63,671 nt of DNA from Eggerthellales bacterium (GTDB taxonomy: Bacteria > Actinomycetota > Coriobacteriia > Coriobacteriales > Eggerthellaceae). This document shows, one piece after another, positions 1-63,671 of this stretch. The position numbers were made by a program, and so were the translations under genes. The DNA is taken from assembly GCA_029219345.1 (NCBI GenBank), contig JAQXTF010000044.1, positions 1 through 63,671 of the forward strand. The letters are read 5' to 3'. The number at the start of each line of letters is the position of its first letter. The first letter of the stretch is position 1. The notes under the pieces were generated by a model. The model did not search any database. It was not told where the DNA came from and worked only from the letters and a program-made list of their open reading frames with translations.

Positions 1-132
1 AGGTCATTCGACAAGATCAAGGTCGCGGAGGTCAAGAGGGTGTACGATAAGCTCAACAAGCGGCCCCGCAAGCGCCTAGGGTACCGGACGCCGTACGAAG
101 CCCACTACGGCAAGCCGTTGCACTTGATTTGA
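1..132 (+). CDS. IS30-family transposase, C-terminal end only (partial at window edge)
   Basis: The first 43 codons of frame 1 are open and end in TGA at 130-132. The translation contains the stretch LNKRPRKRLGYRTPYE near its end, the hallmark C-terminus of IS30-family DDE transposases, which catalyse cut-and-paste or copy-out movement of the element. The start and the catalytic core lie outside the window. I could not identify the right inverted repeat of the element in the following 160 bases. The gene is on the strand opposite the neighbouring thioesterase and tRNA. Confidence 0.85.
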   Translation, partial: RSFDKIKVAEVKRVYDKLNKRPRKRLGYRTPYEAHYGKPLHLI

Positions 133-297
133 AGATTCAGGCCCCATTTTGATACATTTTTCAAGTTATTAGCAGTTTTCGACGCGTTCTTCCCCTTCAA
201 GCTCCCGTTTTCCCAGGTCACAAAAAAATCATTAGTGCTCATAACTTACATTATTTATCAAAAACAAGGGAAAACAGGGGAAGTTAATCCGATGGAG

Positions 298-732
298 CTA
301 ATTTTTGCTGGCCAAGTATTCCTTAGAGACAATCTTGCTGCGGAAGGAGCCTTCGGAAAGGACATCGCCCACTTCGTCGTAAGCAGCCACGTGCCAGGTT
401 TGCTTCAAAGCACCGGAATAGGAGGAGACGGACTCTTCCTCCAAAGTGGCCACCGCGCGCACGACGCCCGACTTGCCCGGCTTTTTGTGTTGCACCTCAA
501 TGCTCACGCCAAAGGGGAACTGAGTGTCAAGATCGGCGCTTACGCAAGTGGCGGCACTGGCAGCAGTCTCCAGCAACGCCAAAGTCACGCCACCGTGAAG
601 GAATCCGTGGGGCTGCAGCAAATCAGAAGTGATGGTGAGTTCCACTTCGGCACGCTGACGGCTGGCCGACACCATGCGAATGCCCAGGTACTTGTTGAAA
701 CCTTCGTTGTAAATATTCAGCGGATCAGCCAC
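298..732 (-). CDS. PaaI/hotdog-fold acyl-CoA thioesterase
   Basis: This encodes a 144-residue protein of the hotdog thioesterase type. The segment LQPHGFLHGGVTLALLETAAS matches the conserved HGG helix region in which PaaI-like enzymes bind and hydrolyse acyl- or aryl-CoA thioesters in the cytoplasm. The frame stays open upstream into the tRNA-Ala gene, so the long frame start is not credible. I chose the GTG at 732 because AAAAGGAG lies 6 bases before it. An ATG at 759 also has a GGTGGA directly upstream but poor spacing. The length suits the family (about 130-150). The substrate cannot be told from sequence. Confidence 0.85.
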   Translation of the reverse strand: MADPLNIYNEGFNKYLGIRMVSASRQRAEVELTITSDLLQPHGFLHGGVTLALLETAASAATCVSADLDTQFPFGVSIEVQHKKPGKSGVVRAVATLEEESVSSYSGALKQTWHVAAYDEVGDVLSEGSFRSKIVSKEYLASKN

Positions 733-883
733 GGAACGCTCCTTTTCATAAACGCACATTCCACCCATGGAATGACAGCGAGTGCAAGAACAACGGAATT
801 GATTGGCGCGGCGGAGGGCCAAGCGTATGTCAATACGCGAAAAAGCCAACCCCTCCCTCGCAAGATCGGTCGGGCGAAATGCT

Positions 884-907
884 AAAAACGCATCACTGGC
901 GCGTTTT
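884..907 (-). terminator. Possible hairpin terminator, minus strand
   Basis: On the minus strand AAAACGC and GCGTTTT can pair around a 9-base loop and are followed by TTTTTAG. It lies between the tRNA-Ala terminator and the thioesterase start. Support is only the hairpin and the short T run. Confidence 0.35.
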
Positions 908-943
908 ACCCCTCGGCTAACGCCTCGGGGCCGCATTTCCACC

Positions 944-964
944 TCACGGGTTCGAACCCCGTAC
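944..964 (+). repeat. Inverted 21-bp copy of the tRNA-Ala T-arm
   Basis: The 21 bases 944-964 are the exact reverse complement of 1035-1055, the T-arm of the neighbouring tRNA-Ala gene. The copy is not part of a complete tRNA: I see no matching acceptor or anticodon arm around it. Confidence 0.8.
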
Positions 965-987
965 AACTCATCACGGTCCCGTACTAT

Positions 988-1014
988 AAAAAAACAGGTC
1001 CCGTAAAGGACCTG
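988..1014 (-). terminator. Rho-independent terminator of tRNA-Ala
   Basis: On the minus strand CAGGTCC and GGACCTG form a 7-bp stem with a 6-base loop, followed by seven T residues. It begins 11 bases after the tRNA-Ala CCA end, so it should end that transcript. Confidence 0.85.
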
Positions 1015-1025
1015 GAAGAATTCTA

Positions 1026-1101
1026 TGGTGGAGTGTACGGGGTTCGAACCCGTGACCTCATGGCTGCCAGCCATGCGCTCTACCAGCTGAGCTAACACCC
1101 C
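1026..1101 (-). tRNA. tRNA-Ala (anticodon GGC)
   Basis: The cloverleaf reads GGGGTGT at the acceptor 5' side, pairing with ACACTCC, and has D and T arms. The anticodon stem CATGG/CCATG encloses loop CTGGCAG, giving anticodon GGC. The acceptor contains the G3-U70 wobble that marks alanine tRNAs. The CCA end is encoded. It has its own promoter and terminator. Confidence 0.97.
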
Positions 1102-1120
1102 AAAAAATTGGGCAAGGAGT

Positions 1121-1148
1121 AGTATATCTTTTTCGCGCCCAGGGTCAA
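1121..1148 (-). promoter_or_regulatory. Sigma-70-type promoter of tRNA-Ala
   Basis: On the minus strand TTGACC is followed after 16 bases by TATACT, placed about 20 bases upstream of the mature tRNA 5' end. It sits in the gap between the methyltransferase stop and the tRNA. Confidence 0.8.
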
Positions 1149-1155
1149 GTGAAAA

Positions 1156-2046
1156 TTATAAATTTTTCTGCTCAAGCATTTTCGCCACTGCTGCAATGTG
1201 GTCGGGAGTGGTACCGCAGCATCCGCCCAGCACCGTAGCGCCGGCATCAACCAAGGCCTCAACGGCCGCAACGAATTCCTCAGGCGGGCAGTTGTACACG
1301 GCCTCCCCCGTGCTCATGTCGGGCAAGCCAGCATTGGGCTGCACAATAAGCGGGGTGCTCCCCAACGCAGCAGCATAGGCCTGCGCCACAGGAAGAGCCT
1401 GCTCGGGGCCAACGGAGCAGTTCATGCCCACCACGCTGGCACCTGCCTCCACCAGGGCGGCAGCCGCCTGCTCAGGAGTAACGCCAAAAAGAGTGCGCCC
1501 GCTTTCCATGAAGGACATGGTGGCAAAAATGGGCAGGTCGCAGTTTTCGCCGGCTGCACGCACTGCCAGCAGCGCCTCGTTCAGATCCATCATGGTCTCA
1601 ATGACCAGCAAATCGCAACCAGCGGATGCCGCCGCCTGCGCATTGCGGGCGAAAAGCTCGTAGGCCTCATCTTCCTCCACGTCGCCATAGGGCTCCACGA
1701 ACTCGCCAATGGGACCCAAGTCGCCCGCCACGTAAGGCGCACCTCCATCGCGGGCACACTGGGCGGCAGCGGCGTAAATCTGCTCCACGGTATACGGCAG
1801 GCCCTGGGCCGCCAAGGCACGGGTGCTGGTGTTGAAGGTGTTGGTGGTAATAACCTGGGCGCCAGCTTCCACATAAGCCTGATGGATGTCGGCGATGGCT
1901 TCAGGGTTGGTCACACACAGCTCATCAGCAGTTTTGCCGGGAACGCTCAGGCCGCGAGCCTGCAGCATGGTGCCAAAACCGCCATCAAACAACAGGAATT
2001 CTTCCCCGCGCAACGCGCAAGCCAGATAGTCGTCTTTTACACGCAT
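1156..2046 (-). CDS. Homocysteine S-methyltransferase (MetH N-terminal-type domain)
   Basis: The 296-residue protein is a stand-alone homocysteine-binding barrel, which moves a methyl group to homocysteine to make methionine. It opens with LLFDGGFGTMLQARG, typical of the family. The zinc-binding cysteines are visible as NCSVGPE near residue 210 and GGCCGTTPDH near residue 275. The length equals one Hcy-binding domain. There is no B12 or folate domain in this gene, so the methyl donor could be S-methylmethionine or a separate corrinoid protein. AAGGAG lies 4 bases before the ATG. The gene follows an ABC importer on the same strand and may be co-regulated with it, but no operator is obvious. 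Confidence 0.88.
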   Translation of the reverse strand: MRVKDDYLACALRGEEFLLFDGGFGTMLQARGLSVPGKTADELCVTNPEAIADIHQAYVEAGAQVITTNTFNTSTRALAAQGLPYTVEQIYAAAAQCARDGGAPYVAGDLGPIGEFVEPYGDVEEDEAYELFARNAQAAASAGCDLLVIETMMDLNEALLAVRAAGENCDLPIFATMSFMESGRTLFGVTPEQAAAALVEAGASVVGMNCSVGPEQALPVAQAYAAALGSTPLIVQPNAGLPDMSTGEAVYNCPPEEFVAAVEALVDAGATVLGGCCGTTPDHIAAVAKMLEQKNL

Positions 2047-2080
2047 GGAAACTCCTTAAAACCTTAGCTTAGCTGCGGTT

Positions 2081-2839
2081 TTACTCGTACTTGCGCAGGA
2101 AGGCCTTAGTTCTCTCCTGCTGCGGGTTGTCAATAACCTGAGTAGCAGGACCCTGCTCCACAATCACGCCGTGCTCCATGAACACAATGTAGTCGGCAAC
2201 ATCGCGGGCAAACAGCATCTCATGGGTTACGATAACCATGGTCATATGCTCTTCAGCCAGCTCGCGGATAACCTTCAGAACTTCCTGAGTGAGCTCGGGG
2301 TCCAAAGCAGAAGTGGGCTCGTCAAAGAACAGCACGTCGGGCTTCATGGCCAAAGCGCGAGCAATGGCCACGCGCTGCTTTTGGCCACCAGAAAGCTCGC
2401 AAGGCACATGGTTTTCCTTGCCTTCCAGGCCCATCTTCTTCAGCAGGACCATAGCCTCGGCCTCAACCTCTTCTTTGTTGCGCTTCTGCACCGTCACCGG
2501 CGCATCGGTCACGTTCTTCAAAACGGTGTAATGGGGGAACAGGTTGAAGTCCTGAAATACCAGGCCAAAGCGCATTTTGGCCTGCTGCTGCACTTCTTTG
2601 CTACCGTAAGTGCCATTCTCGCAAACCACCAGGTCACCATAGGCCAGGCGGCCATCGTCCAAGGTTTCCAGCATAGTAGCGCAACGCAAAATGGTGGACT
2701 TACCGCCGCCGGAGGGGCCAATAATAGCCACAACCTGGCCCTTTTCCACACTTAGGGAAATGTCGCGCAACACATGATTTTCGCCAAAGCTCTTCTTAGC
2801 ATGCTCCAAAGTCAGGAGCACTTCTTTTTCATCAGCCAT
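2081..2839 (-). CDS. Polar amino-acid ABC transporter ATPase (GlnQ type)
   Basis: This 252-residue cytoplasmic ATPase drives an amino-acid importer. Walker A is GPSGGGKST (residues 41-49), the Q-loop is FGLVFQDFNLFPH, the signature is LSGGQKQR and Walker B is [15 protein letters not shown]. All catalytic elements are intact and the length is that of the family. The gene follows its permease with a 15-base gap and a binding protein precedes both, giving the order SBP-permease-ATPase. Substrate is not predictable, though the cluster is of the glutamine/histidine/cystine class. Confidence 0.93.
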   Translation of the reverse strand: MADEKEVLLTLEHAKKSFGENHVLRDISLSVEKGQVVAIIGPSGGGKSTILRCATMLETLDDGRLAYGDLVVCENGTYGSKEVQQQAKMRFGLVFQDFNLFPHYTVLKNVTDAPVTVQKRNKEEVEAEAMVLLKKMGLEGKENHVPCELSGGQKQRVAIARALAMKPDVLFFDEPTSALDPELTQEVLKVIRELAEEHMTMVIVTHEMLFARDVADYIVFMEHGVIVEQGPATQVIDNPQQERTKAFLRKYE

Positions 2840-2854
2840 AATGCCCCTTCCTTC

Positions 2855-3547
2855 CTAGTCGTGGTAGTAGCTGAGTTTCTTCTCAACCTTGTTCAGAATG
2901 AATTCAATAATCAGGCAAGCGACCCAGTAAATAGCCGCTGCAATGAGGTACGGAATCATGCTGACTTCCTTGGCGGCCAGAGCCTTTGCGGCACTGAACA
3001 TTTCGGCGATGGTAAGCACGTATGCCAGGGAGGTGTCCTTCACCAGCATGATGATTTCGTTGCCCATAGCAGGCAGGATGCGCTTGATGACCTGGGGCAG
3101 AATGATCTTCATGAAGGTCTGGCGGCTGGTGTAGCCCAGCACAGTGGCAGCCTCATACTGTCCCTTGGGAATGGACTGGATGCCCGAGCGGTAAATCTCG
3201 GCGAAGTAGGCCGCGTAGTTCAAGATGAAGCCAATGGCGCAGGCCATGTACTTCCAGTTGGCGTCCAGCGTCATGCCGAACACGTAATAGGGCGCGAACA
3301 TGATGAACATAAGCTGCAGCATCAAAGGCGTGCCGCGCATGAAGGAAATGTAGATGCCCGTAACAAAGGAAAGGGGCTTGATTTTGCTCATGCGGGCCAG
3401 AGCAACAATGACGCCCAGGGGCAGTGAGCCAAGGAGCGTAATGAGGAAGATGCCCACGGTAAACCCGAAGCCATCAAACAACAGGCCCATGAACACGTCG
3501 AAGTTCATTTTAAGGCCCAAAAAGCTGGAAATTGCAGCCATATCCAT
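2855..3547 (-). CDS. Polar amino-acid ABC transporter permease (HisM/GlnP type)
   Basis: The protein is an inner-membrane permease with several hydrophobic segments and the His/Glu-permease EAA loop YEAATVLGYTSRQTFMKIILPQ, which contacts the ATPase. An upstream TTG would add 14 residues, but that stretch overlaps a strong intercistronic hairpin. I therefore chose ATG 3547, with AAGGGA about 10 bases before it, giving 230 residues. It lies between the binding protein and the ATPase gene. The hairpin upstream (3574-3603) probably lowers its expression relative to the binding protein. Confidence 0.92.
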   Translation of the reverse strand: MDMAAISSFLGLKMNFDVFMGLLFDGFGFTVGIFLITLLGSLPLGVIVALARMSKIKPLSFVTGIYISFMRGTPLMLQLMFIMFAPYYVFGMTLDANWKYMACAIGFILNYAAYFAEIYRSGIQSIPKGQYEAATVLGYTSRQTFMKIILPQVIKRILPAMGNEIIMLVKDTSLAYVLTIAEMFSAAKALAAKEVSMIPYLIAAAIYWVACLIIEFILNKVEKKLSYYHD

Positions 3548-3573
3548 AGTTTCGTTTTCCCTTGTTACGAGTA

Positions 3574-3603
3574 GACGGCCGACGGACAAATCCGCCGACC
3601 GTC
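3574..3603 (-). promoter_or_regulatory. Intercistronic hairpin between binding-protein and permease genes
   Basis: Two 13-base arms pair completely (two G-T wobbles) around a TTTG loop. There is no T run, so it is unlikely to be a full terminator. It lies 45 bases after the binding-protein stop and would protect that mRNA 3' end or attenuate read-through. Confidence 0.75.
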
Positions 3604-3648
3604 CTGTGTCTAGAAGTATCGGAGAACCAGTCTAAAAACGCGAGCCGA

Positions 3649-4515
3649 TTACTCCAGGCACCAAGCGTCCTTGTTGATGCCCTCGGAGGCCCACTTGTCA
3701 ATGATCTTGGCAACGGTGCCATCCTTGACCATGGCCTGCAGGGTTGCGGTCACGGTGTCGGCCATAGCCTGGTTGTCCTTCTTGAAGCCAACTGCGTAGT
3801 GCTCGGGGGACAGAACCATGGCAATTTCGTAAGCGTCGGCCTTCTGAGCCATGAAGTAATCAGCGATGGAGCTGTCGCAAGCCAGAGCGTCAACAGCGCC
3901 GGATTCCAGCTGCATAACAGCGTTGGTGTAGTCAGCGATGGTGTTCACCTTGCCGCCAGCGAAGGTAGCCATCAGGTCTGCAAGGCCTTCCTCAGCGTCG
4001 TTCAGCAGCTCTTCAGCAGCAGAACCAGTCTGGGTCAGAACGGTCTTACCAGCCAGGTCAGCCTCGGTCTTGATGGGGGAACCCTTCTTGACCATGATGA
4101 CCTGAGAGTTGTTCATGTAAGGCTTGGAGAAAGCGTAGGAGTCCTCGCGGCCTTCCATGGTGAAGCCATTCCAGATGCAGGTGATAGCGCCAGAATCAAC
4201 CAGGGCATCCTTAGCGTCCCAGTCAATGGCCTGCAGCTCAATGGTCCAGTTGTTGCGCTTTGCAACTTCGGTGGCCAGGTCCAGGTCGAAACCAGCGGGC
4301 TTACCGTCGTCGCCCATGAAGCCGTAGGGCGGGTACTCGGCGTCAAAGCCCACAACGAACTTGGTAGCAGCGGCAGAAGCGGAGCCGCTTGCGGAGGCGG
4401 AGGCGGAAGCAGAGGCGGAAGCGCTGCTGGAGCTGCTGGAGCAACCGGCCAGCAGGCAAGCGCTCAGAGCCAGAGCGGCGCAAGCTGCAACAGCTGCGAC
4501 GATCTTCTTCTTCAT
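3649..4515 (-). CDS. Amino-acid ABC transporter substrate-binding lipoprotein (family 3)
   Basis: This 288-residue protein binds an amino acid outside the membrane and delivers it to the permease. The N-terminus is a lipoprotein signal ending LSACLLAGC, so the mature protein is lipid-anchored by that Cys. A low-complexity Ser-Ala linker of about 24 residues follows. The binding domain opens VVGFDAEYPPYGFM and contains GFDLDLATEVAKR, typical of SBP family 3. AAAGGAT precedes the ATG by 6 bases. It is first in the SBP-permease-ATPase operon. The linker resembles those of the other binding proteins at 46409, 49894 and 50930. Confidence 0.94.
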   Translation of the reverse strand: MKKKIVAAVAACAALALSACLLAGCSSSSSSASASASASASASGSASAAATKFVVGFDAEYPPYGFMGDDGKPAGFDLDLATEVAKRNNWTIELQAIDWDAKDALVDSGAITCIWNGFTMEGREDSYAFSKPYMNNSQVIMVKKGSPIKTEADLAGKTVLTQTGSAAEELLNDAEEGLADLMATFAGGKVNTIADYTNAVMQLESGAVDALACDSSIADYFMAQKADAYEIAMVLSPEHYAVGFKKDNQAMADTVTATLQAMVKDGTVAKIIDKWASEGINKDAWCLE

Positions 4516-4591
4516 GATGAGATCCTTTCTTTAAATCCCTCAATAAATCCAGTGGGGCGCTTTATCACTCCATCGTAATAAAGCATGCGTA

Positions 4592-4619
4592 AGTATACCA
4601 CAAGGCAGGCTTTTCCGAA
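4592..4619 (-). promoter_or_regulatory. Possible promoter of the amino-acid ABC operon
   Basis: On the minus strand a good -10 (TATACT) is preceded after 16 bases by a weak -35 (TTCGGA). It lies about 75 bases upstream of the binding-protein start. Confidence 0.45.
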
Positions 4620-4709
4620 GCGCCGTTGCGGTACTTTTCGGACAGACAGTCTCCTACCGCACTAAGTCAGGCAAAGCGTCCAGGAAATGACCTTCTGCCC
4701 TTCGCAACA

Positions 4710-4718
4710 TGCTATACT
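4710..4718 (+). promoter_or_regulatory. Extended -10 promoter of mobBA
   Basis: TGC-TATACT is an extended -10 element 37 bases before the mobBA ATG. No convincing -35 is present. AGGAGG at 4741-4746 is the ribosome binding site. Confidence 0.6.
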
Positions 4719-4754
4719 TTGAGATTAAATTGCAATATACAGGAGGTTTGACCC

Positions 4755-6071
4755 ATGGATATGCCAAGCCCTGCCATCTCTTTTGTTGGCCGTCATAATT
4801 CTGGCAAGACTACCCTCATTGAAAGGGTTATCGCTGAACTGGTTGCCCGCGGTCACGACGTGGGCAGCATCAAGCATCATCATCACACCAACTTTGAAAT
4901 CGACCACCCAGGCAAAGACTCGTACCGCCACCGCGCTGCCGGCGCATCTGAGACGGTCATCGCATCGCCCGAGCAGATTGCCCGCATTAAGACCATCAAC
5001 GAAGAGGTTGAGTGCAACGAGATTGTGCGCAGCATGCCCGGCCACGACATCGTGGTGGTGGAAGGCTACCGCAAGAGCGGCCTGCCCTCCATTGAGATCA
5101 TGCGCGGCGGCAACGAGGCCGACGCCAACGTGGCCCGCGTGTTCGTTGAAGGCGCCAAGCGCGGCTTTCCCCTGGACACCGACTTCACCCAGTTCCTGCG
5201 CGGCCTTTCCAAAACCGACGACGCCGCTGACCAGGCTCTAATCGAACAGGCCCTGGAAGCCCAGACGCCGGTTTCCCAGCTCACGGGCGACCTGGCCCAA
5301 GACGTGGCCCACAAGATGCCCGCTAGCAACACCGTTGCCGTGGTTACCGACATGGTGGATGTCATGGAGGCCGCCGCCACGTACGGCATTCGCTACTTTG
5401 CTCTGGGCGACATTGCCGGCTTGTGCGACTTTTTGGAAGAGAAGTACGTGCGCCCTCGCGTGAGCGTGGTCATTCAGGCAGGCGGCGAAAGCCGTCGCAT
5501 GGGACGCAGCAAGGCCACCGTGCCCTTTGGCGGTCGTCCCATGATCTGCCGCCTGATTGAGCGTTTGGCCCCTGCGGCAGACGAGCTGCTCATCACCACC
5601 AATGAGGCTGCCAACCTGGCCTTCGTACACGAGATGTATCCCGAGCTGAACATCAAACTGGTGAAGGACGAATACGATTTCCGTGGCGCTCTGCCGGGTC
5701 TGTACACCGCTATCAAGTCTGCCACCTGCCCTTATGTGGCCGTTGTTGCCTGCGACATGGTGCTTGCCAGCGCATCGCTGGTGCAGGCAGAAGCCATTGC
5801 CATGAACGAGCATCGCGTTGACGTGGTTGTTCCCGTGAACAAGCACGGCTTTGAGCCCTTCCACGCCCTATATCGACGCGAGGCTGTTCTGCCCGCTATC
5901 AAGAAGCGCCTGGATGAAGGCAACAAGCGTGCCCAGAGCATTTTTGACCTGGTGAATGTTGAGGAGTTTTCCCACAGCCGCGTGCTGGAAGCCGAGCCCA
6001 TGGGCGGTTGCTTCATGAACTGCAACACCCCCGAAGAACTGGCTCGCCTGGAAGATCTGTGCTTCGACTAA
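4755..6071 (+). CDS. mobBA: MobB-MobA fusion, molybdopterin-guanine dinucleotide biosynthesis
   Basis: The 438-residue protein joins two steps of molybdenum-cofactor finishing. Residues 1 to about 170 are MobB, a P-loop GTPase with GRHNSGKTT near residue 12 and the HHHH stretch often found there. From about residue 236 it is MobA, with VVIQAGGESRRMGRSK, the nucleotidyltransferase motif that adds GMP from GTP to molybdopterin. The middle of about 60 residues is a linker I do not recognise. AGGAGG lies 8 bases before the ATG. It is followed 9 bases later by a ferredoxin-like gene, probably an operon. It implies bis-MGD enzymes such as DMSO-reductase-family oxidoreductases in this organism. Confidence 0.93.
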   Translation: MDMPSPAISFVGRHNSGKTTLIERVIAELVARGHDVGSIKHHHHTNFEIDHPGKDSYRHRAAGASETVIASPEQIARIKTINEEVECNEIVRSMPGHDIVVVEGYRKSGLPSIEIMRGGNEADANVARVFVEGAKRGFPLDTDFTQFLRGLSKTDDAADQALIEQALEAQTPVSQLTGDLAQDVAHKMPASNTVAVVTDMVDVMEAAATYGIRYFALGDIAGLCDFLEEKYVRPRVSVVIQAGGESRRMGRSKATVPFGGRPMICRLIERLAPAADELLITTNEAANLAFVHEMYPELNIKLVKDEYDFRGALPGLYTAIKSATCPYVAVVACDMVLASASLVQAEAIAMNEHRVDVVVPVNKHGFEPFHALYRREAVLPAIKKRLDEGNKRAQSIFDLVNVEEFSHSRVLEAEPMGGCFMNCNTPEELARLEDLCFD

Positions 6072-6080
6072 GGCGCGCTC

Positions 6081-7208
6081 ATGGCTGATTTATCACAACT
6101 GGTAGAACTAAGCGAGTCGCTCATTCAGGCCCATACCCTGTTTGACAAGACCCGCTGCATACCCTTGCGCAATCGCTTTTCCCGTTGCAGCCGGTGTGTA
6201 GACGCGTGCCCTGTGGCCGCCATCACCCTGCTGCCCCGTAGCCTGACGGTAGATAAGACCAGCTGCGTGAATTGCGGTTCATGCAGTACCGTTTGTCCCG
6301 TTCAAGCCCTGATTCCTTTGGAGCCCAGCGACGACGACCTAGCTCGTGCCACCGTTGCAGCCATCGAGGCAGCTGAAACCATGGCCTGCTTCGCCTGCGC
6401 CCGCGTCATGGCCAAGCGCGGCCCCGATCCCGCCAAGGTGGTAACGGTCGATTGCCTTTCCCGTGTGGACGAGTCGCTGATTCTGGGCCTGGCCGCCCAC
6501 GGCGTGGACACCATCGTGCTGGCTGACGGCAACTGCGACACCTGCAAGTACAAAACATGCGGTCGCCTTTCCCACCAGATTGCCGACCAAACCAACGAAC
6601 TACTGGAAGCCATGGGCAGCAGCGCCCTGGTGATTTCCACCACTGGCGTGCCCGAAGAGCTCCACACCGCCTTCGACCAGGAAGCGCTAAACGAAGAGCG
6701 CCGCAACCTGTTCTTCCACACCAAGGAAGCCATGACCGAAACCGCCCGTCACGCCGCCGCCATTGGCCTCAAGGGCGCCACCGGCGTTGACCTGGTGGCC
6801 AAGGCCGCACAGGTGATGGAAGCCGATCCGCAGCGCCACAACAACCTGGTGAACGCTTTGGAACAGCTGGGCGAACCCCAAGATGTGACCGTTTCCAGTC
6901 GCTGCTTTGGGTCGGTTCGCATTGATCGGGATAAATGCACCACATGCAACAAATGCGTGCTCACTTGCCCGCCTAAGGCTCTGCAGAAGAGTCTGGTCGC
7001 TCGCGAGGACGGTCAGGGCATTTTCTTTGAGTTCAATGCATGGAAATGTGTGCGCTGCCATCTATGCATGAACGTGTGCCAAAGCGCCGCTATCACGGTT
7101 GAAGACGTAAACATGACCGAAATCTTCCAGCTGGAACCGCGTCTGATTCCCGTGCCTCCCGAGCCGGTGTATCAGAACCCGGGCCTGTTCTGGAAGGGCG
7201 ACCGGTAG
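6081..7208 (+). CDS. Multi-cluster 4Fe-4S ferredoxin-like protein
   Basis: The 375-residue cytoplasmic protein (no signal or membrane segment) is rich in iron-sulfur motifs. An N-terminal ferredoxin pair (CSRCVDACP, then CVNCGSCSTVCP) is followed by a middle part with CFACAR and CDTCKYKTC, and a C-terminal pair (CTTCNKCVLTCP and CVRCHLCMNVCQ). The middle part resembles the CCG/HdrA-associated cysteine-rich proteins only loosely. It follows mobBA by 9 bases, so it may transfer electrons to, or help assemble, a molybdoenzyme. Its partner is not in the window, and I infer the role only from position. Confidence 0.8.
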   Translation: MADLSQLVELSESLIQAHTLFDKTRCIPLRNRFSRCSRCVDACPVAAITLLPRSLTVDKTSCVNCGSCSTVCPVQALIPLEPSDDDLARATVAAIEAAETMACFACARVMAKRGPDPAKVVTVDCLSRVDESLILGLAAHGVDTIVLADGNCDTCKYKTCGRLSHQIADQTNELLEAMGSSALVISTTGVPEELHTAFDQEALNEERRNLFFHTKEAMTETARHAAAIGLKGATGVDLVAKAAQVMEADPQRHNNLVNALEQLGEPQDVTVSSRCFGSVRIDRDKCTTCNKCVLTCPPKALQKSLVAREDGQGIFFEFNAWKCVRCHLCMNVCQSAAITVEDVNMTEIFQLEPRLIPVPPEPVYQNPGLFWKGDR

Positions 7209-7237
7209 TGCTTGCGCTGGGGTTGGGAAAAACACCT

Positions 7238-7265
7238 TTGCAACCTGCGCGTAAAGCGATATACT
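7238..7265 (+). promoter_or_regulatory. Strong promoter of the candidate small RNA
   Basis: TTGCAA and TATACT are separated by 16 bases. The expected start, 7 bases downstream, falls at 7271-7273, exactly at the 5' strand of the closing helix of the RNA. Confidence 0.8.
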
Positions 7266-7270
7266 GTCAA

Positions 7271-7384
7271 CGTTCTCTTTCGAGATTCTGAGATTCGGGA
7301 AGATCAAAGCCTTGGTTTTTTGGAGGGGACAAGGTTTTGATCTTTACCGACTGAGAACACCGCGCCGCATGGCGCGGTTTTTTT
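7271..7384 (+). ncRNA. Candidate small RNA: rod-shaped stem plus intrinsic terminator
   Basis: There is no coding frame here, but the region has promoter, structure and terminator in register. GTTCTC (7272-7277) pairs with GAGAAC (7353-7358), TCGG (7295-7298) pairs with CCGA (7347-7350), and a 14-base stem AGATCAAAGCCTTG (7301-7314) pairs with 7330-7343. The terminal loop, 7315-7329, contains GGAGGGGA. A 17-base 5' bulge (7278-7294) faces 2 bases on the other side. CCGCGCC/GGCGCGG followed by seven T residues ends it. The nearest downstream gene is on the other strand, so it is not a leader. It resembles no Rfam family I can name with certainty; a shortened 6S-like rod is one possibility. Confidence 0.75.
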
Positions 7385-7396
7385 ATGCCCTGAATG

Positions 7397-7600
7397 CCCA
7401 TGTGGGTGATTTTTAAAAGTTTTTATATTTTCACCCACATTTTCACCGTTTCATGCGCATCATGAACCCTTTGAAGCCCCAATCAAGCTGAAATTGGGGC
7501 ATCCATCGACTCTGAAGCCAGTTGCTTACCCTTCCTGAAGTGCAAGTAATATAAAAATGTGGGTGGAAATGAAAAATTTTTTCATTTCCACCCACATGGG
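7397..7600. repeat. Palindromic MITE-like element with 12-bp terminal inverted repeats
   Basis: The ends read CCCATGTGGGTG and CACCCACATGGG, a perfect 12-bp terminal inverted repeat. The left end is itself a hairpin (7400-7409 with 7431-7440). The right end is a 41-base near-perfect palindrome with 20-base arms (7557-7597). A third hairpin lies inside (7476-7483 with 7493-7500). No open reading frame and no clear target-site duplication are visible. It fills the gap between the small RNA and recR. Confidence 0.7.
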
Positions 7601-7635
7601 TAGTTTATTAGCGTATCGAATGAGCACAAACGCCC

Positions 7636-8232
7636 TTACAGGGTTCTTCGCTGCTCCAAAGCGCGACCCAAGGTGACCTCGTCGGCATACTCCAGGTCGC
7701 CGCCCACGGGCAAGCCACTAGCCAGACGCGTCACCGTAATGCCCAAAGGCTTAATCAGGCGCGCCAGATAGGTTGCGGTGGTCTCACCCTCCACATTGGG
7801 ATTAGTGGCCAGCACCACTTCTTGCACATCCTCCGACGCCAAGCGACGCATCAAAGCCGCAATGTTAAGCTGATCAGGTCCAATGCCCTCCATGGGAGAA
7901 AGGGCGCCACCCAGCACGTGATAGCGGCCAAAGAACACACCCGTGCGCTCGATAGGCGGAATGTCGCGGGGCTCCTCTACCACGCAGAGCACCGAAGTAT
8001 CACGCTTGGTGGATGCGCACACCTCGCACTCGTCGCCCTGGGCGTAATTGAAGCAGCGAGGGCAAAAATGCACCGTCTCCTTCACTTCCACAATGGCTTC
8101 GGAAAGGCGCAGGGCGGTTTCGTGGTCGGTGTTCAAAATCCAATAGGCAATGCGCTGGGCGCTTTTGGGGCCAATGCCCGGCAGGCGCTCCAGCTCATCC
8201 AACAGGTTTTGTATAGCAGGGGCTGCAAACAT
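7636..8232 (-). CDS. recR: Recombination protein RecR
   Basis: RecR works with RecF and RecO to load RecA at single-strand gaps. The 198-residue protein has the N-terminal helix-hairpin-helix [14 protein letters not shown], a zinc finger with CPRC and CEVC, a Toprim domain ([15 protein letters not shown]) and the C-terminal [19 protein letters not shown] typical of RecR. The start is ATG 8232, 7 bases after the ybaB stop. A TTG two codons earlier is less likely. There is no clear ribosome binding site, so translation is probably coupled. The order dnaX-ybaB-recR is the widely conserved bacterial arrangement. Confidence 0.96.
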
Positions 8233-8238
8233 GGTCAA

Positions 8239-8550
8239 TTAGAAAGGAAGGCCCATGTTGCCCATGCCACCCGTCACGGCGTTCATGCGAGTGTTGGCCA
8301 TGTCGGCAACGCCGCGCAGGGCTTCGTTGCAAGCAACCAGAACCATGTCCTGGAGCATATCGATGTCCTCGGGATCAACAACAATGGGAGAAATTTCCAA
8401 AGACTTCAGAGCGCCGTCACCGGTAGCCACAGCCTTTACCATGCCGCCGCCAGCAGAGGCCTCGTACTCCATGGTCTTGATTTCCTCCTGAGCAATGGCC
8501 AGGTCACGCTGCATTTTCTGGGCCTGCTTCATCATTTTTTTCATATCCAT
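8239..8550 (-). CDS. YbaB/EbfC nucleoid-associated protein
   Basis: The 103-residue protein belongs to the YbaB/EbfC family of small DNA-binding dimers that coat the chromosome. It begins MDMKKMMKQAQKMQRDL, an N-terminal coiled-coil helix. It also carries the family core GGGMVKAVATGDGALKSLEI. TAGGAG precedes the ATG by 6 bases. It lies between dnaX and recR, all on the minus strand. Confidence 0.95.
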   Translation of the reverse strand: MDMKKMMKQAQKMQRDLAIAQEEIKTMEYEASAGGGMVKAVATGDGALKSLEISPIVVDPEDIDMLQDMVLVACNEALRGVADMANTRMNAVTGGMGNMGLPF

Positions 8551-8589
8551 AGGTTTCTCCTATCAACAGGGCGCGGGCGCGCCGCAAAC

Positions 8590-10767
8590 TTACGCTTCTT
8601 CAACCTTCACGCCGGCGCCAAAACTGGATGCCAGCATTTCTTGAAACTCAGAAAGCTCCATGATGGGGCCATCATCTTCGGGAAGAGCGAAAGCATCCTC
8701 ATCATCGTCTTCCCAGGGAGCAGGCTCCACCGCCTTTTTCGCAGGAGCCGGCTGGGGCTTAGGGGCAGGAGCGGCAACGGGTTCATCGCAGGGAACGTCG
8801 TCGTCCCAGTCGTAGGCGCCGAAATCACCATAGGCGTCCAGGGGCACCTCTTCGTATTCGTAGGCGGGAGGCTCTTCAGCCACAGGAGCCTCCATGGCAG
8901 GGCCGCGCCCATCAGGCGACCAGCCAGGGGTTGCGGAAGACACCGCATCGGGCTGGGGCGCAGGCTCGGGCTCCGGCGCAGGGGCCGCTTCGGGCTCCGG
9001 CTCGGGTTCCGGCGCAGGTTCGGGCTCCGGCGCAGGTGCCGCTTCCCTCTTGGGAGCGGGCGCGGCCTCGCCTTCCACCGTAACCACAACGGGCAGGTCG
9101 GTGCCAGTCACGCGAGAAACCACCTGGCGCAGATACTCCAGCGCCTCGGGCTTTTGCAACACCGAAAGAGCGAAGGCGTAGCCCTCGCGGAAAGAGACCC
9201 GCAGCGATTGAGTGGCACCGTCATAGGAGGCGCGGGCGCTCATGAGCAACGTGGTGTAAGCGGGCCTATCGCGCTTGATCTCGGCAAAGGCGCGCTGCCA
9301 CATGCGCTGCACGGCAGCAGGGTTGGCGAAACCTTCCAGCTTCTGGGGGTTCACCGCGCGAGCGGCCGCCGACTTGGCGGACTCAGGATTGGCTTCGGGT
9401 TCAGGCGCAGGTGCAGGCTTTGGCTGCGACACAGCGGCAACCTTGGGCTGCGACACAGCGGCAACCTTGGACTCGGGCTTGGGCTTCACCTCAGGCTCGG
9501 GCTTCTGTTCTGGCTTGGGCTCAGCCTTGGGTGCAACCCTCACCTCGGGTTCCGGCTGCGGCTGAGGCACAGCAACGTCCTCAACAGGGACAACGGCCTG
9601 AGCAGGAGCAGCAGCAACCGCCACGGCGGGACGCTTCTCCAGTGCCTCCACGCGCTCGGCCAAGGAGGCCAGCGTCACATCAGCGGCTGGATGGCAAATC
9701 TTGGTCAGGGCAATCTCAAACACCAGACGAGCGTTGGTGGCGCTCTTCAGCTGCACCATCACGTCCCCCAGGGTTTCCAGCATGTACGCCAGGCGATCAG
9801 GCGCAAAGCGCTTAGCCTGGGAAATGATTTGCGCGCGGGTTTCCTCGCTGGCGGAAAGAGGCGCCTTAGGCCCTGCCGCGGCCAGGAAGTACATGTCGCG
9901 CACGCGCTGGGCCAAGTCGCCCACCAGGCGGGAGAAATCGCCGCCGGTCTGAGCGAAAGAATCAACCCACATGAAAGCTGCCGCCATATCACGGGCGGCC
10001 AGGGCATCCACAATGGCCGTCAAATCGCATGCCGCCTGGGTGCCGCCCAGCTGTTCAACCACCGCCGTGGTCACGGAGCCGTTGCCAAAGGCAATGGCCT
10101 GCTCAAGGGCGGTCAAAGCGTTGCGCAGGCCGCCGTCAGAACGGCTGCAGATAATTTCCAGCGCGTCCTTTTCGTAAGCCACGCCTTCTGCCTGGCAGAT
10201 TTCCTCCAGGCGCGCGGTCATGCCCTCGTTGCCAATGCGACGGAAATCGAAGCGCTGGCAGCGAGACAAAATGGTCTCGGGAACCTTCTGGGGGTCGGTG
10301 GTGCACAGGATGAACACCACGTGAGCCGGGGGCTCCTCCAGGGTTTTCAGCAGGGCGTTGAATGCTGCCACGGAAAGCATGTGCACTTCGTCGATGATGT
10401 ACACCTTATAGCGTCCGCGGGTGGGCGCGAACTGCACGCGGCCGATGATTTCCTCGCGCACGTTTTCCACGCCGGTGCGGCTTGCGGCGTCCAGCTCGTA
10501 GACGTCAGGATGTTCGCCGCGGGCGATTTCCTCGCAGGAGTCGCAGGTGCCATCGGGGTTGCTGGTAGGGCCGTGCTCGCACAGAAGGGCCTTGGAAAGT
10601 AGGCGGGCCGTGGTGGTTTTACCCGTGCCACGAGGGCCGCAAAAAAGGTATGCATGGCTGAGTTTGTCCTGTTCAATGGCATTTTTCAGCGTGCGTTCAA
10701 TATGATCCTGCCCCACAACTTCCGAAAAAACCTGAGGGCGATATTTGCGATACAGTGCTTCAGCCAC
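8590..10767 (-). CDS. dnaX: DNA polymerase III subunit gamma/tau
   Basis: The clamp-loader ATPase organises the replicative polymerase. Its 725 residues hold the AAA+ domain at the N-terminus: Walker A GPRGTGKTT near residue 44, a zinc module with CEHGPTSNPDGTCDSC, Walker B (VYIIDEVHML) and the sensor loop (LSRCQRFDFRR). Domain III lies around residues 240-370. From about residue 385 to 640 it is a low-complexity Pro-Ala-Glu linker, partly PEPEP repeats. The acidic C-terminus is presumably the polymerase-binding part of tau. I see no obvious slippery site that would make gamma. It is the first gene of dnaX-ybaB-recR, 9 bases after dedA. Confidence 0.96.
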   Translation of the reverse strand: MAEALYRKYRPQVFSEVVGQDHIERTLKNAIEQDKLSHAYLFCGPRGTGKTTTARLLSKALLCEHGPTSNPDGTCDSCEEIARGEHPDVYELDAASRTGVENVREEIIGRVQFAPTRGRYKVYIIDEVHMLSVAAFNALLKTLEEPPAHVVFILCTTDPQKVPETILSRCQRFDFRRIGNEGMTARLEEICQAEGVAYEKDALEIICSRSDGGLRNALTALEQAIAFGNGSVTTAVVEQLGGTQAACDLTAIVDALAARDMAAAFMWVDSFAQTGGDFSRLVGDLAQRVRDMYFLAAAGPKAPLSASEETRAQIISQAKRFAPDRLAYMLETLGDVMVQLKSATNARLVFEIALTKICHPAADVTLASLAERVEALEKRPAVAVAAAPAQAVVPVEDVAVPQPQPEPEVRVAPKAEPKPEQKPEPEVKPKPESKVAAVSQPKVAAVSQPKPAPAPEPEANPESAKSAAARAVNPQKLEGFANPAAVQRMWQRAFAEIKRDRPAYTTLLMSARASYDGATQSLRVSFREGYAFALSVLQKPEALEYLRQVVSRVTGTDLPVVVTVEGEAAPAPKREAAPAPEPEPAPEPEPEPEAAPAPEPEPAPQPDAVSSATPGWSPDGRGPAMEAPVAEEPPAYEYEEVPLDAYGDFGAYDWDDDVPCDEPVAAPAPKPQPAPAKKAVEPAPWEDDDEDAFALPEDDGPIMELSEFQEMLASSFGAGVKVEEA

Positions 10768-10776
10768 ACTTGCCCC

Positions 10777-11442
10777 TTACTTGCTCTTCTTGCCCTTGTA
10801 GGTGGCGACCATACCCTTGATGGCGCCAATAATGGCGGGCAGCACGGAAACACCCACAATGCCCAGCACGATAATCTCAAAGTGCTCTTGAATGAAAGGC
10901 ACACCGCCAAAGAAGTAGCCCACCAGCACGAACAGGCTCACCCAGGAAACGCCGCCAATGATGTTGAACAGGGTGAATTTGGCGAAGTTCATATGGCCCG
11001 TGCCCGCGATGAAGGGGGCAAAAGTGCGGAAGAAGGGCATGAAGCGGGTGATGATGATGGTCAGGCCGCCAAAGCGCTCAAAAAAGCCGTCCAACTTGGC
11101 CATGCGCTCAGGGGTCAGGGCCTTCACCTTGCCGGAATCGATGATGCGCTTGCCAAAGAAGCGGGCAATCCAGTAGTTGGAGGTGTTACCCAAAATGGCC
11201 GCCGCGTAAAACACGATGAGGGTGGTTGCCAGGTTCAAACCGCCACCATCGGCCGAGAACACGCCCGCCGCGAACAGCAGGGAGTCGCCGGGCAAGAAGG
11301 GGAAGAACACCAAGCCCGTTTCCACAAACACAATGAGGAACAGGGGGCTATATACCCAGATGGGGCCCAGGGTAATAATCCAACCGGCAATAAAGCCACG
11401 AGGGTCTTTCAGCAGGTTTACAAAGAATTCAATAATGCCCAT
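10777..11442 (-). CDS. DedA-family membrane protein
   Basis: The 221-residue inner-membrane protein belongs to the DedA/SNARE-associated family, many of whose members flip polyprenyl-phosphate or phospholipid head groups. The family core LVFFPFLPGDSLLFAAG is present, as is FGGLTIIITRFMPFFRTFAPF with its conserved Arg residues. Several hydrophobic helices span the length. I chose ATG 11442 (AAAGGA 5 bases before), which drops 8 residues from the longest frame. It lies between the SRP RNA gene and dnaX. Confidence 0.92.
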   Translation of the reverse strand: MGIIEFFVNLLKDPRGFIAGWIITLGPIWVYSPLFLIVFVETGLVFFPFLPGDSLLFAAGVFSADGGGLNLATTLIVFYAAAILGNTSNYWIARFFGKRIIDSGKVKALTPERMAKLDGFFERFGGLTIIITRFMPFFRTFAPFIAGTGHMNFAKFTLFNIIGGVSWVSLFVLVGYFFGGVPFIQEHFEIIVLGIVGVSVLPAIIGAIKGMVATYKGKKSK

Positions 11443-11487
11443 GGGGTCCTTTCCGGTGCGGCGCAAACGGGGTAGCCAGAATACAAA

Positions 11488-11600
11488 AAGAGTATCTCGA
11501 GTAGGCTTGAACGCTCGTCAGAGGTCCTTATGGCTGCTTCCTTCCGGACCTGACCAGGTTCGAGGCATGGCGCCGTTCAAGCCCATTCGAAATACTCTCA
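11488..11600 (-). ncRNA. ffs: Signal recognition particle RNA (4.5S, small bacterial type)
   Basis: The minus strand contains GGTCAGGTCCGGAAGGAAGC, the invariant domain IV that binds Ffh, near 11535-11560. The two halves fold back on each other (GCTTGAACG with CGTTCAAGC, GAGTATTTCGA with TCGAGATACTC), making the expected single rod of about 110 nucleotides. The 3' end runs into TTTTTG, giving termination. There is no Alu domain. The exact ends are estimated from the outer helix. Confidence 0.95.
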
Positions 11601-11616
11601 GTCAAATGCATCTGAC

Positions 11617-11645
11617 AGTATACCTGAAGCGCGCAGGTGTCGCAA
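11617..11645 (-). promoter_or_regulatory. Promoter of SRP RNA
   Basis: On the minus strand TTGCGA and TATACT are 17 bases apart and the predicted start lies a few bases before the RNA. It closely resembles the small-RNA and tRNA promoters of this window. Confidence 0.8.
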
Positions 11646-11710
11646 TGAGACAGAATGGCCCGGGCGATTTCGTCTCATTTCCGCCACAACTGCGGGAGGT
11701 TACCGCGTGG

Positions 11711-13045
11711 TTACTTGCGGAAGGCGGCCTTAGCGGCTGAGACAGAGTACAGGCTGCCGGAAACCACCACCAGATCTTCGGGGCCCGCCAGCTGCATGAC
11801 CTTCACGCGGGCGTCGTCGAAGCTTTCCGCCACCACAATGGGCACCTGGGGGCGATTGCAGGCATCGCACTTGCCGCGCAGGACCTTTGCCAGCTCTTCG
11901 CCCGGCAGCGCGCGCAGGTTGGGAGGGGTCATGGTCACGAAGCCCGCAGCGAAATCAGCCAGGGTCTCAGTCATGGAGTCGTAGTCTTTGTCGGCCAGCA
12001 GGCTCAGTACCACATAGGGGGCTTTACCAGGGAAAACGTCTTCGCAGGTACGGCGCAGGGCCTCAATGCCCTGGGGGTTGTGACCGCCATCGACCACCAC
12101 CCACGGCGTGCCCGGCACATGGGGGAACACCTCATAGCGGCCCGGCCAACGAGCAGCCTGGATGCCGTCGCGGATGTTCTGCTCGGAAACAGCCCAGCCG
12201 CGCGCCTGCAAAGCGCGCACGATTTCAATGGCAAAGGCGGCGTTACCCGGCTGGTACTCGCCCATGAGGGTGGTGTGCAGGCCCGTCAGCGCGCCGTAAT
12301 CGAAGGTGCGTACCAATAGCTGTTTTCCTTCCCCATCAGGCACAATGGCAGTGCTGCCCGTGCGCAGCTGAGCGAAATCGGGCACGACCACCTGAGCGCC
12401 CACGGCCATGGCGGCGGCATCGATGATCTCCTGGGCGGAAGGGTCTTGCGGGTAGCTCACCACGCTGGAGCCCGCCTTGATGATGCCGGCCTTCTCGCCA
12501 GCGACGGCAGCCAGGGTGTCGCCCAGCAGGGCCGTATGGTCCAGGCCAATGCGAGCGATGGCGGCCACTTCGGGAGCATCGATGATGTTGGTGGAGTCCA
12601 GGCGGCCGCCCAGGCCCACTTCCATGACCACGATGTCGCACTTGCGGCGGGCAAAATGGCACAGGCCAACGGCAGTCATAAGCTCAAACTCTGTGGGATG
12701 CTCGCCGGTTTCCGCTTCAACTTCAGCGGCGGCATCACGCACGGCCAAGGTGACCGACTTCAGCTCGTCCATGGGGATGAGCTGACCATTTACCTGGATA
12801 CGTTCCTCGAAAGTCTCAATGTAGGGGCTGGTAAACATGCCTGTGGTCAGGCCGGCGGCCTGCAGGATATTGGCAGTGTAGACGCAGGTGGAACCCTTGC
12901 CGTTGGTGCCCGCCACGTGGACGAATTTCAGGCTGTCCTGGGGACGGCCGAGCTTCTCCATGAGAAGCTGCGTGCGCTCCAGGCCCAAGCTCACCTGCTG
13001 CCAGCGCGGCGTGTTGATGTAGGCAATGGCGTCGAATTCTTCCAT
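11711..13045 (-). CDS. folC: Bifunctional folylpolyglutamate/dihydrofolate synthase
   Basis: FolC joins glutamate to dihydropteroate and adds further glutamates to folates in the cytoplasm, using ATP. The 444-residue protein has the Mur-ligase P-loop HVAGTNGKGST near residue 44, the folate loop TSPYIETFEERI and the C-terminal ligase domain with VVVDGGHNPQGIEALRRT. The length is typical. The gene is downstream of the glycosylase on the minus strand, after a dispersed 34-bp repeat (13073-13106). Uncommonly, its other neighbour is the SRP RNA gene. Confidence 0.95.
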   Translation of the reverse strand: MEEFDAIAYINTPRWQQVSLGLERTQLLMEKLGRPQDSLKFVHVAGTNGKGSTCVYTANILQAAGLTTGMFTSPYIETFEERIQVNGQLIPMDELKSVTLAVRDAAAEVEAETGEHPTEFELMTAVGLCHFARRKCDIVVMEVGLGGRLDSTNIIDAPEVAAIARIGLDHTALLGDTLAAVAGEKAGIIKAGSSVVSYPQDPSAQEIIDAAAMAVGAQVVVPDFAQLRTGSTAIVPDGEGKQLLVRTFDYGALTGLHTTLMGEYQPGNAAFAIEIVRALQARGWAVSEQNIRDGIQAARWPGRYEVFPHVPGTPWVVVDGGHNPQGIEALRRTCEDVFPGKAPYVVLSLLADKDYDSMTETLADFAAGFVTMTPPNLRALPGEELAKVLRGKCDACNRPQVPIVVAESFDDARVKVMQLAGPEDLVVVSGSLYSVSAAKAAFRK

Positions 13046-13072
13046 GATGATCCTCTCGTGGCGGAAAAAGAA

Positions 13073-13106
13073 AACGTGACAAAATTGCCCCGGGCGCTTT
13101 TGTCAT
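13073..13106 (-). repeat. Dispersed 34-bp intergenic repeat, copy 1
   Basis: It differs by two bases from two copies at 28330-28363 and 28405-28438. It has a GC-rich centre (CCCCGGGCGC) flanked by the inverted TGACA/TGTCA. It lies just after the glycosylase stop and before folC. Confidence 0.85.
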
Positions 13107-13127
13107 ATTGGGGTTGCAACGGGTATT

Positions 13128-13697
13128 TTACTGCTGTTGGGTCAGCAGCTTGCCCAAGGTGACGAAATCGTCCTCAAGTGCTAACTGTTTCTCCTCATGG
13201 TAAAGGGCGGCGGCGGGGTGAAACACCGGAAATACCTTAAACTTTCCCGCCTTCATCAGGTGTCCGTGCAGGCGCGTGATGCCGCGATCGGTTTTCAAAA
13301 TGAACTTGGTGGCAAAGTTTCCCATGGGAACGATGAACTCAGGGTCAATGGTGCGGGTCTGTTCGCGCAGGAAGGGCGCACAGAGCTCGATTTCCTCAGG
13401 ACGCGGATCTCTGTTGCTGGGCGGACGGCACTTCAGCACGTTGGCAATGTACACTTCTTCTCGAGTCAGGCCCGCCAAAGTCAGCAACCTGTTCAGGTTC
13501 TGGCCCGCAGCGCCCACAAAGGGCTCGCCCTGCAGGTCTTCGTTGCGACCGGGAGCCTCCCCCACCAACAACACGCGCGCGTTGGGGTTTCCTGCGCCGA
13601 ACACCGTTTGGGTGCGCCCATCCGCCAGCATGCAGGCATGGCAGGCGCACACTTGCTGCCGCAAGACATCCAGGGGAATATGGGGTTTCGCCGCCAT
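13128..13697 (-). CDS. Uracil-DNA glycosylase, family 4
   Basis: The 189-residue enzyme removes uracil from DNA to start base-excision repair. It has CACHACML near residue 12 and a second cysteine pair (KCRPP and ELCAPF), which together bind the 4Fe-4S cluster of family 4. The catalytic motif GEAPGRNEDLQGEPFVG and C-terminal HPAAALYH are intact. Frame extension upstream overlaps alr, so ATG 13697, with TAGGAG 7 bases before, is the start. It is 10 bases after alr and probably cotranscribed. Confidence 0.93.
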   Translation of the reverse strand: MAAKPHIPLDVLRQQVCACHACMLADGRTQTVFGAGNPNARVLLVGEAPGRNEDLQGEPFVGAAGQNLNRLLTLAGLTREEVYIANVLKCRPPSNRDPRPEEIELCAPFLREQTRTIDPEFIVPMGNFATKFILKTDRGITRLHGHLMKAGKFKVFPVFHPAAALYHEEKQLALEDDFVTLGKLLTQQQ

Positions 13698-13707
13698 AGA
13701 TTCACTC

Positions 13708-14979
13708 CTACACGAAACGCCGCGGCATGCGGTGGCTGAAATTGATGGCAATCTCGTGCGGAATGGTTCCGCATTCCTTCGCCAGCTGGTCAATGGTGAT
13801 TTCCGCATTGCCCTGCTTGCCCACCAGCAGCACCTCATCTCCAATCTGGGGAAGGCGCGGCAGCACCTCGCGGCGGGGCGGCAGGTACTCGAACATGCAT
13901 TGGTCCATGCAGATATTGCCAACCTGGGGATGCAGGCGGCCTTCGAAAATTACGTTCGTTTTGCCTGATAGCAGACGATTGAAGCCATCGGCATAGCCCA
14001 AGGGCAGCGTGCAGATGTGGTTTCCACCGGTGCCGCGATAATGCAGGCCGTAGCTGACGCCGTCGTTGAGGGCCAGCGTGCGCGTGTCGGTGATGCGCGC
14101 ATGCACGCTCATGGCAGGCTGCAAGTTGTAGAAGCCGCGGGTTTCATCGCAGGGATGGAAGCCGTACAGGGAAATGCCCAGGCGGGCCATGTCGAAGTGC
14201 ACGTTGGGGTAGCGCAGCAGAGCGGCGCTGTTTGAGCAGTGGACAATGCCAGGGTCGAAGCCGGAAGCCTGCATGGTGTTAACCGCCTCCACAAAGCGGC
14301 GGGCCTGGATTTCGAAGTCAAAGGTTTCAGGGCAATCGGCTGTGGCGAAATGGGTAAACGTACCAACAAGGTCAAGCTGAGCATGGAAGCTCACGCTGCG
14401 CAGGAACTCAACTACCTGGTCGTACCGTACGCCAATGCGATTCATGCCGGTGTTGATGGCCAAATGGAAGGGGGCCGTCACCCCATATGCATGAGCGGTT
14501 TCGCCATACTCAATGGCAAACTCAGGCGTATAAATGCTTGGCATGATCTTGTAGCCCAGGCACAGGGGAATAGCCGTGCGTGGAGGCTGGCACAGCAACA
14601 AAATGGGAGCGTTAATCATGGCTTCACGCAGCTGGATGCCCTCGTCCACCGTGGCAACGGCCAGGTATTCGGCGCCGGAGTTCAGAGCGGTTTTCGCAAC
14701 GCGCACCGCGCCGTGGCCATAGGCGTCAGCCTTCACCACCGCGCACAGACGGCAGCCGTAACCAATCTGGTTTTTGCTTACGCGCACGTTATTGCGAATG
14801 GCGTTCAGGTCAATTTCCAGCCACGACCAGCGCCTATCCTGGGGTTCAATTTCTGCCAGCTCGTCGGGGTCAAAGTTCAGGTGATCGCCCGTAGGAGCCT
14901 CGGCGCGCTGAGAAAACCGAGGTGCTTGCATGATGTTTTTCTTGGCAAAGCCGGTAAAGCCGTTGATGAGCTCTTCCAT
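13708..14979 (-). CDS. alr: Alanine racemase
   Basis: This PLP enzyme makes D-alanine for peptidoglycan. The 423-residue protein carries the cofactor lysine in AVVKADAYGHG near residue 83, the PLP barrel, and the C-terminal domain with GNICMDQCMFEY around the second catalytic tyrosine region. An N-terminal extension of about 45 residues precedes the WLEIDLNAIRNN start of the usual fold. Its ATG overlaps the moaB/mog stop by one base (TAATG), so the two are translationally coupled. Confidence 0.95.
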   Translation of the reverse strand: MEELINGFTGFAKKNIMQAPRFSQRAEAPTGDHLNFDPDELAEIEPQDRRWSWLEIDLNAIRNNVRVSKNQIGYGCRLCAVVKADAYGHGAVRVAKTALNSGAEYLAVATVDEGIQLREAMINAPILLLCQPPRTAIPLCLGYKIMPSIYTPEFAIEYGETAHAYGVTAPFHLAINTGMNRIGVRYDQVVEFLRSVSFHAQLDLVGTFTHFATADCPETFDFEIQARRFVEAVNTMQASGFDPGIVHCSNSAALLRYPNVHFDMARLGISLYGFHPCDETRGFYNLQPAMSVHARITDTRTLALNDGVSYGLHYRGTGGNHICTLPLGYADGFNRLLSGKTNVIFEGRLHPQVGNICMDQCMFEYLPPRREVLPRLPQIGDEVLLVGKQGNAEITIDQLAKECGTIPHEIAINFSHRMPRRFV

Positions 14980-15461
14980 TAATGGCCGCCGCCCGCCATC
15001 ATCTTCACGGCATGGGGCAGCGCCTTCACGATGCCTTCCCAGTTCTCACGGGCAGCCTTCTCGCTACCGGGCAAGTTGATGACAATGCAGGTGCCGCGCT
15101 GCATGCATACGGCGCGGGAGAGCATGGCGTGGGGCGTGATTTGCAGGCTGTAGTAACGCATGGCCTCGGCAATGCCGGGAACGTCGCGATCGCACACGTC
15201 CTTGGTTGCCTCAGGGGTGTTATCGCGCAGGGAAAGGCCACTTCCGCCGCAGGTCAGAACGATATCGGCCTTGATTTCATCGGCACCGCGCACAATTTCC
15301 GCGGCGATGGTTTCGCGGTCATCCTTCACCACCACGTGGCTCAGGCACTCCCAGCCCTTTTCGGCAATGAGAGATTCCAGAGCGGCACCAGCGGTGTCTT
15401 CTTTCATGCTGCGCGTATCGGAGCAGGTGATAATGGCGAATGTGGGCTTTTCAGCGGACAT
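14979..15461 (-). CDS. MogA/MoaB-family molybdopterin adenylyltransferase-like protein
   Basis: The family adenylates molybdopterin before molybdenum insertion. The 160-residue protein has the conserved TCSDTRSMKEDTAG, LTCGGSGLSLRDNTPEAT and INLPGSEKA motifs. AAGGAGG lies 5 bases before ATG 15461, so the upstream 12 residues of the open frame are rejected. MogA and MoaB cannot be separated by eye. It heads an apparent moaB-alr-glycosylase transcript, and fits with mobBA elsewhere in the window. Confidence 0.92.
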   Translation of the reverse strand: MSAEKPTFAIITCSDTRSMKEDTAGAALESLIAEKGWECLSHVVVKDDRETIAAEIVRGADEIKADIVLTCGGSGLSLRDNTPEATKDVCDRDVPGIAEAMRYYSLQITPHAMLSRAVCMQRGTCIVINLPGSEKAARENWEGIVKALPHAVKMMAGGGH

Positions 15462-15530
15462 AGGTACCTCCTTCGGGGTTTGATTGTACTCATCCATGAT
15501 AACGCTTTATGACCTCTGCTGCTCAAATTC

Positions 15531-15633
15531 CGCTTATGCCTAGGCACAGCCGACCAAAAAACGCTTGTGCCCAGGTTTTATCTACGCACAACCGCCCAAA
15601 TGTCACTTATGCCTAGGCATAACCGACATTTGG
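15531..15633. promoter_or_regulatory. Array of palindromic operator-like sites upstream of moaB/mog
   Basis: Three related inverted motifs lie here. The first is TTATGCCTAGGCACAG (15533-15548), the second TTGTGC with GCACAA (15564-15591), and the third is the perfect 16-bp palindrome TTATGCCTAGGCATAA (15607-15622). The third sits inside a 9-bp inverted repeat, CCAAATGTC (15596-15604) and GACATTTGG (15625-15633). They lie 70-170 bases upstream of the moaB/mog start. Confidence 0.6.
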
Positions 15634-15754
15634 TACTAAGTGACAGACAAAGGAAGTCTCCGGAATCACCCAAAATGACAACGGAGCGCGCTACGCCGGC
15701 ATCAAGCTTAAATCTTCGGGGAGGATCGAAGAGTAGACGCTCTACGAACGCTCT

Positions 15755-15792
15755 GAAAACAAATAATAAGAGGGTCGCTTAAGCGGCCCTCT
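15755..15792 (-). terminator. Rho-independent terminator of eno
   Basis: On the minus strand AGAGGGCCGCTT and AAGCGACCCTCT pair almost perfectly, followed by TATTATTTGTTTT. It lies about 90 bases after the eno stop. Confidence 0.8.
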
Positions 15793-15880
15793 CGGAAGAA
15801 AACTATATTAAGGAACGCAGCGCTATTGTGAAGCAATGAGCGAAGCGGGCGTTCGCGAAGCGTCCACCCTTCGGGCTTTT

Positions 15881-17197
<1,317 letters not shown>

Positions 17198-17231
17198 TTA
17201 ATGACACATCATCTATTGTAGCACCGAGGGC

Positions 17232-17254
17232 CGCACCGCCACGAGGGCGGTGCG
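17232..17254. other. GC-rich hairpin between the FxLYD gene and eno
   Basis: CGCACCGCC and GGCGGTGCG form a 9-bp stem with a 5-base loop. On the plus strand it is followed by TTTTCC. It probably ends the FxLYD transcript. Confidence 0.45.
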
Positions 17255-17278
17255 TTTTCCTAGGTAAACGCACAATGG

Positions 17279-17815
17279 CTAGTAGGCAGATATATCCGCG
17301 AACTTATAGGAGCCAATAGTGTCAGTGGTTGAGCAGGGGGCCTTGAATTTCCACGATTCGTCAGCACCCACATTGTTGGCATTATCCCAGGCGGTTCCGA
17401 TGTTGTTTCCGTCTTCATCGTAGAGGGTAAACCCAATCTGAATGTAGCTGTAATCTTTGTTGGTGTTGTTCACCAGAATGCCCTCCACGTAGCTAGCCCA
17501 TCCGTCGGAGGTAAGTTCGCTGGTCACAGTGTACTTGTCTTCGTACTTGGTGCCCTCGGTGGTATGGGGATCGATCTCGCGCTGAGGCGCCGAAGCGCTA
17601 GCGGCAGAAGGCGCTGAGGAAGCAGATGAAGAGGCCGCTGTGCCGCTTCCGCCCGCTGAAGTGCTGCCGATTGCAGCCAGTACAATCACCACCACAACCC
17701 AAAACCACACACGCTTGAACAGAGGCTTTTTCGCCGTTGCTCCGTTCGCCTCACTTGTCTGATTCTTTGCAACTAGATCTTCTGCTTCATGAGATTTCTT
17801 GCCTATCAAAGCCAT
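17279..17815 (-). CDS. Membrane-anchored FxLYD-domain protein
   Basis: A 178-residue protein with a basic cytoplasmic N-terminus, one membrane segment (VWFWVVVVIVLAAIGS near residues 35-50), a Ser/Ala-rich linker and an exported C-terminal domain of about 80 residues. The segment VEGILVNNTNKDYSYIQIGFTLYD fits the FxLYD family, an immunoglobulin-like extracytoplasmic domain of unknown function. GAAAGGA precedes ATG 17815 by 5 bases. The gene is divergent from the HTH-kinase pair, with a palindrome between. Confidence 0.8.
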   Translation of the reverse strand: MALIGKKSHEAEDLVAKNQTSEANGATAKKPLFKRVWFWVVVVIVLAAIGSTSAGGSGTAASSSASSAPSAASASAPQREIDPHTTEGTKYEDKYTVTSELTSDGWASYVEGILVNNTNKDYSYIQIGFTLYDEDGNNIGTAWDNANNVGADESWKFKAPCSTTDTIGSYKFADISAY

Positions 17816-17871
17816 TTCAGTCCTTTCTCTTATTGACGTACAACAAGGGTAAACAAAAATTGGCTTCAATT

Positions 17872-17890
17872 CATTAGCTGGCAGCTAATG
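17872..17890. promoter_or_regulatory. 19-bp palindrome in a divergent promoter region
   Basis: CATTAGCTG and CAGCTAATG form 9-bp arms around one base, between the FxLYD gene and the HTH gene. It may bind a dimeric regulator acting on both directions; the HTH protein next door is the natural candidate. Confidence 0.55.
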
Positions 17891-17922
17891 CCCCCAGACG
17901 GCGCATGCTCTACAATGGGCCC

Positions 17923-18357
17923 ATGGAAAACATGATGCTGACAGAAGAATTTCTTGAGGAGCTGCTAGAGGCGCGCAACATTGACGATTACGTGTCCATG
18001 CTGCAAGATTCCGACCTGACATGCGCTCCTTCTCTCGCTGAGCTCCTGAACCAGTATCTGGAGCAGAAGAATCTCATGCGTTCAAAAGTGATTGCAAAAG
18101 CCCAGATAAACAGTACTTTTGGGTATCAGATTTTTATGGGAACCCGCCAGGCCTCCCGCGATAAGATTCTTGCGTTGGCTTTTGCCATGAGGCTTAATCT
18201 GCGAGAGACAACGCGCCTTTTGCAAGCAGGCGGCGCCAACACGCTTTACGCCAAGTCACGCCGCGATGCCATCATCATCTTCTGCATCGACCACGAATAC
18301 ACTCTAATTAAGGCCAACCAGGAGCTTTTCCGCCTAGGCGAGCGAACCATCAACTAG
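17923..18357 (+). CDS. Small helix-turn-helix-like protein
   Basis: The protein has 144 residues. Residues about 50-105 resemble an XRE-type helix-turn-helix (SKVIAKAQINSTFGYQIFMG, then ASRDKILALAFAM and ETTRLLQAGG). A C-terminal part of about 40 residues is of unknown fold. No ribosome binding site is seen before ATG 17923. A -10-like TACAAT ends 7 bases before it, so the mRNA could be leaderless. It is followed by a kinase gene after 42 bases that include a separate promoter. Role as a partner or target of the kinase is inference from pairing only. Confidence 0.7.
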   Translation: MENMMLTEEFLEELLEARNIDDYVSMLQDSDLTCAPSLAELLNQYLEQKNLMRSKVIAKAQINSTFGYQIFMGTRQASRDKILALAFAMRLNLRETTRLLQAGGANTLYAKSRRDAIIIFCIDHEYTLIKANQELFRLGERTIN

Positions 18358-18361
18358 CTCA

Positions 18362-18390
18362 TGACGCCCGAGCGGAAACTCTCTTATAAT
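18362..18390 (+). promoter_or_regulatory. Promoter giving a leaderless kinase mRNA
   Basis: TGACGC and TATAAT are 17 bases apart. The expected start lies within about 3 bases of the kinase ATG at 18400, so the transcript should be leaderless. Confidence 0.65.
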
Positions 18391-18399
18391 AGGCGCATC

Positions 18400-19539
18400 A
18401 TGGCAGCAAACGAACTGGACACTTATCTTTCTTCGCTTCAGCGCTCCGACGAGTACCACGTGGTCAAGACCCTGGGAAGCTCGCCCATCGGAACAACCGA
18501 GCTGGTTTCCCACAGCTCGGATGGTCTCTTCGTGCGCAAGACAATCAACCGCGAATTAGGTGTAGGCAGCGCATATCAGCGCATCTACCAGGCACAACAG
18601 CAAGGCATTGCGCTTCCTGCGTTTCCTGAAATTGTGGAGTGTTACTCAACGGAAAGCTCCCTTGTGGCCATTACCCGCTACGTCCAGGGAGAGAGCCTTA
18701 CCAAAGTTGCGCAGCAAGAAGGTTTTGGCCTGAGCCTTGCCCATCAGTATTTTTCTCAGATTTGCGAAGCAATTAATACGCTGCACACGTTGTTCAGCCC
18801 GCCCCTCATCCATCGCGACATCAAACCTGACAACATTGTGATTTCGGCAGGGCACGTCTATCTGATTGACTTTGATATTTCCCGTTGCGAACGGCCCAAT
18901 GCGTCCACTGACACCCGCCATTTTGGCACACGCACGTACGCACCGCCCGAGCAATACGGCTTCGCCCAAACAGATATCAGAAGCGATGTGTTCTCGTTGG
19001 GCATCTTGCTGGCATACTGCCTTACAGGGTCATCTCTTTTGGCTCCCGAGCAATGGGCCAAAAGCTTAGCGAAGCTCAATCTTGCCAAGGAGCAGCAAGA
19101 AGCCCTGCTTGCGGTTTTGAAAAGAGCCACGGCCCTTGACCCTGCCCAGCGATACGCCAGCGCTCTGGAGTTATCCACCCAGTTCTATCAGGTGATTCAG
19201 CCCAGAACGCGCAGCGTCGCAGCAAAAGCCGGGCGCTTCGCCTTAGATGCGGCAATAATCCTTACCGGCATGGCATTCCTTTTTCTCACCATTGGGTCTG
19301 CTCAAGATGGTGCCGGAACTATTCCCGCATGGTTCAACGTTGCGGAAAGCATCTTTTTCTTCGACATTCCCTTTATCTACCTGGCAGTACCGCTCTTCGA
19401 CCCCCATCCATTGCGGGCCAGCGATTTCGCCTCCCAGATGAGCAAGCGTCACGCATTCATGAAAAAATGGTTCAAAGAGGGGCTTGCCGTTGTTGGCGTC
19501 GGCATAATTCTTGCGATCATCCTGGGTCAGTTTGTCTAA
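18400..19539 (+). CDS. Membrane Ser/Thr protein kinase
   Basis: The 379-residue protein has a Hanks-type kinase domain in residues 20-275. Visible parts are a putative ATP lysine (VRK near 47), the catalytic loop HRDIKPDN (138-145), a DFD in place of the usual DFG (157-159), and the activation segment GTRTYAPPEQYG. The P-loop is short of glycines. The C-terminus has three hydrophobic stretches (about 285-375) that would anchor it in the membrane with the kinase inside. There is no PASTA or sensor domain. It follows an HTH gene and overlaps the tail of ecfT by four bases. Confidence 0.85.
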   Translation: MAANELDTYLSSLQRSDEYHVVKTLGSSPIGTTELVSHSSDGLFVRKTINRELGVGSAYQRIYQAQQQGIALPAFPEIVECYSTESSLVAITRYVQGESLTKVAQQEGFGLSLAHQYFSQICEAINTLHTLFSPPLIHRDIKPDNIVISAGHVYLIDFDISRCERPNASTDTRHFGTRTYAPPEQYGFAQTDIRSDVFSLGILLAYCLTGSSLLAPEQWAKSLAKLNLAKEQQEALLAVLKRATALDPAQRYASALELSTQFYQVIQPRTRSVAAKAGRFALDAAIILTGMAFLFLTIGSAQDGAGTIPAWFNVAESIFFFDIPFIYLAVPLFDPHPLRASDFASQMSKRHAFMKKWFKEGLAVVGVGIILAIILGQFV

Positions 19540-20300
19540 CGGCGTTTGTTTTTGCCGGTTTTCATCCCGTAGCAACGGGCATCCATAGCGGTTCCCATGG
19601 TTTCTGCTCGGCGGAAAAGGCGCACGAACAGGGGAATGAACACGTTGCCCCAGGCGCGCACGCGCTGGGTTATGGGACCCGAGTCAAGCTGGGAACCGCG
19701 AACTCGATGAGCGTTGGCAACTTCTTGCAGCTCTTGGGCGATAAGGGGAATGAAACGCAGGGCCAAAGAGAACACCGTGGCAACATCGCGCACGGGCACG
19801 CCCAGACAGCGCAGAGGAGCCAAAAACCAGCTGATAGCTTTCACCACCTCTTCTGCGTCAGTAGTGAAAGTGAACACCAAGCTCAACACAATGAGCAGGA
19901 AAATACGCAGGCCCAGCACAGCGCCGTAAACGAAACCCGCAGGCACCACGCCGAAGGACCCTGCGATGACCAGGGGGTCGGCACCGCCAGTCACGCTGTA
20001 ATATTGAGCCAGAGTTTCCTGGGCGGAATACACGTCAAACGTAAGGCCATTAAAGAGCAAGGGGCACAGACCAAACACCAAGGCAGCCGGCATAAAGGGA
20101 GCGTATGCCGCCAGGGGTATCCGGGACAATACCACCAGCACCGCTACCACTGCAGCGCAAATCGCCATAATCGGAAGCGTCTTCACCAGGAATAATGCCA
20201 CCGTTGCTGCTGCTAGCAGCACGATCTTCGCGCGAGCATCGACCCTATGGATCAGTGAGTTTGCGGGGTAGTATGTTTTCACCTGCATTTGCATGGGCAC
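19536..20300 (-). CDS. Energy-coupling factor transporter transmembrane protein EcfT
   Basis: EcfT is the scaffold that links ATPases EcfA1/EcfA2 to vitamin-binding S components. The 254-residue protein has five or so hydrophobic segments and the two coupling motifs of the family as AHRVRG and AMDARCYG in the C-terminal half. A GTG at 20300 has AAAGGG 6 bases before it. An ATG two codons later is the alternative. In many bacteria the order is rplQ-ecfA-ecfA-ecfT-truA, but here both ATPase genes are missing between rplQ and ecfT, and truA lies 39 kb away. Confidence 0.9.
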   Translation of the reverse strand: MPMQMQVKTYYPANSLIHRVDARAKIVLLAAATVALFLVKTLPIMAICAAVVAVLVVLSRIPLAAYAPFMPAALVFGLCPLLFNGLTFDVYSAQETLAQYYSVTGGADPLVIAGSFGVVPAGFVYGAVLGLRIFLLIVLSLVFTFTTDAEEVVKAISWFLAPLRCLGVPVRDVATVFSLALRFIPLIAQELQEVANAHRVRGSQLDSGPITQRVRAWGNVFIPLFVRLFRRAETMGTAMDARCYGMKTGKNKRR

Positions 20301-20361
20301 ATTCTACCCTTTCGACCGCCTCGCCGCCAAAAACATGCCAAATGATGGGGTAATTTGGCAT

Positions 20362-20391
20362 GAAAAAAAGGGGCCGCAAATGCGACCCCTC
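20362..20391 (-). terminator. Terminator after rplQ
   Basis: On the minus strand AGGGGTCGC and GCGGCCCCT pair around ATTT and are followed by a run of T. It separates the ribosomal operon from ecfT. Confidence 0.88.
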
Positions 20392-20415
20392 TTGTGAGCT
20401 TTGTGGGAGCGAGAA

Positions 20416-20913
20416 TTACTTCTCTTCCTTGGTCTCCTCAGCTGCTTCCTCAGCTACTTCTTCGGCAACTTCCTCAGCTGCTGCTTCTTCTTCAACAACA
20501 ACCTTCTTGGGAGCAGCCTTCTTGGCGGCCTTCTCTTCCTTCTTGGCCACGGGCTCGGTAACGAGCTCCATGATAACCATAGAAGCGTTGTCGCCCTTGC
20601 GGTAGCCCAGCTTCATGATGCGGGAGTAACCGCCCTGACGGTCAGCGAACATGCCCTTCTCAACCTTTTCAAAGATCTCATGTACCAGATCCTTGTCGTT
20701 GCCCAGAGCAGCGATGGCCAGACGACGAGAATGCAGGTCGCCCTTCTTTGCCCAGGTGATGATCTTGTCAACATCGGGGCGAATTTCCTTGGCGCGCTCT
20801 TCAACGGTCTTAATACGATCGTTCTGGAAGAGAGACTTTACCAGGCTGCGCTTCATAGCCTTGGTGTGGCTCCAGTCGGTGCCGAGCTTGCGCCCTTTCT
20901 TGTAGTGTCTCAT
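20416..20913 (-). CDS. rplQ: Ribosomal protein bL17 with acidic C-terminal tail
   Basis: The 165-residue protein contains the whole L17 fold (MRHYKKGRKLGTDWSHTKAM and FADRQGGYSRIMKLG). An extra tail of about 45 residues, first Lys-rich (KKEEKAAKKAAPKK), then Glu/Ala-rich, follows; typical bacterial L17 ends near residue 120. It lies 9 bases after rpoA and is the last gene of the cluster before a terminator. Confidence 0.96.
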   Translation of the reverse strand: MRHYKKGRKLGTDWSHTKAMKRSLVKSLFQNDRIKTVEERAKEIRPDVDKIITWAKKGDLHSRRLAIAALGNDKDLVHEIFEKVEKGMFADRQGGYSRIMKLGYRKGDNASMVIMELVTEPVAKKEEKAAKKAAPKKVVVEEEAAAEEVAEEVAEEAAEETKEEK

Positions 20914-20922
20914 GGATGTCTC

Positions 20923-21882
20923 CTATTGCTTCAAGTTGAGGTCCATAGAAATGAGCTTATCCTTCACTTCTTCAATGGACTTCGTACCAAAGTTCCTGAT
21001 GTTCAGCAAATCGTTCTCGGAGTACTCAACCAGCTGACGCACGGAATGAATGCCAGCACGCTTCAAGCAGTTGTAGGAACGAACGGAAAGGTCCAGATCC
21101 TCAATGCGCTTGTCCAGCTCAGCATTGGATTCCTGGCCCTCGGGAGCGAAGATAGAAGGAACTTCGCCCTCTTCACCTTCGGGAAGGTTGGTGAGGCACA
21201 GGAAAGCACCCATGTACTGGTTGATAATATTTGCAGCGCGGCACACGGCGTCCGTGGGGGCCATGCTGCCGTCGGTCTCCACCTCGAGTACGAGCTTGTC
21301 GTAATCGGTGCGCTGACCAACGCGCGTGTCCTCAACGTTCATCGTGCAGCGACGTACAGGAGAGTACAGGGAATCCACCGGGATGGTTCCAATACGGTCC
21401 TCATCGCGCTTATTGCGCTCTGCAGAAACATAGCCACGACCCACGCCAATGCGGATAGCCATATTCAGGGTACCGCCATCAGCAACAGTCGCAACCACGT
21501 GCTCAGGGTTGACCAGGGTGAATTCGGTTGGAACAGAAATGTCAGCACCGGTCACCGTGCAGGGACCCTCAGCGGTTACGTATGCAACAGCAGATTCCAC
21601 ATCGTCGTTCAGTGCGGAGAAAACCAAGCCCTTAACATTGAGAACAATGTCGGTGATGTCTTCCACAACACCCTCTGCGGTAGTGAACTCGTGCTGAACG
21701 CCCTCGATCTGAATTGCGGTTGCCTTAGCACCGTTCAGGGAGGACAGCAGCACGCGACGCATGCAGTTGCCCAGCGTGTAGCCATAGCCACGCTCGAGCG
21801 GTTCAACGATGTAGCGAGCTACCGTTTCGTTAACCTCTTCAATTGTTACCGTCGGCCTCATGAACTCTGTCATGTTATACAA
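20923..21882 (-). CDS. rpoA: RNA polymerase alpha subunit
   Basis: RpoA dimerises to start RNA polymerase assembly and contacts activators and UP elements. The 319-residue protein has the N-terminal domain with GYTLGNCMRRVLLSSL and the C-terminal domain with DLSVRSYNCLKRAGIHSVRQL and LNIRNFGTKSIEEVKDKL. An acidic linker lies between. It lies between rpsD and rplQ as in most bacteria. Confidence 0.98.
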   Translation of the reverse strand: MYNMTEFMRPTVTIEEVNETVARYIVEPLERGYGYTLGNCMRRVLLSSLNGAKATAIQIEGVQHEFTTAEGVVEDITDIVLNVKGLVFSALNDDVESAVAYVTAEGPCTVTGADISVPTEFTLVNPEHVVATVADGGTLNMAIRIGVGRGYVSAERNKRDEDRIGTIPVDSLYSPVRRCTMNVEDTRVGQRTDYDKLVLEVETDGSMAPTDAVCRAANIINQYMGAFLCLTNLPEGEEGEVPSIFAPEGQESNAELDKRIEDLDLSVRSYNCLKRAGIHSVRQLVEYSENDLLNIRNFGTKSIEEVKDKLISMDLNLKQ

Positions 21883-21908
21883 GCCTCCTTGCTATGCTGC
21901 TGCGATTA

Positions 21909-22535
21909 TTACTTCGAGTAAAGTTCGACGATGAGCTGTTCGCGAATGTCCAGATCAATCTGATCACGAGCAGGCAGAGACAGAACGCTGCCCTGCAGCT
22001 TCTCGATGTCAACTTCCAGCCATGCAGGCACGGAAGTGCGCTCATTGGAGATCAGAGCGCTCTGGATAACAACCATTTCCTTGGCCTTGGGAGCAACAGC
22101 AACCAGGTCGCCGGGACGCACGCGAAAAGAAGGAATGTCAACGCGACGGCCATTCACAGTGATATGACCGTGGCGCACCTGCTGACGAGCTTCTGCGCGA
22201 GACTTGGCGAAACCAAGGCGATAAACAACGTTGTCGAGACGGCTTTCCAGGATGCGCAGCAGGTTTTCACCAGTAACGCCTTCCTGGCGGCTAGCCATAT
22301 CATAGTAGCCGCGGAACTGCTTCTCCAGAATGCCGTAGATACGCTTGGTCTTCTGCTTCTCACGAAGCTGCATACGGTATTCGGATTCCTTCACGCGCTT
22401 CTTGCCAGCTTCACCTGGCGCATAATTGCGGCGCTCCATTGCGCACTTTTCCGAGAAGCAGCGATCGCCCTTGAGGAAGAGCTTCGCGCCTTCACGGCGG
22501 CACAAACGGCAATCCGCTCCAGTGTAACGAGCCAT
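21909..22535 (-). CDS. rpsD: Ribosomal protein uS4
   Basis: S4 nucleates the 30S body by binding 16S rRNA. The 208-residue protein is of the zinc-binding type, with Cys9, Cys12, Cys26 and Cys31 in the N-terminus. The S4 RNA-binding domain ([21 protein letters not shown]) is intact. It follows rpsK by 20 bases. Confidence 0.97.
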
Positions 22536-22555
22536 AATTTAGCTAATCCTTTCAA

Positions 22556-22954
22556 CTACACGCGACGACGCTTGCGCGGACGGCAACCGTTGTGCGGGAT
22601 GGGCGTGCAATCCTGAATGCTGGAAACTTCCAGACCAGCAGCCTGCAGAGAGCGGATAGCAGTCTCACGACCAGAGCCGGGGCCCTTTACGAAAACTGCA
22701 ACCTTACGCAGACCGTGCTCCATAGCAGTCTTTGCAGCCTGCTCTGCAGCCATCTGGGCAGCAAACGGGGTGGACTTACGAGAACCCTTAAAACCTACGG
22801 TACCAGCGGAATTCCAGGAAATAACATTGCCCTGGGGATCGGTGATGGTAACGATAGTGTTGTTGAAGGTAGACTTGATGTGTGCAGCGCCAACAGCGAT
22901 GTTCTTACGCTCAGAACGCTTGATGCGAGCACGCAGATTTTTCTTAGTTGCCAC
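22556..22954 (-). CDS. rpsK: Ribosomal protein uS11
   Basis: The 132-residue protein lines the platform of the 30S subunit. It shows [32 protein letters not shown] and the C-terminal [14 protein letters not shown] of the family. Its place between rpsM and rpsD is the standard one. Confidence 0.98.
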
Positions 22955-22964
22955 GTTCTACCCC

Positions 22965-23333
22965 TTACTTCTTCTTGCCGCCAATTTGACGCTTCGGGCC
23001 CTTGCGGGTACGAGCGTTCGTATGGGTGCGCTGGCCGCGAACGGGCAGGCCCTTACGATGACGGAGGCCGCGATAGCAGCCGATTTCCATGAGGCGCTTA
23101 ACGTTCATGGAAACTTCGCGATGGAGGTCGCCCTCGGTCACGATGTTTGCCTGAATGTAATCGCGCAGTTTGCCCAGATCATCTTCGGTCAGATCGTTGG
23201 TACGAACGTCGGGATTGACGCCGGTTTCTGCCAGGATCTTCTTAGAAGTGGTCAGGCCAATGCCATAAATGTAGGTCAAGGCGACCTCAATGCGCTTATC
23301 GCGAGGAAGGTCTACACCAACAAGACGTGCCAT
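22965..23333 (-). CDS. rpsM: Ribosomal protein uS13
   Basis: The 122-residue protein sits in the 30S head and contacts tRNA and 50S. It begins [19 protein letters not shown] and ends in the basic [19 protein letters not shown] tail. It follows rpmJ in the usual order. Confidence 0.98.
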
Positions 23334-23355
23334 GTTTGTTATCCCCTCTCTCTTC

Positions 23356-23469
23356 CTAGCCCTGACGCTGCTTGTGACGAGGATTCTCGCAAATCACAAG
23401 CACCTTGCCATGACGACGGATGATTTTGCACTTGTCGCACATTTTCTTGACCGAAGGACGTACCTTCAT
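23356..23469 (-). CDS. rpmJ: Ribosomal protein bL36
   Basis: This short 37-residue reading frame begins [15 protein letters not shown] and contains the zinc site C..C..C..H typical of L36 (CDKC, ICENPRH). It lies between infA and rpsM as in other bacteria. The gene spans 114 bases with the stop TAG at 23358. Confidence 0.97.
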
Positions 23470-23624
23470 TTTGTCTTCCTTTCGGTAAATGTGTACTTTT
23501 CTATCTTCACACCCAGCCGCTGGTGTTTATTTGCTTATGTTCAAGACAAGTGGCTGGCCTGCCTTGGGGCTTTTGTTGCAGTTTGCCAAGCCGCCCCGCC
23601 CTGCAAACTGTGTACCGCATCGAA

Positions 23625-23843
23625 CTACTTAAAACGGTACGTGATGCGCCCGCGGTTCAAGTCGTAAACCGAGAGCTCCACCGTGACCTTATCTCCGGGC
23701 AGGATCTTGATGTAATGCATACGCATCTTGCCGGAAATATGGGCCAGAATCTTGTGGCCGTTCTCGAGCTCTACCTGAAACATAGCGTTGGGAAGGGCTT
23801 CAAGGACGGTGCCTTCGAGTTCGATTACATCTTCTTTGGCCAA
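23625..23843 (-). CDS. infA: Translation initiation factor IF-1
   Basis: The 72-residue S1-fold protein binds the 30S A site during initiation. It reads [20 protein letters not shown] and ends [19 protein letters not shown], as in other IF-1 proteins. It heads the infA-rpmJ-rpsM-rpsK-rpsD-rpoA-rplQ cluster. A 155-base gap that separates it from rpmJ has no features I recognise. Confidence 0.97.
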
Positions 23844-23886
23844 AAGTATCTCCTCTAACCAAAATTTGCCTAAAACGCGAAGCTAG

Positions 23887-23915
23887 ATTCTATCAAAGAA
23901 ATATTCGGTTGTCCA
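23887..23915 (-). promoter_or_regulatory. Promoter of the infA-rplQ cluster
   Basis: On the minus strand TGGACA and TAGAAT are exactly 17 bases apart. The expected start lies about 35 bases before infA. Confidence 0.8.
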
Positions 23916-24179
23916 GGATTTTTTGAAAAAAAGCGCACAAACCAACAAACCACATAACGTTGGCTTTTTAAAACCTGCATGTCAGGCGTGCGGTCATGCC
24001 GCGCAGCTCTCATGTTCCCTCATGAAGCCGCCAAGGTACTCACGCTTCTTGCAGCGCCACCGCCTTGTCGGTGGAATAATTTCTAGGAACTCCCATTCCT
24101 AGGCGAGATCTTCCGGTTTCCCGGAGGAGAAAACCTCGCGAACAGTGCATAGTCGCCAGTAAGGCTTTTCATCCGAAGA

Positions 24180-24211
24180 CTAAGCAAATTACTCGCTTCG
24201 CTCGTAATTTC
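24180..24211. repeat. 32-bp direct repeat, copy A
   Basis: Identical to 24336-24367. Each is itself hairpin-like (AAATTAC ... GTAATTT with a CGCTTCGCTCG-type centre). The two copies are 156 bases apart and each begins one of two related structured units. Confidence 0.9.
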
Positions 24212-24252
24212 TTGCCTCGCATTCGCTCGGCAAGAGCCCCAGAGGCTTTTCG

Positions 24253-24330
24253 GGGCGTTAGATAAGGCTGTCTCGAAGCCGTAGCGTACTTCACGCTACG
24301 TAAGGCTGAGAGAAAAGCCTTCTAGCACCC
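24253..24330 (-). ncRNA. Long imperfect hairpin, unit 1 (candidate structured RNA)
   Basis: The 78-base segment folds on itself: GGGCGTTAGATAAGGCT against AAAGCCTTCTAGCACCC at the base, and TAGCGT with ACGCTA at the tip. It shares about 65 bases of sequence with the tip part of unit 2. No coding frame fits. The strand is taken from the adjoining tRNA transcript. Confidence 0.5.
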
Positions 24331-24335
24331 GGAAA

Positions 24336-24367
24336 CTAAGCAAATTACTCGCTTCGCTCGTAATTTC
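24336..24367. repeat. 32-bp direct repeat, copy B
   Basis: Identical to 24180-24211 (copy A). It ends where the long hairpin of unit 2 begins. Confidence 0.9.
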
Positions 24368-24473
24368 ATTTAGCTTCTGTGAGGCATTAGATGGAGCCGT
24401 CTTGAGACCGTAGCGTGCTAAGCACGTAAGGTCGAAAGAAAGGCTTCAGATGATGCCTCACAGGAGCTAAATG
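24367..24473 (-). ncRNA. Very long hairpin directly after tRNA-Gln, unit 2
   Basis: The first 23 bases (24367-24389) pair without interruption to 24451-24473, after which a tandem GA mismatch and another 7 pairs follow. GACC/GGTC and CGTGC/GCACG lead to a TAA tip loop. The outer strand overlaps the tRNA-Gln CCA end by two bases, so the hairpin would be transcribed directly after the tRNA. It has no T run and hence is not a simple terminator. Confidence 0.6.
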
Positions 24474-24545
24474 GCTGGGGTACCAGGATTCGAACCTAGG
24501 TAGCTGGTACCAAAAACCAGAGTCCTGCCGCTGGACGATACCCCA
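24472..24545 (-). tRNA. tRNA-Gln (anticodon TTG)
   Basis: Acceptor TGGGGTA pairs with TACCCCA, T-arm is present, and the CTGGT/ACCAG stem encloses loop TTTTGGT, giving TTG. The CCA end is encoded at 24472-24474. It lies 17 bases downstream of tRNA-Lys on the same strand. Confidence 0.96.
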
Positions 24546-24562
24546 GTCTCCAAGCGCGCACA

Positions 24563-24638
24563 TGGTGGGCCGTTAGGGACTCGAACCCTAGACCTTGGGA
24601 TTAAAAGTCCCCTGCTCTACCAACTGAGCTAACGGCCC
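24563..24638 (-). tRNA. tRNA-Lys (anticodon TTT)
   Basis: Acceptor GGGCCGT pairs with ACGGCCC, D and T arms are complete, and the anticodon loop CTTTTAA gives TTT. CCA is encoded. It is the first gene of a two-tRNA transcript. Confidence 0.97.
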
Positions 24639-24658
24639 GTAACCATACGCAAACTCGT

Positions 24659-24687
24659 ATTTTATCTTTGTTGGCCCCGTTGGTCAA
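24659..24687 (-). promoter_or_regulatory. Promoter of the tRNA-Lys/tRNA-Gln transcript
   Basis: On the minus strand TTGACC and TAAAAT are 17 bases apart, about 20 bases before the tRNA-Lys 5' end. Confidence 0.82.
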
Positions 24688-24710
24688 TGGGAAATTGTTG
24701 TACCAAATAA

Positions 24711-25703
24711 TTAGAAAGTGATTCCCAGCAGGGAAATGAGCAAACCCCACACGATGCCCGTGGCCAACATGCCTGCAACGATGGCCACCGTGCGGGAAAC
24801 AGGACGATTAGCGCGAGCAAGCACCAGCACGCCAACACCTGCAGCCACCAGCAGACCCGCCATCATGGCGCCAGCGCCCAGCACGCCCTGCAGGTACAGC
24901 TGCGCGATGACAATGCTTGCGGCGCAGTTGGGAATAAGGCCCACTATGGCAGCGCACACCACGGAAAGAATCTCATTTTGCCCCACAAAGGCCGCTAGAA
25001 CGTCTTCGCCAATCATTTCAATAACCACGTTCAAGGCCAGGGAAATGAGGAAAATGAACGCCGTCACCTCAAGAGTGTGTTTGCAGGCGCTGCGCAGGAT
25101 GTGCCCCATGCCGTGATTGTCATGGCTGTGGTCGTGATGGTGATGGGAATGATCGCAGCCGTCGGTGCAATCGTCGTGATGGCTGTACACCTTTTCGGGA
25201 TGCTCTTCGCACTCATGGCATTCGTCGTTGCATTCGCAGTGGTCGCGCTGGCACAGCTCGTGAATACGAAGGGTCTCTTGGGCGGCATGGCGGCGGCGAA
25301 GCACCAGGTCAATGCCGAAACCAACGATCATGCCAATAACAAGCTTGGTTGCCAGGATGGCAACGATGGTTCCCATGGGGGCTTGTTCCGCAATGAAAAT
25401 GGGCAGCATCTCATCGGAAGTTGACAAGAATACCGCAAACAGCGTGCCCAACGTGATAACGCGGCCTGCGTACAAGGTGGAGGCGGCGGCAGAAAAGCCG
25501 CACTGGGGCACCACGCCCAACAAGGCGCCAATGGCGGGGCCGGCAGCTCCGGCGCGTCGCACGGCATCCTGGGTTTTGGTTCCCGTTTTGTGCTCCAACC
25601 ACTCCATGGCCAGATACGTCACCAGCAAGAAGGGAATCAGCTTGAGAGTATCCAAGGCGGCGTCGGCCAAAACGTCAATTGCTATGTCCATAATTTCTTC
25701 CAT
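24711..25703 (-). CDS. Membrane transporter with a His/Cys-rich loop (putative Mn/As-type efflux permease)
   Basis: The 330-residue protein has about eight hydrophobic segments in two halves separated by a metal-binding-like loop. The loop, about residues 150-205, holds CQRDHCECNDECHECEEHP and then HSHHHHDHSHDNH. The two halves both carry a PQCGFSAA or PNCAASI motif, so it is an inverted-repeat permease of the putative manganese or arsenic efflux group (inference from motif style). The start is uncertain: ATG 25703 lies just after a -10-like TAGAAT, ATG 25691 has GGAAG before it, and the frame opens at 25727. It stands alone beside the tRNAs. Confidence 0.75.
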   Translation of the reverse strand: MEEIMDIAIDVLADAALDTLKLIPFLLVTYLAMEWLEHKTGTKTQDAVRRAGAAGPAIGALLGVVPQCGFSAAASTLYAGRVITLGTLFAVFLSTSDEMLPIFIAEQAPMGTIVAILATKLVIGMIVGFGIDLVLRRRHAAQETLRIHELCQRDHCECNDECHECEEHPEKVYSHHDDCTDGCDHSHHHHDHSHDNHGMGHILRSACKHTLEVTAFIFLISLALNVVIEMIGEDVLAAFVGQNEILSVVCAAIVGLIPNCAASIVIAQLYLQGVLGAGAMMAGLLVAAGVGVLVLARANRPVSRTVAIVAGMLATGIVWGLLISLLGITF

Positions 25704-25817
25704 GAGCTGGCATTCTACCAAATTCATGGGCCTTCGGCACCTGAAATAAGCCTTTGGAAAGACACTATGCTAACTTTGACCGATTCGAATCCCTTCCCTC
25801 GGCATAAGGAAGCATCC

Positions 25818-25985
25818 ATGACTCAGACCGTCTTTGCCCGCTTGCGATTTGCCGTTGGAGCGTTTTTGCTGCTAGTTGCGCTGCTGGCCTTCCCGCAAAC
25901 GCCCTCGCCCTGATTGGCGAACTAGACGGAGACATTTTCGTTCCCGGCGGTCCCTCAGCAGTAGATTCCTCTATGAAAGAGTGAG
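25818..25985 (+). pseudogene. Short secreted-protein remnant with an in-frame TGA
   Basis: ATG 25818, with AAGGAAG 5 bases before it, opens a 31-codon frame encoding a basic N-terminus and a hydrophobic stretch (VGAFLLLVALLAF), like a signal peptide. TGA stops it at 25911-25913, but the same frame continues for 23 codons (LDGDIFVPGGPSAVDSS) to TGA at 25983-25985. It may be a broken exported protein or a chance frame. The rest of 25704-26019 holds nothing else I can name. Confidence 0.3.
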
Positions 25986-26019
25986 CGTCGCCACGCGATC
26001 AATCTGACGTTTCGGCCGG

Positions 26020-26064
26020 AAAAAATAATCGCGGCGCGAGACCGAGCTGGCCTTCGCGCCGCGA
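26020..26064 (-). terminator. Terminator of groEL
   Basis: On the minus strand two 11-base arms, TCGCGGCGCGA and TCGCGCCGCGA, pair perfectly and are followed by TTATTTTTT. It lies 41 bases after the groEL stop. Confidence 0.88.
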
Positions 26065-26105
26065 GCTAGAGCGTAAGCGGTTATTTGCCGGCCTAAACGC
26101 CAGAT

Positions 26106-27842
<1,737 letters not shown>

Positions 27843-27887
27843 TTACCGGGTTCTGAAAGGCAAGATGCCACCCCAAACGCCGATGTC

Positions 27888-28175
27888 TTATTCAAAAATT
27901 GCGTAAATGTCGTCGGCGCGAAGAATCAGCACCTCTTCGCCATCAGTGGTCACCTGGGTGCCACCATACTTGCTGTACAGAACCTTGTCGCCAACTTTTA
28001 CGGGCATGGGCATGAGCTCGCCCTTGTTGTCGCGGCGGCCTTCGCCAACAGCCAAAACGACGCCGGTCTGGGGCTTTTCCTTAGTTTCGCGAGACAGATA
28101 CAGGCCAGAAGCAGTCTTGTCTTCAGCCTCATCGCACTTGACAATCACACGATCGCCCAGGGGTTTCAAAGCCAT
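27888..28175 (-). CDS. groES: Co-chaperonin GroES
   Basis: The 95-residue protein caps GroEL. It starts [27 protein letters not shown] and includes the mobile loop. It is the first gene of the groES-groEL operon, and a CIRCE-type operator lies 30 bases upstream of its start. Confidence 0.97.
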
Positions 28176-28204
28176 TTGAAGCCTTCCTTTCTATCTTTCT
28201 TTGT

Positions 28205-28232
28205 TTAGCACTCGCTACCTATGGAGTGCTAA
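28205..28232. promoter_or_regulatory. CIRCE operator for HrcA (10-base spacer)
   Basis: TTAGCACTC (28205-28213) and GAGTGCTAA (28224-28232) form the perfect CIRCE inverted repeat that the heat-shock repressor HrcA binds. The gap is 10 bases, one more than the usual 9. A possible extended -10 (TGC-TAATAT on the minus strand, 28248-28256) lies upstream. Confidence 0.9.
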
Positions 28233-28329
28233 CTTGTTACAGGGTGCATATTAGCACCACCGTAAAATAATTGGCGGAAGACTGACAAAATCTTCGTGTT
28301 TGTCACTTAGATGTAAGAAAAGAGAAAAA

Positions 28330-28363
28330 AACGTGACAGATTTGCCCCGGGCGCTTTTGTCAT
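28330..28363 (-). repeat. Dispersed 34-bp repeat, copy 2
   Basis: Identical to copy 3 at 28405-28438 and two mismatches from copy 1 at 13073-13106. It lies between nadE and groES. Confidence 0.88.
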
Positions 28364-28404
28364 ACGAAGCGTGCAGTACCGGGGGAAATGCGGCGATAGC
28401 GAGA

Positions 28405-28438
28405 AACGTGACAGATTTGCCCCGGGCGCTTTTGTCAT
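28405..28438 (-). repeat. Dispersed 34-bp repeat, copy 3
   Basis: Begins 3 bases after the nadE stop, in the same orientation to its upstream gene as copy 1 has after the glycosylase. Confidence 0.88.
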
Positions 28439-28441
28439 GGT

Positions 28442-29254
28442 TTAGTACGGAATAACGGGGAACGGAGGCTCCAAGGCGCGCTTGAAGGCGTAGCCGCGCA
28501 TGGTGCGGTTGATACGCTCCACCTGAGCGACATCAAAGCCCTGGGCAGCCACTTCTTCCACAGAAAGGCCATGCTCCACCAGGCCGATGAGAATCTGATC
28601 CAATTCGGCATAGCACACGCCCAGGCTTTTCTCGTCTTGCTGGCCCTCGGAAAGCTCCGCCGAAGGAGGCTTGTCAATAACGTGCTGAGGCACGGGCTCC
28701 ACCTGGCCCGCCTTGCGAGCTCGCTGGTTCATCCACTCTGCCAGGGCAAACACGTCAGTCTTGTACAGGCCGCCAATGGGCGCATAGGCACCGGCAGTGT
28801 CTCCGTACAAGGTGGAGTAGCCCATCATGGCCTCGCTCTTATTACCCGTGTTAATCAGCATCCAACCGTACTGGTTGGAAAGGGCCATAAGCACCGTCAT
28901 GCGCAAACGGGCCTGAGAGTTTTCGGCGGCAAGGCCCACCAGCTCTTCTCCCCAACCCTCCTGGAAGGCTTCCTTCAGGGCGGCAAAGGGCGCCGCAATG
29001 GACACCGTGCGAGCGCACATGCCCAGACGCTGGGCCAAGTCTTGGGCGTCAGAAATGGAATGATCCGAAGAATAAGGTCCCGGCATGAGCACGCCGTGCA
29101 CGTGCTGGGCACCAAAGGCATCAACCGCCAAAGCTGCCACCACGGTGGAGTCAAGGCCGCCCGAAAGGCCAATGACAAAATCGGTTGCGCCAATAGAAGC
29201 AGCAAAGTCCTTCAGTCCATCAATGCACAGGCGATACTTTTCTTCCATTTCCAT
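28442..29254 (-). CDS. nadE: NAD synthetase, ammonia-dependent type
   Basis: NadE turns nicotinate adenine dinucleotide to NAD. The 270-residue protein has the ATP-pyrophosphatase P-loop FVIGLSGGLDST near residue 22 and no glutaminase domain, so ammonia would be the nitrogen source. NTGNKSEAMMGYSTLYGD and DKPPSAEL are family motifs. It is the last gene of the hypA-hypB-nadE run, 18 bases after hypB. Confidence 0.95.
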   Translation of the reverse strand: MEMEEKYRLCIDGLKDFAASIGATDFVIGLSGGLDSTVVAALAVDAFGAQHVHGVLMPGPYSSDHSISDAQDLAQRLGMCARTVSIAAPFAALKEAFQEGWGEELVGLAAENSQARLRMTVLMALSNQYGWMLINTGNKSEAMMGYSTLYGDTAGAYAPIGGLYKTDVFALAEWMNQRARKAGQVEPVPQHVIDKPPSAELSEGQQDEKSLGVCYAELDQILIGLVEHGLSVEEVAAQGFDVAQVERINRTMRGYAFKRALEPPFPVIPY

Positions 29255-29272
29255 GGGGCCCTCCTCAAAGGG

Positions 29273-29923
29273 TTAAGCCTGGCGAACACGCTCCGCCAGC
29301 CAGGTTGCCCACTCGTCCACGCCCGTGCCTTTGGTTGCGGCAATGGGGAACAGCGGAGCCATGGGGTTCAGCTGCATCACAGAAGCGCGGAACGCTTCCT
29401 CGTTGAAATTAAACACCGGCATAGTGTCCACTTTGTTAAGAATAATGGCTTCGGAGATCTGGAACACGCCCGGGTACTTCAGGGGCTTGTCATCGCCCTC
29501 GGGCACGGACAGGATCATCACCTTGGCGTTTTCGCCCAAGTCGAAGTCGGTGGGGCACACCAGATTGCCCACATTCTCGATGATAATCAGGTCAAGGCGC
29601 TCAAGGTCAAGCACGTCAACAGCACGCTTCAGCATGGCGCTTTCCAGATGGCAGGCGCCACCGGTGTTAATCTGCACCGCGGGAATACCCTGGGCCTTGA
29701 TGCGCTCGGCGTCAACGGAGCTGGCAATGTCGCCTTCGATGACGGCAATGTTGAACTCGTCGCGCAGGGCTTCGATGGTGGCCAAAATAGTGGACGTCTT
29801 GCCCGAACCAGGGCTTGCCAGCAGGTCAACCACATACACATGATTTTCTGCAAAGCGCTGGCGCAACTGGGCGGCCAAAGCGTCGTTCTTGTCCAAAATG
29901 GGCTGCTTCATATCAAGTTTCAT
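29273..29923 (-). CDS. hypB: Hydrogenase/urease nickel incorporation GTPase HypB
   Basis: HypB delivers nickel to [NiFe]-hydrogenase in a GTP-dependent step with HypA. The 216-residue protein has the P-loop ASPGSGKTST, the switch region IEGDIASSVDAERI, and ENVGNLVCPTDFDLGE, all diagnostic. It lacks the N-terminal CXXCGC and the His-rich stretch of some HypB proteins. ATG 29923 has AAGGA 9 bases before; the frame start at 29932 overlaps it poorly. It lies between hypA and nadE. Confidence 0.95.
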   Translation of the reverse strand: MKLDMKQPILDKNDALAAQLRQRFAENHVYVVDLLASPGSGKTSTILATIEALRDEFNIAVIEGDIASSVDAERIKAQGIPAVQINTGGACHLESAMLKRAVDVLDLERLDLIIIENVGNLVCPTDFDLGENAKVMILSVPEGDDKPLKYPGVFQISEAIILNKVDTMPVFNFNEEAFRASVMQLNPMAPLFPIAATKGTGVDEWATWLAERVRQA

Positions 29924-29970
29924 AGGGCACATTCCTTGTAGTTCATGCGTATTGTTATTGAACGCAAATT

Positions 29971-30336
29971 TTATTCCTCATCAGGGGTTTCTATTTCAAT
30001 AGAGTCAATTTGCAGCTCGCGGCCGGCAATGAGTTCCGTGGCAAAACTGCCGCAGGCGGGGCATAGCATGTGGAAGCGGTCGTGTTTGTACACCTCGGCG
30101 CATTCCAGGCACACGCTTTCGGGCTGAATCAGGTTCACCTCAAGCTCAGCGCCAGAGCACAGCGCGTATTCAGGTAAATCGCGCAAGGCTTCAAAGGCAA
30201 ACACCAGTGCGTCGTACACGCACTCGGTCATTTCGCCAATAGAAAGAGTCACCGACGTAACCTTGATGGCCCCCGCTTCCCTAGCAGACTGGCACACGGT
30301 ATCCATGACGCCCGTCATTATTCCCAGCTCATGCAT
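29971..30336 (-). CDS. hypA: Hydrogenase nickel incorporation protein HypA
   Basis: HypA binds nickel through the N-terminal MHELGIM and has a zinc site with CLEC and CPAC, both seen. The 121-residue length suits the family. It is followed by hypB after 47 bases and preceded by tatC after 27 bases, all on the minus strand. The placement links hydrogenase maturation with the Tat machinery that exports folded hydrogenases. Confidence 0.95.
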   Translation of the reverse strand: MHELGIMTGVMDTVCQSAREAGAIKVTSVTLSIGEMTECVYDALVFAFEALRDLPEYALCSGAELEVNLIQPESVCLECAEVYKHDRFHMLCPACGSFATELIAGRELQIDSIEIETPDEE

Positions 30337-30363
30337 GCTTGGCTGCCTTTCCGCACCCAGGGA

Positions 30364-31191
30364 TTAATCCCCATTGCGCATCTTCTTCCACTCGGCCATC
30401 ATCTCAGCCTCTTCCGCTTCTTCGCGCTTGCGCTGCTCTTCCTGCTCCTTCAGGCGCTTGCCCAGGGCAATGCGAGAAACCAGCAGCGACAGCTCATACA
30501 GGGCAACCAGCGCGGCAAACATGAGCAGCATGGTCATCGGGGAGGCATCGGGGGTGATCATAGCGGAGGCAACAATAAGGCCCATGTACACATAACGCCA
30601 CGATGCGCGCAACTTGGCGTAGGGCAGTACGCCAAACACCACCAGGTAAAACACAATCAGAGGCAGCTCGAAAGCGCAGCCGAAGCCAATTTCGAACTTG
30701 ATGATCATGTCAATGTAAGACGCGGCACGGGGCATTACCACCGCAAAGCCACCAGCCTGGTCGGTAAGCCAGCTGAAGGCCGGATGCAAGATGATGAAGT
30801 AGCAGAACACGGTGCCAAACATAAACAGAGCTACCGAGGCAGCAAAGGTGGGAAGAAACCACTTGCGCTCTTTAGGCTTCAGGGCCGGCAAGAAGAACGC
30901 CAAAATCTGCCACAAAATAACGGGGGAGCAAGCCACAATAGAAGCCCAGAAAGCAATGCTGAGGCGGACCGTGAACGACTCAAAGGGGTCGATGGCGGTA
31001 AGTTGAGCCAAGCCCTCTGCATCGGCGGGCAAAAATTCGGAAATGGGCATTACCAGGAATTGTGCGATGGTGGGAGTAGCCAGATAGAACACGCAGACAG
31101 AAACAAGCAGGGCCACTACAATGCGCACCAAGCGCATACGCAGCTCGCCCAGATGATCCATAATGGGCATACGCGCAGGTCCGATAGGCAT
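30364..31191 (-). CDS. tatC: Sec-independent protein translocase TatC
   Basis: TatC recognises twin-arginine signal peptides. The 275-residue protein starts with MDHLGELRMRLVRI, the family N-terminus after a short leader, and has six hydrophobic spans, with conserved ALKPKERKWFLPTF. A cytoplasmic charged tail (about 35 residues, KEQEEQRKREEAEEAEMM) is extra. The ATG overlaps the tatB-like stop by one base (TAATG) and AAGGAGG lies 7 bases upstream. Confidence 0.95.
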   Translation of the reverse strand: MPIGPARMPIMDHLGELRMRLVRIVVALLVSVCVFYLATPTIAQFLVMPISEFLPADAEGLAQLTAIDPFESFTVRLSIAFWASIVACSPVILWQILAFFLPALKPKERKWFLPTFAASVALFMFGTVFCYFIILHPAFSWLTDQAGGFAVVMPRAASYIDMIIKFEIGFGCAFELPLIVFYLVVFGVLPYAKLRASWRYVYMGLIVASAMITPDASPMTMLLMFAALVALYELSLLVSRIALGKRLKEQEEQRKREEAEEAEMMAEWKKMRNGD

Positions 31192-31754
31192 TACTGCTCC
31201 TCCTTTCCTGCTTCGGTGTCTTTTACGGCAGCAACCGCTTCGTCAGCGGCTGCAACGGCGGCGGCAGCTGCAGCAGCTTCGGCAGCAGCCTTCTCTTGGG
31301 CCTGAGCAGCCAGCTTTGCAGCGCGCTCGCGCTCGTAGCGAGCGCGGCGATCGGCGAAGCTCTCAACAGCAGGAGCGGCCTCGGCGGCGGCCTCAACAGG
31401 AGCTTCAGTTTCCGGGGCGGCTTCTTCTGCTTCGCCAACAGATTCAGCCTTGGGGGCAGCCTTCTTTTTCTTAGCGATGGCAGCCATCTCATTCAGGTCG
31501 CCCGCCAAAGAAGAGCCCGTCTTCTTGGCAATACCGCCCATCTTATCCAGGGCAGCCAGCGGGTCTTTGAAGGGATCTTCCGCGTTGGGGTCAAATACGT
31601 CTTCTCTAATTACCTTGCTCATATCACGCTGAGCGTTCTGGAACGTGCGCAGGGCACGACCAAGGGTCTTAGCCACATCGGGCAGGCGATCTCCCACCAT
31701 GATAAAGCCGAAGATCAGAATAATAAGCAGCTCAAAACCGCCAATTCCGAACAT
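31191..31754 (-). CDS. TatA/TatB-like twin-arginine translocase subunit
   Basis: The 187-residue protein starts MFGIGGFELLIILIFGFIMVG, the single membrane helix of TatA/B, followed by an amphipathic helix (DVAKTLGRALRTFQNAQRDM). The long C-terminus is low-complexity Ala/Glu/Lys, so the length exceeds a minimal TatA (about 80). TatB is the better guess because of the length and the following tatC. ATG 31754 has GGAG 6 bases before it. Confidence 0.88.
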   Translation of the reverse strand: MFGIGGFELLIILIFGFIMVGDRLPDVAKTLGRALRTFQNAQRDMSKVIREDVFDPNAEDPFKDPLAALDKMGGIAKKTGSSLAGDLNEMAAIAKKKKAAPKAESVGEAEEAAPETEAPVEAAAEAAPAVESFADRRARYERERAAKLAAQAQEKAAAEAAAAAAAVAAADEAVAAVKDTEAGKEEQ

Positions 31755-31767
31755 ATGCTCTCCGTTC

Positions 31768-31965
31768 TTACGCGCTCGCGCCAAACAGGGCAAGGCCCAT
31801 GGTGGGCAATGCCAACGCCAAAACCAAAATCACGCACACCACAACGGTGAAAATTTTCTTTGTTCGCTGCGCAGCGGCCGCTTTTTCTTCAGCGCGACGC
31901 TCACGCTCTTGAGCGCCCTTCAGGCGCTCATCGCGCTGCTTAGCCGTCATTTTCTGCTTTGCCAT
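31768..31965 (-). CDS. Small single-pass membrane protein in the tat operon
   Basis: I do not recognise this 65-residue protein. It starts with about 35 residues of charged helix (KQKMTAKQRDERLKGAQERER) and ends with one membrane segment (IFTVVVCVILVLALALPTMG, about 38-57). GAAGGA lies 4 bases before the ATG, and the tatB-like start is only 13 bases downstream, so it is probably translated with the tat genes. A topology with charged N-terminus inside fits a small accessory protein of the translocase, but that is inference. Confidence 0.7.
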   Translation of the reverse strand: MAKQKMTAKQRDERLKGAQERERRAEEKAAAAQRTKKIFTVVVCVILVLALALPTMGLALFGASA

Positions 31966-32149
31966 AGCATCCTTCGTTCTTCTATAAGCATTTCTGGGCG
32001 CAATTCGCCCCTAGTTCCTGAACCTAGTATCTTATCATTGCCAAAATCAATAGGGGGCGGCATTACAAATTCAGCGCAAAAAAGACTTCCTCGTAGGGCG
32101 GGGAATTGCCAAGAGCCGAAACGGCGCAGGTCCGCCCCTGCAAATGCCG

Positions 32150-32155
32150 TATACT
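32150..32155 (+). promoter_or_regulatory. -10 element of a near-leaderless mRNA
   Basis: TATACT lies 8 bases before ATG 32164, so the expected start leaves at most two untranslated bases. No good -35 is present. Confidence 0.55.
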
Positions 32156-32163
32156 TCCCCATT

Positions 32164-34404
32164 ATGGATAAATTAGATTTCACCTTCATACACGCGCCCG
32201 CCACCTACGACTTCCGCGAGCGCTCCATCATGTACGGCCCCGTGTCGGACATGGTTCCATCCACGCCCATATTCGAGATGTACCCCCTGGGCCTCACCAC
32301 CCTGTGCGAGTACTTCGAGCGCCACGGCTTCCGTTCGCGCATTTACAACCTGGCATCCATGATGCTGCACAAGAAAAACTTCGATGTGGAGAAGAACCTG
32401 GCCCGCCTGGAAAGCCGTATGTTTGGCATTGACCTGCATTGGATGCCCCACTGCCACGGCTCCGTTGAGGTAGCTAAGATTCTGAAGCGCCTGCACCCCG
32501 ACGTGCCGGTGAGCTTTGGCGGCCTTTCTTCCAGCATCTTCCACGAGGACCTCATTGCCTACGACTGCATAGATTACGTGTTCCGCGGCGACTCCACTGA
32601 GGAGCCCATGCGCATGCTGCTAGAGCGCGTGGTGCGCGCCCAAAAGACCGGCACGCCCGTGGGCGATCTGAGCGACATTCCCAACCTGACCTGGAAAGAC
32701 GCTGAAGGCGCCGTGCACATTAACGCCCTGTCCTGGGTGCCTGACGACATGAACGCCATCTCCATGGACTACGATTACCCCATGAAGGGCGTGCTGCGCC
32801 AGTTCGACTTCACCAGCTACCTGCCCATGAAGGGCTGGCTGCAGTACCCCGTGACCGCCAGCCTGACGTGCCGCGGCTGCGCCCGCAACTGCGCCACCTG
32901 CGGCGGCAGCGCCTATGCCTTCAAGAACCACTTCGGGCGCCGCAAGGTTGCCTGGCGCGACCCCAAGCTGCTGGTGCGCGATATCGAGCACGTGCAAAAC
33001 CACGTGTGGGGCCCCATTTTCGTGCTGAACGACTTCCTGCAAGCCGGCCCCGAATACACCGAGCAGTTCATCACTGGACTGAAGGGCAAGGTGCAAAACC
33101 CCATTGGCTTTGAGTTTTTCGGACCGCCGCCCGGGGGCAACGACTTCTACAACATGCTGGACAGCAACCTGAAGAGCTGGTCGGTGGAGATTTCCGCCGA
33201 AAGCCACGATGATGACGTGCGCGCCGCCTTCGGCAAGGGCCATTACAAGATGGCCGAGCTGGAGGAGACCATCGTGGAGGCTCTTTCGCACCCCAACTGC
33301 GACCGCTTCGACCTGTACTTCATGACCGGCATCCCCAAGCAAACCGCCGCCAGCGTGCGCGAAACCGGCGCCTATGTGCAGCACTTGTACGAACGCGTGA
33401 ACTACGACCCGCGCCTGGTGGTCATGACCAGCCCCATGGCGCCGTTTTTGGACGTGGGGTCTATCGCCTTCGACAACCCCGAGCACTACGGCTACCGCTT
33501 GCGCGCCCGCACTTTTGAGGAGCATCGTCAGCGCATGATTCTTCCCAGCTGGAAGCACATCATGAACTACGAGAGCGACTACATGAGCGTGGACGAGATG
33601 GTGGATGCCACCTACGACGCCGCCTTGGACATCAACCGCATCAAGGGCGAGCACGGCATTTTGGACCCCGCCATGAGCGCCGCCGTGGACAAGCGCGTGC
33701 GCGAAGCCCGCGAGCAGATGAATCGCCTGGACGACGTGTTGTACAACGGCGTAGGTCGTATTGACGCCCGCATGGCCGCCCTCAAGGAGGAGTTCGAGCG
33801 CCTTTCCGAGAACACCATGGCCGAAAAGAGCGAGCTGAACTGGGCATTTAACGTGAAGCCCGTCCATGCTGCCCATTTGGCCAAGCTGGGTCTTTCCAAT
33901 GTGCCGGCCAACCTGGCCAGCCGCCTGACGGGCACCTGGCGCGCCGCCAAGAGCGATTACGCCTATCCTGATCAGACCAACGGCGTGCTCTCGCCCGCCT
34001 GGAACGCCGACGGCACCGCCAACTGCAGCTTCAAGGGCACCGTCACCGACGGCATGGGTGACGGACGCTTGCTGGCCAACAGCGAAGGCGAGCAGGTGGC
34101 CGCTTTTGGCAGCGTCGTTGCCCCCGGTTTTTCCTGCGACAACACCAACGCCGCTTTCGATGTCGCCAACGCCAGCCTGGAGGTGGGCCGCGCAGGCACT
34201 AGCGCGGTGGCAGGCACCAGCGCCATCCCCGCAGCTGCTCGTGGCAGCGTAGCGGTTGACCCCCTGTTGGCCCAGATGATGGCCGAGGAGGCCGAGCGCG
34301 TGGAGCACCATGGCCCCCTGAGCGCAGGCGGCCTGAAAGGCGCAGGCGGCACCGCCGGCGCTCGCGACGCTCGCAGGCTGGACAAGCTGCGACGCCGCGG
34401 ATAA
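32164..34404 (+). CDS. B12-binding-domain radical SAM protein
   Basis: The 746-residue protein has a cobalamin-binding-like N-terminal part (about 1-200, with FSFGGLSSS-type turns) and a radical SAM domain with CRGCARNCATCGG at about 237-249; the CXXXCXXC is the 4Fe-4S ligand set. Motifs FGPPPGGNDF, SVEISAESHDDDVR and FMTGIPKQT are typical of the barrel. From about residue 590 it continues with a Gly/Ala-rich tail that I do not recognise. The frame could extend upstream, but the leaderless promoter and loss of similarity support ATG 32164. The substrate is unknown. A strong terminator follows. Confidence 0.85.
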   Translation: MDKLDFTFIHAPATYDFRERSIMYGPVSDMVPSTPIFEMYPLGLTTLCEYFERHGFRSRIYNLASMMLHKKNFDVEKNLARLESRMFGIDLHWMPHCHGSVEVAKILKRLHPDVPVSFGGLSSSIFHEDLIAYDCIDYVFRGDSTEEPMRMLLERVVRAQKTGTPVGDLSDIPNLTWKDAEGAVHINALSWVPDDMNAISMDYDYPMKGVLRQFDFTSYLPMKGWLQYPVTASLTCRGCARNCATCGGSAYAFKNHFGRRKVAWRDPKLLVRDIEHVQNHVWGPIFVLNDFLQAGPEYTEQFITGLKGKVQNPIGFEFFGPPPGGNDFYNMLDSNLKSWSVEISAESHDDDVRAAFGKGHYKMAELEETIVEALSHPNCDRFDLYFMTGIPKQTAASVRETGAYVQHLYERVNYDPRLVVMTSPMAPFLDVGSIAFDNPEHYGYRLRARTFEEHRQRMILPSWKHIMNYESDYMSVDEMVDATYDAALDINRIKGEHGILDPAMSAAVDKRVREAREQMNRLDDVLYNGVGRIDARMAALKEEFERLSENTMAEKSELNWAFNVKPVHAAHLAKLGLSNVPANLASRLTGTWRAAKSDYAYPDQTNGVLSPAWNADGTANCSFKGTVTDGMGDGRLLANSEGEQVAAFGSVVAPGFSCDNTNAAFDVANASLEVGRAGTSAVAGTSAIPAAARGSVAVDPLLAQMMAEEAERVEHHGPLSAGGLKGAGGTAGARDARRLDKLRRRG

Positions 34405-34410
34405 CAAACA

Positions 34411-34452
34411 ATAAAGCGAGGGGTGGGCGGAAACGCCCACTCCTCGCTTTAT
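34411..34452. terminator. Bidirectional terminator after the radical SAM gene
   Basis: ATAAAGCGAGG-GTGGGCG pairs with CGCCCAC-CCTCGCTTTAT around GAAA, a 19-bp stem. A and T runs on both flanks make it active in both directions. Confidence 0.8.
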
Positions 34453-34457
34453 CTTCG

Positions 34458-34614
34458 ATTCTGACAAAAATTGCGATTCAGTGCATTTTTTGCAACAACC
34501 CACTTTTTGCGACCTGGGAAAACGCCGGGAAGAAGGACTGAAAGCCCTCTCAAACAGCAAAACAGAGGGTAAATGCGCCTCAGAATTGCACCGAATCGCA
34601 ATTTTTGTCAGAAT
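34458..34614. repeat. 157-bp MITE-like element with 28-bp terminal inverted repeats
   Basis: Bases 34458-34485 match the reverse complement of 34587-34614 with a single mismatch (the outer 22 bp are perfect). The interior has one hairpin (CCCTCT/AGAGGG) but no gene. The remainder of the gene-free stretch 34615-34671 is AT-rich and empty before the promoter. Confidence 0.8.
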
Positions 34615-34671
34615 TGAGCGAGAAAAATCATTCTTGATGTTCCCGCGGTGTTTTTACAACACCCCTTCACT

Positions 34672-34699
34672 TTGCACGCCTCGTTAGCCACAATATGCT
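34672..34699 (+). promoter_or_regulatory. Promoter of the alarmone synthetase gene
   Basis: TTGCAC and TATGCT are 16 bases apart, and the start lies about 30 bases before GTG 34737. Confidence 0.6.
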
Positions 34700-34736
34700 C
34701 AGCGTCAAAACTGGCACCGAGAGACAGGGGTAATCA

Positions 34737-35417
34737 GTGTCTACGTATGAAGAGGTTTTCGACAAAGCGGCCTTCGATAAGCTTATGTCGCTGTATTCCT
34801 GCGCCATTATGGAAGTTGAAACCAAGTTCAACGTGCTGAACGCGCAATTCAGCGCCATGCAGCAATACAACCCCATCGACACCATCAAAACGCGCCTGAA
34901 GAGCCCCGAAAGCATCATCGAAAAGCTGCAGCGCCGCAATTTGCCCCTAACGCTTGATGCCATCGTGGAAAACCTGAACGACATCGCCGGCGTTCGCGTG
35001 ATCTGTCCCTTCGAGGAGGACATTTACGCCCTGGCCGACGTACTGCTTCTACAGGATGACATCACGCTCATCGAACGCAAAGACTACATCACCAAGCCCA
35101 AGGGCAACGGCTATCGCAGCCTGCACCTGATCATAGAAACGCCCGTTTTCGCCCCCGAGGGAAAGCGCCTCATTCGCACCGAAGTGCAGCTGCGCACTAT
35201 CGCCATGGAATTTTGGGCCAACTTGGAGCATCGCTTGCGCTACAAGCAGGGCCTGGACGAGGAACTGCTGGAAGACCTATCCAACGAACTGCGCGACTGC
35301 GCTGACTCCGCCGCCGAGCTGGACCACCACATGGGCGCCATCCGCCGCAAAATCAACGCAACCCAGACCCTGTTGGAGCAGCCCCACAACTTTTGGAAGA
35401 TGCGTCCACTCCAATAG
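34737..35417 (+). CDS. Small alarmone synthetase, (p)ppGpp synthetase domain only
   Basis: The 226-residue protein is a RelA/SpoT-type synthetase of the RelQ/RelP class. It makes (p)ppGpp from GTP or GDP and ATP. IAGVRVICPFEEDIY, KPKGNGYRSLHLI and TEVQLRTIAMEFWANLEH are the family motifs. There is no hydrolase, TGS or ACT domain, so it would add to a full-length Rel elsewhere. The start is GTG 34737 with AGGGG 6 bases upstream. The C-terminal 40 residues are predicted helix, as in tetrameric RelQ. Confidence 0.92.
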   Translation: MSTYEEVFDKAAFDKLMSLYSCAIMEVETKFNVLNAQFSAMQQYNPIDTIKTRLKSPESIIEKLQRRNLPLTLDAIVENLNDIAGVRVICPFEEDIYALADVLLLQDDITLIERKDYITKPKGNGYRSLHLIIETPVFAPEGKRLIRTEVQLRTIAMEFWANLEHRLRYKQGLDEELLEDLSNELRDCADSAAELDHHMGAIRRKINATQTLLEQPHNFWKMRPLQ

Positions 35418-35510
35418 CGCCACCGAAACCGTCCTACCTGGTCCCCGCAATGCCGCACAAGCATTACAATGGCAGCGCAAGCCGTACTACCACAGGAGAA
35501 CCACTCACTC

Positions 35511-36257
35511 ATGAGCATCGATACCGCAACTGGCCAAGAAGCGCCTGCCGAAATTTCATCGGAACGCGTTAAAGACATTTTCAGCAGCATCGCCAAGAAA
35601 TACGAGCGCTTCAACGCCGTATCCAGCTTTGGCTCCTACAAAATGTGGCTGGCCGGCATGATGCGCCAAGCCCCCATCGAGACAACCGACGACGTGCTGG
35701 ATATTGCCGGCGGCACCGGCGACGTTTCTTTCTACGTGGCCAAAACCAAGCACCCCGCCCACATTCAGTGCACCGATCTGGTGAACGAAATGCTGGACGT
35801 GGCCCGCATGCACGTGCAGCTGGAGGGCAAAAACTGCGGCGTGCCCATTGACTTCGAAGTGGTCGACGCCCAGGACATCCCCTACCCCGACGCCAGCTAC
35901 GACGCCATCACCATGGCCTACGGCATCCGCAACATGCCCGACCGCGAGAAGGCCCTCTCTGAAATGTTCCGCGTGCTGAAGCCCGGCGGCAGCCTGACCT
36001 GCTTGGAGTTCTCCACGCCGCCCAACCCCATATGGCGCGCCTTGTACAACTTCTACCTGAAGCATCTGATTCCCTTCTGGGGCGGCCTGATCACCGGCGA
36101 CAAATCGGGCTTCGTATATCTGGCCAAGAGCATTAAAGCCTTCCCCAACCAAGAGGGCCTGGCAAAGCTCATGCGTGATGCTGGTTTTACAGACGTGACC
36201 TGGAAAAACTACACTGGTGGCATCGCCGCGGTACATGTAGCCATCAAACCCGAATAG
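35511..36257 (+). CDS. ubiE/menG: Demethylmenaquinone methyltransferase
   Basis: The 248-residue SAM-dependent enzyme adds the last methyl to menaquinone. VLDIAGGTGDVSFYVAK (SAM site), YDAITMAYGIRNMPDREKAL and FRVLKPGGSLTCLEFS are diagnostic. GGAG lies rather far, 12 bases, before ATG 35511; an earlier ATG at 35469 lies within a -10-like TACAAT. It is on the plus strand between the alarmone synthetase and a DUF169 protein. It supports menaquinone-based respiration. Confidence 0.93.
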   Translation: MSIDTATGQEAPAEISSERVKDIFSSIAKKYERFNAVSSFGSYKMWLAGMMRQAPIETTDDVLDIAGGTGDVSFYVAKTKHPAHIQCTDLVNEMLDVARMHVQLEGKNCGVPIDFEVVDAQDIPYPDASYDAITMAYGIRNMPDREKALSEMFRVLKPGGSLTCLEFSTPPNPIWRALYNFYLKHLIPFWGGLITGDKSGFVYLAKSIKAFPNQEGLAKLMRDAGFTDVTWKNYTGGIAAVHVAIKPE

Positions 36258-36329
36258 GGCTTATTTCCCTCCTCTTTTTCCGTCGCCATAATGGAAGCAG
36301 CGTTTAAGCGCGAGAGAGAAGGAGACGAA

Positions 36330-36713
36330 ATGATCATCGACGACAAGAAGAAGGAACTACTAGCCAAACTGGAGCTTGAAAACGAGCCCGTGGCCCTGAA
36401 GTACGTGTACGCCCAGCCCGTGGGCATCGACCGCTACGAAGGAACCGGCGCCTTTTGCGAGCTGGTAGCTGCCGCCGCCAAGGTGAACTTCTGCATCACC
36501 GGCATGCACCACGGCCTGAAGCGCCGCAACCTGTATGCGCCGGGCCAGCATCTCATCTCCATCCCCTTCCAGAAGATGCCCGAGTTCTTCTACTCGCTGG
36601 AGCACATGAACTGGGTGGGCCTGTTCTTCCGTCAGGATACCGAGGAAGCCCGTCAGGAACTGGCCGAGAAGCAGGCCAAGTGGGCAAACGGCGGCGCCCC
36701 TGTGCTGAAGTAG
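36330..36713 (+). CDS. DUF169-like protein
   Basis: The 127-residue protein has the pattern of DUF169 (LENEPVALKYVYAQP near the N-terminus, CELVAAAAKVNFCITGMHHG in the middle). These proteins are common beside redox enzymes in anaerobes but have no defined reaction. Two or three Cys could bind metal, but no clean motif is seen. AGGAGA lies 4 bases before ATG 36330, so the longer frame (36291) is rejected. A terminator follows at 36742. Confidence 0.7.
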   Translation: MIIDDKKKELLAKLELENEPVALKYVYAQPVGIDRYEGTGAFCELVAAAAKVNFCITGMHHGLKRRNLYAPGQHLISIPFQKMPEFFYSLEHMNWVGLFFRQDTEEARQELAEKQAKWANGGAPVLK

Positions 36714-36741
36714 GCACCCCTCCTCCTTCGCTGCACACGAA

Positions 36742-36768
36742 AAGAGCCCCTGATGGGGCTCTTTTTTG
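36742..36768 (+). terminator. Terminator after the DUF169 gene
   Basis: AAGAGCCCC and GGGGCTCTT pair around TGAT and are followed by TTTTG. It also separates the convergent TetR gene. Confidence 0.88.
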
Positions 36769-36798
36769 TCGCAAGAATCAGACAAAGAAACGCCAAGG

Positions 36799-37434
36799 CT
36801 ATTTCCAGGTCCAGGTAGCAGGATCTTCCGGCGTACGCCACGTGGCAGCGCCCTCAGGGTCCAACAGGTGCATACCTTTGATAATGAGGCTGATGCCGCC
36901 TGCGAAGGTGTAGTCGTTGTAAGCCTGCTCGGCAATGAGCATCCACTCGCGGTCGGGGTCGTCTTCCGCAATGGGCTCGAAGGTGGTGCCCCTCTGGTCG
37001 ATTTCCTTCGAGATGAAGCCGCCCAAATAGGCCTCCAGCATGGAATACAGGCGGCGATAGGCCTCAAGGGGCATGCCCTGGTCGCGGTGGAGCTGGAAAA
37101 TGCGGCGCGCATGACCGCGGGCTGCGTTCTCATAACCGTGCTGGGTGCTGTACGCCTTGGCATACTTCAGGCCCACCGCGCGGATGGAAGTCGTGGTGCG
37201 CCAAATGGTGTCTTCCCAAAACTCCCCGGGAATAGGGGCGTTGTCGTACTCTTGGCGCATGAGGGTAAGAGCCGCGGTGACCAGCTCTTCGCGGGAGGAA
37301 TAATACGTGTACAAGCTCATGGCGCTCACACCCAAACGGGCACCCAGCGCGCGCATGGAAAGAGCGCTTTCACCCTGCTCGTTCAGCAGATTTAGCGCCT
37401 CTTGAGCAATCAGCTCCTTGCTCAGCTTTGCCAC
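36799..37434 (-). CDS. TetR-family transcriptional regulator
   Basis: The 211-residue protein has the N-terminal helix-turn-helix (ALSMRALGARLGVSAMSLYTYYSSREELV) of TetR regulators and a ligand domain of about 150 residues. The gene is divergent from a Tat-exported flavoprotein and a multiheme cytochrome, with repeated GTAAAG sites between. By the family rule it probably represses that operon and responds to the compound reduced by it. Confidence 0.9.
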   Translation of the reverse strand: MAKLSKELIAQEALNLLNEQGESALSMRALGARLGVSAMSLYTYYSSREELVTAALTLMRQEYDNAPIPGEFWEDTIWRTTTSIRAVGLKYAKAYSTQHGYENAARGHARRIFQLHRDQGMPLEAYRRLYSMLEAYLGGFISKEIDQRGTTFEPIAEDDPDREWMLIAEQAYNDYTFAGGISLIIKGMHLLDPEGAATWRTPEDPATWTWK

Positions 37435-37572
37435 GAATTCCCTCCTTTCTTCCGCAACCGAGAATAATAAGCTGGCTCAGTTTGCCACAATTTTTTTGCA
37501 GCGCAAGACCAGACGCAAGAATCTTCAGATGGACCCCACAAATGTCCTGATGCATGTTGTTTTTCCATACAG

Positions 37573-37613
37573 CGTAAAGTAAAATTGATAGGATTGCTTT
37601 ACACCGTAAAGTA
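37573..37613. promoter_or_regulatory. Operator-like repeats between tetR and the flavoprotein gene
   Basis: CGTAAAGTA occurs at 37573-37581 and 37605-37613, 32 bases apart (about three helix turns), and CTTTAC-ACC-GTAAAG (37597-37611) is an inverted repeat. A TTGATA -35-like element lies between. These fit TetR binding sites over the promoter. Confidence 0.6.
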
Positions 37614-37648
37614 CAGGCAATGAGAGTTTCGAGAAAGAGAGGCATGAC

Positions 37649-39388
37649 GTGGACAACGAAGGCATTATGTCCAGTCGCCGCGGTTTCGTGAAGACCGCGG
37701 GTGCAGGCATCTTGGCTGCTGCTGCCGCTGCCGGCGCATTCGGTATGACCGGATGCTCTGCTGCAGAGCGCACCAGTGGAGCCATTGCATCTCAGGGCGG
37801 CGGTGTCGCCCACTTCGGAACGGATATGTACACGGACGTGTTCCCTGTACCCACCCGCTCCATCCCTGTTCTTGATGTCCCCACCGACATCGACCGTCAG
37901 GGCGAAGTTGCATTCGAACTGCGTAAGATCCCCAGCGCAGAGATCAAGCGCACCGAGGAATGTGACGTTTTGGTTGCCGGCGCTGGTATTACCGGCGTTT
38001 GCGCAGCGCTTTCCGCTTCCGACGACAAGAAGACCAAGGTCTTCTGCTTCGAGAAGATGACCAAGGGCCGCGGCATGTTCGAAGGTATGGGCGTTGTTGG
38101 CGGCAAGGTCATGGAGCGCGACGGCAATCACGTTGACAAGGCCGAAATGATGGACCGTATGCGTCACGCCGCTTACTACCGCGTGCCCATCGACCCCATC
38201 AAGCTGTGGGGTGACCGCTCCGGCGAAGCAGCTGACTGGATCCAGGACAAGTTCGATGAAGGCGTCGGCCAGATCACCACTGCATGGAAGAAGGGCAATC
38301 CCAACGCTCACAACTTCGATGTACCCCAGACCGAAATCACCTTCATGAGCCCCCAGTGGTCCGAGCAGACCGTGAAGAACGCTGGCGGCGCCGGCATCTA
38401 CATTGTTGCCGACCTGGCCAACACCTTCTCCAAGCGCGCCAACGCCGACCTGCGTTACAGCACCGCTGTTGTACAGCTGGAGCGCAACAACGAAGGCCGC
38501 GTCACTGGCGCAATCTGCAAGGATAACAAGGGTTATTTCCGCGTAAACGCTAAGAACGGCGTCATTCTGGCAACCGGCGGTTTCGACGCTAACCCCGCTC
38601 TGCTGAAGAGCTGGTGCCGCTCCGAAGACATCGCCAACTGCGCTTCTTGGGCTCCCAACCTGGGCACCACCGGTGACGGCCAGCTCATGGGCCTGGCTGT
38701 TGGCGGCCAGATGGACCCCCTGCCTGCAGCTATCATGAACTTCGACTTCGGTTCTCCCGAGTCTTTCTACAGCTCCAACTGGGGCATCACCGCTTTGGTT
38801 TCCGGCGGTCTGATGATCAACGAACAGGGCCGTCGCTTCTGCTCCGAGGCTCTGCCTTTCCAGGCTCGCTCCAACGCCATCACCGCTCAGGCTCACTACG
38901 GCGAGAACTGCTGGCGCGTTGCTTCCACCAACCAGGTGGCTTCCCCCGCTATTCTTGAGGCCCTGAAGCGCTACCTGGAAATGGGTTGGGCTTTCGAGGC
39001 TTCCTCTCTGGACGAGCTGGCTGAGAAGATGAACGTTCCTGCCAAGACCCTGAAGGCAGAAATCGCCCGCTACAACGGCTTCGTTGAGGCCGGCAAGGAC
39101 GAGGACTTCAACCGTCCCTTCACCACCCAGAAGCCCATCGAGGGCGCAAAGTACTACGCCATCAAGCATCAGTCCGCAATTCTGGCCACCGTTTCCGGCT
39201 TGGTTGTTGACTACTACTGCCACGTACTTGACTACGACAACGAAGTTATCCCTGGTCTGTACGCAGCAGGCGGTGCTTCCGGCGGCTTCTTCAGCGGTAA
39301 TTATCCGCGCCATATCTTTGGTCCGTCCATCGGTCGTTGCGTAACCTTTGGTTATGTTTCTGGCCAGCATGCAGCAAAGGGGGAATAA
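37649..39388 (+). CDS. Tat-exported FAD-binding reductase (fumarate-reductase/KstD-like)
   Basis: The 579-residue protein has a twin-arginine signal (SSRRGFVKTAG), a lipobox-like GMTGCSA, and the FAD site CDVLVAGAGITGVCAA near residue 109. The C-terminal signature GLYAAGGASGGFFSGNYPRHI is that of the FAD_binding_2/fumarate reductase family. It would reduce an unknown acceptor outside the membrane. GTG 37649 has GAGAGG 6 bases before; an ATG at 37667 has GAAGG 4 bases before and is an alternative. It precedes the cytochrome by 3 bases. Residues defining substrate are not obvious. Confidence 0.88.
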   Translation: MDNEGIMSSRRGFVKTAGAGILAAAAAAGAFGMTGCSAAERTSGAIASQGGGVAHFGTDMYTDVFPVPTRSIPVLDVPTDIDRQGEVAFELRKIPSAEIKRTEECDVLVAGAGITGVCAALSASDDKKTKVFCFEKMTKGRGMFEGMGVVGGKVMERDGNHVDKAEMMDRMRHAAYYRVPIDPIKLWGDRSGEAADWIQDKFDEGVGQITTAWKKGNPNAHNFDVPQTEITFMSPQWSEQTVKNAGGAGIYIVADLANTFSKRANADLRYSTAVVQLERNNEGRVTGAICKDNKGYFRVNAKNGVILATGGFDANPALLKSWCRSEDIANCASWAPNLGTTGDGQLMGLAVGGQMDPLPAAIMNFDFGSPESFYSSNWGITALVSGGLMINEQGRRFCSEALPFQARSNAITAQAHYGENCWRVASTNQVASPAILEALKRYLEMGWAFEASSLDELAEKMNVPAKTLKAEIARYNGFVEAGKDEDFNRPFTTQKPIEGAKYYAIKHQSAILATVSGLVVDYYCHVLDYDNEVIPGLYAAGGASGGFFSGNYPRHIFGPSIGRCVTFGYVSGQHAAKGE

Positions 39389-39391
39389 ATC

Positions 39392-39937
39392 ATGGCTGAA
39401 GAAAAGTCTCCCAAGCAGCCCATGAACAAGAAGAAGACCACCCTTCTTGTGATTCTGGGCGTTATCGTGGTGGCCGCCATTGGCATGTTCGCATGGCACA
39501 CCACCCCCAGCTTCTGCGGCAATTTCTGCCACAGCACCATGAATGAGCACTTGCAGAACTTCGAGGGCACCGATGCCTCCAAGGGCGCTGGCCTGGCTTA
39601 TGTGCACGCACAGGCTAACCTGGGTTGCCTGGATTGCCACGAGGCCGACCTGAGCACTCAGGCTTCTGAGGCTCACCATCAGATCACTGGCACCTATGAC
39701 CCCGCCGAGCTTGAGCTGGGTGCTACCTACTACGTAGACAACGACAAGTGCCTGAGCTGCCATGGCGGTAGCTGGGAAGCACTGGCAGAGAAGACCGCCA
39801 AGCTGGCTCCCTACAATCCCCATGACTCCATCCATGGCAACGCCAGCTACTGCGGCGAGTGCCACAAGGGTCACGTTGCACAGGTTGACATCTGCGGCGA
39901 GTGCCATCCCAATGGTGGCCAGACCATGAAGGGCTAA
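39392..39937 (+). CDS. Small membrane-anchored multiheme cytochrome c (NapC/NrfH-like)
   Basis: The 181-residue protein has one N-terminal membrane helix (TTLLVILGVIVVAAIGMF) and heme sites CLDCH, CLSCH, CGECH and CGECH. A fifth, CGNFCH, has the CX3CH spacing. It would take electrons from menaquinol and pass them to the flavoprotein just upstream. AAGGGGG in the last codons of the flavoprotein gene serves as the ribosome binding site. The pair resembles the flavoprotein-cytochrome reductases typical of Eggerthellaceae. Confidence 0.9.
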   Translation: MAEEKSPKQPMNKKKTTLLVILGVIVVAAIGMFAWHTTPSFCGNFCHSTMNEHLQNFEGTDASKGAGLAYVHAQANLGCLDCHEADLSTQASEAHHQITGTYDPAELELGATYYVDNDKCLSCHGGSWEALAEKTAKLAPYNPHDSIHGNASYCGECHKGHVAQVDICGECHPNGGQTMKG

Positions 39938-39980
39938 ATGAGCTTCTCCAAAAAAGAGGAGGGATCTTTCCGATTCCCCC

Positions 39981-40009
39981 TTGATTGATAGAATGACATG
40001 TGTCATAAT
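39981..40009 (+). promoter_or_regulatory. Promoter of tRNA-Val with overlapping palindrome
   Basis: TTGATT and CATAAT are 17 bases apart. The perfect 14-bp palindrome ATGACATGTGTCAT (39993-40006) covers the spacer and the -10. Confidence 0.6.
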
Positions 40010-40039
40010 ATCAAACCCGAGCGTGTTAAACGTTCTTTC

Positions 40040-40114
40040 GGGCGATTGGCGCAGCGGGAGCGCAGGTGCCTTACAAGCACAAGGTCAGGGGTTCAAATCC
40101 CTTATCGCCCACCA
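40040..40114 (+). tRNA. tRNA-Val (anticodon TAC)
   Basis: Acceptor GGGCGAT pairs with ATCGCCC, all arms are present, the anticodon loop is CTTACAA (TAC) and CCA is encoded. A terminator follows. Confidence 0.97.
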
Positions 40115-40122
40115 CTAACTCG

Positions 40123-40151
40123 AAGGCCCTCAGCAATGAGGGCCTTTTTAT
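40123..40151 (+). terminator. Terminator of tRNA-Val
   Basis: AAGGCCCTC and GAGGGCCTT pair around a 6-base loop, followed by TTT. It begins 9 bases after the tRNA. Confidence 0.85.
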
Positions 40152-40179
40152 TACTCGGTTCGCGTCACGGAAAGGCGCT

Positions 40180-43100
40180 ATGGGTTCCTTCATGCAGGCA
40201 GATGACTCTCGCTACCAAATTGGCATAGACTGCGGCTCGAAAACCGTAAAAATTTGCGTGTGCGATGAGGCAGGCAAGCTTGTTTACAGCTCATATCAGC
40301 GCCATCAATCCAACATCAAAACCACCCTAATAGAAGCCGTTCATAAAATGGCTTGGCACTATGGAGACCTGCGCGGAACCGTTGCCATCACCGGATCGGC
40401 TGGCATTAGCGTCGCCAAAGCAATTGGATTGCCTTTTGTTCAAGAAGTGGTGGCAACCACCAAAATAGTGAAAAAGGAATACCCCCTGGCCAATGCGGTC
40501 ATTGAGCTAGGCGGCGAAGACGCCAAGGTTATCTATCTTACCGACGGCCTGGAGCAACGTATGAACGCCACTTGCGCAGGCGGCACAGGTGGATTCATCG
40601 ACAACATCGCCTTCATGCTGGGCGTTAAAACCGCCGAGATGAATAAACTCGCCTTGGGCGCCACCCGAACCTACCCCATTGCGTCACGCTGCGCCGTATT
40701 CGCTCAAACCGACATTCGCCCCCTAATGAACGCCGGAGCCAAGGCAACCGACCTTGCCGCCAGCACCTTTGACGCTGTAGTACGCCAGACCCTAGGCGGC
40801 CTGGCCTGCGGGCGCCCCATTACGGGAACGGTAGTGTTTTTGGGCGGCCCCTTTGAGTTTCTTTCCGAGCTAAGCACTCGTTTTCGCAAGGCATTGGGTC
40901 TTAACGCCCAAACGGGCATTTGCCCCACCGATGCTCAGTTTTTCACCGCGCGCGGCGCAGGATTATATGGCGCGCAGCTGACCTGTCCCACCGTTCTTTC
41001 TCTCAACCAAATTGAGGGTCGCCTTAAGATGGCCACCTTCCACGATACGGGCCTGGCTCGCCTGGAACCTTTGTTCCGCAACGACACCGAACGGCAGCTT
41101 TTCTTGGAGCGCCATGCTAAGGCAAAACTGCAGCGCGATGAACTTCGGCAGGAACGCGGCCCTCTTTACGTAGGCATTGATGCTGGATCCACCGCGGTAA
41201 AAGTATGCGTGGTAAACCAAAAAGGCCACTTTGTATGGGGTCGCACCCAGGAAAACCGCGGCGATGTGCTGAAAACCGCCACCGAGCTCTTGAGCGAAAT
41301 GTATCTGAACTTTCCCCATGACCACAACTTGCAAGATTATGTATACGTGGCCCATGCGGTAGCAACCGGCTATGGCGAAGACATGCTGAAGGCCTGTCTA
41401 GGCGTTGATTCCGGTATTGTGGAAACCACTGCCCACGTGCAGGGCGCATTGCATGTTGACCCCAACGCCACCTTCGTGCTAGACATTGGCGGCCAAGACA
41501 TGAAGGCCATTTGGATAAAGGATGGCCTGGTGCAAAATGCTGTGCTGAACGAGGCATGCTCCAGCGGCTGCGGCAGCTTCCTTTCAGGCACCGCTTATTC
41601 CCTTAAGCTGAAAAAAGACCGCTTCAAAGAGGCAGCCATGAACGCAAAAGCCCCCGTTGATCTGGGAACCAAGTGCACCGTATTCATGAATTCCCGTTTG
41701 AAACATGCCCAGAAGGTTGGCGCTAGCGCGGAGGATCTGGCGGCAGGCTGCGCCTATTCTGTGGTAAAAAACGCCCTTTTCCGCATCATCGGACTGCATA
41801 ATCTTGACTCCCTGGGCTCCAACATCGTGGTGCAAGGAGGCACCTTTATGGACGATGCGGTGTTGCGGGCCTTTGAGCTGCTTTCAGGCCGCCAGGTAAC
41901 CCGTTCCGACCGCTCTTATCTCATGGGCGCCCTAGGCGCCGCGCTGGTTGCCCGCCAGCGCGCCTTAAGCCAAGGGGAAGACGCCCATAGCACCCTTATT
42001 CCGCTCCAAGATTTGAAATCATTCAGCCCCAAACGCAGCGCCATGAAATGCGAAGGCTGCGCTAACAGCTGCACCCTTTCAGTGGTAACCACCGATGATT
42101 CTCATAACTACATTGGAGGCAATCGCTGCGGAAAGGCCCTGGAGCTTTACGCCACCAGCCAGAAAAACACCCTCCGGGGCGCTCCCAATGCCGTTGCAGT
42201 GGAACGATCCCTTATGGCGAATATTCCAAGTGTTGAGGCCAGCGGCCTCCGTGGAACCATTCGCTTAGGCCTGGTAAACACCTTGCTTTCCTACGAGTAC
42301 GCACCCTTCTGGCACGATTTTTTCTGCAGCTTGGGGTTCTCCGTAATCATGCCCAAGGAGCAATCGCACAAGATTTATCAAACAGACAGCGCCGGCGCCG
42401 AAACCGTTCCATCGGAAAGCGTATGCTATCCCGCAAAGCTTTCCCATAAGCACCTGAAGCAGCTGGAGCAGGCAGGGGCCACCCACGCCTTCATGCCCCT
42501 CTATCAACGCGGCGTCAACTGCGCCGTAAGCACGTCTTACGCCTGTGCCTTGGAAAATGGCGCTGGCCGCAGCATACCTTTGGCTCAGCATCTTATAAGC
42601 CCCACGTTGCCCATGGCTTCACCAAGCAAGTTCATAAAAACTGACGAAGCGAAAGAAACGCTCTCTCAGACCCTCAATAAACTTCTGGCTCCTTTGGGCG
42701 ATGCCCTTGCCCCCGAAGAGCTGCAGCAGGCTTTCCAGGCCGGCCTGGCCGCCCAACAGGCCCACCAAGACAAAGTGCGTAAAGCCAACGCCAAAGCCCT
42801 AGCCTGGGTTGAATCAGACCCTCATCACCATGGCGTTTTGCTCATGGGGCGTCCCTATCATGTAGATGCTGACACTGGCCATCGCATCGATGAGGTGCTG
42901 GCGGGCTTGGGGTTGGCCGTGATCTCCCCCACCGTTATCACCCGTGACGAAGCGCCCCGCGTTGAGCAGCCCGAACAACCTAACCCCTGGAAAAGGTCTT
43001 CCCATATGCTGCGCATGGCCAACTACACCTTGCTACATCAGCGCTTAAACGTAGTAGCCCTGCAAAGCTTCGGATGCCTGTATGACGGGGTAAACATTGC

Positions 43101-43989
43101 CGAAGCCGGCGCTTTTCTCCAAGAGCATGGTCGCCTGTTCACGGCCTTGAAGGTTGACGAAATTGCCGATGTTTCCCATCTGCGCATTCGTTTGCGCACC
43201 TTGGCGGAAAACATCGAGCAAGTCGAGCACACCAAGCATCATCAGGCGACAGCTCAGACGGAAGAGGCGGCGTCCCTTCCCTCGTTGCGTATCACGCAAC
43301 AGCTAAGCCCCCAGCTTGCCGCCCTGGCAGAGGCGGGGTCGGTTGACGCGTTTGCCCAGCTGGACGCAGCGGATGTTGAAGCGGCCCGCAGCTACACCCG
43401 CGATCTGTGTTACTCTACCGCGGCTATCGTAGGCCGCGCTTTGCGCATTGCCCAAGCGTGTCCCCAATTGGAGAAGCTCACCCTGCCCAACGTGTGTCAG
43501 AAATGCCTGCTGGAAGCCGTTCCCAGCATTTTGCAGCGCATTACGAACCGCTCTTTCACCATTTGCTGGGAAGATGCTTGGCCCTTGCCCACTCCCAACG
43601 ATACCCCCGCTAAGGAGGGGGCTCCTTTAATAGGCATCGTTGGCACCGCCCCCTTGGTATTCGATAGCTTCCTTAACGATAATCTTGCCTGCATTATCCA
43701 AAGCCATCGCTGCACGCCGGTATTTCCCGAGCTGCAAGCCTTGTTTACCGAAGACGTTCGCTATCTTGAACAGCTGCAGCATTTTTACAACCAGGGAGTT
43801 CGCAGCGTTATCTACCTGCAAAGCTTTGGCTGCGTAAAAGGACATGTGCATGCCCGCGGTGCCTTGCACGAGCTTTCCCAGCGCTTCCCTGGCATGAACA
43901 TTGTCGTACTTGACTACGACCCCGAAACATCAGCTCTAAACCGCGAAAACCGCATTCTGCTTACCCTCGCAGGTGCTCTGGGCGAATAA
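40180..43989 (+). CDS. Large acyl-CoA dehydratase activase-like protein (two ASKHA domains plus DUF2229-type part)
   Basis: The 1269-residue protein has two BcrAD/BadFG-type ATPase domains. The first starts YQIGIDCGSKTVKICV, the second YVGIDAGSTAVKVCV; each has a CAGGTGGFID- or SGCGSFL-like cluster motif. A C-terminal half resembles the DUF2229/CoA-substrate part of the activase family (SVCYPAKLSHKHL, FGCLYDGVNIAEAG). Cysteine groups CEGCANSC and CQKCLLEAV could bind clusters. Family members use ATP to activate 2-hydroxyacyl-CoA dehydratases or benzoyl-CoA reductases. GGAAAGG precedes ATG 40180 by 4 bases. No dehydratase subunits are nearby, so its partner is unknown. Confidence 0.85.
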   Translation: MGSFMQADDSRYQIGIDCGSKTVKICVCDEAGKLVYSSYQRHQSNIKTTLIEAVHKMAWHYGDLRGTVAITGSAGISVAKAIGLPFVQEVVATTKIVKKEYPLANAVIELGGEDAKVIYLTDGLEQRMNATCAGGTGGFIDNIAFMLGVKTAEMNKLALGATRTYPIASRCAVFAQTDIRPLMNAGAKATDLAASTFDAVVRQTLGGLACGRPITGTVVFLGGPFEFLSELSTRFRKALGLNAQTGICPTDAQFFTARGAGLYGAQLTCPTVLSLNQIEGRLKMATFHDTGLARLEPLFRNDTERQLFLERHAKAKLQRDELRQERGPLYVGIDAGSTAVKVCVVNQKGHFVWGRTQENRGDVLKTATELLSEMYLNFPHDHNLQDYVYVAHAVATGYGEDMLKACLGVDSGIVETTAHVQGALHVDPNATFVLDIGGQDMKAIWIKDGLVQNAVLNEACSSGCGSFLSGTAYSLKLKKDRFKEAAMNAKAPVDLGTKCTVFMNSRLKHAQKVGASAEDLAAGCAYSVVKNALFRIIGLHNLDSLGSNIVVQGGTFMDDAVLRAFELLSGRQVTRSDRSYLMGALGAALVARQRALSQGEDAHSTLIPLQDLKSFSPKRSAMKCEGCANSCTLSVVTTDDSHNYIGGNRCGKALELYATSQKNTLRGAPNAVAVERSLMANIPSVEASGLRGTIRLGLVNTLLSYEYAPFWHDFFCSLGFSVIMPKEQSHKIYQTDSAGAETVPSESVCYPAKLSHKHLKQLEQAGATHAFMPLYQRGVNCAVSTSYACALENGAGRSIPLAQHLISPTLPMASPSKFIKTDEAKETLSQTLNKLLAPLGDALAPEELQQAFQAGLAAQQAHQDKVRKANAKALAWVESDPHHHGVLLMGRPYHVDADTGHRIDEVLAGLGLAVISPTVITRDEAPRVEQPEQPNPWKRSSHMLRMANYTLLHQRLNVVALQSFGCLYDGVNIAEAGAFLQEHGRLFTALKVDEIADVSHLRIRLRTLAENIEQVEHTKHHQATAQTEEAASLPSLRITQQLSPQLAALAEAGSVDAFAQLDAADVEAARSYTRDLCYSTAAIVGRALRIAQACPQLEKLTLPNVCQKCLLEAVPSILQRITNRSFTICWEDAWPLPTPNDTPAKEGAPLIGIVGTAPLVFDSFLNDNLACIIQSHRCTPVFPELQALFTEDVRYLEQLQHFYNQGVRSVIYLQSFGCVKGHVHARGALHELSQRFPGMNIVVLDYDPETSALNRENRILLTLAGALGE

Positions 43990-44123
43990 CTCAATCCAGC
44001 CTCATTCAACGCGCCTTTGCCGCAATGAGCCTTCGAAGCGCAAAAACCACGCTTTACGTGCGATTTTGCTCATAAAGCGCTGCCTAGAAGAATGCAAGAA
44101 ACCAGTGAGCATGTGGCGCACAC

Positions 44124-44149
44124 AAAAAACGGCTCCCGAAGGAGCCGTT
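44124..44149 (-). terminator. Terminator of the TRAP operon
   Basis: On the minus strand AACGGCTCC and GGAGCCGTT pair around TTCG, followed by TTTT, 28 bases after the permease stop. The rest of 43990-44123 holds nothing I recognise. Confidence 0.88.
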
Positions 44150-44177
44150 CGAAAATGCAAAGCAAAAGCCGCAGAAA

Positions 44178-46244
44178 CTAGGCAGCTGTAACGTCTTTCT
44201 TCTTGCGACCAGTAATGAACAGGAAGCCAACCACCAAAGCAATAACTACCAGACCGCCTACGTCGGTAAGGGTGCCGGGAATCATCATAGCCAGGCCAGC
44301 TGCGATGATGACCAGGCGCAATACCATGGGCACCTTCTTGAACAGGTGACCATTGAGGCCCGTGGAAACGCCGAACAGGCCAATGAGCGAGGTGGCGATC
44401 ATCAGGATGATGGCCGCGGCGGTAGCATCGCCTTCCAGAATCATGACCGGGTTGAAAGCCAGAATGTAAGGCACGATGAAGGCGGCGATGGCCAGTTTGG
44501 TGGCGTTCACGGCGGTCTTCATGGGGTTGGAGCGTGCGATGGCGCTGCCTGCATAAGCCGCCAAGGCAACCGGCGGGGTGATGTCTGCCACGATGCCGAA
44601 GTAGAACACGAAGAAGTGAGCGGCAATTGCGGGGACGCCCAGCTGGATGAGGATGGGAGCGCAGGTAGAAGCCATGATGCAGTAGTTTGCAGTAGTGGGA
44701 ACGCCCATGCCCAGAACGATGCAGCACAGCATGGTGAGTACCAGACCGATGATGGTGGCGTCGCCAGCCACGGTAACGATGGCGTTGATCATGGAGGAAG
44801 CCAGGCCGGTTACGGTAATGCAGCCGGCAATCAGACCAGCCATGGCGCAAGCAACAGCCACGGAAATAACGCTCTTGGCGCCAGCCTGCAGCGATTCGTA
44901 CAGCATGATGCCGGCGGTGCGGGCAGTCATCTTAAGCACGTCGGCCATGCTCTGGCCCTCTTCGCGCTCACGCAGGTTGGTGAAGAAGAAGTTGATGCAG
45001 CCAATAAGGAAAGCACCCACGATGGATATGATGGCGGACACGTTCATGGTGCGGGCGCCGGTGGCAACCAGCCACACCAGCAGCACCAGGGGAAGAATAA
45101 GGTAGCAGTTCTTGGCCAAGTAGCTCCACTTGGGCAGCTCGCTAACGGGCATGCCCTTCAGGCCCAGCTTCTTTGCCTCCAGGTGCACGGTGATGAAGAT
45201 GCCGGCGAAGTACAGCAGAGCGGGCAACAGAGCCTTGGTAGCAACCTCGATGTAAGGAATGCCCATGTACTCCGCCATCAGGAAGGCAGCAGCGCCCATG
45301 ATGGGGGGCATGATCTGGCCGCCAGTGGAGGACGCCGCCTCAACAGCGCCGGCGAACTCGGGCTTGTAGCCGGTCTTCTTCATCATGGGGATGGTTACCG
45401 AACCAGTGGTAACGGTGTTGCCTACAGAAGAGCCTGAAACCATGCCGCACAGGGCGGAAGAGATAACAGCAACCTTGGCAGCGCCGCCGGAGGACCAGCC
45501 AGCCACGCGGTTTGCGAAGGAGATGAAGAAGGCGGCAATGCCGGTGCGCTCCAAGAAGGCACCGAAGATGATGAACAGAACGATGTAGGTGTAGCACACG
45601 TTAATGGGCGTACCGATGATGCCGCTGGTGGTGTAGAACAGCTTGTAGAAGATCAGGCGCAGGGTCAGATACACGTCGCCGCACTGATCGAAGCGCCACC
45701 ACAGGGCGTAAATAAGCAGGCAGCTTACCACCACCAGAATAGGAACTCCTACACTGCGGCGGCAAAGGTCGGCAACAACCAAAATGCCTACAATGCCCAA
45801 GACGATTTCCAGGGTGCCAATGCGGCTACCCATCATGATGATGTCGTAAGCGTTGATGGCGAAGTACATGAAGCAGCCAAAGCCCGCGCACATGACAAGA
45901 ATGTCGTACCACGGAATGCTGTTCACCTTCACGCGACCGTTCTTGCGGGCAGGATACACCAGATAGCCAATGACAACGACAAAGGCCAAGAAGCGTGCCA
46001 GCTTAGTTTCAGGAAGCTCGGTGGAAAACAGCGTCATGCCAATACAATACACGCTGAACAGGGCCATGAGCACTGAAACGACCACCTTGGGAGCACCCTC
46101 CCAGACGCGAACATTGGATTCGCGGTCATACTTACGCATAACCTCATCGATGTCGGTTTCCACCTCAACAGCAGCGGCTTCTTCACCAATTTCCTCTACT
46201 GTTGCTTTGGATTCAGCGTCCATTTTGTTCTTCTTGAAAAGCAT
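44178..46244 (-). CDS. TRAP transporter fused permease (DctQ-DctM type)
   Basis: The 688-residue membrane protein has many hydrophobic segments, as expected for a fusion of the small (4TM) and large (12TM) TRAP subunits. VSGSSVGNTVTTGSVTIPMMKKTGY, PPIMGAAAFLMAEYMG and GMGVPTTANYCIMAS are signatures of the TAXI-type fused permease. AGAGGA lies before ATG 46244, so the frame upstream (to 46331) is rejected. It follows a TAXI binding protein; together they use an ion gradient to take up an organic acid or similar solute. Confidence 0.93.
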   Translation of the reverse strand: MLFKKNKMDAESKATVEEIGEEAAAVEVETDIDEVMRKYDRESNVRVWEGAPKVVVSVLMALFSVYCIGMTLFSTELPETKLARFLAFVVVIGYLVYPARKNGRVKVNSIPWYDILVMCAGFGCFMYFAINAYDIIMMGSRIGTLEIVLGIVGILVVADLCRRSVGVPILVVVSCLLIYALWWRFDQCGDVYLTLRLIFYKLFYTTSGIIGTPINVCYTYIVLFIIFGAFLERTGIAAFFISFANRVAGWSSGGAAKVAVISSALCGMVSGSSVGNTVTTGSVTIPMMKKTGYKPEFAGAVEAASSTGGQIMPPIMGAAAFLMAEYMGIPYIEVATKALLPALLYFAGIFITVHLEAKKLGLKGMPVSELPKWSYLAKNCYLILPLVLLVWLVATGARTMNVSAIISIVGAFLIGCINFFFTNLREREEGQSMADVLKMTARTAGIMLYESLQAGAKSVISVAVACAMAGLIAGCITVTGLASSMINAIVTVAGDATIIGLVLTMLCCIVLGMGVPTTANYCIMASTCAPILIQLGVPAIAAHFFVFYFGIVADITPPVALAAYAGSAIARSNPMKTAVNATKLAIAAFIVPYILAFNPVMILEGDATAAAIILMIATSLIGLFGVSTGLNGHLFKKVPMVLRLVIIAAGLAMMIPGTLTDVGGLVVIALVVGFLFITGRKKKDVTAA

Positions 46245-46271
46245 GTAGGTAATTCCTCTCGTCTTCGGGGG

Positions 46272-46363
46272 GACCTGCTGTTTCAAGAAAACGAAGCGCC
46301 CGCTAAGGCAGCTTGGTATTTCTTGATACAACAGGTCGCGACGGGGTTTATTCCGCCGCGACC
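46272..46363 (-). promoter_or_regulatory. Two mutually exclusive hairpins between TAXI binding protein and permease genes
   Basis: Hairpin B (46334-46363) pairs GGTCGCG-CGG with CCG-CGCGACC. Hairpin A pairs GACCTG...CAAGAAA (46272-46290) with TTTCTTG...CAGGTC (46311-46337). They share 46334-46337 and cannot form together. There is no T run. Confidence 0.55.
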
Positions 46364-46408
46364 CGAATGCCTCACAAATCAGGGAAGCGCAATTCCTGTC
46401 GGCGACAA

Positions 46409-47446
46409 TTACTTAGCGACAGTGATGCCCTTCTCGGCGAAGTACTTGGCAGCGCCGGCATGATAGGGAACGCCAGTCAGGGATGCGCCCTTCTCCAGGC
46501 TCATCTCAGAGAACTTGGCGTTAGATGCGGCCATGGTGTCCAGGTTCTCGAACAGGTCAGCGGTGAATGCGTAAACAGCAGCCTCGGAAACCTTGTTGTT
46601 GGCAATGATAACAGCTTGAACAGCAACGGTGGTCACATCAGTGTCGATGCCCTTGTAGGTACCAGCCTTGATGACGTTCTTGCTGTAGAAGGGAACATTC
46701 TTCTGCAGCTGAGCAATGTGCTCATCATCCAGAGCAACCAGGTAAGCCTGCTTGTTGGTGGACAGCTGAGTAATAGCGGTAGTGGGAGCGCCAGCTACGA
46801 TGAATGCAGCGTCAATCTGGCCGTTCTGCAGAGAGTCTGCAGAATCCTGGAAGGACTGATAAGAGGGGTTGATGTCAGCCTCGGTCAGGCCGTAAGCACC
46901 CAGAACATCAATGGCGTTGAAGTAAACGCCAGAACCAGCAGCGCCAATGGAAACGGTCTTGCCCTTCAGGTCAGCAACGGTCTTGATGTTGGGATCGCAA
47001 GTAACAATCTGAACGGTCTCGTCGTACAGAACGCCAACGATGCTGAAGTCCTTGATAGCACCTTCCTTTTCGAAGATGTTGGTGCCTTCATAAGCATAGG
47101 TCAGAACGTCGGACTGGCAGAAGGCCAGCTGAGCCTCACCGTCCTGGATCTGCTGAGCATTGGCCTTGGAGCCGTTGCCAGCCAAAGAGGTGACCTTGAT
47201 ATTCTGGTTGTTGGATACATCCTGAGCAATGATGCCACCAACTGCGTAGTAGGTGCCGGATTCGCCACCGGTTACAAAGTTCAGAGCAGAGTTGTCGCCC
47301 AGACCCTTGTACTCAGCAGGTGCGCTAGCAGATGCAGATGCGGATGCAGATGCAGAGGCAGATGCGCTAGAGCTGGAGCTGGAGCAGCCAGCCAGAGCAA
47401 CAACCATCAGAGCAGCAGCAGCCACGGCAATGAGCTTCTTCTTCAT
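46409..47446 (-). CDS. TAXI-family TRAP transporter substrate-binding lipoprotein
   Basis: The 345-residue protein starts with a lipoprotein signal (ALMVVALAGC) and a Ser-Ala repeat linker of about 20 residues. The mature domain opens FVTGGESGTYYAVGG, a TAXI hallmark, with later VSIGAAGSGVYFNAIDVL. It delivers a solute to the TRAP permease downstream. GGAGG lies 5 to 7 bases before the ATG. The substrate is unknown (glutamate, fumarate-like acids are typical). Confidence 0.93.
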   Translation of the reverse strand: MKKKLIAVAAAALMVVALAGCSSSSSSASASASASASASASAPAEYKGLGDNSALNFVTGGESGTYYAVGGIIAQDVSNNQNIKVTSLAGNGSKANAQQIQDGEAQLAFCQSDVLTYAYEGTNIFEKEGAIKDFSIVGVLYDETVQIVTCDPNIKTVADLKGKTVSIGAAGSGVYFNAIDVLGAYGLTEADINPSYQSFQDSADSLQNGQIDAAFIVAGAPTTAITQLSTNKQAYLVALDDEHIAQLQKNVPFYSKNVIKAGTYKGIDTDVTTVAVQAVIIANNKVSEAAVYAFTADLFENLDTMAASNAKFSEMSLEKGASLTGVPYHAGAAKYFAEKGITVAK

Positions 47447-47530
47447 GTGCTTCCTCCTTCAATTATCTTGAATGTCTTCCTTTAAACATTCATTACCAAA
47501 AACAGGGCGCCTTTACAGGCCAAGGTGTTG

Positions 47531-47559
47531 GTTTCCCTATATTGAATTATACGGGAAAC
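47531..47559. promoter_or_regulatory. TRAP operon promoter with flanking inverted repeat
   Basis: On the minus strand TATAAT (47546-47551) is a -10 for the TAXI gene, and GTTTCCC (47531-47537) and GGGAAAC (47553-47559) form an inverted repeat around it. The -35 is weak. Confidence 0.5.
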
Positions 47560-47589
47560 TACTCCAATAAACTAAAGCGTTTCGCAAGT

Positions 47590-47605
47590 GTAAACAATTG
47601 TTTAC
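47590..47605. promoter_or_regulatory. Perfect 16-bp palindrome upstream of the TRAP operon
   Basis: GTAAACAATTGTTTAC is a perfect palindrome, 2 bases after the stop of the ABC ATPase and 30 bases upstream of the -35 region for the TRAP genes. It resembles a dimeric repressor site. Confidence 0.6.
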
Positions 47606-47607
47606 CT

Positions 47608-48405
47608 TTAAGAAATGTGACCCAGGAAATCCTTGGTACGGTCGCTCTTGGGGTGGTCGAACACTTCCTCGGGAGCACCCTGCTCCACAATGACGCCACC
47701 GTCCATGAACACCACGCGGTCGGCCACGTCGCGGGCAAAGCCCATCTCGTGGGTAACCACAATCATGGTCATGCCGTTTTTGGCCATTTCCTTCATAACA
47801 CCCAAAACGTCGCGAACCAGCTCAGGGTCAAGAGCGCTGGTAGCTTCGTCGAAAAGCATCACATGGGGGTCCATGGCCAGGGCGCGGGCAATGGCCACGC
47901 GCTGCTGCTGGCCGCCGGAAAGCTGGCTTGGCTTGTAGTCAACGCGCTCGGCCAGACCAACCTTGGTCAGCTGCTCAACGGCAATGCGCTCCGCCTCTTC
48001 CTTGCTGCGCTTCAGCACCTTCTGCTGAGCCAGCATGACATTCTTCTTGGCCGTCAGATGGGGGAACAGGTTAAAGCTCTGGAACACCATGCCCAGTTTG
48101 GCGCGCACTGCGTTAATGTCAGTTTCCTTACTGGTGATTTCGGTACCCTCAAAGAAGATCTTGCCACCAGTGGGTTCTTCCAAACGGTTGATGCAACGCA
48201 GCATAGTAGACTTGCCGGAGCCAGAAGGACCCAGCACAACAACTACTTCGCCGCGATGAACGTCCAGGTCAACGCCCTTCAATACGTGCAAGTCTCCAAA
48301 GCTTTTCTGCAAGCCCTGAATACTAACCACTACTTCCTTGCCCACATGATGCAAGCTGGGGGTTTCCGTTGCAGCCATCTCCATAGTCTCTACTTCCTGG
48401 CTCAT
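47608..48405 (-). CDS. Polar amino-acid ABC transporter ATPase (second system)
   Basis: The 265-residue ATPase has Walker [19 protein letters not shown] and [14 protein letters not shown] (Ala replaces the usual Pro after DE). All catalytic parts are intact. The start is ATG 48405, overlapping the permease stop by one base, with AAGGAGG 6 bases before. The N-terminal 25 residues precede the usual fold. It works with the permease and binding proteins upstream. Confidence 0.94.
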
Positions 48406-49817
48406 CACTTGCCTCCTTTCTGCGTCATGGGTATACCCATAGCGGCTTCACCATCGGCAATAGCCACACTTGATTCAATCTCGCCATTAGCTACGACAGA
48501 ATCTTTCTTATTGGCGCGCTTCTTCTTGGCAGGCGCTGATCCGCCATCGGTGTTGGCCAGCTTGGCCTCCAGGTTGCCAACAAACTTGGCCAGAGGCAGG
48601 GTGATAACCAGATAGAACAGGGCAGCCACAATGTAGGGCGTAATAGAGCCGGTAGACGCCACGATGCTCTTGGAGTACTGAACAACTTCCATGATGCCAA
48701 CGGCTGCCAACAGAGAGGTGTCTTTGTACAGCAGAATGAATTCGCTGGTCATGGTAGGAATAACACGACGCACGGTCTGGGGAATGATAACGAAGATCAT
48801 GGTCTGAGCGGCATTCATGCCCAAAGAACGAGCCGCTTCGTTTTGGCCCTTAGGAATGGACTGGATGCCAGCGCGGAAGATTTCGCACAGGTAAGCCGCG
48901 GAGTTCATGAACAGAACGATAACGCCCAAGGGGAAATTGGGAACGTTGATGCCAGCCAGGGGCAGACCGAAGAAGGCAACGTAAATCTGCAGGAACAAGG
49001 GGGTACCACGAACGACGTTCACATATACGCTGCCGATGCCACGCAGCACCGCCAGCTTGGACATGCGCATGAGGGCCAGAATAAGACCCAGGGGAATTGC
49101 GCAGGGGAAAGCGCACAGCACGATGGCCAAAGCCATAAGGAAGCCATGGAACACCACGGGGATGGAGCGCACGATGAGGGCGGGGTTCAAGAACAGCTTC
49201 AGGAACTTGTTCTCACACCAAGCCTTATACCAATCGGTGGACTCAATAGCACCTGCAATCTGCTCAGGCAGGGTGGTTTCCACCACGCTGATCACGGGAA
49301 TATCCATGTCGCGAGTTTGGCCCGAAGCCAAGGTGTAGGTGCCGGTTAGCTGCTGGTCGCCGCCAGCAACGGGGAACACCACTTCATACACCTCAAGGCG
49401 GTAGAAGTCGCCTGCGCCCTTATAAGAAGACACGTCAAAGGTGGCCTTAATGGTTTGACCTTCCTTGGTGATCTTGGCGTTCTTCAACACGGCCACACGC
49501 TCGGAGCCCCCATCCTTCAGAAGGGTTACGCGGGCATCATCAACGCCGAATTGGGTGCCAGCAGGAAACGTAAGGCTGAGCCCCGAAAGCTCTTCGCCTT
49601 CTGCGGCCTGGCCTTCCCAAGTCACGCGGGTTTCCTTACCACCCAGCACATCGGCGCCGGAGTCGCTGTTGGTCTTAGCGGTGGTCTTAGAGGTATCCAA
49701 GGCCAAAGCGGTAGCGGGCACACTGAAGGTGCACGTGAAAGCAATCAGTACGGCAAGAGCCGCGAGCGCAATACGAGCGCCTCTCGATTGTTGCGGTACT
49801 GTAGTGGGTAAATTCAT
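48405..49817 (-). CDS. ABC amino-acid permease with an N-terminal extracytoplasmic domain
   Basis: The 470-residue protein is unusual: a signal-like segment ([22 protein letters not shown]) and a 150-residue exported domain rich in predicted beta strands ([34 protein letters not shown]) precede a standard HisM-type permease (about 215-430) with [23 protein letters not shown]-terminal cytoplasmic basic tail of about 40 residues follows. The exported domain may bind or present the substrate, which would fit the pair of binding proteins upstream, but this is inference. Confidence 0.85.
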
Positions 49818-49844
49818 GAATCGTGTTCCTTTAATCGATGGTAC

Positions 49845-49870
49845 CCGCCCGGCACCGAAACACCGGGCGG
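49845..49870 (-). promoter_or_regulatory. Intercistronic hairpin between binding-protein and permease genes
   Basis: CCGCCCGG and CCGGGCGG form an 8-bp stem with a 10-base loop. There is no T run. It follows the binding-protein stop by 24 bases, the third such hairpin in this window. Confidence 0.7.
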
Positions 49871-49893
49871 ATTGTTTTAGTTACCTTTGCCTC

Positions 49894-50700
49894 TTACAGC
49901 CACTTAGAAGAAATCTTCTCAATGGTGCCGTCGGCTTCCAACTCAGCCAGAGCCTTGTTGATGGCAGCCAGCAGAGCAGGGTTGCTCTTGGCCACGGCAA
50001 CGCCATACTCTTCACCAGTTGCGTAGTTGGCAATGATGGCAGCGTCGGTGTAAGACTTGCTCACCATGGAAGCAACAACAGCAGCGTTGGTGCATACGGC
50101 ATCAACCTTACCAGCAGCCATAGCAGCGAAGCAGTCATTGGAATTGGTGAAAGCAACGGGCTCAGCACCAGGGAAGTTCTCCTGAATGTAAGATTCGCCG
50201 GTGGTGCCAGACTGAACGGCAATGCGAACACCTTCGCCCTTCAGCGCCTCTTCGGAGGTGAAGGCGCCGGCCTTCATGGTTGCAACAGCCAGATCATCCA
50301 CGAAATAAGAGGTGGAGAAATCAACCAGCTTGGCACGCTCGGGGTCGATGGAGAAACCGGAGATGCCGCAGTCAATCTGAGTTGCAGCGTCAACGGCAGT
50401 CAGAATAGCGTCAAAGTTCAGGGAAGCGAACTCAATCTTCACACCCATCTTCTCGCCCAGGGCAGCTGCCAGGTCGGGCTCAAAGCCGACAATCTGACCG
50501 TTTTCCAGGTTCTCGAAGGGGGGATAGTCGGGGGAAATGCCTACGGTCAGGGTGCCTTCCTTCACCAGCTTGACGGCAGGAGCGCTTGCAGAGCCTGCTG
50601 CGCTTGCAGAAGCGCTGCTGGAGCTAGAGCTGCTGGAGCAGCCGGCCAAAGCTACAACCATCAATGCTGCTGCAGCTAAGGCGATCAACTTTTTCTTCAT
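49894..50700 (-). CDS. Amino-acid ABC transporter substrate-binding lipoprotein (family 3)
   Basis: The 268-residue protein has signal ALMVVALAGC, a Ser/Ala linker, and the binding fold opening VGISPDYPPFENLENGQIVGFEPDLAAAL. It is close to the next gene (50930): both contain AVQSGTTGES and the same N-terminus, so they are tandem duplicates. It lies just before the permease, with its own promoter. Confidence 0.94.
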   Translation of the reverse strand: MKKKLIALAAAALMVVALAGCSSSSSSSSASASAAGSASAPAVKLVKEGTLTVGISPDYPPFENLENGQIVGFEPDLAAALGEKMGVKIEFASLNFDAILTAVDAATQIDCGISGFSIDPERAKLVDFSTSYFVDDLAVATMKAGAFTSEEALKGEGVRIAVQSGTTGESYIQENFPGAEPVAFTNSNDCFAAMAAGKVDAVCTNAAVVASMVSKSYTDAAIIANYATGEEYGVAVAKSNPALLAAINKALAELEADGTIEKISSKWL

Positions 50701-50756
50701 AGATGCCTCCTAGTATTCTTTCTATACGCCTTTTTGCGCATAGTCATAGAAGATAT

Positions 50757-50785
50757 ATTTTATTGGGTATCACCTGATAAGGCAA
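50757..50785 (-). promoter_or_regulatory. Promoter of the 49894-50700 binding-protein gene
   Basis: On the minus strand TTGCCT and TAAAAT are 17 bases apart. TATCAGGTGATA in the spacer is an inverted repeat that could be an operator. Confidence 0.75.
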
Positions 50786-50830
50786 ACATTTAACGCTTTA
50801 GCGCAATAGAGCACACTGGCGCTATATCAC

Positions 50831-50844
50831 GCTAAAGCTTTAGC
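50831..50844. promoter_or_regulatory. Perfect 14-bp palindrome upstream of the binding-protein promoter
   Basis: GCTAAAGCTTTAGC is a perfect palindrome, and CGCTTTAGCG lies about 35 bases away, on the side towards the gene. It could be a regulator site for the ABC operon. Confidence 0.5.
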
Positions 50845-50867
50845 AAGAACCCCCATCGCGCCGAAAT

Positions 50868-50900
50868 AGGGAAAGGAGGCGGCCCCGCAGAGCCGCCTCC
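50868..50900 (-). terminator. Terminator of the 50930-51745 gene
   Basis: On the minus strand GGAGGCGGC and GCCGCCTCC pair, followed by TTTCCCTATTT, 30 bases after the stop. Confidence 0.7.
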
Positions 50901-50929
50901 CGATTAGACGTTTGGCGAAGAGGGAGGAA

Positions 50930-51745
50930 CTACAAGTTCCACTTTGCAAGCAGGTTGGCGATGGTGCCATCCTTCTCCAGATCGGCCAGAGCGGCGTTGA
51001 TCTTCTGAGTCAGAACAGGGTTGCCCTTGGCAACAACCAGGCCGTAATCCTCGCCGGAGGAAATTTTCTTAATGACGGAGCAATCGTTGTAAGACTCGGT
51101 AAGCATAGCGTTTACAACGGAAATGTTGGTGCAAGCAGCATCGGCCTTACCAGCGGAAAGAGCAGCAAAGATGTCATTGGAGCTGGTATAAGAGGTAACT
51201 TCAGCCTTGGGATAGTTTTCCTTCATGGCAGATTCACCGGTGGTGCCAGACTGAACAGCAATGCGAACACCATCAGCGGCCAGAGCGTCCTCAGAAGTGA
51301 AAGCGCCGTTATTCATGGTGGCAATACCCAGGTCGTCGGTGTAGAAGGAAGTGGTGAAATCGATGGTCTTAGCGCGCTCGGGGGTGATGGTGAAGCCGCT
51401 CATACCCAGGTCAATTTGGGTTCCGGCTTCAACAGCAGCAATGATGGAGTCAAAGTTCATAGCCTTGTACTCAACCTTCACACCAAGCTTGCCAGCTACG
51501 GCGTTCACCAGGTCAACCTCGAAACCAACGATGTCGTTGCCTTCCAGATTCTCGAAGGGAGGATAGTCGGGAGAGGTGCCCACAGTGATGGTGCCGGGGG
51601 TAACCAGCTTCATCTCGGTGGCAGCGCTGGCAGAGGCGGATGCGCTGGCAGAAGCGCTGGCAGAGCTGCTGGAGCTGCTGGAGCAGCCGGCCAAAGCAAC
51701 CACCATAAGGGCTGCTGCAGCAATGGCAATCAGTTTCTTTTTCAT
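50930..51745 (-). CDS. Amino-acid ABC transporter substrate-binding lipoprotein, paralog of the neighbour
   Basis: The 271-residue protein (ATG 51745, AAAGGAG 6 bases before) has the same lipoprotein signal, a Ser-Ala repeat linker and VGTSPDYPPFENLEGNDIVGFEVDL. It is a tandem paralog of 49894-50700 but has its own promoter and terminator, so the two are made separately. The two proteins may feed one permease with different substrates. Confidence 0.94.
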   Translation of the reverse strand: MKKKLIAIAAAALMVVALAGCSSSSSSSASASASASASASAATEMKLVTPGTITVGTSPDYPPFENLEGNDIVGFEVDLVNAVAGKLGVKVEYKAMNFDSIIAAVEAGTQIDLGMSGFTITPERAKTIDFTTSFYTDDLGIATMNNGAFTSEDALAADGVRIAVQSGTTGESAMKENYPKAEVTSYTSSNDIFAALSAGKADAACTNISVVNAMLTESYNDCSVIKKISSGEDYGLVVAKGNPVLTQKINAALADLEKDGTIANLLAKWNL

Positions 51746-51798
51746 AGGTTTCTCCTTTGGAAAACGGTCAAACAAGAGTTTCTCTATTTGCACAAGGG

Positions 51799-51827
51799 AC
51801 TATATTACAAGGGGCCACCCATTGCAA
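51799..51827 (-). promoter_or_regulatory. Promoter of the 50930-51745 binding-protein gene
   Basis: On the minus strand TTGCAA and TATAGT are exactly 17 bases apart, about 45 bases before the ATG. Confidence 0.78.
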
Positions 51828-51911
51828 TGAATTTAATATTCTTGTAATTTTATGCACTATAATTGTCGATAAGTGGCAAATATTGCATTTTTAAGCACTT
51901 ATAGGCGTATT

Positions 51912-52766
51912 TTATTCGCTCTGTTTCGCCTGTTGCCACAATGCCATGAGCTGGCTTTTATCCAAACCCTCAAGGCCCACTCCCTCCGCTTGCGCCTGCT
52001 GCTCCATGAGTCTCCAGCGATTGCGGAACTTCACACAGGTTGTCCGAAGGGCGCTTTCGGCATCCAGCCCCATCTTGCGACCTACATTCACCAGGGTAAA
52101 CAGTGCATCTCCCAGCTCCAGCTGAGCCGCTTCATAGCCCTTCGAATCGGCTTCGGCGTCAATGGCGCCCCGCTCATCCTGGGCTGCCTGCCCGTAGGCC
52201 TCCACCAACTCGCTGCACTCTTCCCGCACCTTGTTCCACACGTCTTCCAAAGAATCCCATTCAAAACCAGCAGAAACCGCCTTCTTGGAAATCTTTTGCG
52301 CCTGCATTAAAGCCGGGAAGCCAGCAGGCACCGCATCCAGCAGGCTATCGGCGGCCTCGCTCTTCCCCGCTGCCGCTCGCTCTTGGGCCTTCACTTGCTC
52401 CCACACATCGTTCACCTCATGAGCGTCGTCAACACTCACCTGGCCAAACACGTGAGGGTGACGACGAATCATCTTAGCATTCACATCAGCGCACACGTCG
52501 TCAATGGTAAACTCCCCCGCATCTGCGGCTATTTGGGCTTGCAGCACCACCTGCAACAGCACATCGCCCAGCTCTTCCCGCAGATGGGCCGCATCGTGCT
52601 GCTCTATGGCATCCACCGCCTCATAGGCTTCTTCCAGCATGTTTTTGGCAATGCTTTCATGAGTCTGCGCCCTATCCCACGGGCAACCCTCCGGCGAGCG
52701 AAGCACGCCGATGGTCTGGACAAACTGGTCGAACGCAGGATGAATTTCTTCCGGCGGCATATACAT
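51912..52766 (-). CDS. mazG: MazG nucleoside triphosphate pyrophosphohydrolase
   Basis: MazG removes abnormal or excess NTPs. The 284-residue protein has two MazG folds with EEAYEAVDAIE near residue 45 and EECSELVEAYG near residue 190; the GCPWDRAQTHESI segment at the N-terminus is typical. Its ATG overlaps the upstream stop (TAATG) with GGAGG 7 bases before, so it is coupled to the methylase gene. Confidence 0.93.
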   Translation of the reverse strand: MYMPPEEIHPAFDQFVQTIGVLRSPEGCPWDRAQTHESIAKNMLEEAYEAVDAIEQHDAAHLREELGDVLLQVVLQAQIAADAGEFTIDDVCADVNAKMIRRHPHVFGQVSVDDAHEVNDVWEQVKAQERAAAGKSEAADSLLDAVPAGFPALMQAQKISKKAVSAGFEWDSLEDVWNKVREECSELVEAYGQAAQDERGAIDAEADSKGYEAAQLELGDALFTLVNVGRKMGLDAESALRTTCVKFRNRWRLMEQQAQAEGVGLEGLDKSQLMALWQQAKQSE

Positions 52767-53605
52767 TAGCGCGCCTCCAGCCCTTCAGCCGGACGAGCCA
52801 GCTCGTAGAAAGCCACCGCACTTGCCGCAGCCACATTCAGGGAATCAACCTGATGATACATGGGAATGCGCACAGTAAAATCGCACGCCGCAATGGTGTC
52901 ATAGCACAGGCCATCACCTTCAGTGCCCAGCACCACCGCCAGTTTCTCGCAAGCAGCCAGCTGAGGATCACGAGGCGTTATGGAATCGTCGCGCAAGGCC
53001 AGTGCCGCAGTCTTGAATCCCAGGTCATGCAAGCGCTGCATGCCGCCCTCAGGCCAATTATCAATGCGGGTCCAGGGAATTTGGAACACCGTGCCCATAG
53101 AGCAACGCACCGCTCGACGATACAATGGGTCGTAGCACTCCGGAGTCACCAGCACAGCATCCATGCCCAACGCCGCAGCCGATCGCATAATGGCGCCCAC
53201 ATTGGTATGATTGGTGATGTTTTCCAGCACCGCCACGCGACGAGCCCCCGACAACACCTCTTCCAGTGCGCGAGGGGCCGGACGCTTAAATGCACCCAAG
53301 GCACCGCGGGTCAGCTCATAGCCAATGAGCTGCTCAATTTCTTTGTGAGGCAGCACGAAAATGGGCGTTTCAGGATTTACCGCCTCAAGGGTTTCAATGA
53401 TGGAAGCCGTGTTGGCCAGCATCTTCTCTTCCAGCAGCAGCGATTGGCACTCCATACCACCAGCCAGCGCACGCTCTATGACCTTGGGCGCTTCCGCTAT
53501 GAAAATGCCCTTTTCAGGTTCCAGTTTGTTGCGCAGCTGCGCCTCGGTCAGACGCGCGTAAGCGTCAAGCAGCGGGTCGGAAACAGAATCCAAGCGAACA
53601 ATCAT
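52766..53605 (-). CDS. SpoU/TrmH-family RNA 2'-O-methyltransferase
   Basis: The 279-residue protein uses SAM to methylate ribose in tRNA or rRNA. The trefoil-knot motifs are visible: NHTNVGAIMRSAAALG, VVLGTEGDGLC and IPMYHQVDSLNVAAASAVAFYE. An N-terminal part of about 110 residues is a substrate-binding L30e-like domain (EKGIFIAEAPKVIERAL). The start is ATG 53605 with AAAGG before; the frame is open to 53767 but runs through A-tract repeats. Confidence 0.9.
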   Translation of the reverse strand: MIVRLDSVSDPLLDAYARLTEAQLRNKLEPEKGIFIAEAPKVIERALAGGMECQSLLLEEKMLANTASIIETLEAVNPETPIFVLPHKEIEQLIGYELTRGALGAFKRPAPRALEEVLSGARRVAVLENITNHTNVGAIMRSAAALGMDAVLVTPECYDPLYRRAVRCSMGTVFQIPWTRIDNWPEGGMQRLHDLGFKTAALALRDDSITPRDPQLAACEKLAVVLGTEGDGLCYDTIAACDFTVRIPMYHQVDSLNVAAASAVAFYELARPAEGLEAR

Positions 53606-53647
53606 GGGGCAGCCTTTCTCTTTTGCAGCTCCATTATACCTTTGCTG

Positions 53648-53724
53648 ACGTTTTGATAACTTTTTGAGCACTTTTTGAGAGCTTCTTGATAGCAAAGCCG
53701 GCGTTTTTGATAACTTTTTGATAG
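53648..53724. repeat. Phased A-tract repeats between divergent genes
   Basis: On the minus strand an 11-base unit (N2 TCAAAAAGT with small changes) occurs four times in tandem and twice more after a short break. The A-tracts are spaced by one helix turn, as in intrinsically bent DNA. Confidence 0.65.
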
Positions 53725-53746
53725 ATGCCTTTGTCATGCTAAGCCC

Positions 53747-54757
53747 ATGAGCATCGTACTGAGTCACATATCCGCCGCCCTAATCTGGCTTTCCCCCGAA
53801 GCCAGCTTCTACACGCTTCGAAGAACAATAAGCACTCCCCCGCTGCTCTCGGAAAGGGACACCCCCTCCAACCTCACAAACAGCACCCACATTCTCATTC
53901 CCTCCAATGCGCGAATTCCTCGACAATTTGAAGGCGCGGTCATTCATTACCAACACCGCAAACTTCCTTCAGGCAGCATCGTGGAAAACAGTATTGACAG
54001 TACACGTTTTGCGGTATGCCCCGAACTAAGTTTTCTTCAAATTGCGGATTCCTGCGATTTTCTTACCACCGTGAGATACGGCAGCGAGCTTTGTTCCCAA
54101 TTCGTGCGAACTGGCTATTCCGAAGAACCCCTCGCTGAGCGAACCCCTCTTACCTCACCCAGCAAATTGAAACGCTATCTTGATGAAAGCAAAGGAGCCA
54201 ACGGCATCGATCAAGCACGGCGCGCACTCAAATACGTTGTGGCAGAAGCCCGTTCGCCTCGCGAAATTGAATTTGCACTCATGATGTTTCTGCACAGAAA
54301 AGATCAAGGATTTGGCATTCCGCAAGCTCCGCTTAACGAACGAATATATCTGGAAAAACGCTATGCCCACTTAGATCATCGCAAGTATTTCGAGTGCGAC
54401 TTCCTCTGGAGGGAAGCAAAACTTGTGGTGGAATATGATAGCGAATTCGCGCATAGCACTAGACAATCTCGCGAACGAGACGCCTCAAAAAGAAATGCCC
54501 TCTCAGTTCTCGGATATACCGTACTTACCGTTACAACTGGCCAACTTGAGACATTCCAGGGCACCATCACCTTGGCAAAAACCATCTCCAAGCATCTACA
54601 TATTCGATTTCGACCATTAACGCATCAGCAAGAACAAGCGAGCTACCGTCTTTGGTTACGCCTATTCTCAAATTCAGATCCGTCGTTTTGGCTTCCCCTA
54701 GGTGAAATCAGCAAAACTGCCAAAAAAAACCGAGTTGACCTGCGGAAATCCTTATAA
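53747..54757 (+). CDS. Uncharacterised protein with a PD-(D/E)XK/DUF559-like C-terminal half
   Basis: I do not recognise the N-terminal half. Residues about 215-290 have FECDFLWREAKLVVEYDSEFAH and then RNALSVLGYTVLTVTTGQL, resembling the Vsr/DUF559 fold with an acidic D...EYD core. It lacks a membrane segment. It is richer in AT and in codons such as AGA, ATA and CTT than its neighbours, which suggests transfer. It is divergent from the SpoU gene. The end overlaps a long inverted repeat (see 54712-54843). Confidence 0.5.
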   Translation: MSIVLSHISAALIWLSPEASFYTLRRTISTPPLLSERDTPSNLTNSTHILIPSNARIPRQFEGAVIHYQHRKLPSGSIVENSIDSTRFAVCPELSFLQIADSCDFLTTVRYGSELCSQFVRTGYSEEPLAERTPLTSPSKLKRYLDESKGANGIDQARRALKYVVAEARSPREIEFALMMFLHRKDQGFGIPQAPLNERIYLEKRYAHLDHRKYFECDFLWREAKLVVEYDSEFAHSTRQSRERDASKRNALSVLGYTVLTVTTGQLETFQGTITLAKTISKHLHIRFRPLTHQQEQASYRLWLRLFSNSDPSFWLPLGEISKTAKKNRVDLRKSL

Positions 54758-54843
54758 AAGTCCGAAGAAGCCACAAAAAAGCCGGGTTGTCCAGAAATAT
54801 TGGCGTTAAACGCAGGACAACTCGGCTTTTTTTGGCAGTTTTG
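54712..54843. terminator. Three-part inverted repeat and bidirectional terminator
   Basis: A 33-bp arm (54712-54744) pairs with 54811-54843 with two mismatches. A second arm (54775-54792) pairs with 54815-54832 and, with its A and T runs, forms a terminator hairpin. The first arm lies inside the last codons of the preceding gene. The two pairings exclude each other. Confidence 0.75.
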
Positions 54844-54853
54844 TAAGCGAAAG

Positions 54854-55738
54854 CTACTTATCAATCTCCTCGCGGGGGTCGTGAAGGTCGTTGGGAGGCA
54901 CCACAATTTTGTCCCAGCCCATTTCCTTCAGAGCCTGCAGGGTGCGCCAAGGAGGCGTGTTGTCCTCGAAGGGCGCGCAGTAGTTAAGCGCTTCCACCAG
55001 GGTGACGTTGTGCATCAGGTCGCCCATGGTATCCACGTCGGGCACAGCCGGCAGATACAGCGCGGGAAGGCCCTTCTCGCGGCACTTCTGGATGTAAGCC
55101 GGCAGCACGGTCAGGCCGCTTTGGCAGTAATACACCCCCGTGTGATCGAAGTCGGTCTCGCGGGTCCAGCCCACAATAGAAACGCCCATAGCCTGGTCAG
55201 GGGCCAAAACGATACCGCCGCCTTCCACGCCGTCCAAAGAGTGCAGCATTTCGAAGCCGTTCGTCACGTCCTTGGTATGCAAGGCGGGCATGTCGGCACC
55301 CATGGAAAGAATGCAATCGGCTCCGCGATCCCACACCTGTTGGAAGGAATGGTTGTAATGCTCATCGAAGTTGGCGCCCTTGTCGCAAATGAACACCATG
55401 GGCCGAGGCCACTGGCCAGCGTCGTAGAACAGCTTCTCCATGCGCGCCACGTTTTCCTCGGGCGCCACGGAAATCACCAGCTCATAGGTGTCGCGCACAA
55501 TCTCATCCTCGGGAATACCATCGGCGCGCAAAGCCATTACCTCCGCTTCGCTTTCCTGCTCCAGCTTGGTCATGGCGGTCATACAAATTTCCACCACGTC
55601 AAAAAGCATGCAGTGGTACAGGGCCGAGGCCACCTCGGGCTGGAAGATGCCGTCCTTCAGCACCGTCAGGCGGGTTTTGACTTTGCCCACCTCGGGCAGC
55701 TTGCTGAACAGCAGCAGGGTATTTTTGCGTTCTCTCAT
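54854..55738 (-). CDS. DUF2064-family protein (TIGR04282-like), glycosyltransferase-like fold
   Basis: The 294-residue protein starts MRERKNTLLLFSKLPEVGKVKTRL, the family opening with a nucleotide-sugar-transferase-like loop. Further motifs are SMGADMPAL and GGGIVLAPDQAMGVSIVGWTR. Function is unknown; it may act in nucleotide-sugar or cofactor metabolism. ATG 55738 has AAGGAG 6 bases before, and a terminator hairpin lies 16 bases upstream of the start. Confidence 0.8.
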   Translation of the reverse strand: MRERKNTLLLFSKLPEVGKVKTRLTVLKDGIFQPEVASALYHCMLFDVVEICMTAMTKLEQESEAEVMALRADGIPEDEIVRDTYELVISVAPEENVARMEKLFYDAGQWPRPMVFICDKGANFDEHYNHSFQQVWDRGADCILSMGADMPALHTKDVTNGFEMLHSLDGVEGGGIVLAPDQAMGVSIVGWTRETDFDHTGVYYCQSGLTVLPAYIQKCREKGLPALYLPAVPDVDTMGDLMHNVTLVEALNYCAPFEDNTPPWRTLQALKEMGWDKIVVPPNDLHDPREEIDK

Positions 55739-55753
55739 GGGGCGCTCCTTCAT

Positions 55754-55788
55754 AAAAAAGTTCCAGCTGGCATTGTACCAGCTGGAAC
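55754..55788 (-). terminator. Terminator/attenuator between htpG and the DUF2064 gene
   Basis: On the minus strand GTTCCAGCTGG and CCAGCTGGAAC pair perfectly and are followed by six T residues. The T run ends just before the ribosome binding site of the next gene. Confidence 0.85.
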
Positions 55789-55825
55789 CGAACAATCACC
55801 TTGCCAATCGCAGACGGCACGCTGC

Positions 55826-57736
55826 TTATACCATCAGGGAAACAACGGCCTTGGCAAACTCAAAGGGATCTTCCACCGACAGGCCTTCAATAAGAAGGGA
55901 CTGCTCGTACAGCAAGCCGGCGTACAGGGAAACCTTGTCGGTCTGGCCCAAATCCTGAGCATCCTTCAGGACCTCAAACACCGGATGCTTGGGGTTGATC
56001 TCCAGAATGCGAGCACTCTTGATGCCCTCATAGCCCTCAGCGGCGGAAAGCACGCGCTCCATGCCCAGAGACACGCCACCGGTGGTGGTCAGGCAAGCGG
56101 GCTCGTCTACCAAGCGGGTGGAAACAACAACCTTCTCAACCTTGCCTTCAAGAGCCTTCTGCATGGTGGAGAACAGATCGGCATTGTCCTGCTCAACAGC
56201 CTGAGCATCTGCCTTCTCGTCCTCGGAGCCCAAGTTCAGATCCTCGGTAGCAACATTCTTCATGGGCTTCTCATCGTAAGCACCCATAAGCTGCAGGCAG
56301 AACTCATCAATGGGGTCGTTGCACAGCAGCACGTCGTAGCCCTTGTCCAAAACGGCCTTCACGATGGGGCTCTTGCCCAAGCGCTCCTTGGTCTCGCCCA
56401 CGCCAAAGTGGTACAGGATGCTGTCCTGGCCCTCCAGCATGTCTTCCACGTACTCGCGCAGCGTTACCATCTTGTTCATCTTGGCGGAATAAAACAGCAG
56501 CAAATCGGCCAGCACATCGGCCTTTTCACCGCGGCTTGCATAGATGCCGTACTTCAGGCTGCGGCCGAAATTCTCAAAGAATGCCTCGTAAGCCTCGCGA
56601 TCGTCCTCGCGCATGGAGTCCAGCTCAGACTTGATCTTCTTCTCCACCTTGCGGGCAATAGCGCGCAGCTGGCTGTTCTGCTGCAGGGTCTCGCGAGAGA
56701 TATTCAGGGTCAAATCCTGGCTGTCGACAATGCCGCGCACAAAGTTGAAGTAATCAGGCACCAGATCTTCGCACTTCTCCATAATCAGAACGTTGGAGCT
56801 GTACAGGGCCAGGCCCTTCTGGTACTCGCGGCTGTACATATCGTAGGGAGCGCGACTAGGGATGAACAGCAGCGCATCGTAATTCAAAGCGCCTTCGGCG
56901 TGGAAACTCACGGTGCGGGCGGGATTCTCATAGTCATGGAAATCAGACTTGTAGAACTCGTTGTACTCTTCGGCGGTCACATCAGACTTCTTGCGCTTCC
57001 AAATGGGCACCATGGAATTGATGGTCTCAATGCCCTTGTAGGTTTCCCACTCGGTCTTTGCGTCTTCAGGGGCGCCAACCGGCTTGGGCTTGGGGCGCTG
57101 CTTGGTAACCAGCATGCGAATGGGGTAGCGCACATAGTTGCTGTAATGGGTGATCAGGTACGTCAAACCCTCTTCAGTAAGGAACTGGTCGTAATCTTCC
57201 TCCAGGGAACCTTCCTTGATGCTCAGGATAACGTCGGTGCCGTGGGTTTCGCGCTCAGCAGGCTCAATGGTGTAGCCCTCAACGCCATCGCTTTCCCAGG
57301 CGTATGCCTCATCGCTGCCAAAGGCGCGGGAAACTACGCGCACATGATCGGCCACCATAAAGGAAGAGTAGAAACCAACGCCAAACTGGCCGATGATATC
57401 CACGTCGCCGCCCTGCTGCTCAGCGTTTTCGGTCTTGAAGTTCTGGCTGTCAGAATGAGCGATGGTTCCCAGATTCTTGTCCAGCTCGTCCTTGGTCATG
57501 CCAATGCCGTCGTCGGAAACGATGATGGTGCGGGCGCCCTTGTCGAAATTCACGCGAATGCACAGGTCGTCCTTGTCCACCGCGGCCGACTTATCGGTGA
57601 GGCTCTTAAAATACAGCTTGTCCACTGCGTCAGAAGCGTTGGAAATGAGCTCGCGCAGGAAGATCTCCTTGTTGGTGTAAATAGAGTTGATCATCAGATC
57701 AAGCAGCTTTTTACTTTCAGTTTTGAACTTTCTCAT
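55826..57736 (-). CDS. htpG: Heat-shock chaperone HtpG (Hsp90)
   Basis: The 636-residue protein is a full Hsp90 dimer subunit. GHKL motifs LRELISNASDAVDKL, VSDDGIGMTKDEL and IGQFGVGFYSSFM are present. Middle and C-terminal domains follow. AAGGA precedes ATG 57736. A strong promoter (57815-57842) and a CIRCE-like site (57783-57809) lie upstream. Confidence 0.97.
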   Translation of the reverse strand: MRKFKTESKKLLDLMINSIYTNKEIFLRELISNASDAVDKLYFKSLTDKSAAVDKDDLCIRVNFDKGARTIIVSDDGIGMTKDELDKNLGTIAHSDSQNFKTENAEQQGGDVDIIGQFGVGFYSSFMVADHVRVVSRAFGSDEAYAWESDGVEGYTIEPAERETHGTDVILSIKEGSLEEDYDQFLTEEGLTYLITHYSNYVRYPIRMLVTKQRPKPKPVGAPEDAKTEWETYKGIETINSMVPIWKRKKSDVTAEEYNEFYKSDFHDYENPARTVSFHAEGALNYDALLFIPSRAPYDMYSREYQKGLALYSSNVLIMEKCEDLVPDYFNFVRGIVDSQDLTLNISRETLQQNSQLRAIARKVEKKIKSELDSMREDDREAYEAFFENFGRSLKYGIYASRGEKADVLADLLLFYSAKMNKMVTLREYVEDMLEGQDSILYHFGVGETKERLGKSPIVKAVLDKGYDVLLCNDPIDEFCLQLMGAYDEKPMKNVATEDLNLGSEDEKADAQAVEQDNADLFSTMQKALEGKVEKVVVSTRLVDEPACLTTTGGVSLGMERVLSAAEGYEGIKSARILEINPKHPVFEVLKDAQDLGQTDKVSLYAGLLYEQSLLIEGLSVEDPFEFAKAVVSLMV

Positions 57737-57769
57737 AGGTCCTTCTTTCTTGTTTGCAACATACGTTGC

Positions 57770-57809
57770 CTTGAGTACCGCTTTAGCAGTCTCAAGTATC
57801 GAGTGCCAA
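57770..57809. promoter_or_regulatory. CIRCE-like and HAIR-like operators upstream of htpG
   Basis: TTAGCAGTC-N9-GAGTGCCAA (57783-57809) matches CIRCE at 16 of 18 positions. CTTGAGT (57770-57776) and CTCAAG (57791-57796) resemble HspR half-sites but with double spacing. Both overlap the expected transcription start near 57808. Confidence 0.65.
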
Positions 57810-57814
57810 AAACG

Positions 57815-57842
57815 ATTTTACTTGCACCCCCCACGATGTCAA
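57815..57842 (-). promoter_or_regulatory. Promoter of htpG
   Basis: On the minus strand TTGACA and TAAAAT are 16 bases apart. The start is about 7 bases further on, at the CIRCE-like site. Confidence 0.82.
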
Positions 57843-57858
57843 GCTGCAACAGAAAGCG

Positions 57859-57887
57859 TCAACAGTCCGTAATATTTGCTATATAAT
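57859..57887 (+). promoter_or_regulatory. Promoter of mscL
   Basis: TCAACA and TATAAT are 17 bases apart. It lies back-to-back with the htpG promoter. Confidence 0.65.
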
Positions 57888-57934
57888 GCAGCAGAATTGA
57901 TTCGGGTAAACCCCAAGAGGAAAGGAGCATCATC

Positions 57935-58387
57935 ATGAAGATGATGGATGAATTCAAGGAATTCATCAATCGCGGCAACGTGATGGATATGGCTGTTGGC
58001 GTTATTGTTGGCGGCGCTTTCACCGCAATTGTCACCGCACTGACCACCAATATCATCAACCCCCTAATCAAGGCCATCGCCGGCGGCGATCCCGGCCAGA
58101 TTGGCGGCCTAGTCATCCCCGGCACCGAAATTGACTTTGGCGCACTGCTGGGCGCAATTGTCAACTTCCTGATTGTGGCTTGGATTGTGTTCTGCCTGGT
58201 CAAGGCCGTAAACAAGCTGAAGGACGCCACCAAGAAGAAGGAAGAACCCGTGGAGGAAGACGAGATGGAGCCCCCTACTTGCCCCTTCTGCCTGGAAGAG
58301 GTCAAGGAAGGCGCCACCCGCTGCCCCCATTGCGCTGGTGCTTTTGACGCCCCCGCTGCCCCCAAGAAGAAGGAAGCCGCTGAATAA
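57935..58387 (+). CDS. mscL: Large-conductance mechanosensitive channel MscL with C-terminal zinc ribbon
   Basis: MscL opens under osmotic downshock. The first 105 residues are a standard channel: FKEFINRGNVMDMAVGVIVGGAF, TM1, a periplasmic loop, and TM2 (AIVNFLIVAWIVFCLVKAV). After the helix bundle a zinc-ribbon-like module (CPFC and CPHC, residues 121-138) and a short Ala-Lys tail follow, which most MscL proteins lack. AAAGGAG precedes ATG 57935. A terminator follows at 58409. Confidence 0.93.
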   Translation: MKMMDEFKEFINRGNVMDMAVGVIVGGAFTAIVTALTTNIINPLIKAIAGGDPGQIGGLVIPGTEIDFGALLGAIVNFLIVAWIVFCLVKAVNKLKDATKKKEEPVEEDEMEPPTCPFCLEEVKEGATRCPHCAGAFDAPAAPKKKEAAE

Positions 58388-58408
58388 GCGCACCTGCTCT
58401 GGAAATGG

Positions 58409-58437
58409 AAAAGCCGCTCTTCGGAGCGGCTTTTTTG
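58409..58437 (+). terminator. Terminator of mscL
   Basis: AAGCCGCTC and GAGCGGCTT pair around TTCG, followed by TTTTTG. Confidence 0.9.
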
Positions 58438-58542
58438 TTATGCTCTTAGGACATGAAAAGCCCTAGATGCCAGGAGGGCGTAACGAATTGGCCTTGGCGC
58501 CATGAGCGAAGCTCGCAGTGAGCAGATGAGGCTTTTCAAACC

Positions 58543-59049
58543 CTAGGCCAGGCGGGAGGAACGAACCACCACCAAATGCCCATCGGCGTCTTCGAAAAGG
58601 CACAGCTTTCCATCGCGACCGTCGCACACATGCTTGAAGGTGGCAACATCGGTGGCCATGGGGCGCAAGGGCGGATCGATCATCTCCGGCATCACATGGG
58701 TATCCAAGGGCTGCGCCTCGGGCATCGAAGGCACGGTAGCCTCTTCGAGATCGTCCAAAGAGAACGTATCGGTTTCCATAACCATGCCCGAAGAAACCGC
58801 CGTAAGGCCCGCTCCTTCCGAATCAAAACCTAATTCGCCGGAAATGGAGGTGTGCGCGTAGGCCAGCTGCTGCAGCTCTTTGCCCAGGCTGCGCGCTTGC
58901 CCGTTCTTGTTTTCCATCAGGCTGGAGGCAATCTCCGCAACACGCTGCCATGCAAGAAGATTCGCCTCTTCTTCCCTGTTGCGCAGCGCATCGAAGGCAT
59001 GCTCCTGCCTCATCTGGGCAGCGTCACGGAAAACATCTGACAGTCCCAT
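58543..59049 (-). CDS. Hypothetical protein downstream of truA
   Basis: I do not recognise this 168-residue protein. It has no signal peptide or membrane segment. The first 65 residues look like charged helix (MRQEHAFDALRNREEEANLLAWQ in part), then a low-complexity acidic stretch (DDLEEATVPSMPEAQP), and a short C-terminal fold ending CLFEDADGHLVVVRSS. It starts 10 bases after truA and is on the same strand, so it may be cotranscribed. Confidence 0.65.
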   Translation of the reverse strand: MGLSDVFRDAAQMRQEHAFDALRNREEEANLLAWQRVAEIASSLMENKNGQARSLGKELQQLAYAHTSISGELGFDSEGAGLTAVSSGMVMETDTFSLDDLEEATVPSMPEAQPLDTHVMPEMIDPPLRPMATDVATFKHVCDGRDGKLCLFEDADGHLVVVRSSRLA

Positions 59050-59059
59050 AGCGAGCCCC

Positions 59060-59890
59060 TTACTCTACCGGCGGCGCATAGGGGCAGCGCTCGCCCTCGT
59101 AGTCAACATTCCAAAACACCAAGCCGCAGGCGGGAGCGGTCTCCCCCGCAGCGCTGCGATCGCAAGCCTCCAACACACGACTCACCCATTCAGGCTCACG
59201 ATGCCCGGCGCCCACCTTCACCAGCGTGCCCACCATAGTGCGCACCATGGAATGCAGGAAAGCGTTGCCCTTCACCGTGATGAGCAGAATGCTCTCGCCC
59301 ATGATTTCGATGGGCTCCACCGTCACCCGCTCCACAAAGCGATGGGTAGGCTTGTCTTTGGCCGAAGCCGCCAAGCAAAAGCTCTTGAAATCGTGCTCGC
59401 CTTCCATCAGCGCCGCAGCCTGCTGCATTGCGGCCACGTTCAGGGGCTGGGGAATATGCCAGCTGTACTCGCGCATGAACAGCGGAGGCACGGGGTCGGT
59501 GCAAATATGGTAGTGATACTCGCGGGACACGGCATCGAAGCGCGCAGAAAAGCCCTGGGGGCGTTCCTGCAAGGACTTGGCCGTGATAGCCTCGTGGGTC
59601 AGGGCGTTCAGAGAGCGCAGCAAGCTGCGTTCACCGCGGCCTCGCAGCGCGCTTTCAGGCACACTGAAGGAGACCACCTGGCAGCGCGCATGCACGCCCG
59701 CATCGGTGCGGCCGGCGCACACGGTGAGCACCTCTTGCCTGAACAGCAGGCTCAAGGCTTCTTCCACGTTGCCCTGCACCGTCAGCTGGCCCGGCTGGCG
59801 CGCGAAACCCGCAAAGGGCGCACCATTGTATCCTATGGTCAGGGCAAAGGTGCGCGAAGGCTCGGTTGTCTCAAGAACCAGGTTATCCAT
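59060..59890 (-). CDS. truA: tRNA pseudouridine(38-40) synthase TruA
   Basis: TruA makes pseudouridine in the tRNA anticodon arm. The 276-residue protein has the catalytic Asp in VCAGRTDAGVHA near residue 63, and FLHSMVRTMVGTL and the RFDAVSREYHY motif. ATG 59890 overlaps the dnaE stop by eight bases, so the long upstream frame is rejected. It is coupled to dnaE. Confidence 0.95.
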   Translation of the reverse strand: MDNLVLETTEPSRTFALTIGYNGAPFAGFARQPGQLTVQGNVEEALSLLFRQEVLTVCAGRTDAGVHARCQVVSFSVPESALRGRGERSLLRSLNALTHEAITAKSLQERPQGFSARFDAVSREYHYHICTDPVPPLFMREYSWHIPQPLNVAAMQQAAALMEGEHDFKSFCLAASAKDKPTHRFVERVTVEPIEIMGESILLITVKGNAFLHSMVRTMVGTLVKVGAGHREPEWVSRVLEACDRSAAGETAPACGLVFWNVDYEGERCPYAPPVE

Positions 59891-62800
59891 GCAAAACGTC
59901 CCTGCCAAACAGACGAGACAGCTCCAAAGCAAGCACGTTGGAGCGGGCGTCAATGCGAATGGGCAGTTCAGCGCGGAATTTGCGACCGTCGCCCTGGGTG
60001 TACAGCAAGGACACGCCGTCATTGCCCGGAAAACGCTTCAGCAGCGCCGTGAGCTTCATGGACACATCCAGGTTGTACTCGTTGGAGTACACGCTGATTT
60101 GCGCATGGATGGGCTTGCCCTGAACCTCATCAAGCTCAATGGCTTGCACTTCATAGGCAATGATCTGGTTGCCACGGTCGCCGCTTTCGAACTTGCCCTT
60201 GATCTTCACCACCGCGTCTTCCACGATGGCGTCGGCAAAGTCGCTGTACTTGAAGCAGATGCATTCCATGGAGCCGGTGGTGTCTTCCAGGGTGAAGGTG
60301 GCCATGCGGTTGCCCGTCTTGGTCAGCTTGGTTACCACGCTACTCACCATGCCCACGAAATCGGCATTGCGAATTTCTTTGGTGCGTTCAGACAGCTCGC
60401 CCATGTTGTACTTGGTCATCTTGGCCAGCATGCGCTCATAAGGCGCCAAAGGATGCTCCGAGACGTAAATCTTCATGATTTCCTTCTCGAAGGCAAGCTT
60501 GGTGCGCTTATCCCATTCCACGCCATCAGGCGCGGGAATATCCTCGGTGAAGCCGGAATCCTCATCATCGCCGAACAGGTCGAACATAGAAACCTGGCCC
60601 GAATCGCGGTCGCGCTGACGCTTTGCCGCGCCTTCCAGCAGGGGCGTTTCGTCCACAAAGTACATCAGCTGCTTGCGAGTGTAACCCGTGGAGTCGAAGG
60701 CACCGCCCTTGATCAGGGCTTCCAGCGTTTTGCGGTTGTAGCACTTGGAATCCAGACGATTCACAAAATCGTGCAACGACGTATAGGGGCCGTTGGCCTT
60801 GCGCTCAGCAACGATTGCCTCGGCCACATTGCGGCCCACACCACGAACGCCCACCAAGCCAAAGCGAATGCCCTCATCAACAGGGGTGAATTCCTCATTG
60901 GACTGGTTCACGTCAGGCGGCAGTACCGGGGTGCCGTTGTGGTTGCAGCTAGCAATATAGCGAATCAGGCGGTCGGTGTTGCCCATGTAGCTGGAAAGCA
61001 CAGCGGCCATGTACTCATTGGGATAATGAGCTTTCAGGTAAGCCGTGCGCATAACCAAGATGGAATATGCGGCCGAGTGGGACTTGTTGAAGGCGTACTT
61101 TGCGAACTTTTCTGCGTCAGCCCAAATCTGCTCGGCAATCTCCAGCTTGTAGCCGTTGGCCACAGCACCCGCGTTCCACTCTTCCTTCAGTTGGCGCATA
61201 ACGTCCAGCTTCTTCTTGCCCATTGCCTTACGCAAAACGTCGGAACGACCAGCGGAGAAACCAGACATGACCATAGAGACCTGCATGATCTGTTCCTGAT
61301 AGACCATGGTGCCATAGGTTTCTTCCAGAATGGGCCTCAGACGCTCATCGTAGTAATGAACAGGGGTTTTGCCACTTGCAGCTTTTACGTAGTCTTCAAC
61401 CATACCAGACTCCAGAGGGCCCGGACGGTTCAGAGCAATAGATGCAACAATGTCAGAGAAACGGGTAGGTGGCAGGCGGGAGAACAGACTCACGTACAGC
61501 GCGCCTTCCACCTGGAAGAGGCCGTCCATGTTACCGCTCTGCATCAGCTGGAAAGAGGCTTCATCGCCTTCGGCGGGAATATCTTCAGGTACCAGGTTCA
61601 TGCCATAGCGCTCATTGATATTGCGGCAGGCGCGAGAAAGAACGCCCAACGTGCGCAGACCTAGGAAGTCCATCTTCAAAAGGCCCAGGTCAGGCGTGTA
61701 GTGGCCGTCATACTGCGTAATGATGCCGCCGCCCTTGGTGTCGCGTTTCACAGGCACGTGATCGGTCATGGGGTCGCGGCAGATGATGGTGGCGCAGGCG
61801 TGAACGCCTTCGCCACGCACATGGCCCTCAATGGAGCGGGCGTCATCAACAACGGCCTTGACCTCGGGGTCGTTCTCATAGGCGGTCTTGAAATCAGGGT
61901 TGCTTTCCAGGGCCTTGTCGATGGTAATGCCCAGCTCATCGCCAATAAGTTTTGCCACTTTATCGCCCACGGAATAGGGGTAACCCAAAACGCGCGCAGC
62001 ATCGCGCACGGCATTTTTCGCCTGCAGCTTACCAAAGGTGATAACACCGGCCACATGGTCTTCTCCATACACCTCTTTGATGTGGTCGATGACTTCCTGG
62101 CGACGTTCATCTTCGAAGTCAACGTCAATATCAGGCATTTCCACGCGTTCCGGCGAAAGGAAGCGTTCGAACATAAGGCCGTTGGGAATGGGATCCAGGT
62201 CGGTGATACCCATGGCATACGCAACAACAGCACCAGCAGCAGAACCACGGCCGGGGCCTACGCCAATGCCCTGGCTACGAGCCCAAGCAATGTATTCCTG
62301 TACAATGAGGAAGTATGCCGGGAAGCCCTGCTGAATAATGATGCCTGCTTCATATTCGTATTGGTCCCAGATTTCCTGAGGAACAGGATCGCCGTAGCGC
62401 TCCTTAAGGCCCTTCTCAATTTGCTTTCGGAAGTAGCTCACTTCCGTTTCGCCCTCAGGCAAGGGGAACTTAGGCAGAATCTGGGTGCGATCAAGCACCA
62501 CGTCAACCTTATTAGCCACCTCAACCGTGTTGTCGCAAGCCTCTTGGAAGTCCTTCATGGCCTCGCGCATCTCTTCCTCGGTCTTCATGTAGAACTGATC
62601 GTTGGAAAAGCGCATGCGCTTGGGGTCATCAAAGGTAGAGCCCGTACCAATGCACAGCATAATGTCCTGAGCACGAGCATCTTCCCTAGTCAGGTAATGG
62701 AAGTCGTTAGTTGCAATGGTTTTCAAACCGCATAGCTTTGCCACTTCAGCAAGCTGAACGTTCAGGTCGTGCTGGGTAATGCCGCCATCGGTCATAATGC

Positions 62801-63344
62801 CCTGATCCTGAAGCTCAATGTAAAAGTCGCCTGGCTCAAAGCACGAAGCAAATTTGTTAGCCCACTCGACAGCTTCATCAAAGCGATGGTCGTCCAAGAG
62901 CTTGGGGATGATGCCCGCAATGCAAGCGCTGGAGCCAATAATGCCCTTGCCGTACTTTTGCAGCTGGCTGAAAGTGGTGCGCGGCTTGTAGTAGAAGTTG
63001 TCAACGTGAGACTCGGAGACCAGTTTCATAAGATTCACGTAGCCCTGGTTGTTTTTAGCAAGCAGCAGCATATGGTACAGCTTCGGCTTCACGTCTTTGC
63101 GCAGCGATTCATCTGTGGTGAAATACACTTCGCAGCCATAAATAGGCTTTACCTTTTTACCAGTTTCTTTTTCGACCGCGGCGCATGCATCGCAAAGTTC
63201 GGGAACGCCCGACATGACGCCATGGTCAGAGATTGCCACGGCGGGCATATCCAAATCAGCCGCACGACGCACCATGTCTTTAATATGAGTAGCGCCGTCA
63301 AGCAAGGAATATTCAGTGTGATTATGCAAGTGAACAAATGCCAT
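59883..63344 (-). CDS. dnaE: DNA polymerase III alpha subunit
   Basis: The 1153-residue replicative polymerase starts VHLHNHTEYSLLDGATHIKDM, the PHP domain. The catalytic aspartates are visible in MPDIDVDFEDERRQEV, GRGSAAGAVVAYAMGITDLDPI is the fingers loop, and an OB-fold follows near residue 1000. It is the DnaE1-type length. AAGGA lies 6 bases before ATG 63344. The PHP metal ligands are not all checked. Confidence 0.97.
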   Translation of the reverse strand: MAFVHLHNHTEYSLLDGATHIKDMVRRAADLDMPAVAISDHGVMSGVPELCDACAAVEKETGKKVKPIYGCEVYFTTDESLRKDVKPKLYHMLLLAKNNQGYVNLMKLVSESHVDNFYYKPRTTFSQLQKYGKGIIGSSACIAGIIPKLLDDHRFDEAVEWANKFASCFEPGDFYIELQDQGIMTDGGITQHDLNVQLAEVAKLCGLKTIATNDFHYLTREDARAQDIMLCIGTGSTFDDPKRMRFSNDQFYMKTEEEMREAMKDFQEACDNTVEVANKVDVVLDRTQILPKFPLPEGETEVSYFRKQIEKGLKERYGDPVPQEIWDQYEYEAGIIIQQGFPAYFLIVQEYIAWARSQGIGVGPGRGSAAGAVVAYAMGITDLDPIPNGLMFERFLSPERVEMPDIDVDFEDERRQEVIDHIKEVYGEDHVAGVITFGKLQAKNAVRDAARVLGYPYSVGDKVAKLIGDELGITIDKALESNPDFKTAYENDPEVKAVVDDARSIEGHVRGEGVHACATIICRDPMTDHVPVKRDTKGGGIITQYDGHYTPDLGLLKMDFLGLRTLGVLSRACRNINERYGMNLVPEDIPAEGDEASFQLMQSGNMDGLFQVEGALYVSLFSRLPPTRFSDIVASIALNRPGPLESGMVEDYVKAASGKTPVHYYDERLRPILEETYGTMVYQEQIMQVSMVMSGFSAGRSDVLRKAMGKKKLDVMRQLKEEWNAGAVANGYKLEIAEQIWADAEKFAKYAFNKSHSAAYSILVMRTAYLKAHYPNEYMAAVLSSYMGNTDRLIRYIASCNHNGTPVLPPDVNQSNEEFTPVDEGIRFGLVGVRGVGRNVAEAIVAERKANGPYTSLHDFVNRLDSKCYNRKTLEALIKGGAFDSTGYTRKQLMYFVDETPLLEGAAKRQRDRDSGQVSMFDLFGDDEDSGFTEDIPAPDGVEWDKRTKLAFEKEIMKIYVSEHPLAPYERMLAKMTKYNMGELSERTKEIRNADFVGMVSSVVTKLTKTGNRMATFTLEDTTGSMECICFKYSDFADAIVEDAVVKIKGKFESGDRGNQIIAYEVQAIELDEVQGKPIHAQISVYSNEYNLDVSMKLTALLKRFPGNDGVSLLYTQGDGRKFRAELPIRIDARSNVLALELSRLFGRDVLHG

Positions 63345-63391
63345 GGATGATCCTTGAAATGCTCGAAAACTAACATCTTTTTGGACCCATA

Positions 63392-63400
63392 ATCATACCA
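63392..63400 (-). promoter_or_regulatory. Extended -10 promoter of dnaE
   Basis: On the minus strand TGG-TATGAT is an extended -10 about 45 bases before the start; no -35 is clear. Confidence 0.45.
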
Positions 63401-63457
63401 GCAATAGCCCAATAGCCATATCGAACAAATCGTGGAATTTAAAATTTGCCCCAGAAA

Positions 63458-63480
63458 ATAAAAAAGCCGCCGAAGCGACC
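63458..63480 (-). terminator. Terminator of the rRNA operon
   Basis: On the minus strand GTCGC and GCGGC pair around TTCG, followed by TTTTTTATTTT. It lies about 60 bases after the 5S rRNA. Confidence 0.75.
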
Positions 63481-63541
63481 TGTCGTAGCTGCACCTATGC
63501 ACCCTCACGTTCTCGCGGCCCTGTATGCGCAAAAACGCCCT

Positions 63542-63661
63542 TTATGAGCACGACGTCCTATCCTCCCACGGACTGCACCGCAGTACTTTCGGCGATGGCA
63601 GGCTTAACTGCCGAGTTCGGAATGGGTTCGGGTGATCCCTGCCTCCATGGTCGCGCTCATA
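63542..63661 (-). rRNA. rrf: 5S rRNA
   Basis: The minus strand has the 5S core CCGAACTCGGCAGTTAAG and the loop region ending GGGAGGATAGGACG. Helix I is GCCCTTTATGAGC with GCTCATAAAGGGC, extended into a processing stem. The ends are estimated from the helix. The 23S and 16S genes must lie upstream, beyond 63671. Confidence 0.93.
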
Positions 63662-63671
63662 AAGGGCGTTC

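Follow-up and report, generated by a model that had tools for sequence, protein, structure and literature searches.

The window analysed is a 63,671-nt stretch of a contig from an Eggerthellales bacterium. On its minus strand, tRNA-Lys is followed by tRNA-Gln, a long hairpin (H1), a 33-nt repeat, a second long hairpin (H2), a short hairpin, a second copy of the 33-nt repeat and, further on, infA. The tRNA-Gln gene (TTG; 24472-24545, minus) is abutted at its 3' end by H1 (24367-24473), for which minus is the gene-sense strand and plus the better-folding one. H2 (24253-24330, minus) is a second copy of the same element. One copy of the repeat (24335-24367), which contains a short AAATTAC..GTAATTT hairpin, lies between H1 and H2, and the other (24179-24211) lies beyond H2; the repeat is assigned no strand.

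Two related hairpins beside tRNA-Gln

An earlier note on this DNA had described two long, related hairpins at the end of a tRNA transcript. Both are real, as shown by folding against shuffled sequences. H1 is a single hairpin (-53.3 kcal/mol, z -9.9 on the minus strand; -73.0 kcal/mol, z -15.0 on the plus strand), with the plus strand better by about 20 kcal/mol. H2 folds less strongly than H1 but significantly (minus -41.2, z -4.9; plus -46.0, z -5.6). As the note had it, H1 begins within the CCA of tRNA-Gln, the last CA of which forms the outermost pair. Kinship of the two hairpins by descent was also borne out: they align over 37 ungapped nt at 76% identity, and about 78 nt of both fit one covariance model. 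The identical repeat said to precede each hairpin is indeed a perfect direct repeat, though of 33 nt rather than 32 bp. The hairpin in its first copy is weak alone (z about -1.5).

A scan of the window placed a promoter-like site upstream of tRNA-Lys and found nothing resembling a terminator on the minus strand between tRNA-Gln and H1. It is therefore plausible that transcription reads through from tRNA-Gln into H1.

The neighbouring region (23970-24165), also singled out as full of hairpins, is rich in them (z -8.5 for the whole 515 nt), but some of this stretch belongs to another, conserved feature. At 23930-24080 (minus), upstream of infA, lies a conserved multi-hairpin RNA with a terminator-like end, present in about ten relatives with the same synteny. 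It carries the motif CCGACAAGGCGG..TACCTGGCGG..GCGCGG..CCGC..GCCTGACANGCAGGT plus the terminator-like hairpin, shows compensatory change at 12 of 38 pairs, and had no match in Rfam. The hairpins near infA are a conserved RNA separate from H1 and H2 and account for much of the surplus of hairpins in 23970-24165.

Other elements were seen 3' of tRNA-Ala or tRNA-Gln at four loci (L004 and L008 in genome G050, L003 in G115, L326 in G018). Each starts with an inverted copy of its own tRNA's T-arm or 3' half and finishes with that tRNA's 3' half and CCA in direct orientation. They seem to represent a second type of invader of tRNA ends.

A dispersed palindromic family

A DNA search of 138 Eggerthellaceae genomes from 48 genera recovered only a short core, located 3' of tRNA-Ala (G050) and of 5S rRNA (G033). 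A first covariance model (R1), built from six sequences including H1 and H2, had double-sided changes at 12 of 25 pairs and matched 84 of the 138 genomes and 32 of the 48 genera (matches were saturated in G030). A second model (R2) drew on 44 loci outside the window, aligned under the guidance of R1, which contained H1 and H2. It matched H1 at 24382-24458 with 57.3 bits (E 2.8e-14) and H2 with 52.6 bits (E 6.7e-13). Pairing is kept across these 44 loci, with double-sided changes at 22 of 25 pairs and 91.4% of cells paired, compared to 28-47% in slid controls.

Beyond H1 and H2, R2 found only one further match in the window, a weak one (18.6 bits, E 0.007) at 26016-26092 (minus), directly 3' of groEL (ORF 26106-27737, minus). 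This copy forms a strong hairpin (z -6.8) and follows a same-strand stop, as is typical of the family; its stronger-folding strand is the minus (gene) strand, an exception in the family. Elsewhere in the same genome, the DNA search found no second close copy of H1 or H2, but the model identified a family copy between rplX and rplE (L303, C83:15572-15648, 40 bits). The same junction is occupied in G068, G064 and G020.

A typical member consists of a hairpin A of about 28 nt (GTTCCG...CGGAAC), a gap of about 5 nt, an imperfect hairpin B of 114-118 nt and a short tail. Hairpin B has the layout GACGCTGCG-arm-GCACCCCATCTTG...CAATCTGGGGCAC-arm-CTCGCTGAC, with fixed ends that are invariant and mostly mispaired. 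Its length is held in nearly all of 122 copies, a set chosen by its GACGCTGCG/CTCGCTGAC ends, despite widely varying arms. Hairpin A was considered as an independent repeat and rejected, as the GACGCTG end comes next in 34 of 39 cases. Copies with exact ends occur in 78 of the 138 genomes, with up to 48 per genome, and a reversed control pattern gave none. The fixed-end search found no exact-ended copy in the window genome, so its members are divergent; H1 and H2 lack both hairpin A and the fixed ends.

In some copies, at L195 and L196 and in G065, the 3' tail is extended by CCAACCTGGGCGG and small hairpins; this longer tail recurs at several sites in G065, which suggests further modules. At L216 (G065, near 1411411), one copy has seemingly been inserted into, or copied within, the hairpin B of another.

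Named hosts include Gordonibacter, Adlercreutzia, Paraeggerthella, Enteroscipio, Collinsella and one Atopobiaceae MAG. Many pattern matches outside Coriobacteriia were discounted, as they look like chance coding matches and have no hairpin A. One typical copy had no match among phage and plasmid records, neither the window nor typical copies matched an Rfam family, and literature searches found no description of such a palindromic family. H1 and H2 are thus members of a dispersed family that appears to be previously undescribed and is not tRNA-specific.

This context bears on the earlier suggestion of a large tRNA-associated RNA such as ROOL or GOLLD. The hairpins are structured and adjoin a tRNA gene, as such an RNA would be. 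They span only about 110 nt, however, Rfam, with its ROOL and GOLLD models, gave no hit even at E 5, and most relatives of the hairpin follow protein-coding genes. We regard this identity, refuted by genomic context, as highly improbable.

Folded strand, placement and polymorphism

Mismatches of the A.C and G.U types differ by strand, as an A.C on the gene strand is a G.U or G.T on the other, so that the sequence reveals which strand is under selection. At arm positions 12-16 of hairpin B the gene strand has 41 A.C mismatches and 5 G.U (26 and 3 once the set is reduced to 71 dissimilar copies). On the opposite strand, tandem G.A and U.G/G.U pairs take the place of the conserved ATCT/ATCT and CA/CA loops. 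That strand is also the better-folding one for hairpin B in 117 of 122 copies with RNA parameters and in 120 of 122 with DNA parameters. These wobble-type mismatches and folding energies indicate that selection on hairpin B acts mainly on the strand opposite the gene, which is also the leading-strand template. Hairpin A has the reverse bias (G.U 64, A.C 32), favouring the gene strand.

The earlier idea of a structured RNA outside known families stands as far as the covarying structure and the lack of an Rfam match go. As a structure, however, hairpin B does not belong primarily to mRNAs or tRNA trailers. For H1 and H2, the better-folding strand is opposite the tRNA transcript, by energy and by the A.C versus G.U mismatches of the family. 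This speaks against a tRNA 3' trailer, as does the absence of H1 and H2 from relatives with the same tRNA-Gln/infA order.

From these mismatch and folding data, RNA and DNA are indistinguishable as the selected molecule. Each copy could in principle be a gene for a short structured RNA transcribed opposite the upstream gene, since the antisense strand is the better folder and carries the tandem G.A and U.G/G.U motifs. Single-stranded DNA fits the wobble data equally well under DNA parameters, though, and copies inside operons would be transcribed head-on with the mRNA. Rfam also gave no match, and we consider a family of antisense small-RNA genes rather improbable.

The elements are dispersed singly, with no cassette arrays, and placed closely after genes. 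A same-strand coding stop lies 0-12 nt before hairpin A in 20 of 43 full copies (G065 and G068), compared to about 1% expected at random, and in 6 more of the 43 the stop is inside hairpin A. The stops before elements (15 TAG, 4 TAA, 1 TGA) are near the genomes' general TAG preference, and we rejected TAG as an insertion target on this ground. Judged by GC skew in four complete genomes, the leading strand carries 94 of 97 copies (G068 23/23, G065 33/35, G052 22/23, G062 16/16; p 1e-10 against a coding bias of about 70-72%).

Orthologous junctions differ between Gordonibacter species, being filled in some and empty in others. At recG, the element is present in G068, while G065, G066 and G067 are empty and have overlapping genes. 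L198 is filled in G068 and G065 and empty in G066 and G067, and the last gene codons are replaced by hairpin A sequence. Between scpB and rluB, hairpin A alone is left in G075 and a remnant in G066. At the window locus, a genome of another genus (G011, L313) has its own copy 3' of tRNA-Gln. Copies of the same listed sequence also occur at different sites within G008, and likewise within G006. The Gordonibacter sites and the window locus thus show the presence/absence polymorphism of MITE-like elements, but the aligned empty and filled pairs show no target-site duplication. In several cases the difference from an empty site is larger than a clean insertion would leave, with a clean boundary at best at recG, and the alignments gave no demonstration of precise transposition of a whole element. 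Some sites, such as rplX-rplE, are common to different genera, so many copies are old.

This variation at the same gene among close species, together with the better folding and wobble tolerance of hairpin B opposite the mRNA, counts against the main rival explanation, a host-functional, co-transcribed hairpin of 3'-UTRs and tRNA trailers that protects 3' ends, modulates operon readthrough or is cut by RNase III, in the manner of REPs close to stop codons in E. coli. The position 0-12 nt after stop codons is what such a hairpin would show, and REPs less than 15 nt from a stop in E. coli affect translation (PMC12306157). The gene-strand wobble bias of hairpin A and the lack of any terminator-like site on the minus strand from tRNA-Gln to H1 are likewise in its favour. 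On balance we judge a host-functional hairpin unlikely.

Relation to known elements and proposed explanation

The family resembles the REP/BIME/REPIN elements mobilised by TnpA-REP (RAYT) in being palindromic, intergenic, present in many copies and located at gene 3' ends. REPs hug gene 3' ends and can supply stop codons (PMC3733652). A CGTC, as in REP tags, adjoins hairpin A about 5 nt away on the complementary strand. However, a REP is a 20-50-nt palindrome with a GTAG or CGTC tag, whereas this element combines 28 and 117 nt; hairpin A alone would fit the size, but hairpin B (114-118 nt) has GACGCTGCG/CTCGCTGAC ends instead. REPs in E. coli are also distributed over the two strands without obvious clusters (PMC12306157), while this element is 97% leading-strand.

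We surveyed two candidate families of mobilising enzymes, Y1 transposases and RVT_1 reverse transcriptases. Y1/RAYT showed no significant association (Fisher p 0.12), with Y1 absent from the element-rich genomes G065 and G030, and the local RAYT genes have palindromes of their own. Reverse transcriptase showed none either (RVT_1 p 0.09), being absent from most element-rich genomes. At L282, L298, L299 and other loci, RAYT-like genes are flanked by very long, near-perfect palindromes that are unrelated to the present element.

Integron attC sites are imperfect hairpins of 57-142 nt with variable sequence and conserved structure, placed 3' of a gene stop and recognised on one folded (bottom) strand, which in sedentary integrons is mostly kept on the leading-strand template (25/30) (PMC5371416, PMC2727003). 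The element shares the structure-conserved imperfect hairpin after a stop, the leading-strand-template bias and the folding preference for one strand, a resemblance of behaviour rather than of membership. In contrast to attC, it occurs as single dispersed copies after housekeeping genes and lacks the R''/R' boxes (RYYYAAC and GTTRRRY), its ends being invariant and different in the 122 copies, which were selected by those ends. A GTTAGAT is present in H2 but is not common to the family.

ERIC, BOX, bcr and similar repeats are non-coding, hairpin-forming, dispersed sequences of about 100-150 nt and of mobile origin. They are likewise long dispersed hairpins, compared here by general description and, for sequence, via Rfam; the strict placement after stops and on the leading strand sets the present element apart. 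Group IIC introns insert after hairpins, on a replication-exposed strand. This choice of site is similar, but we saw no ribozyme features in the element, and most element-rich genomes have no reverse transcriptase genes. In combining fixed mispaired ends, conserved structure with variable sequence, one favoured strand, a post-stop position and polymorphism, the element behaves like attC and REPs, yet it lacks the R boxes, tag and size that define them, and the Y1 survey gave no significant tie to the REP enzyme.

Overall, H1 and H2 are probably divergent members of a non-autonomous mobile element, palindromic and dispersed, that occurs in Coriobacteriia and mostly in Eggerthellaceae. On the best reading by analogy, the element probably acts as a folded single strand, with REP-like or attC-like behaviour. 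It would spread as folded single-stranded DNA, recognised by its structure and fixed ends as attC or REPs are, by an enzyme that may be supplied in trans (none emerged from the Y1 and RVT_1 survey). Insertions just after a gene, or at the end of a tRNA or 5S gene, would survive because both neighbours stay intact, and the hairpin A loop could even provide a stop codon. In the window, two copies and the 33-nt repeat would have built up 3' of tRNA-Gln, probably as passengers read through in the tRNA-Lys/tRNA-Gln transcript. Counting against this explanation are the negative outcome of the Y1 and RVT_1 survey, the lack of target-site duplication, the empty sites that differ by more than an insertion, the old shared sites, the reverse bias of hairpin A, the groEL exception and the divergence of H1 and H2. 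More tentatively, the family could represent a novel type of mobile element built on a single-strand hairpin, which would target the post-stop junction on one replication strand, be recognised through its folded strand opposite the gene, and have no reliance on RAYT, integron integrase or reverse transcriptase.

The family, spread over dozens of gut Coriobacteriia genera, offers a clean system for studying how bacterial palindromic repeats spread. It also carries a warning: covariation in hairpins beside a tRNA does not in itself make them RNAs of its transcript.
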